From positions 1 through 20,170 of IMG/VR virus record IMGVR_UViG_3300035698_000098: 20,170 bases of DNA; one strand, 5' to 3'. Source of the stretch: a virus. Positions 1 to 20,170 of the stretch are shown here, one piece after another (position 1 is the first letter of the stretch; each line of letters opens with the position of its first letter). The notes under the pieces were generated by a model, which did no database searches, was not told the origin of the DNA, and was given only the letters and a program-made list of their open reading frames with translations. A program made the position numbers and the translations under genes.

Positions 1-258
1 ATTTCAAATGCTAACTTAGCAAATAGTACAGTTACAGTTACTGGTGATTAAGGTACACAAGCAATTGATTTAGGAGATGCCCTAACAGTATCAGGTGGCG
101 AAGGTATTGATACATCACAATCAGGTGATACTTTAACTATCGCTGCTGAATTGGCAACAACAAGTAATAAAGGGGTTGCTTCATTTAGTTCAGATAACTT
201 TACAGTAAGTACAGGCGTTGTAACAGTTGCAGAAATAAATGGTGGAACATATACTTAA
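1..258 (+). pseudogene. 3' end of a tail-fibre-like gene, interrupted by an in-frame stop
   Basis: Frame 1 runs from the window edge to TAA at 256-258 and is low-complexity, beta-rich and Ser/Thr/Gly/Val-rich, like the fibre proteins downstream. A TAA at 49-51 interrupts it. Sixteen codons before and 68 codons after the stop have the same character, so both sides look like one original protein. After the stop there is no in-frame ATG and no ribosome binding site, so the distal part would be made only by readthrough. One base change would restore a sense codon (TCA Ser, CAA Gln, GAA Glu or AAA Lys). It could be a true nonsense mutation, a sequencing or assembly error, or the real end of the gene followed by a relic. 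The upstream part lies outside the window, so total length is unknown. The fibre assignment rests on composition and position. Confidence 0.6.
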
Positions 259-274
259 TAATTAGGAGGTTATA

Positions 275-724
275 GTGGCAACTATTATAAAATTAAAAAG
301 AAGTGAAACGGTAAGTTCCATACCTACAACAAGTGATTTAGCTGTAGGTGAAGTTGCTATTAATTCAACTGACCAAAAGATTTATGTTAGAGATAGTGGT
401 GATAATATAGTTGAATTGGCAAATGCTGATACAGTTGATTTTACAAGTGTTTCATCAAATATAGTTCCTACTACAGATGTAACATACGACTTAGGTACTT
501 TAGCAAAATCTTTTAAAGATGTATTTTTTACAAACGATTTAAAACAAAAAGTTAATATTTTTACAGCATCTGGAGGATTATCAACACCAAATACACAATT
601 TGCTTTTGCAGCGAATACAGAAAGAAATATATTTGCTGAAGTTTACACAAGCTCTGGTGGTCTTTCTACTTCAGCTGTAAATAATACAACTTTTGATGAT
701 AACAACCCAGCATATAGGTTTTAA
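275..724 (+). CDS. Short tail-fibre/adhesin-like virion protein
   Basis: A 149-residue protein that starts with GTG at 275, six bases after a strong AGGAGG at 264-269. Residues 1-50 resemble the N-terminal domain found on many phage adhesins of the major-tropism-determinant type: a short Lys/Arg-rich strand, then LAVGEVAIN, then a KIYVRDSGDNIVEL hairpin. Residues 59-87 closely match residues 329-357 of the next protein (both contain YDLG and, seven residues on, a KD step). Residues from about 94 to the end match that protein's C-terminal tip (FT, then GLST, then F-x-F). It therefore looks like an attachment domain joined directly to a fibre tip without the long shaft. It ends two bases before the next ATG, so the two are probably co-transcribed. 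A role in host attachment or as a baseplate or head fibre is inferred; no T4 counterpart is recognised. Confidence 0.6.
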   Translation: MATIIKLKRSETVSSIPTTSDLAVGEVAINSTDQKIYVRDSGDNIVELANADTVDFTSVSSNIVPTTDVTYDLGTLAKSFKDVFFTNDLKQKVNIFTASGGLSTPNTQFAFAANTERNIFAEVYTSSGGLSTSAVNNTTFDDNNPAYRF

Positions 725-726
725 AA

Positions 727-2103
727 ATGGCAGATAAAACACCAATAAGATTAGTATATAGTGGTTCAACTCCCACTGGTATAGCAGAATATCAATCAGG
801 CGATACAACTCCAGTAACTTCAGGTGGTACAGGTTTATCATCATTAGGAACTGCTGGATATTTTTTAAGAACAAACGAAGCAGGAAATGCTTTAGAATAT
901 GCTCAAGTAGTTTCAACATTATCTATCGCAGCTGATAGTGGTAGTAACGACTCTGTTTCTACAGGTGAAACTATTACCTTTTCAGGACTTTCAGGTATAA
1001 CAACAACAGTATCAGCTAACGAAATTTCAATTGATTTAGACGACACAGCAGTAACACCAGGTTCATATGGTTCTGCTGTATCTATTCCAACATTTACAGT
1101 AGATCAACAAGGTAGACTTACAGCGGCTGGTTCGGCTAGTGTTGCAACTACTTTAACACTTGCTGATGACAGTTCAACAAATGCTAACATATCATTATTA
1201 ACTGACACATTAACAGTATCAGGTACGACAAATGAAATCGAAACAAGTATTTCAGGTTCTACTTTAACAATAGGATTACCTAATGATGTTACCATTGGTA
1301 ATGACTTAACAGTATCAAATGATTTAACCATCACAGGTGACTTGACAGTAAACGGATCAACAACAACTGTATCATCTACAAACACAACAGTAGAAGATTT
1401 ATTATTAGAATTAGGAAATGGTAGAACAGGATCGGCAACAGGCGATGCTGGTATTATTATTGAGAGAGGTGATGACAATAATGTATTCATAGGTTATGAC
1501 GAATCTGCGGATGAAATTGCTTTTGGTACTGGTACATTTACTGGTGCAACAACAGGTAACTTATCTTTAACAGACGCAAATATTAGAGCAAGTGACATTA
1601 CAGCAACAGGCAATTTAGATGTATCTGGTTCTTCAACATTAAGAGGAAATATTACATTAGGAGTTAATTCAGGAGATTCAACTGAAGATACTATTACTGT
1701 AAATGGCAGATTTGTTTCAAATTTAGAACCACTAGACAATATAACTTATGATTTAGGTTCGCCAGCTAGAAGATGGAAAGACATTTACTTATCTGGAAAC
1801 ACAATTGACCTTGCAGGTGCTACAATTTCAGGTGACGGAACAGGTGCAATTTTAATTTCTGCTTCTGGTGCTACTTTGCCTACAGGTTCTAAAGTAGGAA
1901 CTGATAGTATTGCCTCTGCTGACGCTGTTACTGGTACAGCAGTTAGAAACATATCATTATTTACACAAGACAGTGGTTTAAGTACAGCAGCTGCAACATT
2001 TAAATTTAGTGCAGGATCACAAGGAACTGTGTTTCAGGCAAATCAAACATTTTTATTATCAACTGGCGCTTCAAGTGGTCAGTTTACTTTATTTCAATTC
2101 TAA
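727..2103 (+). CDS. Tail-fibre-like protein with beta-rich shaft
   Basis: A 458-residue protein rich in Thr, Ser, Gly and Val and almost without Cys. Residues 5-60 form a head module ending in GGTGLSSLGTAGYFLRTN, of a type common at the start of phage fibre repeats. Residues 108-135 carry a GSYGSAVSIPTFTVDQQGR segment seen in many marine phage fibres. Residues 185-215 hold short alternating D-L-T-(V/I) repeats that suggest a trimeric beta shaft. Residues 222-270 contain a DLLLELGNG…AGIIIERG segment, and 335-357 contain the YDLGSPARRWKDIYLSGN motif. The last 50 residues match the C terminus of the preceding protein. There is no recognisable enzyme or chaperone domain. It most likely forms a fibre or whisker; the exact place on the virion cannot be told. 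Confidence 0.7.
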   Translation: MADKTPIRLVYSGSTPTGIAEYQSGDTTPVTSGGTGLSSLGTAGYFLRTNEAGNALEYAQVVSTLSIAADSGSNDSVSTGETITFSGLSGITTTVSANEISIDLDDTAVTPGSYGSAVSIPTFTVDQQGRLTAAGSASVATTLTLADDSSTNANISLLTDTLTVSGTTNEIETSISGSTLTIGLPNDVTIGNDLTVSNDLTITGDLTVNGSTTTVSSTNTTVEDLLLELGNGRTGSATGDAGIIIERGDDNNVFIGYDESADEIAFGTGTFTGATTGNLSLTDANIRASDITATGNLDVSGSSTLRGNITLGVNSGDSTEDTITVNGRFVSNLEPLDNITYDLGSPARRWKDIYLSGNTIDLAGATISGDGTGAILISASGATLPTGSKVGTDSIASADAVTGTAVRNISLFTQDSGLSTAAATFKFSAGSQGTVFQANQTFLLSTGASSGQFTLFQF

Positions 2104-2114
2104 TGGATAAATAT

Positions 2115-2122
2115 TATAAATA
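2115..2122 (+). promoter_or_regulatory. Late-promoter-like element TATAAATA
   Basis: An exact match to the T4 late promoter -10 octamer in the gap between two fibre genes. It is close to the start at 2141, and a start of transcription about six bases downstream would fall at the AAGGAG ribosome binding site (2127-2132), which tempers the call. Confidence 0.45.
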
Positions 2123-2140
2123 GATTAAGGAGAAGAATAT

Positions 2141-2554
2141 ATGGCAGCAAAAGTACCAATAAGAACAGTATTTGATGGAGACGGTAATGCTACAGGACTT
2201 GCAGAATTTCAAACAAATGAGTTTGTAGATTACGTATACGGTGGAACTGGCTTAGCAGCTTTAGGTTCTGCAGGACAAGTTTTAAAAGTCAATTCAGGAG
2301 CAAGTGCGTTAGAATACGGTAACGTTGAAGCAGTATTCAACATTGACGGGATGACTGATGGTTCTGGAACAACTATAGTTGATGGAGATAAATTTGCTAT
2401 ATCTGATGGAGGTACTGAAAAATTTGTACTTGCTAGTGATATACAATTATATATTGAAGGTTCAGCACTTAATGTAACTGGTTCTTTACAAGTTTCAGGT
2501 CAAACTGTTGCAACTCAACCATTCGCTATCGCACAAGCCATCGCTCTTGGTTAA
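2141..2554 (+). CDS. Small fibre-associated protein sharing the fibre head module
   Basis: A 137-residue protein with an AAGGAG ribosome binding site about nine bases before the ATG. Residues 4-60 are a clear paralog of the N terminus of the 458-residue fibre protein: both have K-x-PIR-x-V, G(L/I)AE(F/Y)Q, GGTGL, LG-x-AG and ALEY at matching spacing. The remainder differs and ends with a predicted short beta sheet (LYIEGSALNVTGSLQVSGQ) and a hydrophobic, alanine-rich tail. The shared head suggests that both proteins dock on the same partner, or that one gene arose from the other by duplication and loss of the shaft. It has no T4 counterpart that I recognise. A structural role is inferred from the paralogy and from its position just before gp13. 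Confidence 0.55.
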   Translation: MAAKVPIRTVFDGDGNATGLAEFQTNEFVDYVYGGTGLAALGSAGQVLKVNSGASALEYGNVEAVFNIDGMTDGSGTTIVDGDKFAISDGGTEKFVLASDIQLYIEGSALNVTGSLQVSGQTVATQPFAIAQAIALG

Positions 2555-2559
2555 TACTT

Positions 2560-2579
2560 TACTATTATTATAAATAGTA
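2560..2579 (+). promoter_or_regulatory. Late-promoter-like TATAAATA inside a small hairpin upstream of gp13
   Basis: TATAAATA at 2569-2576 matches the T4 late promoter. It overlaps an inverted repeat: TACTATT (2560-2566) pairs with AATAGTA (2573-2579) around the 6-base loop ATTATA. The gp13 ribosome binding site (AAGAGGA, 2589-2595) follows. The promoter match is good; function of the hairpin is unknown. Confidence 0.55.
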
Positions 2580-2598
2580 GTGTAATATAAGAGGATTT

Positions 2599-3414
2599 AT
2601 GGCTAACCCAGCAAGTAGAGAACAATTAAAACAATACGCTTTAAGAACATTAGGAAAACCCGTTATTGAAATTAACGTGGACGATGACCAATTAGAAGAC
2701 AGATTGGATGAAGCGTTACAGTATTTTGCTCAATATCACTATGATGGTGTTGAAAGAACATATCTTAAATATCAAGTAACACAAGCAGATATAGATAGAA
2801 TTAAATCTCCTACTGGAGATACTTCTCAATCAGTTACAAAAAATTCAGTTTCAACAACTTGGACTGAACAAAATAATTTCATAGTAGTACCAGAAGCTGT
2901 ATTAGCAGTTACAAGAATATTTCCTCTATCAAATAGAGGCAATCAAAATATGTTTGATATACGATATCAAATGAGATTAAATGATCTATATGATTTTTCA
3001 TCTACTTCAATTATTCATTACGAAATGACAATGAAACATTTAGATTTTTTAGACCACATATTAGTTGGTGAAAAACCTATTAGATTTAATCAATACAATA
3101 ATAAATTGTATGTAGATATGGATTGGAAAACGGATATTGCAGTTGGAGAGTATCTTGTAATTGAATGTTTTAGAAAATTAGATCCTACAGTTATGACAGA
3201 TGTTTATAATGACATATACTTAAAAAGATACGTCACATCCTTATTTAAAAGACAATGGGGTGCGAATCTTTCAAAATTCAATGGAGTGACTATGATTGGT
3301 GGAGTAACACTAAATGGTGGTCAAATATTTTCAGAAGCATTAGAAGATATAAGAAAATTAGAAGAAGAAATAAGAGGCACATACGAAACGCCTATAACGT
3401 ATATGATAGGATAA
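2599..3414 (+). CDS. 13: Head completion/neck protein gp13
   Basis: A 271-residue protein, slightly shorter than T4 gp13 (about 309). The N terminus is the family signature: a helix with REQLKQYALRTLGKPV, then EINVDDDQLEDRLDEALQYF and YHYDGVERTYLK (residues about 7-62), as in gp13 of marine T4-like phages. The C terminus ends with an acidic helix (ALEDIRKLEEEIRGTYE). With gp14, gp13 forms the neck ring that closes the packaged head at the portal vertex and receives the tail. It lies directly before gp14 and gp15, the canonical T4 order. The start at 2599 is supported by AAGAGGA just upstream. No internal anomaly was seen. Confidence 0.93.
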   Translation: MANPASREQLKQYALRTLGKPVIEINVDDDQLEDRLDEALQYFAQYHYDGVERTYLKYQVTQADIDRIKSPTGDTSQSVTKNSVSTTWTEQNNFIVVPEAVLAVTRIFPLSNRGNQNMFDIRYQMRLNDLYDFSSTSIIHYEMTMKHLDFLDHILVGEKPIRFNQYNNKLYVDMDWKTDIAVGEYLVIECFRKLDPTVMTDVYNDIYLKRYVTSLFKRQWGANLSKFNGVTMIGGVTLNGGQIFSEALEDIRKLEEEIRGTYETPITYMIG

Positions 3415-3418
3415 TGAA

Positions 3419-4237
3419 ATGCCAGTCAATCATTATTTTCAGAATGGAAACGGAATCGGTGACTCTAACGAAAAAAGATTACACGAAGATTTAATTATCG
3501 AAGGCCTAAAAATCTACGGCCACGATTGCTATTATTTACCAAGAACATTAGTTAATAAAGATTTAGTTTTAGGAGAAGATACACTTTCTAAATTTGATGG
3601 CTCATATCTATTAGAAATGTATATTGAAACAACTGAAGGATTTGCAGGTGAACAAGAATTAGTTTCTAAATTTGGTTTAGAAGTAAGAGACGATACAACG
3701 TTTATGATTTCAAAAAGACGTTGGCAAAATCAAGTTGATAATACTGCTACACTTATTAAATCAGGACGACCAAATGAAGGTGATTTAGTTTATGTACCTT
3801 TAATGAATAGTTTTTTTGAAATACAGTTTGTTGAAGACCAGGAGCCATTCTTTCAACTAGGTAATTTACCAGTTTACAAACTTAAAACAACTAGATTTGA
3901 ATATAGTGCTGAAAAATTTGACACAGGTGTTCCTGTTATTGATGATGTTGAAGCAGCATTATCTACAGACTTGTTGCAACATCAAATAACTTTAGAGAGT
4001 GAAACAGCCGCAGGTACTGGTAGTTTATTACTTGAGTCTACAGATACAACATTAGGTAATTATAATTTCTTTAAATTAGAAACAGATGATTTCAACTTAT
4101 CAACACAAACAAGAGATTATGCTGATAATGATACTTTTGAATCAGACGCAGGATTTGGTACAGTTTCAACAGATGATGATATATTAGACTTTACTGAAAG
4201 AAATCCTTTTGGTGAAGTGGATGAGGAAAGCTTATAA
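3419..4237 (+). CDS. 14: Neck protein gp14
   Basis: A 272-residue protein close in length to T4 gp14 (256). The N terminus (HYFQNGNGIGDSNEKRLHED at residues 4-23, then IIEGLKIYGHDCYYLPRTLV) is characteristic of gp14. Residues about 100-150 hold a beta-rich core with DLVYVPLMNSFFEIQFVED. The C-terminal 100 residues are acidic and rich in Thr, Ser and Asp. The ATG is five bases after the gp13 stop and the binding site (AGGATAA) lies within the gp13 end, so translation is likely coupled. gp14 joins gp13 at the head-tail connector. The stop overlaps the gp15 start by one base (TAATG). Confidence 0.93.
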   Translation: MPVNHYFQNGNGIGDSNEKRLHEDLIIEGLKIYGHDCYYLPRTLVNKDLVLGEDTLSKFDGSYLLEMYIETTEGFAGEQELVSKFGLEVRDDTTFMISKRRWQNQVDNTATLIKSGRPNEGDLVYVPLMNSFFEIQFVEDQEPFFQLGNLPVYKLKTTRFEYSAEKFDTGVPVIDDVEAALSTDLLQHQITLESETAAGTGSLLLESTDTTLGNYNFFKLETDDFNLSTQTRDYADNDTFESDAGFGTVSTDDDILDFTERNPFGEVDEESL

Positions 4238-5037
4238 TGTTTGGAAGAAGATTTTACCACGAATCATTAAGAAAAGTTGTAGTTGCTTTTGGTACAATTT
4301 TTAATAATATTATAATTCATAGAACAAATAGTGATGGCGATGTTGTTCAAAAAATAAGAGCACCTTTGGCATATTCTCCAAAAGAAAAGTTTTTAACACG
4401 ATTGGACCAACAAGCAAATTTAGACAATAGAGAAATGGCAATTACTTTGCCTCGTATGGGTTTTGAAATATCAGGCATAAATTATGACGCCTCTCGTAAA
4501 TTACAAAGGCTTGGAAAGTTTAAAACAGTTAATAGTTCAGACCCGGATAAACAATACTATCAATATAATCCTGTACCATACAATATAAGTTTCAATTTAT
4601 ACTCTTTTACTGCTACTGCTGAAGGCGGTCTACAAATTATAGAACAGATATTGCCTTACTTTCAACCAGATTATACAGTTACAATTAATGCGATTCCTGA
4701 AATGGGAATCAAAAGAGATGTTCCTATAACATTAAATAGTGTAAATTATGAAGATTCATATGATGGTTCATTTACACAACGAAGAGCTGTTAACTATACT
4801 ATGGGATTTACTGCTAAAACTTATTTGTATGGACCTATATATTCTGGTAAAATTATTAAAGAAGCTCAATCAGATTTATATAGTGATACAGCAACCACAG
4901 AAAAAAGAGAAGAAAGAATTGTTGTAACTCCTAATCCGACCTCAGCTAGTGCAGATGATGATTTTGGATTTACAACAACTATAAGTACATTTAACGATTC
5001 TAAAAATTATAATCCAAGTACAGACACAGATGAATAA
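4237..5037 (+). CDS. 15: Tail sheath stabiliser and completion protein gp15
   Basis: A 266-residue protein, near the 272 of T4 gp15. The N terminus (MFGRRFYHESLRKVVVAFGTIFNNI) and the middle (ITLPRMGFEISGINYDASRK at residues about 69-88; YQYNPVPYNISFNLY at about 108-122) are typical of this family. The second half is a beta-rich domain, followed by a flexible acidic tail of about 50 residues. gp15 forms the ring on top of the finished tail that stops sheath and tube growth and binds the neck. It begins inside the gp14 stop codon (TAATG), implying coupled translation, and closes the neck operon: the next gene belongs to the accessory cassette. Confidence 0.93.
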   Translation: MFGRRFYHESLRKVVVAFGTIFNNIIIHRTNSDGDVVQKIRAPLAYSPKEKFLTRLDQQANLDNREMAITLPRMGFEISGINYDASRKLQRLGKFKTVNSSDPDKQYYQYNPVPYNISFNLYSFTATAEGGLQIIEQILPYFQPDYTVTINAIPEMGIKRDVPITLNSVNYEDSYDGSFTQRRAVNYTMGFTAKTYLYGPIYSGKIIKEAQSDLYSDTATTEKREERIVVTPNPTSASADDDFGFTTTISTFNDSKNYNPSTDTDE

Positions 5038-5062
5038 ATTATAAAACTGAAGATAAAAAGTC

Positions 5063-5070
5063 CATAAATA
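5063..5070 (+). promoter_or_regulatory. Late-promoter-like element CATAAATA
   Basis: Seven of eight bases match the T4 late octamer, in the gap between gp15 and the first oxygenase. The next ATG is at 5084, so a transcript starting about six bases downstream would have a leader of only a few bases and no ribosome binding site. Confidence 0.4.
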
Positions 5071-5083
5071 GATATATATTATT

Positions 5084-5764
5084 ATGAATTTAAAAGATTA
5101 TTATTGGTACTTCGAGTCAGCCTTGTCGCCTAAACTATGTGCTGAAATTTTAAAATACGGAAAATCTTTTAATACCGAAACTGCTGTGACAGGTAATGTG
5201 TCAAGCAAGTATAAAGATAACCGATTACCTAGAGATGAACAAGATAGAATAATACTAACTGCTGAAGATCAAAAAGATTTAAAGAAAAAAAGAGATTCAG
5301 AAGTTACTTGGTTAGACGACAAGTGGATATATAAAGAGTTACATCCTTATGTAGAAATGGCAAATATTAAAGCAGGTTGGAATTTTCAATGGGATTATTC
5401 AGAGTCTTGCCAATTTACAAAATACTCTACAGGTCAATATTATGGTTGGCATTGTGACAGTTGGCAACAACCTTATAAACGTGAAGACAAAACAGATCCG
5501 ACTAATGGTAAAATTAGAAAGTTATCTATGACACTATCATTAAGTGATCCTTCAGAATATGAGGGTGGAAATTTAGAATTTGATTTTAGAAATGATGTTG
5601 ACAAGGAACTAAATAAAGAAACTAGCTTCAAAGAGTGTACTGAAATAAGGCCTCGTGGTTCTATTGTAATATTTCCAAGTTTTGTTTGGCATAGAGTTAA
5701 ACCTGTAACAAGAGGTACAAGATATTCATTAGTGATGTGGACTTTAGGATGGCCTTTTAAATAG
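5084..5764 (+). CDS. 2-oxoglutarate/Fe(II)-dependent oxygenase (prolyl-4-hydroxylase-like), cassette gene 1
   Basis: A 226-residue protein with the double-stranded beta-helix signature of the 2OG-Fe(II) oxygenases. The metal triad is visible as H123-x-D125 (in YGWHCDSW) and H203 (in VWHRVKP), with R213 (GTRYSLV) placed to bind 2-oxoglutarate. GGNLEFDF (161-168) and RGSIVIFPS (191-199) are the usual strands between them. Residues 1-30 resemble the N-terminal helix of phage prolyl-4-hydroxylase-like proteins. The family couples decarboxylation of 2-oxoglutarate to hydroxylation of a protein, base or small molecule; the substrate is unknown here. All catalytic residues are present, so it is probably active. 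There is no ribosome binding site before the ATG: the leader is an AT run after CATAAATA. Confidence 0.85.
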   Translation: MNLKDYYWYFESALSPKLCAEILKYGKSFNTETAVTGNVSSKYKDNRLPRDEQDRIILTAEDQKDLKKKRDSEVTWLDDKWIYKELHPYVEMANIKAGWNFQWDYSESCQFTKYSTGQYYGWHCDSWQQPYKREDKTDPTNGKIRKLSMTLSLSDPSEYEGGNLEFDFRNDVDKELNKETSFKECTEIRPRGSIVIFPSFVWHRVKPVTRGTRYSLVMWTLGWPFK

Positions 5765-5791
5765 ATTATATATAGGAAAAAAGGAAATAGT

Positions 5792-6499
5792 ATGACAGTT
5801 AGTGTACAAAGAGAAAGAATGCTTACAAATTATGTTTTTGAAACACCTTTGTATAGCATATATAAACCACAATGGTTGGAATCAACAATTAAAGCGACAG
5901 ATAAATTTATTGATTTATCTTATCAAAGAGCTAAAAAAGAATCATTAGTTAAACGTGAAAAATTTTTAGGTAAAAAAAACTTTGAAAAAGTTAAAGACCA
6001 CGGAATGAGTTATCACTCAACTTTATTAAATGGTGTTCCTGAATTAAGAGAACTTGAAACATATATCGGACACACATCACATAACCTATTAGACGAGTGG
6101 GGTTATGATATGTCACAATATACAATGCACTGGACAGAATTTTGGGCACAAGAGTTTTCTAAAAATGGTGGAGGACACCACGATACACACGTTCATTGGG
6201 ACAATCACATATCAGGTTTTTATTTTTTAAAGTGTTCAGATGTTACATCTCGTCCTGTGTTCCACGATCCTAGACACGGTGCTATGATGACTAAATTGCC
6301 ATTAAAAGATAAAGATAAAAAATCTATTATGAGTGATAAACTTTATTATAGTTTTAAACCAGGAACATTAGTATTTTTTCCTTCGTATGTTCCACATCAA
6401 TTTACAGTTGATGATGGTATTGAACCTTTTAGATTTATACACTTTAACTTACAAGCTGTAAGAAATGTGATTTTAAAACATTATAAGGAAAACAAATGA
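5792..6499 (+). CDS. 2OG-Fe(II) oxygenase of the H-x-H…SG type (2OG-FeII_Oxy_5-like), cassette gene 2
   Basis: A 235-residue protein. Residues 14-30 (YVFETPLYSIYKP) are the start typical of the group in which the metal site reads H-x-H-x5-SG. Here it is H133-V-H135 within HHDTHVHWDNHISGFYFLKC, with SG at 141-142. PGTLVFFPSYVPHQF supplies the distal H202, and R214 is a plausible 2-oxoglutarate ligand. WTEFWAQEF (114-122) precedes the site, as is usual. The insert between the core strands (about 150-185) is Lys/Asp-rich. AAGGAAA upstream serves as ribosome binding site. Its stop overlaps the next ATG (ATGA), so genes 2 and 3 are translationally coupled. The catalytic residues look intact; the substrate is unknown. 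Confidence 0.83.
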   Translation: MTVSVQRERMLTNYVFETPLYSIYKPQWLESTIKATDKFIDLSYQRAKKESLVKREKFLGKKNFEKVKDHGMSYHSTLLNGVPELRELETYIGHTSHNLLDEWGYDMSQYTMHWTEFWAQEFSKNGGGHHDTHVHWDNHISGFYFLKCSDVTSRPVFHDPRHGAMMTKLPLKDKDKKSIMSDKLYYSFKPGTLVFFPSYVPHQFTVDDGIEPFRFIHFNLQAVRNVILKHYKENK

Positions 6500-7206
6500 A
6501 ATCAAATTTTAAAAAAAATCATTATATAGTTATTAAAAAAGCAATACCTAAAGAATTAGCTACTTTTGTTTATAATTATTTTTTAATGAAACGTCAGGTT
6601 GCTAAAACATTTTTTGATACAAGATATATTTCACCATTTACAACTGAATGGGGTGTATGGGAAAACTGTGCTCAAGTACCAAATACTTATTATCAATATG
6701 CTGATATAGCTATGGAAACTTTGTTGCTTGCTGTTCAACCTAAAATGGAAAAAGAAACAGGTCTTAAATTAAATCCCACTTACTCTTATGCTCGTATTTA
6801 CAAAAATGGTGATGTATTAGAAAGACATAAAGACAGGTATAGTTGTGAAATTTCTACAACATTAAATTTAGGTGGTGAGGAATGGCCAATATACATTGAG
6901 GCTAAAAAAAATATAGGAACGCCAGAAAATGGTTATCCACATGCTACAAATAATAAAGGTACAAAAGTTATTTTACACCCAGGAGATATGTTAGTTTACA
7001 AGGGTAATATTTGCGAACACTGGAGAGAAAAATTTAAAGGTGAAGACTGTGCTCAAGTATTTTTACATTATAACAATGTTAAATCTAAATTTGGTGAACC
7101 TGATAAAAATATTTTTGATACAAGACCTCATTTAGGATTACCATCTTGGTTTAAAAATTATGATTTGTCAGATAAACGACATAAAAAACTTTTTTATAAA
7201 AAATGA
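6496..7206 (+). CDS. 2OG-Fe(II) oxygenase-like protein, cassette gene 3
   Basis: A 236-residue protein of a third oxygenase subtype. The metal ligands are H111-K-D113 (in LERHKDRYSCEIS) and H175 (in CEHWREKF). YSYARIYKNGDVL (97-108) is the strand before the HxD, and HPGDMLVYKG (161-170) the strand before the distal His. The spot where a 2-oxoglutarate-binding Arg is expected about ten residues later is not a clear RxS: the sequence is EDCAQVFLHY, and nearby K181 or R177 would have to serve. This variant recurs in marine myoviruses as I recall them. It overlaps both neighbours by four bases (ATGA) in the same style, indicating one coupled unit. The role is probably hydroxylation of an unknown substrate. 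Confidence 0.75.
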   Translation: MKSNFKKNHYIVIKKAIPKELATFVYNYFLMKRQVAKTFFDTRYISPFTTEWGVWENCAQVPNTYYQYADIAMETLLLAVQPKMEKETGLKLNPTYSYARIYKNGDVLERHKDRYSCEISTTLNLGGEEWPIYIEAKKNIGTPENGYPHATNNKGTKVILHPGDMLVYKGNICEHWREKFKGEDCAQVFLHYNNVKSKFGEPDKNIFDTRPHLGLPSWFKNYDLSDKRHKKLFYKK

Positions 7207-7739
7207 TTAATATTGTTAATTGTGAAAATAAATTAACTGACGAAGATATAAAAAATTCATTAAAATTTTTAGATGAATATGTAAAGACCAATTCTTGTTG
7301 TGATCAATTTCCTAAATGTCAACATCCTAAATCTCAAACCGATCCTAATGTATTTGAGTCAAATGATGAAAGAATAAAACCTATTAAAGAAAGTTATCTT
7401 TATTCGTTAAAAGATGTTTTTAAAACAGACTTTGATATAATTAAATCTAAAACTTGGGCTTTTATACAAAAAGAAAATAAAGAATATAACTGGCATAATC
7501 ACCTAGGTGATAAAATTGATGAACAACACATACCTGTTTCTGGTATAATTTATTTAAGCGATTTAAATTTTGGTACTATATTTGATTTAGACAATTTTGT
7601 ACTAGAAATTAAACCTAAAAAATTTTATTGGTATATTTGGCCTGGTCATTACGTTCACACACCAACACAGTTTATTTGCAATACAAATAGATATGTTATT
7701 GCAACATCAACATACCTTAAATTAAAAAACAATAAATAG
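7203..7739 (+). CDS. 2OG-Fe(II) oxygenase-like protein with H-x-H site, cassette gene 4
   Basis: A 178-residue protein. The core is readable: W97-H98-N-H100, then SG at 113-114 inside PVSGIIYLSD, GTIFDL, KPKKFYWYIWPGHYVH with distal H152, and R163 in NTNRYVIATSTYL. This is the same H-x-H…SG arrangement as cassette gene 2, but the two proteins are otherwise unlike and this one is shorter. Residues 30-60 hold four cysteines (C8 lies apart; C32, C33 and C39 cluster) that might bind metal or be incidental. Translation is coupled to gene 3 by an ATGA overlap. It is followed by AATAAATA and gp16. Confidence 0.68.
   Translation: MINIVNCENKLTDEDIKNSLKFLDEYVKTNSCCDQFPKCQHPKSQTDPNVFESNDERIKPIKESYLYSLKDVFKTDFDIIKSKTWAFIQKENKEYNWHNHLGDKIDEQHIPVSGIIYLSDLNFGTIFDLDNFVLEIKPKKFYWYIWPGHYVHTPTQFICNTNRYVIATSTYLKLKNNK
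7731..7738 (+). promoter_or_regulatory. Late-promoter-like element AATAAATA before gp16
   Basis: Seven of eight bases match the T4 late octamer. It overlaps the end of cassette gene 4 and lies seven bases before the gp16 ATG, so a transcript made from it would be nearly leaderless. Given the AT-rich background, it may be a chance match. Confidence 0.3.
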
Positions 7740-7745
7740 TATAAT

Positions 7746-8246
7746 ATGAGTATAGACGATAAAATAAATGAGGCACTTGGTATCTCTACCGAACAAAAGC
7801 CTGCCACAAAGTCAGTAGTTAAAAAAGAGTTTACTCCTCCTGTACCTAGATTAGAAGACAAGGATAAAGAGGATGTAGATAATGATTACAAATACAGTAG
7901 AGAAAACTATTACAATCTTATAGAAAGAGGTCAAGACGCAATACAAGGTATATTGGATATTGCAAACGAAAGTCAACATCCTAGAGCCTATGAAGTTGCA
8001 GGTAATCTAATTAAGCAAGTGGCCGATACAGTTGATAAATTACAAGATTTACAAGGCAAACTTAAAAATTTAAAAGATGTTCCTAATAAGACAAGTACAA
8101 ATATTAAACAGGCCTTGTTTGTAGGTTCATCAGCAGAGTTACATAAGATACTTAAAAATAAAAATAAGGATGTACAAAGTGAAGAAGATAAAAGTTTTAA
8201 AAGCAAAAACATCACACCCGAAAAAACAGATGTTTCTGATAAGTGA
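7746..8246 (+). CDS. 16: Small terminase subunit gp16
   Basis: A 166-residue protein, matching T4 gp16 (164). The central signature is DYKYSRENYYNLIERGQDAIQGILDIANES (from about residue 46), then HPRAYEVAGNLIKQVADTVDKLQDLQGKLKNL, two long amphipathic helices forming the coiled core of the gp16 ring. ALFVGSSAELHKILK (about 123-137) is also typical. The first 45 and last 30 residues are Lys/Asp/Glu-rich and probably flexible. gp16 recognises or regulates DNA and stimulates the gp17 ATPase. Unusually for T4-type order, gp17 does not follow: a ParB-like gene and two oxygenases intervene. No ribosome binding site is visible; AATAAATAGT lies directly upstream of the ATG. Confidence 0.88.
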   Translation: MSIDDKINEALGISTEQKPATKSVVKKEFTPPVPRLEDKDKEDVDNDYKYSRENYYNLIERGQDAIQGILDIANESQHPRAYEVAGNLIKQVADTVDKLQDLQGKLKNLKDVPNKTSTNIKQALFVGSSAELHKILKNKNKDVQSEEDKSFKSKNITPEKTDVSDK

Positions 8247-8502
8247 TTTAACATATACTAAAAAAAATCCTTATCCACATACTTTACCAGAACACGAAAA
8301 AAATAATTGGTTAAAAGATGGTATGAACGAGCCTATAGAAGTTATTAAACACAATATAAGTACAACTCCTAGATTTGGTGCATTAGGTGCTAGATATAAA
8401 GAAAAAAAATATTCTGTACATAAAGGTAGCAGTAGAATAAATGCAGCTGTGTCTATGGGATACAATGCGATTGAAGGTATTATAATTAATGAAAATACAT
8501 AA
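8230..8502 (+). CDS. Small ParB-like fold protein
   Basis: About 90 residues from the ATG at 8230, or 110 from an ATG at 8170 deeper inside gp16. The later start is preferred because the first 20 residues of the longer form are Lys-rich and read through the gp16 tail; neither has a convincing ribosome binding site. Counting from 8230, LKDGMNEPIEVI (28-39) and YSVHKGSSRINAAVSMGYNAIEGIII (61-86) match the two halves of a ParB-type domain, with HKGSSRINAA in the place of the G-H/E-R-R box. The protein is the bare core with no helix-turn-helix. Such phage mini-ParB proteins may bind DNA or nucleotides or have nuclease activity; which applies is unknown. Lying between the terminase subunits, it might act in packaging, but that is guesswork. 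Confidence 0.55.
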   Translation: MFLISDLTYTKKNPYPHTLPEHEKNNWLKDGMNEPIEVIKHNISTTPRFGALGARYKEKKYSVHKGSSRINAAVSMGYNAIEGIIINENT

Positions 8503-9109
8503 GTTTGATAAAAATAGTTTTGTTGCAGGATACTATATATCTGAAAATGTTTGTGATGATCTTATTAAAAAATATAAAGAAGAAGATTTTAATAACAATA
8601 CATTTGTAGGTACAACTGATAGTGCTACTAAAAAAATAAAGATTATAAAAGCAAAAAAATCTACAGAATATACAACAAATATTAATAATAAAGATCCTAG
8701 AATAATTACATATATTGAATGTTTAAAAAAATTAGTAGGTTTATATAATGAAACTTATTCTGCTACAAAACTAATATCAAAATATGGCATTGTTCAAGCA
8801 TTTAACATACAATATTATAAACCGACTGAAGGATTTTATGAATGGCATTGTGAAAGTAGTGGCGTTTATCCTAATTCAGCAAGAGTTTTTGCTTGGATGA
8901 CATATCTAAATGATGTGCCAAATGGAGGTACAGAATTTTTATATCAAAATTTAACAGTTCCTGCTAAAAAAGGTTTAACATTAATGTGGCCTGCAGGATG
9001 GACACATACGCATAAAGGACAGATTTCAAATGAGTATGAAAAATATATTATCACAGGTTGGTTTAGTTATACGGATAAAAACTTGTTTAGAGGTTTAAAT
9101 AATGAATAA
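8489..9109 (+). CDS. 2OG-Fe(II) oxygenase (prolyl-4-hydroxylase-like, HxE variant), cassette gene 5
   Basis: A 206-residue protein with a clear prolyl-4-hydroxylase-like C-terminal half: QYYKPTEGFYEWHCE, then WMTYLNDVPNGGTEFLYQ, KKGLTLMWPAGWTHTHKG and YIITGWFSY. The metal site reads H120-C-E122 rather than H-x-D, with distal H173 (or H175) and K185 as the basic 2-oxoglutarate ligand. Glu in place of Asp occurs in phage members of this group, so activity is still possible. The first 60 residues form a variable N-terminal region with a Lys-rich stretch. The start overlaps the ParB-like gene by 14 bases and the stop overlaps gene 6 by 8 bases, so the three are coupled. Confidence 0.82.
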   Translation: MKIHKFDKNSFVAGYYISENVCDDLIKKYKEEDFNNNTFVGTTDSATKKIKIIKAKKSTEYTTNINNKDPRIITYIECLKKLVGLYNETYSATKLISKYGIVQAFNIQYYKPTEGFYEWHCESSGVYPNSARVFAWMTYLNDVPNGGTEFLYQNLTVPAKKGLTLMWPAGWTHTHKGQISNEYEKYIITGWFSYTDKNLFRGLNNE

Positions 9110-9629
9110 TTTTATAGAAGATGATGACTTTTTAAAAGACCATCATAAAGATTTTATTAATAACATTGTTTTAAGTAGTAATTTTCCATATTTTTATTAT
9201 CCATTTTCTGTAAACGGTGACGGCAATTCACATTTAACTCATATAGTTAAAAACAGACCTGAAAATAATGGTCAATGGAACAGTATTTACAAAGATCAAT
9301 TTGTTGATATATTTGAAACATTTTGTAAAAAAAACAATATAACATATAAAGAAATTTTTAGATGTGCTGTAAATATTAGTTTTAATGTAAAAGATAAAAA
9401 ATCTCCTATTCATTATGACCACGAGTTTAAACATAGGCAAATAATAATATATTTAAATAACCCTTTAGATAATAATTCAAATACTGTAATACTAGATAAA
9501 GAAAAGATAAATATTATAAAGGAAATTAAACCAAAAAAGTATAAAGCAATTTGTTTTGATAATCTTCCTCACTTTATGTATTATCCACAAAAAGGTGAAA
9601 GATTTGCTTTAATTTATACTTTTATATAA
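9102..9629 (+). CDS. 2OG-Fe(II) oxygenase-like protein, cassette gene 6
   Basis: A 175-residue protein, the least typical of the six. A beta-helix metal site can be traced: H104-Y-D106-H107 (in SPIHYDHEFK), then RQIIIYLNNP and NTVILD, KPKKYKAICFDNLPHFMYYP with distal H157, and R167 in GERFALIYTF. The N terminus has YPFSVNGDG (33-41). Similar HxDH proteins occur in marine myoviruses. The DNA is very AT-rich: a 60-base sample at 9121-9180 has 12 G/C, against 22 in a sample of gp17 at 10141-10200. It overlaps gene 5 by eight bases and stops five bases before the gp17 ATG. The oxygenase call is good on motif order but moderate overall. Confidence 0.68.
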   Translation: MNNFIEDDDFLKDHHKDFINNIVLSSNFPYFYYPFSVNGDGNSHLTHIVKNRPENNGQWNSIYKDQFVDIFETFCKKNNITYKEIFRCAVNISFNVKDKKSPIHYDHEFKHRQIIIYLNNPLDNNSNTVILDKEKINIIKEIKPKKYKAICFDNLPHFMYYPQKGERFALIYTFI

Positions 9630-9634
9630 CAGTT

Positions 9635-11266
9635 ATGTCAGAATCATATTTAGGAAATCCTAACTTATTTAAAGCAAACACAAGAATTGAATATACACAA
9701 GAGCAAGTACAAGAAATTGCCAAGTGTATGGAAGATCCTGTTTACTTTATTAAAAACTATATTAAGATTGTAAACATTGATGATGGTCTTGTGCCTTTTG
9801 GAATGTATAAGTTTCAGGAAAAAATGGTAAAAACATTTGACGAAAATCGTTTTTCTATTTGTAAACTTCCAAGACAGTCAGGTAAGTCAACAACCATTAT
9901 TGCATACTTATTACACCAAGTTGTATTTAATCATAATATCAATGTGGCCATACTTGCCAACAAAAGTTCTACCGCAAGAGATTTATTAGGTCGTCTTCAA
10001 CTTGCATATGAAAATCTACCTAAATGGTTACAACAAGGTGTATTAAACTGGAACAAAGGTTCTTTAGAATTAGAAAATGGTTCAAAGATACTTGCAGCTG
10101 CAACATCAAGTTCTGCTATTCGAGGTGGTTCATTTAACATCATCTTCCTTGACGAGTTTGCGTTTATTCCTGCCAATATATCTGAACAGTTTTTTAGTTC
10201 AGTTTATCCTACCATATCATCTGGTAAATCATCTAAAGTAATGATTGTATCTACACCACATGGAATGAATATGTTTTATAAACTATGGAATGACGCAATA
10301 CATGGAAGAAATGATTATATTCCTGTAGAAGTACATTGGTCTGAAGTGCCAGGACGAGATGATAAGTGGAAAGAAGAAACAATACGAAATACGTCTGAAG
10401 CACAATTTGCTACCGAGTTTGAATGTGAGTTTGTAGGTTCAGTTGATACACTTATTAACCCATCTAAAATTAGAATGTTATCTCACAATACTCCTATAGT
10501 TTCAAACGCAGGATTTGATATGTATGAACGGCCAGAAAAAGGAAAAGATTATGTTATCACCGTTGACGTAGCAAGAGGTACAGTAAAAGATTATTCTGCC
10601 TTTGCTGTTTTTGATGTTTCAAAAATGCCATATAGAATGGTTGCAAAGTTTAGAGATAATGAAATTAAACCTATATTGTTTCCACACACTATAGAAAAAG
10701 TAGCAAGACAATATAATAATGCTCATATTTGCGTTGAGGTTAATGATATAGGTCATCAAGTTGCTGACGCATTACACTTTGAATTAGAATATACAAATTT
10801 ACTTATGTGTATGATGAAAGGCCGTGCAGGTCAAATATTAGGTGGTGGTTTTTCTAAACGAGGAACACAGTTAGGTGTTCGTATGACAAAATCAGTAAAA
10901 CGTATTGGTTGTTCTAACTTAAAGTCTTTACTTGAAGGAGATAAAATACTTGGAAACGATTTTCACACAATACAAGAGTTATCAACCTTTGTAAGACGAG
11001 GTTCATCATGGCAGGCCGAAGAAGGTGCAAATGATGATTTAGTTATGTGTTGTGTTATTTTTGCATGGATAACAAATCAACGATATTTTAAAGAAATGAC
11101 AGACCAAGATGTACGTGCTAGAATGTATGAAGAACAGGCAAATGCGATAGAACAAGATATGGCACCTTTTGGTTTTGTGAATGATGGTTTAGATGAAGAC
11201 TATATACAAGATGATTCAGGAGAAGTATGGACACCTGTAACTGTAAGAAAAGGCGATATTCTGTAA
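9635..11266 (+). CDS. 17: Large terminase subunit gp17 (packaging ATPase and nuclease)
   Basis: A 543-residue protein. Residues 79-86 (PRQSGKST) are the Walker A loop, IIFLDEFAF (169-177) is Walker B with D173 and catalytic E174, and STPHG (206-210) is the coupling motif. The C-terminal RNase-H-like nuclease has D311 (VDVARG), E368 (CVEVND) and D467/D468 (ANDDLV), which correspond to D401, E458 and D542 of T4 gp17. T4 gp17 is 610 residues; the reduction is mainly terminal. gp17 docks on the portal gp20, translocates DNA and cuts concatemers at headful. All key residues are present. The ATG five bases after the oxygenase gene has no clear ribosome binding site, so translation may depend on upstream coupling. 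Confidence 0.96.
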   Translation: MSESYLGNPNLFKANTRIEYTQEQVQEIAKCMEDPVYFIKNYIKIVNIDDGLVPFGMYKFQEKMVKTFDENRFSICKLPRQSGKSTTIIAYLLHQVVFNHNINVAILANKSSTARDLLGRLQLAYENLPKWLQQGVLNWNKGSLELENGSKILAAATSSSAIRGGSFNIIFLDEFAFIPANISEQFFSSVYPTISSGKSSKVMIVSTPHGMNMFYKLWNDAIHGRNDYIPVEVHWSEVPGRDDKWKEETIRNTSEAQFATEFECEFVGSVDTLINPSKIRMLSHNTPIVSNAGFDMYERPEKGKDYVITVDVARGTVKDYSAFAVFDVSKMPYRMVAKFRDNEIKPILFPHTIEKVARQYNNAHICVEVNDIGHQVADALHFELEYTNLLMCMMKGRAGQILGGGFSKRGTQLGVRMTKSVKRIGCSNLKSLLEGDKILGNDFHTIQELSTFVRRGSSWQAEEGANDDLVMCCVIFAWITNQRYFKEMTDQDVRARMYEEQANAIEQDMAPFGFVNDGLDEDYIQDDSGEVWTPVTVRKGDIL

Positions 11267-11275
11267 AATAATAAT

Positions 11276-11289
11276 ATACTAAATAGTAT
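11276..11289 (+). promoter_or_regulatory. CTAAATA late-promoter-like element in a short inverted repeat before gp18
   Basis: CTAAATA at 11279-11285 is the form of late promoter described for some T4-like cyanophages. It sits in the near-palindrome ATACTA-AA-TAGTAT (11276-11289). The AAGGAG binding site and gp18 ATG (11334) follow at a normal distance for a leader of about 40 bases. Confidence 0.45.
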
Positions 11290-11333
11290 TGAGATTAATG
11301 ATACTTTATTAAGCAATAAGGAGAACAACAACT

Positions 11334-13259
11334 ATGGCATTTCAAGTTTCACCAGGTGTTCTCGTACAAGAGAAAGACTTAACAAATGTAATACCAGCAG
11401 TGGCAACTACTATTGGTGCTATTGCAGGAAAATTCACACAAGGTCCTATGGATGAAGTAATTTCAATTGCTTCAGAAAAAGAATTTGTTGAAACGTTTGG
11501 TAAACCTGACTCTTCAAACTTTGAATATTTTTTTAGTGCTGCAAGTTTTTTGCAATACTCATCAAATTTAAGAGTTGTACGTGCAATCAACACAGGCACA
11601 TTAAACGCTACCGCTAATGGTAGTGGTTTAGTAATTAAGAATACTTCACACTATTCAGATGGTGACGGAACTACAGGACCTTACAATACAGGTACTGGCT
11701 CTGTCGGCAATTGGGCTGCAAGAACAGCAGGTGCTTGGGGTAATAATATAAGAGTTTCAGTTTGTCCTTCATCAACAGTTTACGAACAAACAGCAATAAC
11801 TACTGTATCTGATTCAATTACAGCAGTAGGCGATTCTACAATTACAGTTGCTTCAGACGCAAATATAAGTGTAGGTGATATTGTAAATTTTGGTGAGTCG
11901 GGCGGATATGAATATAGAGTAACAGCAAAAGCTGCTTCAACAATAACTATCGTAAGACATCCATCAGGAGTTGGCGGATTGCATACAGCAGTTGCTAACG
12001 GAACTTCAATAAGAAGAAGATGGAGATATTATGATTTAGTAGGTGCTGCACCAGGAACATCTGATTATGTTTCTAATAGAGGCGGATCAGGTGACGAAAT
12101 ACATATCGTAGTAATAGACGAAGATGGTGGTATCACAGGTACTGCTGGAGAAGTATTAGAAGTTTATGATTCAGTATCAGTAGCTTCTGACGCAAAAACT
12201 CCACAAGGAGACGATAATTACTATGTGAATGTAGTTTATAACAAATCACAATACATCTATTGGATGGATCACGACTCAACAAACACTACAGGTTGGGGAG
12301 GTGCTGCTTTAAATATAACTTTTGGCGTTGGTGCGTTACAAGATATTAGTTTATCTGGTGGTTCTGATGGTAGTGATGTTTCAGTTGCAGAATTAAAAAC
12401 TGCTTATGAAAAATATGAGGATTCAGATAGTGTAGATGTTAACTTAATTATTTCTGGTAAAGGTGACTCTACTCACGTAGATAACTTAATTACAATTGCA
12501 GAAAACAGAAAAGACGCAATTGTGTTTGCTTCACCAGAAAGAACAGACGTGGTTAACGTAACTAATTCTAATACTCAAACAACTAATGTTAAAAGTTTCT
12601 TTAACAGTATTAGATCATCTTCATATGTTGTATTTGATAGTGGTTACAAATATACTTACGACAAATACAATGATGTGTTTAGATATATTCCATTAAACGG
12701 AGATATTGCTGGTTTGGCTGCAAGAACAGACTTAATCGCAGACTCATGGTTCTCACCTGCTGGTTTCAACAGAGGAGTAATTAGAGGTGCTGTTAAGTTA
12801 GCATACAACCCATCAAAAACACAAAGAAATGAGTTATATAGAGCTAGAATTAATCCAGTTGTAACTTTACCTGGACAAGGTACAATCTTGTTCGGAGATA
12901 AAACAGGATTATCTAACCCTAGTGCGTTTGACAGAATCAACGTTAGAAGATTGTTTATCACTTTAGAGAAGGCAATCTCAACTGCTTCTAAATTTCAACT
13001 ATTTGAATTTAATGACGAGTTTACAAGAGCTCAATTTAGAAACATAGTTGAACCATTCCTAAGAGATGTACAAGGTAGAAGAGGTATAACAGACTTTTTA
13101 GTAGTTTGTGATACATCAAATAATACTGGTGATGTCATTGATAGAAATGAATTTAGAGCTGACATTTTTGTCAAACCTAATAGATCAATTAACTTTATAC
13201 AACTACAATTCGTTGCGACAAGAACAGGTGTTGCATTTGAAGAAGTAGTAGGAGCGTAG
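11334..13259 (+). CDS. 18: Tail sheath protein gp18
   Basis: A 641-residue protein (T4 gp18: 659). The N terminus (FQVSPGVLVQEKDLTNVIP, then a TTIGAIAGKFTQGP segment) and the C-terminal domain (RRLFITLEKAISTASKFQLFEF, LRDVQGRRGITDFLVVCD, then ADIFVKPNRSINFIQLQFVA) are the conserved sheath domains that interlock in the contractile helix. The middle, about residues 95-350, is a Ser/Thr/Gly-rich insertion exposed on the outside of the sheath and variable between phages. gp18 polymerises around the gp19 tube and contracts at infection. A strong AAGGAG lies before the ATG. gp19 follows after eight bases. Confidence 0.95.
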   Translation: MAFQVSPGVLVQEKDLTNVIPAVATTIGAIAGKFTQGPMDEVISIASEKEFVETFGKPDSSNFEYFFSAASFLQYSSNLRVVRAINTGTLNATANGSGLVIKNTSHYSDGDGTTGPYNTGTGSVGNWAARTAGAWGNNIRVSVCPSSTVYEQTAITTVSDSITAVGDSTITVASDANISVGDIVNFGESGGYEYRVTAKAASTITIVRHPSGVGGLHTAVANGTSIRRRWRYYDLVGAAPGTSDYVSNRGGSGDEIHIVVIDEDGGITGTAGEVLEVYDSVSVASDAKTPQGDDNYYVNVVYNKSQYIYWMDHDSTNTTGWGGAALNITFGVGALQDISLSGGSDGSDVSVAELKTAYEKYEDSDSVDVNLIISGKGDSTHVDNLITIAENRKDAIVFASPERTDVVNVTNSNTQTTNVKSFFNSIRSSSYVVFDSGYKYTYDKYNDVFRYIPLNGDIAGLAARTDLIADSWFSPAGFNRGVIRGAVKLAYNPSKTQRNELYRARINPVVTLPGQGTILFGDKTGLSNPSAFDRINVRRLFITLEKAISTASKFQLFEFNDEFTRAQFRNIVEPFLRDVQGRRGITDFLVVCDTSNNTGDVIDRNEFRADIFVKPNRSINFIQLQFVATRTGVAFEEVVGA

Positions 13260-13267
13260 GAGGAATC

Positions 13268-13795
13268 ATGCCAAATATAAATGACTTTAAAGCTAAGTTA
13301 AGAGGCGGCGGCGCTCGTGCTAACCAATTCAGAGTGACAATGCCTTTCCCTGGATTTGCTGCTGTAGGTGGGGAGACAGAATCAATGTCTTTCTTATGTA
13401 CAACAACATCTTTACCAGGTATGACAATTGGAGAAGTTGCTATTCCATTTAGAGGAAGAGAGTTATATGTTGCAGGTGATAGAACATTTGCTACATGGAC
13501 AACTACAATTCTAAATGATACTGACTTTTTAATTCGTAACGGATACGAAAGATGGTTAAATGGTATCAACAATATGTCAGATAACGAAGGATTAACAAAT
13601 CCTATTGATTATCAAGTTGACGCATTTGTTGACCAACTTGACCGAAACGGTAATGTGATTAAATCATATACGTTTAGAGGAATGTTCCCAACTACAATTG
13701 ATGATATTCCTTTGGACTTTGGTACTAACAACACAGTAGAATCTTTTACTGCTACGCATAGATACCAATACTTTGAAACAAATACTACTACTTAA
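13268..13795 (+). CDS. 19: Tail tube protein gp19
   Basis: A 175-residue protein (T4 gp19: 163). The N-terminal INDFKAKLRGGGARANQFRV, the MPFPGFAAVGGETESMSFLC segment, SLPGMTIGEVAIPFRGRELYVAGDRTF and the C-terminal beta strands (IDDIPLDFGTNNTVESFTATHRYQYFE) are characteristic of the tube monomer, a beta-barrel that stacks as hexameric rings to form the DNA channel. AGGAGG overlaps the gp18 stop, so the pair is tightly linked; high tube output would be expected. No anomaly was seen. Confidence 0.94.
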   Translation: MPNINDFKAKLRGGGARANQFRVTMPFPGFAAVGGETESMSFLCTTTSLPGMTIGEVAIPFRGRELYVAGDRTFATWTTTILNDTDFLIRNGYERWLNGINNMSDNEGLTNPIDYQVDAFVDQLDRNGNVIKSYTFRGMFPTTIDDIPLDFGTNNTVESFTATHRYQYFETNTTT

Positions 13796-13812
13796 TACTC
13801 TTATAAGTATTA
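13793..13812 (+). promoter_or_regulatory. Hairpin with TATAAGTA (late-promoter-like) before gp20
   Basis: TAATACT (13793-13799) pairs with AGTATTA (13806-13812) around the 6-base loop CTTATA. TATAAGTA at 13802-13809 differs from the late octamer at one base and starts at the third loop base, exactly as at gp13. It could instead act as a weak hairpin between gp19 and gp20. Confidence 0.35.
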
Positions 13813-13835
13813 ATAGTAATAGGAGAAACTAAATT

Positions 13836-15365
13836 ATGGCTGAACTGTTTGGGTTTAAGATTGAGCGTTTAAATACCTCACAACCAGATCCAAGACAAAA
13901 TATAGTTCCACCTCAAGCGGATGACGGTACACAAACCGTCCCCGCTGGTGGGTTTTTTGCGTCTTATGGTGGTTTTGATGTTAACGCTAGAAATGAATTA
14001 GATTTAATAAGAAGATATAGAGAAGTATCACTACATCCAGAATGTGATATGGCAGTTGAAGATATTGTCAACGAGGCAATAGTATCAAATGAAAATCAAC
14101 AATCGGTGCAATTAGATTTAAATAATCTTAAATATAATGATTCGATTAAAAAAGCAATAAGAGATTCTTTTAGAGAAGTTTTGGATTTGCTAAACTTTGA
14201 TACAAAAGGACATGATATTTTTAGAAGATGGTATATTGATGGTAGATTATACTATCACAAAATTATTGACAAAGATAGTCCAAGAAAAGGTATTACAGAA
14301 TTAAGATATGTTGACCCTCGTAAAATTAAAAAGATACGAGAAGTTAGAAAAAATAGAGTAGATGGTATGCCTGGTTCATTTGCTATGACAGACAAATACC
14401 AAGAATATTTTTTATTTAATGAAAAAGGAATACATCCGACAGCAACATCTAATGCTGGTGGATTGCAGATAACTACAGATGCTATCACATATTGTTCATC
14501 TGGACTTATAGATCAAACTAAAAATACAGTTTTATCTTATTTACACAAAGCAATTAAACCAGTTAATCAATTAAGAATGATTGAGGACGCTGTTGTTATT
14601 TACAGAATTGCTCGTGCACCTGAAAGAAGAATATTTTATATTGATGTAGGTAATTTACCTAAAATCAAGGCCGAACAATATTTAAGAGATGTTATGGCCA
14701 GATATAGAAATAAACTTGTATATGACGCAAGTACAGGTGAAATTAAAGATGACAGAAATCAAATGAGTATGTTAGAAGACTTTTGGTTACCTCGTAGAGA
14801 AGGTGGGAGAGGAACTGAAATCACTACATTGCCTGGTGGTCAAAACTTAGGCGAGATACAAGATATAGAATATTTCCAAAAGAAACTTTACAGATCACTT
14901 AATGTTCCAATTAGTAGATTAGAAAGTGGTCAAGGTTTTAATATGGGAAGAGCTGCAGAAATTAGTAGAGATGAATTGAAGTTTACTAAATTTGTAGGTA
15001 GATTAAGAAAGAAGTTTACTACATTATTTTCAGACTTGTTAAAAACTCAATTAATTTTAAAGGGTGTTATTGCACCCGAGGATTGGGATGAAATTGGTCA
15101 AAGAATATATTATAACTTCTTACAAGATGGATTCTTTGCTGAACTTAAAAATTCAGAAATAATGAGAGAAAGAATACAACTGGCACAATCATTAGAGGGT
15201 TATGTTGGTAAGTATTTCTCTAACGAATATATAAGAACAAAGATTTTAAAACAAAATGAAAATGAAATTGCAGAAATTGATAAACAGATTAAAGATGAGG
15301 TTGTTTCTGAAGAACCTCAAACCCAAGAAGGCTCTCAAACAGAAGAACCTAAAAAAGAAATCTAA
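13836..15365 (+). CDS. 20: Portal protein gp20
   Basis: A 509-residue protein (T4 gp20: 524). Diagnostic segments are LIRRYREVSLHPECDMAVEDIVNEAIV (residues about 57-83), RRWYIDGRLYYHKIID, ELRYVDPRKIKKIREV, RIARAPERRIFYIDVGNLPK, then AEQYLRDVMARYRNKLVYD and LYRSLNVPISRLESGQGFNMGRA. It forms the dodecameric ring at the special vertex that starts prohead assembly and docks gp17 and the neck. AGGAG lies before the ATG. The last 30 residues are acidic and Gln/Lys-rich. The stop comes just after an A6 run, and another frame stays open for 16 more codons, up to the ribosome binding site of the next gene. Confidence 0.95.
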   Translation: MAELFGFKIERLNTSQPDPRQNIVPPQADDGTQTVPAGGFFASYGGFDVNARNELDLIRRYREVSLHPECDMAVEDIVNEAIVSNENQQSVQLDLNNLKYNDSIKKAIRDSFREVLDLLNFDTKGHDIFRRWYIDGRLYYHKIIDKDSPRKGITELRYVDPRKIKKIREVRKNRVDGMPGSFAMTDKYQEYFLFNEKGIHPTATSNAGGLQITTDAITYCSSGLIDQTKNTVLSYLHKAIKPVNQLRMIEDAVVIYRIARAPERRIFYIDVGNLPKIKAEQYLRDVMARYRNKLVYDASTGEIKDDRNQMSMLEDFWLPRREGGRGTEITTLPGGQNLGEIQDIEYFQKKLYRSLNVPISRLESGQGFNMGRAAEISRDELKFTKFVGRLRKKFTTLFSDLLKTQLILKGVIAPEDWDEIGQRIYYNFLQDGFFAELKNSEIMRERIQLAQSLEGYVGKYFSNEYIRTKILKQNENEIAEIDKQIKDEVVSEEPQTQEGSQTEEPKKEI

Positions 15366-15376
15366 AGTCACAAAAG

Positions 15377-15391
15377 AACCTGATACAGGTT
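15377..15391 (+). repeat. Perfect inverted repeat between gp20 and the gp67-like gene
   Basis: AACCTG and CAGGTT flank the loop ATA. The stem is six base pairs with no T-run after it, so an intrinsic terminator is unlikely. It lies in the leader of the next gene. Confidence 0.4.
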
Positions 15392-15423
15392 GGAGTGGCA
15401 TAGTATAGGAGATAAATATAGTT

Positions 15424-15678
15424 ATGAGTAAAGAAAATATAAAAAACTTTGTTGATTCACTTCAAAAGAGTGATAATTTATCAGCAGCTGATGCCATTAA
15501 ATCATCAATTGCAGATAAAGTTTCATCAGCTTTGGATAATGCAAAAGTTGACGTGGCTAAATCAGTATTTACAGGACAACAAGGAGCTGATGTTCCTGAA
15601 GCAAATCCTTTTTCAGGTAATGATGTGGCTGCAGAAACTCCTGCACCAGAGGTAACAGGTGATGAAAACGCTCAGTAA
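15424..15678 (+). CDS. Prohead core protein, gp67-like
   Basis: An 84-residue protein directly after gp20, the T4 position of gene 67 (80 residues). The pattern matches: a short helix with LQKSDNLSAADAIKSSIADKV, then a second helix with K-x-DVAKSVF, then an acidic, Pro/Glu-rich tail. T4 gp67 is an internal core protein of the prohead that is cleaved to peptides by gp21. No (I/L)-x-E site is obvious in the tail here. AGGAG lies about 12 bases upstream. The call is made from position, size and helix pattern rather than long identity. Confidence 0.58.
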   Translation: MSKENIKNFVDSLQKSDNLSAADAIKSSIADKVSSALDNAKVDVAKSVFTGQQGADVPEANPFSGNDVAAETPAPEVTGDENAQ

Positions 15679-15916
15679 TTTTAAAAAAGAAAATATTACT
15701 GAAAGAAATGATTACAAGCGTACTAGGCAGTATAATAAACTTACTCCTAAAATGAAACGTGCTGTAGATATGATATTTACAGCAGCTGATAAAGACGCTG
15801 ATGCTGTAGCAAACTTTGATAAAAATGTCAAAACTGCTGCAAAAAAACATAATATTAGTGTGAATGATTTAATGAATTATTTTGATAAAGAAACATTAAC
15901 AATTTTAAAAAGGTAA
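15662..15916 (+). CDS. Small basic protein at the gp68 position
   Basis: Starting at the ATG at 15662 gives 84 residues; a GTG codon lies directly before it. It overlaps the gp67-like gene by 17 bases. The protein is basic and helical: KLTPKMKRAVDMIFTAADK, then NFDKNVKTAAKKHNISVNDLMNYFDKETL. Small proteins of this type occur between gp20 and gp21 in marine T4-like phages, the place of T4 gene 68 (a prohead core protein of 141 residues). The shorter length makes the homology uncertain. A role in the prohead core is inferred from context. Confidence 0.5.
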   Translation: MKTLSNFKKENITERNDYKRTRQYNKLTPKMKRAVDMIFTAADKDADAVANFDKNVKTAAKKHNISVNDLMNYFDKETLTILKR

Positions 15917-15919
15917 AAA

Positions 15920-16168
15920 ATGGCACAAACATTTATAGTAAAGGGAGCTAACGTAGATAATCCAAGTGCAAGCACTATTGGTAATGCTGTATTTGTAAGA
16001 ATACACGCAACATCAAATACTACTTGTACTGTAGTTGATGGTAACGATGGCGCTATTGGTTCAATTTATATCGCAATTGGCGACACAGTAATTATTGAAA
16101 AACATCCTAAAGATAAAATTACTTGCGCTACATCTAAGGCATCTGCTGTAGGTTCACCAAGAAGTTAA
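15920..16168 (+). CDS. Small hypothetical beta-rich protein
   Basis: An 82-residue protein starting three bases after the previous stop. It is rich in Thr, Ala, Val and Ile with no long helix and no membrane segment. The middle reads TTCTVVDGNDGAIGSIYIAIGDTVIIEKHPKDKITC, a run of strands and turns like a single beta-sandwich domain. No family is recognised with confidence; similar short proteins occur in marine T4-like phages as I recall. A virion decoration or accessory structural role fits the beta fold and the neighbourhood but is not shown. Confidence 0.5.
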   Translation: MAQTFIVKGANVDNPSASTIGNAVFVRIHATSNTTCTVVDGNDGAIGSIYIAIGDTVIIEKHPKDKITCATSKASAVGSPRS

Positions 16169-16174
16169 TTATGT

Positions 16175-16573
16175 ATGGCTTTTACAAAAACAACTTTAAT
16201 AGACGATAATTTTAAGGTAACCGTAAGAGTAAGTGGTATTGGTAATGAAACAAAAAATGTTTTATTAGATGCTTCTGAATTATCAGGTGCAACATCAAAA
16301 CCTGATTTATCAGTTGCAAAAATATATTATGAAATATTAGGTACAGGTAATTTAACATTATTTTTTGATGCTGATACAGATGAAGAAATAATAGTGTTAT
16401 CTGGTAGAGGCACATATGGTTTAGTTATAAATGAACCTAAACTTAAACAAGGATTAACAGGCACAACATTGGTTGATCCATCAGGAGATGTTTTATTAAC
16501 AACTGATAATAATGTGTCAAAATATAATTTAGTTTTAGAATTTATAAAGGAAAAGGGTTTTACAAATGGCTGA
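16175..16573 (+). CDS. Hypothetical protein, tandem paralog A
   Basis: A 132-residue, beta-rich protein. It shares with the next protein, at equal spacing, (V/I)(A/S)KI(Y/F) at 48-52, VLSGRGTYGLVI at 74-85, PSGDVLLTT at 102-110 and a final YNLVLEF strand. The two are therefore diverged tandem duplicates. No signal peptide, membrane segment or catalytic motif is visible, and no known family is recognised. The ATG at 16175 is chosen over one at 16171 in another frame; no clear ribosome binding site precedes it. Its stop overlaps the start of the paralog by eight bases, so both are probably made in similar amounts. Confidence 0.55.
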   Translation: MAFTKTTLIDDNFKVTVRVSGIGNETKNVLLDASELSGATSKPDLSVAKIYYEILGTGNLTLFFDADTDEEIIVLSGRGTYGLVINEPKLKQGLTGTTLVDPSGDVLLTTDNNVSKYNLVLEFIKEKGFTNG

Positions 16574-16958
16574 TACAGTTTCAACACAAGTATTAACTGA
16601 CACAACAGGTGTCAAATATGGTGTTAAGTTAACAAATTATTCTGACGGTACTGGTGAAACTTTAGTTAAAAAGGTTGATGCTTCTGAAACAACTTTTATG
16701 ACTGAAGATGGTAACAGAAAAATATCAAAAATATTTTGGTCAGTAAATACAGCAAATCCTAAATCAACAGTTGAGTTGATATGGGATGGTGCTACTAATA
16801 CTACTGCTGTACTACTTTCTGGTCAAGGATTTTGGGATTTAAGAGTAGACGGTAATGAAATATCAAACAATGCTACAACACCAACAGGTGATGTTTTACT
16901 ATCTACAAAAAATTTTGCAAACGGAGATAATTATACAATATTAGCAGTGTTTAGATAA
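16566..16958 (+). CDS. Hypothetical protein, tandem paralog B
   Basis: A 130-residue, beta-rich protein related to the one before it: ISKIFWSV (53-60), LLSGQGFWDLRV (83-94), PTGDVLLST (106-114) and a final YTILAVF strand. It adds DGTGETLVKKVDAS (27-40), which corresponds to the NETKNVLLDAS region of paralog A. AAAGGAAAAGG upstream is a good ribosome binding site. The fold is probably an all-beta sandwich. A capsid or tail accessory protein is possible from the position between portal and protease genes; nothing in the sequence names a function. Confidence 0.58.
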   Translation: MADTVSTQVLTDTTGVKYGVKLTNYSDGTGETLVKKVDASETTFMTEDGNRKISKIFWSVNTANPKSTVELIWDGATNTTAVLLSGQGFWDLRVDGNEISNNATTPTGDVLLSTKNFANGDNYTILAVFR

Positions 16959-16967
16959 TATTATATT

Positions 16968-17297
16968 ATGAGTTTGGTTCAACTTTTTAGTTTTCCTGTT
17001 TACAAAAAATCACTTAAAAAAGAAGACTACGATAGAGGTGGTCTTTTAAATACTATTCAAAAAAATTACGATATAGACAAAAATAGAAACAAGTGGGCAA
17101 CTGGTTTTACAGATATACACCATTCACTTTGTGATGATGATAATACAACAGAAAATTCTTTTTTGTTTAGAAATATTAAATTAGATACTGAACAAGATGA
17201 TGTTTTTATATTCCCAGCTGTATTAACCCACAGTATATCAAAGGTTATTACAAATAAAAAACGCATTACAATATCATTTAATTTTGACATAGAGTGA
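16968..17297 (+). pseudogene. Internally deleted 2OG-Fe(II) oxygenase remnant
   Basis: A 109-residue frame whose two ends look like a 2OG-Fe(II) oxygenase of the H-x-H…SG group. Residues 3-12 (LVQLFSFPVY) are the usual N terminus, KWATGFTDIHHSL (42-54) the usual following region, and KLDTEQDDVFIFPAVLTHSI with distal H88 and R99 in KKRITISFNF the usual end. The middle, where the H-x-H/D site and core strands belong, is missing, apparently joined near residues 59-65 (about 17142-17162). Full members are about 180-240 residues. The frame is kept, so a protein may be made, but it lacks the proximal iron ligands and should not be an active oxygenase. It could be a relic or a repurposed small protein. 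Confidence 0.6.
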
Positions 17298-17335
17298 AAA
17301 AATGAAGTAAATTAAGGTTTATAAGACAAAGCTTT

Positions 17336-17343
17336 TATAAATA
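17336..17343 (+). promoter_or_regulatory. Late-promoter-like TATAAATA before gp21
   Basis: An exact T4 late octamer 24 bases before the gp21 ATG, with an AAAGCTTT palindrome (17328-17335) abutting it and a purine-rich AAAGAGAGA binding region between it and the start. The 70-base gap and the shift of context from accessory to core genes support a real promoter. Confidence 0.6.
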
Positions 17344-17367
17344 GTTTTATTAAAAAGAGAGATATAA

Positions 17368-18012
17368 ATGAGACTCATCACGGAAGAAATACAAGACGCA
17401 GAATACCTGGTTGAAGAAACCAATGGTAAAAAGAGCTACAAGATCAAAGGTATCTTTATGCAGGCTGAGACAAAAAATAAGAACGGCCGTGTCTACCCAA
17501 AAGAAATTTTGGGAAGAGAAGTGATGAGATACAACCGAGAATTTATCAACAAAAATAGAGCATTTGGTGAACTAGGTCATCCAGACGGACCAACCGTTAA
17601 CCTAGAAAGAGTATCACATATGGTAAAATCGCTCTATCCTGAAGGCAATAACTTTATTGGTGAAGCTAAAATATTAGACACACCTTATGGAAAAATTGTG
17701 AAGAACCTTATTGACGAAGGCGCAAAACTAGGAGTTTCAAGTAGAGGTATGGGAACATTGAGTAACTCACAAGGCGCAAATGTAGTAAACAATGATTTTT
17801 ACCTTGCCACAGCAGCTGATATAGTTGCTGATCCATCAGCACCTGAAGCATTTGTAGAAGGTATTATGGAAGGTAAGGAATGGGTTTGGAATAATGGTGT
17901 TCTAAAAGAACAAGAAATTAACCAATTAAAGTTACAGGTAGAACAAGCGAAACAATCACAACTTGCTAATATTCAGGCAAAAGTGTTTGAATCATTCCTT
18001 AAAAAACTGTAA
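17368..18012 (+). CDS. 21: Prohead core protease gp21
   Basis: A 214-residue protein (T4 gp21: 212). GRVYPKEIL (40-48), FGELGHP with H71, GVSSRGMGTL with S124/S125, and the ATAADIVADPSAPEAFVEG region (148-165, D151/D155) are the conserved blocks of the T4 prohead serine protease. The His-to-Ser distance of 53-54 residues fits T4 (H85 and S140). The last 35 residues form a Gln/Lys-rich helix. The enzyme is made as an inactive core component, activates itself in the finished prohead, cleaves gp22, gp23 and core proteins after (I/L)-x-E, and then degrades itself. TATAAATA lies upstream. Confidence 0.94.
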   Translation: MRLITEEIQDAEYLVEETNGKKSYKIKGIFMQAETKNKNGRVYPKEILGREVMRYNREFINKNRAFGELGHPDGPTVNLERVSHMVKSLYPEGNNFIGEAKILDTPYGKIVKNLIDEGAKLGVSSRGMGTLSNSQGANVVNNDFYLATAADIVADPSAPEAFVEGIMEGKEWVWNNGVLKEQEINQLKLQVEQAKQSQLANIQAKVFESFLKKL

Positions 18013-18015
18013 TTT

Positions 18016-18023
18016 TATAAATA
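18016..18023 (+). promoter_or_regulatory. Late-promoter-like TATAAATA before gp22
   Basis: An exact late octamer four bases after the gp21 stop and about 60 bases before the gp22 ATG. It would give gp22 and gp23 their own transcript, as in T4, where the core and capsid genes are strongly expressed late. Confidence 0.55.
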
Positions 18024-18029
18024 TTACTT

Positions 18030-18050
18030 GACATTCCCAATAAGAGTGTC
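18030..18050 (+). other. Hairpin in the gp22 leader
   Basis: GACATTC (18030-18036) pairs with GAGTGTC (18044-18050), one pair being G-U, around the loop CCAATAA. GGTATTTTGT follows, only partly T-rich. It may slow read-through from gp21 or stabilise the gp22 transcript; it is too weak to call a terminator with confidence. Confidence 0.35.
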
Positions 18051-18084
18051 GGTATTTTGTAACTATTAATAGGAGAAAATAACA

Positions 18085-19428
18085 ATGGCTGACAACAACA
18101 TGGCAGATTTGCCTACAAGAAATGCAGCTCCAGCTGAACCCGCTAAATCACTAGCATCAACTGTACAACAAGTAATTTCAAAAGCAATTACTTCACCTAC
18201 AGATGGTAAAATAGATTTCGCACAAGGCGTTAACCATATTACTGGTGACGCACACCAAAAAAGTGCAGGTTCCGCTGATGCAATGCAATCACTAAAAGCA
18301 AATGCTGAAAAAGATGCTGAAGATAAAGAAGAAATCAAAGCAGCTTATGAAGCAGATGAGAAAAAAGACGAAAAAGAAAAAGAAGAAGTTAAAGAAGGTG
18401 AAATGCCTGCTGGTTTAAAAAACTACCTTGACAAGAAAAAAGACAAGGAAGAAAAATCAGAGGAAAAAGAAGATAAAAAAGACGTGAAAGAAGCTGAAGA
18501 CAAAGAAAAAGAAATGAAAAAAGAGATGTCACATGATGACGAAAAGAAAAAAGATAAAGAAGATGTGAAAGAAGAAGATGCTTATGATGGCACTCCTGCT
18601 GAAGTTGCAAAAATGAAAGCAAAAGAAAAAGCAGATGCTGAAAAAGACGGAAAAGAAGTTAAAAAAGAAATGTCTGCTAAAGACAAAGTAAAAGATATGG
18701 ATATGAAAGAAGACGTAAGTGCTTTAACTGAAGGTGAAGACCTATCGGAAGAATTTAAAGTAAAAGCGGCTACAATATTCGAATCTGCTGTCAAAGCAAA
18801 ACTTGTTGAAGAAATTGAAAATTTAGAAAGTGAATACGAAACTAAGGTTGAAGAAAAAGTTGAAGAAACTAAATCTGAAATCGTAGAAAAAGTTGACGCT
18901 TATTTAAATTACGTAGTAAGTGAGTGGATGAAAGAAAACGAACTTGCTATAGAAAAAGGTTTAAGAAATGAGATTACCGAAGACTTTATTGGTGGTCTTA
19001 AATCTTTATATGAATCACACTACATTGATGTCCCAACGGACAAATACAATGTGATTGATGAACAAGCTGCGGAAATTGAGGAGTTAAAAAATAAACTTAA
19101 CGAATCAGTTGAACAAAATGTTGAACTTAACTCTAAAGTCGGTGAATTTGCTAGAGAAGATATACTACAAGATGTAGGATCTGATCTTGCTGAAACTGAA
19201 AAAGAAAAGTTTAAAGGTTTAGCAGAGAGTATTGAATATAAAGACGCTGCTGATTTCAGAAAGAAGATAGAAACTGTAAAAGAATCTTACTTCCCAAGAA
19301 AGAAAGTGGTGAGTGAAGAATCTAATGATGTAGCGGACAAACCAGATTACTCTAATTTGAGTGATTCAATGGCTGCATATTCCGCTGCTATTAGTAAAAC
19401 AAACAAAAATCCCTACACTAAAAAGTAA
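18085..19428 (+). CDS. 22: Prohead scaffold protein gp22
   Basis: A 447-residue protein, much longer than T4 gp22 (269). Residues 1-70 are a mixed N-terminal part. Residues about 75-210 are almost entirely Lys, Glu, Asp, Ala and Met, with an imperfect internal repeat (EMKKEMSHDDEKKKDKEDVK at 142-161 and EVKKEMSAKDKVKDMDMKED at 191-210). Residues about 219-420 are the conserved scaffold region, starting DLSEEFKVKAATIFESAVKAK and continuing as coiled coil, as in gp22 of marine T4-like phages. The protein forms the core on which gp23 assembles and is then cut to peptides by gp21. AGGAG lies before the ATG. The charged stretch accounts for most of the extra length. Confidence 0.9.
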   Translation: MADNNMADLPTRNAAPAEPAKSLASTVQQVISKAITSPTDGKIDFAQGVNHITGDAHQKSAGSADAMQSLKANAEKDAEDKEEIKAAYEADEKKDEKEKEEVKEGEMPAGLKNYLDKKKDKEEKSEEKEDKKDVKEAEDKEKEMKKEMSHDDEKKKDKEDVKEEDAYDGTPAEVAKMKAKEKADAEKDGKEVKKEMSAKDKVKDMDMKEDVSALTEGEDLSEEFKVKAATIFESAVKAKLVEEIENLESEYETKVEEKVEETKSEIVEKVDAYLNYVVSEWMKENELAIEKGLRNEITEDFIGGLKSLYESHYIDVPTDKYNVIDEQAAEIEELKNKLNESVEQNVELNSKVGEFAREDILQDVGSDLAETEKEKFKGLAESIEYKDAADFRKKIETVKESYFPRKKVVSEESNDVADKPDYSNLSDSMAAYSAAISKTNKNPYTKK

Positions 19429-19431
19429 GGA

Positions 19432-19447
19432 TTAGTTAATTAACTAA
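19432..19447 (+). repeat. 16-base perfect palindrome in the gp23 leader
   Basis: TTAGTTAATTAACTAA reads the same on both strands. It lies between the gp22 stop and the GAGGAG binding site of gp23, so an 8-bp stem without loop (or smaller with a loop), or a protein site, is possible. It may also help protect or process the capsid message. Confidence 0.5.
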
Positions 19448-19465
19448 AAAGAGGAGATAGAACAA

Positions 19466-20170
19466 ATGTTTTTATCAGAACAACAACAACAGAAATGGCA
19501 GCCTGTATTGGATCATCCTGATCTTCCAGAGATCAAAGATTCATACAAAAGAGCCGTTACATCTGTAATCTTGGAGAACCAAGAAAAAAGTTTGAGAGAG
19601 GATGCTGCATTTTTAAGTGAAGCTGCTCCATCAAACGCTACTGGGGCTTCAATTAATAATTGGAATCCAATTCTAATCTCGTTAGTTAGAAGAGCTATGC
19701 CAAACTTGATCGCTTACGACATCGCAGGCGTTCAACCTATGTCTGGCCCTACTGGCTTAATATTTGCTATGAGAAGCAGATATGCAAGTCAATCAGGAAG
19801 TGAAGCTTTATTTAACGAAGCGGATACTGAATTTTCAGGATCAAACGCTGCAAGTTCAAACGTTGACGGATTTACATCATCTGCTCAAACAGGTTCGAAC
19901 CCAGCTGTACTTAACGACAGTATAGGTACTTCAACTGGTTACACAACTGGTACAGGTATGACTACTGCTGCTGCAGAAGCTCTTGGAGATGCTTCTGGTA
20001 ATGCTTTTGCTGAAATGGCATTCTCAATTGAGAAATCGACTGTGACTGCTAAATCAAGAGCGTTGAAAGCTGAATACACAATGGAACTTGCTCAAGACTT
20101 AAAAGCAATCCATGGTTTAGACGCTGAAACTGAACTTGCAAACATTCTATCTGCTGAAATCCTTGCGGAA
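19466..20170 (+). CDS. 23: Major capsid protein gp23 (N-terminal 235 codons; cut by window edge)
   Basis: The frame is open from ATG 19466 (GAGGAG ribosome binding site at 19451-19456) to the window end. Residues 1-52 are the acidic, helical delta domain used for assembly on the scaffold. LSE at 50-52 fits the gp21 rule, so cleavage is expected between E52 and A53. Then come NNWNPILISLVRRAMPNLIAYDIAGVQPMSGPTGLIFAMR (about 64-103), the strongest signature of T4-type capsid proteins, a Ser/Thr/Gly-rich variable region, and FAEMAFSIEKSTVTAKSRALKAEYTMELAQDLKAIHGLDAETELANILSAEI. T4 gp23 is 521 residues, so a little under half is present. Confidence 0.95.
   Translation, partial: MFLSEQQQQKWQPVLDHPDLPEIKDSYKRAVTSVILENQEKSLREDAAFLSEAAPSNATGASINNWNPILISLVRRAMPNLIAYDIAGVQPMSGPTGLIFAMRSRYASQSGSEALFNEADTEFSGSNAASSNVDGFTSSAQTGSNPAVLNDSIGTSTGYTTGTGMTTAAAEALGDASGNAFAEMAFSIEKSTVTAKSRALKAEYTMELAQDLKAIHGLDAETELANILSAEILAE

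Follow-up and report, generated by a model that had tools for sequence, protein, structure and literature searches.

The window analysed here, a 20,170-nucleotide stretch of IMG/VR virus record IMGVR_UViG_3300035698_000098, comes from a T4-like ocean phage whose hosts are probably SAR11 bacteria; all features described below lie on the forward (+) strand. The left edge of the insertion slot is gp15 (4237–5037), the tail sheath stabilizer, identified by family assignment and by synteny with Mosig and HTVC008M, and beyond the slot is gp17 (9635–11266), the terminase large subunit, which is 68–69% identical to gp17 of these same two Pelagibacter phages. The gene order is gp15, ox1–ox4, gp16, orfP, ox5–ox6, and gp17, such that the oxygenase genes form groups of four and two. 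They are broken up by gp16 (terS, 7746–8246; phrog_445, E 1.7e-46; PF11053), the terminase small subunit, whose end is overlapped by a small ParB/sulfiredoxin-like ORF, orfP (8230–8502; open frame 8170–8502, likely start 8230), with a weak ParB-like phrog match (E 0.099) and found downstream of gp16 in most cassette carriers. The sequence-only reading had described a single run of six oxygenase genes splitting the terminase subunits. Six diverged ORFs are indeed present between gp15 and gp17, five of them well supported as oxygenases and the other, ox4, having one weak profile match, but they do not form one run, and because the first four precede gp16 the terminase subunits are separated only by ox5, ox6, and orfP. 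The operon-like junctions that it had noted are present as 4-base ATGA overlaps at ox2/ox3 and ox3/ox4, a 14 nt overlap at orfP/ox5, and an 8 nt overlap at ox5/ox6, but not at ox1/ox2, where there is a 27 nt gap.

The setting of the cassette is ordinary, with comparable oxygenase arrays in relatives, and the interruption of the terminase genes is unremarkable, since g15–g18 is a documented insertion hotspot of marine T4-like phages in which 4–14 genes are inserted (Millard et al. 2009, as cited in PMC2984593). The genes between gp15 and gp18 are variable and absent from close relatives, and the cassette is best seen as an accessory insert in this hyperplastic region, the phage itself being a pelagimyophage-like relative of T4. 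Pairwise BLASTP among the six oxygenases of the window gives no significant similarity, and comparison of family profiles relates only ox1 and ox5; recent tandem duplication is therefore ruled out as their origin. An assembly chimera is also ruled out, as the same layout is present in a contig from another metagenome (IMGVR 3300005611_000084) and partly in two more (3300044723_000958 and 3300001748_000800). A search for signs of mobile elements around the block found only short repeats typical of AT-rich DNA, and tRNA and Rfam searches gave no match. All six genes have dN/dS values of 0.10–0.27 in comparison with the relative L144; the highest of these, 0.27 for ox4, is based on few substitutions.

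The different motif subtypes proposed from the sequence are borne out, with HxD…R, HxH, HxE…K, and HxD forms all present and conserved in homologues for five of the six. ox1 (5084–5764) is a PKHD/prolyl-hydroxylase-like 2OG-Fe(II) oxygenase with an HxD…H…R motif (PF13640, E 3.2e-16; phrog_61, E 2.8e-41); it matches the PDB profile of the PKHD-type hydroxylase 3dkq (E 1.2e-13) and also that of PiuC, scores below the NCBIfam PKHD equivalog cut-off (63.7 bits vs 143 required), and its residues H123xD125…H203…R213 are invariant in 24 homologues. ox5 (8489–9109) is prolyl/lysyl-hydroxylase-like with HxE…H…K (PF13640, E 4e-8; phrog_61, E 3.6e-36), matches a prolyl 4-hydroxylase (P4H; 3itq, E 6.8e-9) and LH3 (E 0.0024) among PDB profiles, and has an invariant H120xE122…H173, with K185 in at least 90% of homologues. 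ox2 (5792–6499) is a TIGR02466/PF13759-type oxygenase that passes the PF13759 cut-off (E 4.1e-14; 53.2 bits vs 27) and narrowly misses that of TIGR02466 (59.9 vs 62.5), and it matches the solved structures 3bvc (E 2.6e-19) and 2rg4. Its H133xH135…H202 is invariant in 20 homologues and replaces HxD…H, and 3bvc, when aligned with ox2, also shows HxH. ox4 (7203–7739) is a rare, probable PF13759/phrog_81-like oxygenase whose sole profile support is a weak phrog_81 match (E 3.5e-5); its HxH (HNH) and later histidine are retained in the near relative L139, two relatives are present in IMG/VR, a search of 50,697 phage records found no match, and profile–profile comparison with the ox2 family yielded no link. 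We also observe a seventh, internally truncated oxygenase ORF, ox7 (16968–17297), which matches PF13759 in its C-terminal half only (E 3.5e-6) and TIGR02466 at positions 161–200 of 201, and which has no HxH-bearing middle.

Two further genes appear to have been mislabelled. ox3 (6496–7206) is called ‘ferrochelatase’ in PHROGs (phrog_2954) and in many phage records, and ox6 (9102–9629) carries the label ‘DNA endonuclease V’ (phrog_274); we report here as new that both are predicted to have the 2OG-oxygenase fold, as structure modelling of these two proteins, a check suggested with the original reading, indicates. The ox3 family has the signature RHKDRxxCExS…HWR…QxFxH, and H111xD113…H175 is conserved across homologues, with the HxD invariant. 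Its AlphaFold2 model (pLDDT 87.7) has a P4H, 4iw3, as top Foldseek match (E 2.6e-8), and the Foldseek matches listed, like all 50 of those listed by VIA-align, are 2OG oxygenases, the latter including SnoN (Z 16.9, rmsd 3.2, 190 aligned) and PHD2 (Z about 15); the amino-acid halogenases/hydroxylases HalD and BesD are also among its fold neighbours. We reject the ferrochelatase role on the predicted fold, the conserved residues, and the Pfam result, as 27 members of the ox3 family have no Pfam ferrochelatase match at E 0.1. No ferrochelatase is among the Foldseek and VIA-align matches listed, an absence that on its own rules nothing out. For ox6, H104xD106…H157…R167 is invariant in the homologue alignment, and the AlphaFold2 model (pLDDT 90.2) matches PHD2 in Foldseek (E 6.1e-7) and the 2OG oxygenase 6n1f in VIA-align (Z 16.6, rmsd 2.5, 164 aligned); endonuclease V is rejected because this fold is predicted and there is no Pfam match up to E 10, including to pyrimidine-dimer glycosylase.

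Overall, the HxD/E…H iron triad is invariant or nearly so in the alignments of ox1, ox3, ox5, and ox6, while ox2 and ox4 have HxH without the usual carboxylate ligand, and we class these two only as PF13759-like relatives. The 2OG-binding Arg/Lys position after the distal histidine is occupied by R213 in ox1, K185 in ox5, R167 in ox6, and Q187 in ox3. A double-stranded beta-helix is predicted for ox3 and ox6 and is suggested for ox1, ox2, and ox5 by profile matches to solved members. Invariance of iron-site residues across families diverged to 18–40% identity is far from chance, and oxygenase identity is well supported in five of the six by profile matches, by conservation at the iron site, by the predicted fold, or by a combination of these.

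Gene order across related phages, the other comparison suggested at the outset, reveals that ox1-ox2-ox3 is a fixed, co-inherited module of three non-paralogous predicted 2OG-Fe(II) oxygenases, which we believe to be a new observation. All three genes are full-length and in constant order at 87 loci, including those of HTVC023P, HTVC033P, and 023Pt_psg01. Among 74 loci retrieved with ox2, the three are contiguous in 68, five have ox3 adjoining ox2 with no upstream ox1 called, and one is different. In cyanophage S-SCSM2R, ox3 and ox1 are fused (ox3 profile, E 4.9e-54, followed by ox1 profile, E 7e-12, and PF13640, E 4.7e-17), with a GT25-family gene downstream; this fusion came from a separate phage search, and an automatic search across the fetched loci found none. 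Also new is the finding that the closest backbone relatives are without the cassette: 20 with gp17 79–91% identical and contigs spanning gp15–gp17 (L009–L033) lack ox1–3, and the slot mostly contains gp16 only. More distant carriers have gp17 at 64–73% identity and a higher identity in ox3 (for example 64% and 77%, respectively, in L202). Distances among ox1–3 correlate with each other (r 0.77–0.89) yet also with gp16 (r 0.77–0.80), and the correlation by itself is thus no proof of module transfer. A concerted unit, which had been proposed for all six genes, is supported only for ox1-ox2-ox3, by the constant order, the occurrence in phages of another lineage, and the fusion; ox5 is common but optional, ox4 and ox6 occur rarely, and these three are optional additions to the core.

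A T4-type late-promoter-like motif, ATAAATA, lies 20 nt before ox1 (5064–5070), and where ox1 follows gp15 in relatives such a motif is present in 10 of 25 cases (3.9 expected), a moderate enrichment that does not extend to all. A second ATAAATA overlaps the ox4 stop codon 14 nt before the gp16 ATG (7732–7738). All 65 distinct oxygenase-to-gp16 junctions, which represent four gp16 clusters, have a late motif 12 or 14 nt before the gp16 start codon, compared with three of 51 gp15-to-gp16 junctions, and those at other spacings. We thus report as a new observation that a late-promoter-like motif before terS goes with the oxygenase cassette, and this provides a concrete case of a way in which terminase expression may survive an insertion into a structural operon. 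Motifs are also enriched before gp13 (34/39), gp18 (51/93), and gp20 (15/40), and a sigma-70 promoter scan showed no excess over shuffles. Expression of the oxygenases during assembly, as first suggested, is plausible given these motifs.

Our preferred reading, to which we assign a probability of roughly 0.45, is that this is an accessory g15–g18 cassette, with an ox1-ox2-ox3 core and optional ox4–6, that is transcribed late and hydroxylates protein side chains. Each enzyme would oxidise its substrate with Fe(II), O2, and 2-oxoglutarate, the side chains modified perhaps belonging to tail fibres or to some other protein, of virion or host, that is synthesised or present during late infection, and hydroxylation may be a first step ahead of glycosylation. 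We favor protein substrates because of the protein-hydroxylase-like matches (P4H and LH3 for ox5, PKHD and P4H for ox1, and, at the level of fold, P4H and PHD2 for ox3 and ox6), the tail-fibre-like gene that HTVC023P has two genes past the triad, and the GT25-family gene downstream of the fusion; we note that a T4-like structural block always has tail-fibre genes nearby, which makes this adjacency a weak argument. A literature search for virion hydroxylation by phage enzymes found no study. The missing carboxylate ligand in ox2 and ox4, the glutamine of ox3, the inconstant late motif before ox1, and the lack of apparent collagen-like repeats in the window's fibre-like proteins count against the preferred reading. 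So do cellular ox3 relatives in NRPS-like and other metabolic neighbourhoods, which a small-molecule or carrier-bound amino-acid substrate fits equally. Hydroxylation of an amino acid, whether free or bound to a carrier, or of some other host metabolite, altering nutrient or iron handling for example, nonetheless seems unlikely. Rhizonema contigs do have ox3 homologues flanked by NRPS-type genes, a Bacteroidetes contig has one next to genes for a CmlA-type hydroxylase, a thioesterase, and a phosphopantetheinyl transferase, and HalD, BesD, SnoN, and the PiuC resemblance of ox1 point the same way, but these cellular homologues are just 30–44% identical to ox3, and we saw neither an NRPS nor a carrier gene in the window.

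It is possible, if doubtful, that the six are separate accessory enzymes piling up in a permissive hotspot, each with its own substrate or a small condition-dependent benefit and no common pathway; the known hotspot, the coming and going of ox4–6, the lack of recent paralogy, and S-SCSM1, whose 24 such genes fall into at least 13 clusters, are all in keeping with this, whereas the nearly invariant order of ox1-ox2-ox3, its crossing of phage lineages, and the fusion are not. Oxidation of DNA bases by at least one AlkB- or TET-like enzyme is improbable, as the best matches of ox1 and ox5 are protein hydroxylases and no base-hypermodification genes are recognised in the window; the ox6 model does match AlkB (Z 14.8), in a range common to many protein hydroxylases, and ox3 has a weak, non-significant TET-like profile match (E 0.084). 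More improbable still is a shift of host 2-oxoglutarate and nitrogen status, as Sullivan et al. 2010 (PMC3037559) put forward for cyanophages, a proposal built on cyanobacterial NtcA that leaves the conserved, diverse active sites and the fixed triad unexplained. Action of the partner genes on heme or iron has almost nothing left in its favor. A ‘2OG oxygenase + ferrochelatase’ partner-gene set was reported by Wittmers et al. 2022 (PMC9599517), enrichment of the pair among seasonal viruses has also been reported (PMC9599517, PMC11561400), and phrog_2954 and phrog_3531 are labelled accordingly, but the fold, HxD…H residues, and Pfam results for ox3 oppose it; if ox3 is an oxygenase, the iron/heme interpretation falls and the pair turns into a hydroxylation unit of two or three enzymes. 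Returning to protein hydroxylation, we raise tentatively the stronger proposal that ox1-ox2-ox3 is a dedicated system passed among unrelated marine phage lineages, which would act late in infection on a specific protein of the virion or the host, and whose entry into the gp15–gp16 slot would go together with a new late promoter, near-leaderless, for terS. The triad is small, conserved, and carried by the cultured phages HTVC023P and HTVC033P, and its substrate is directly testable.

Oxygenase genes belong to the commonest accessory genes in marine phages, and arrays of the same superfamily occur in the marine T4-like phages S-SM1, S-RSM4, HTVC008M, Mosig, S-SCSM1, and S-CREM1 (10 genes), with several shared families (phrog_61, 81, 2954, and 274), tight packing, and a position within or next to the late structural genes. 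In S-RSM4, Mosig, and HTVC008M the main block precedes gp13, whereas here gp16 has four of the genes on its gp15 side and two on its gp17 side; the phage records searched contain no relative of ox4. Similarity to prolyl 4-hydroxylases, LH3, and PKHD/PiuC extends to profile, fold, and the HxD/E…H…R/K of ox1, ox5, and ox6, but is distant, with PKHD equivalog cut-offs missed and a glutamine at the usual 2OG-binding position of ox3. The cyanomyovirus g15–g18 region of Millard et al. 2009 (cited in PMC2984593) has variable inserts at the same position; the insert here consists of oxygenase genes in place of photosynthesis or carbon genes, and it comes with a late-promoter-like motif ahead of terS. 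The ox1-ox2-ox3 order itself is shared with the HTVC023P-type pelagiphages (PMC9599517), which are described as podoviruses while the cassette phage is T4-like, and whose ‘ferrochelatase’ we re-read as the third predicted oxygenase of the module.

The window spans an entire IMG/VR virus record of 20,170 bases with a GC content of 32%. Pelagibacter phages Mosig and HTVC008M have terminase large subunits (gp17) with 68-69% identity to that of the window and have the order gp13-gp14-gp15-...-gp16-...-gp17-gp18-gp19-gp20 in common with it, and because both the identity and the gene order agree with these phages, SAR11 is the likely host. From gp15 (the tail sheath stabilizer) to gp17, the genes are ox1, ox2, ox3, ox4, gp16 (the terminase small subunit, terS), a small ParB-like ORF, ox5 and ox6, where ox1-ox6 are the 2OG-Fe(II) oxygenase-like genes (5084-9629). 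The sequence-only reading had six such genes in one run splitting the terminase subunits; all six are present, but as four plus two, interrupted by gp16 and the small ORF, and only ox5, ox6 and that ORF separate gp16 from gp17. The ParB/sulfiredoxin-like ORF (8170-8502) overlaps the end of terS and follows gp16 in most cassette carriers. A seventh PF13759/TIGR02466 ORF (16968-17297), between gp20 and gp21, retains its start and C-terminal part, lacks the HxH-bearing middle, and is probably a decayed oxygenase.

The products of ox1, ox2 and ox5 score above Pfam cut-offs, ox1 and ox5 have profile matches to solved 2OG oxygenases, and ox2 matches the uncharacterised PF13759-type structures 3bvc and 2rg4. 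A Pfam profile search gave no match for ox3 or ox6, and their PHROGs labels ('ferrochelatase' and 'DNA endonuclease V', respectively) are misleading: the proposed check of the fold by structure prediction, run for these two on aligned sequences from the window and IMG/VR, gave models (pLDDT 87.7 and 90.2) that both fall among 2OG oxygenases by Foldseek and VIA-align. The ox3 model matches P. putida prolyl hydroxylase, SnoN and PHD2 (Foldseek E 2.6e-8; VIA-align Z 16.9), and that of ox6 matches PHD2 and 6n1f (E 6.1e-7; Z 16.6). Within each of the aligned families (ox1, ox2, ox3, ox5 and ox6), the residues of the iron site vary little or not at all. In ox2 they are HxH...H, which 3bvc, its relative of solved structure, also has, and the metal site of ox2 may therefore depart from the canonical form. 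The weakest assignment from sequence is ox4, with a single profile match (E 3.5e-5) and none in the phage records searched. Compared with a related locus (L144), dN/dS is 0.10-0.27 for all six genes, the ox4 value coming from few substitutions.

Among 74 new loci retrieved through ox2, a sample informative on neighbours and not on frequency, ox1-ox2-ox3 are contiguous in 68, no ox1 was called upstream of ox2-ox3 in five, and one differs. All three genes of this triad are full-length in 87 loci, including HTVC023P, HTVC033P and 023Pt_psg01, whose group has been described as podoviruses (PMC9599517). Ox2 is missing from some phages that carry ox1 and ox3, and in S-SCSM2R (L239 2983-4266) an ox3 domain and, after it, an ox1-like domain are joined in a single protein. 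Of the additions to the triad, ox5 is frequent, ox6 occasional and ox4 rare. Contigs binned as Maricaulis sp. IN14 (L218, L223, L224, L229 and L230) carry ox1-ox3 arrays resembling those of phages, and this MAG therefore probably contains phage contigs.

In a sample retrieved with gp17, and thus not selected for oxygenases, only three of the 62 loci spanning gp15-gp17 have ox1-ox3 there, and most have gp16 alone; ox1-ox3 are also absent from 20 near backbone relatives spanning the slot (L009-L033; gp17 79-91%). Carriers beyond the window's own near relatives have gp17 identities of 64-73% and higher identities in ox3 (for L202, 64% and 77%), which may just reflect slower evolution of ox3. The simpler reading of this distribution is that the cassette was gained in the window's lineage; the less simple one is that sister lineages lost it repeatedly.

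The T4-type late-promoter-like motif ATAAATA occurs nine times in the window, always on the coding strand and in eight cases directly upstream of late genes, the total being not above shuffled expectation; the published late-promoter sequence of S-PM2 is NATAAATA (PMC2984593). In related loci the motif is enriched upstream of gp13, gp18 and gp20. All 65 distinct oxygenase-gp16 junctions have [AC]TAAATA before the ATG, at 12 nt (63) or 14 nt (2); in the window it lies at 7732-7738 on the + strand. It is present in 3/51 gp15-gp16 junctions, none with either spacing, and because junctions with other inserts before gp16 carry it in only one of eight cases, it tracks the oxygenase cassette or its lineages and not insertion in general. 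Relatives share descent and collapse into gp16 clusters, where the motif is in 4/4 following an oxygenase gene and 3/22 adjoining gp15. If it works as in T4, terS transcription would start at or near the start codon, giving a leaderless or near-leaderless transcript.

Clues to the substrate conflict. The resemblance of ox1 and ox5 to protein hydroxylases (PDB profile matches) and the folds that the predicted ox3 and ox6 models have in common with such enzymes lead us to favor, with modest confidence, a role in late protein hydroxylation; HTVC023P has a tail-fibre-like gene close to the triad, and the S-SCSM2R fusion has glycosyltransferase genes downstream, one of which matches GT25. Distant cellular ox3 homologues, in contrast, have NRPS-like clusters or other metabolic genes around them, which would suit small-molecule tailoring, a less probable reading; another is that the oxygenase genes are independent morons. 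The cellular homologues at L231, L238, L234 and L236 carry the RHKDR...HWR signature of a family that Pfam does not model, and nearby are NRPS-type genes or genes for a thioesterase, a phosphopantetheinyl transferase or an acyltransferase.

The g15-g18 insertion hotspot and the oxygenase arrays of marine T4-like phages are already known, as the sequence-only reading noted for multiple oxygenases in such phages. Correction of ox3 from ferrochelatase is not wholly new: its homologues in S-SCSM1 and 023Pt_psg01 are listed in GenBank as 2OG or Fe(II)-dependent oxygenases, while the RefSeq version of S-SCSM1 keeps the ferrochelatase name. New here are the structural support for correcting two annotations (ox3 and ox6), the fixed ox1-ox2-ox3 triad spanning phage lineages, and the promoter-like pattern before terS.
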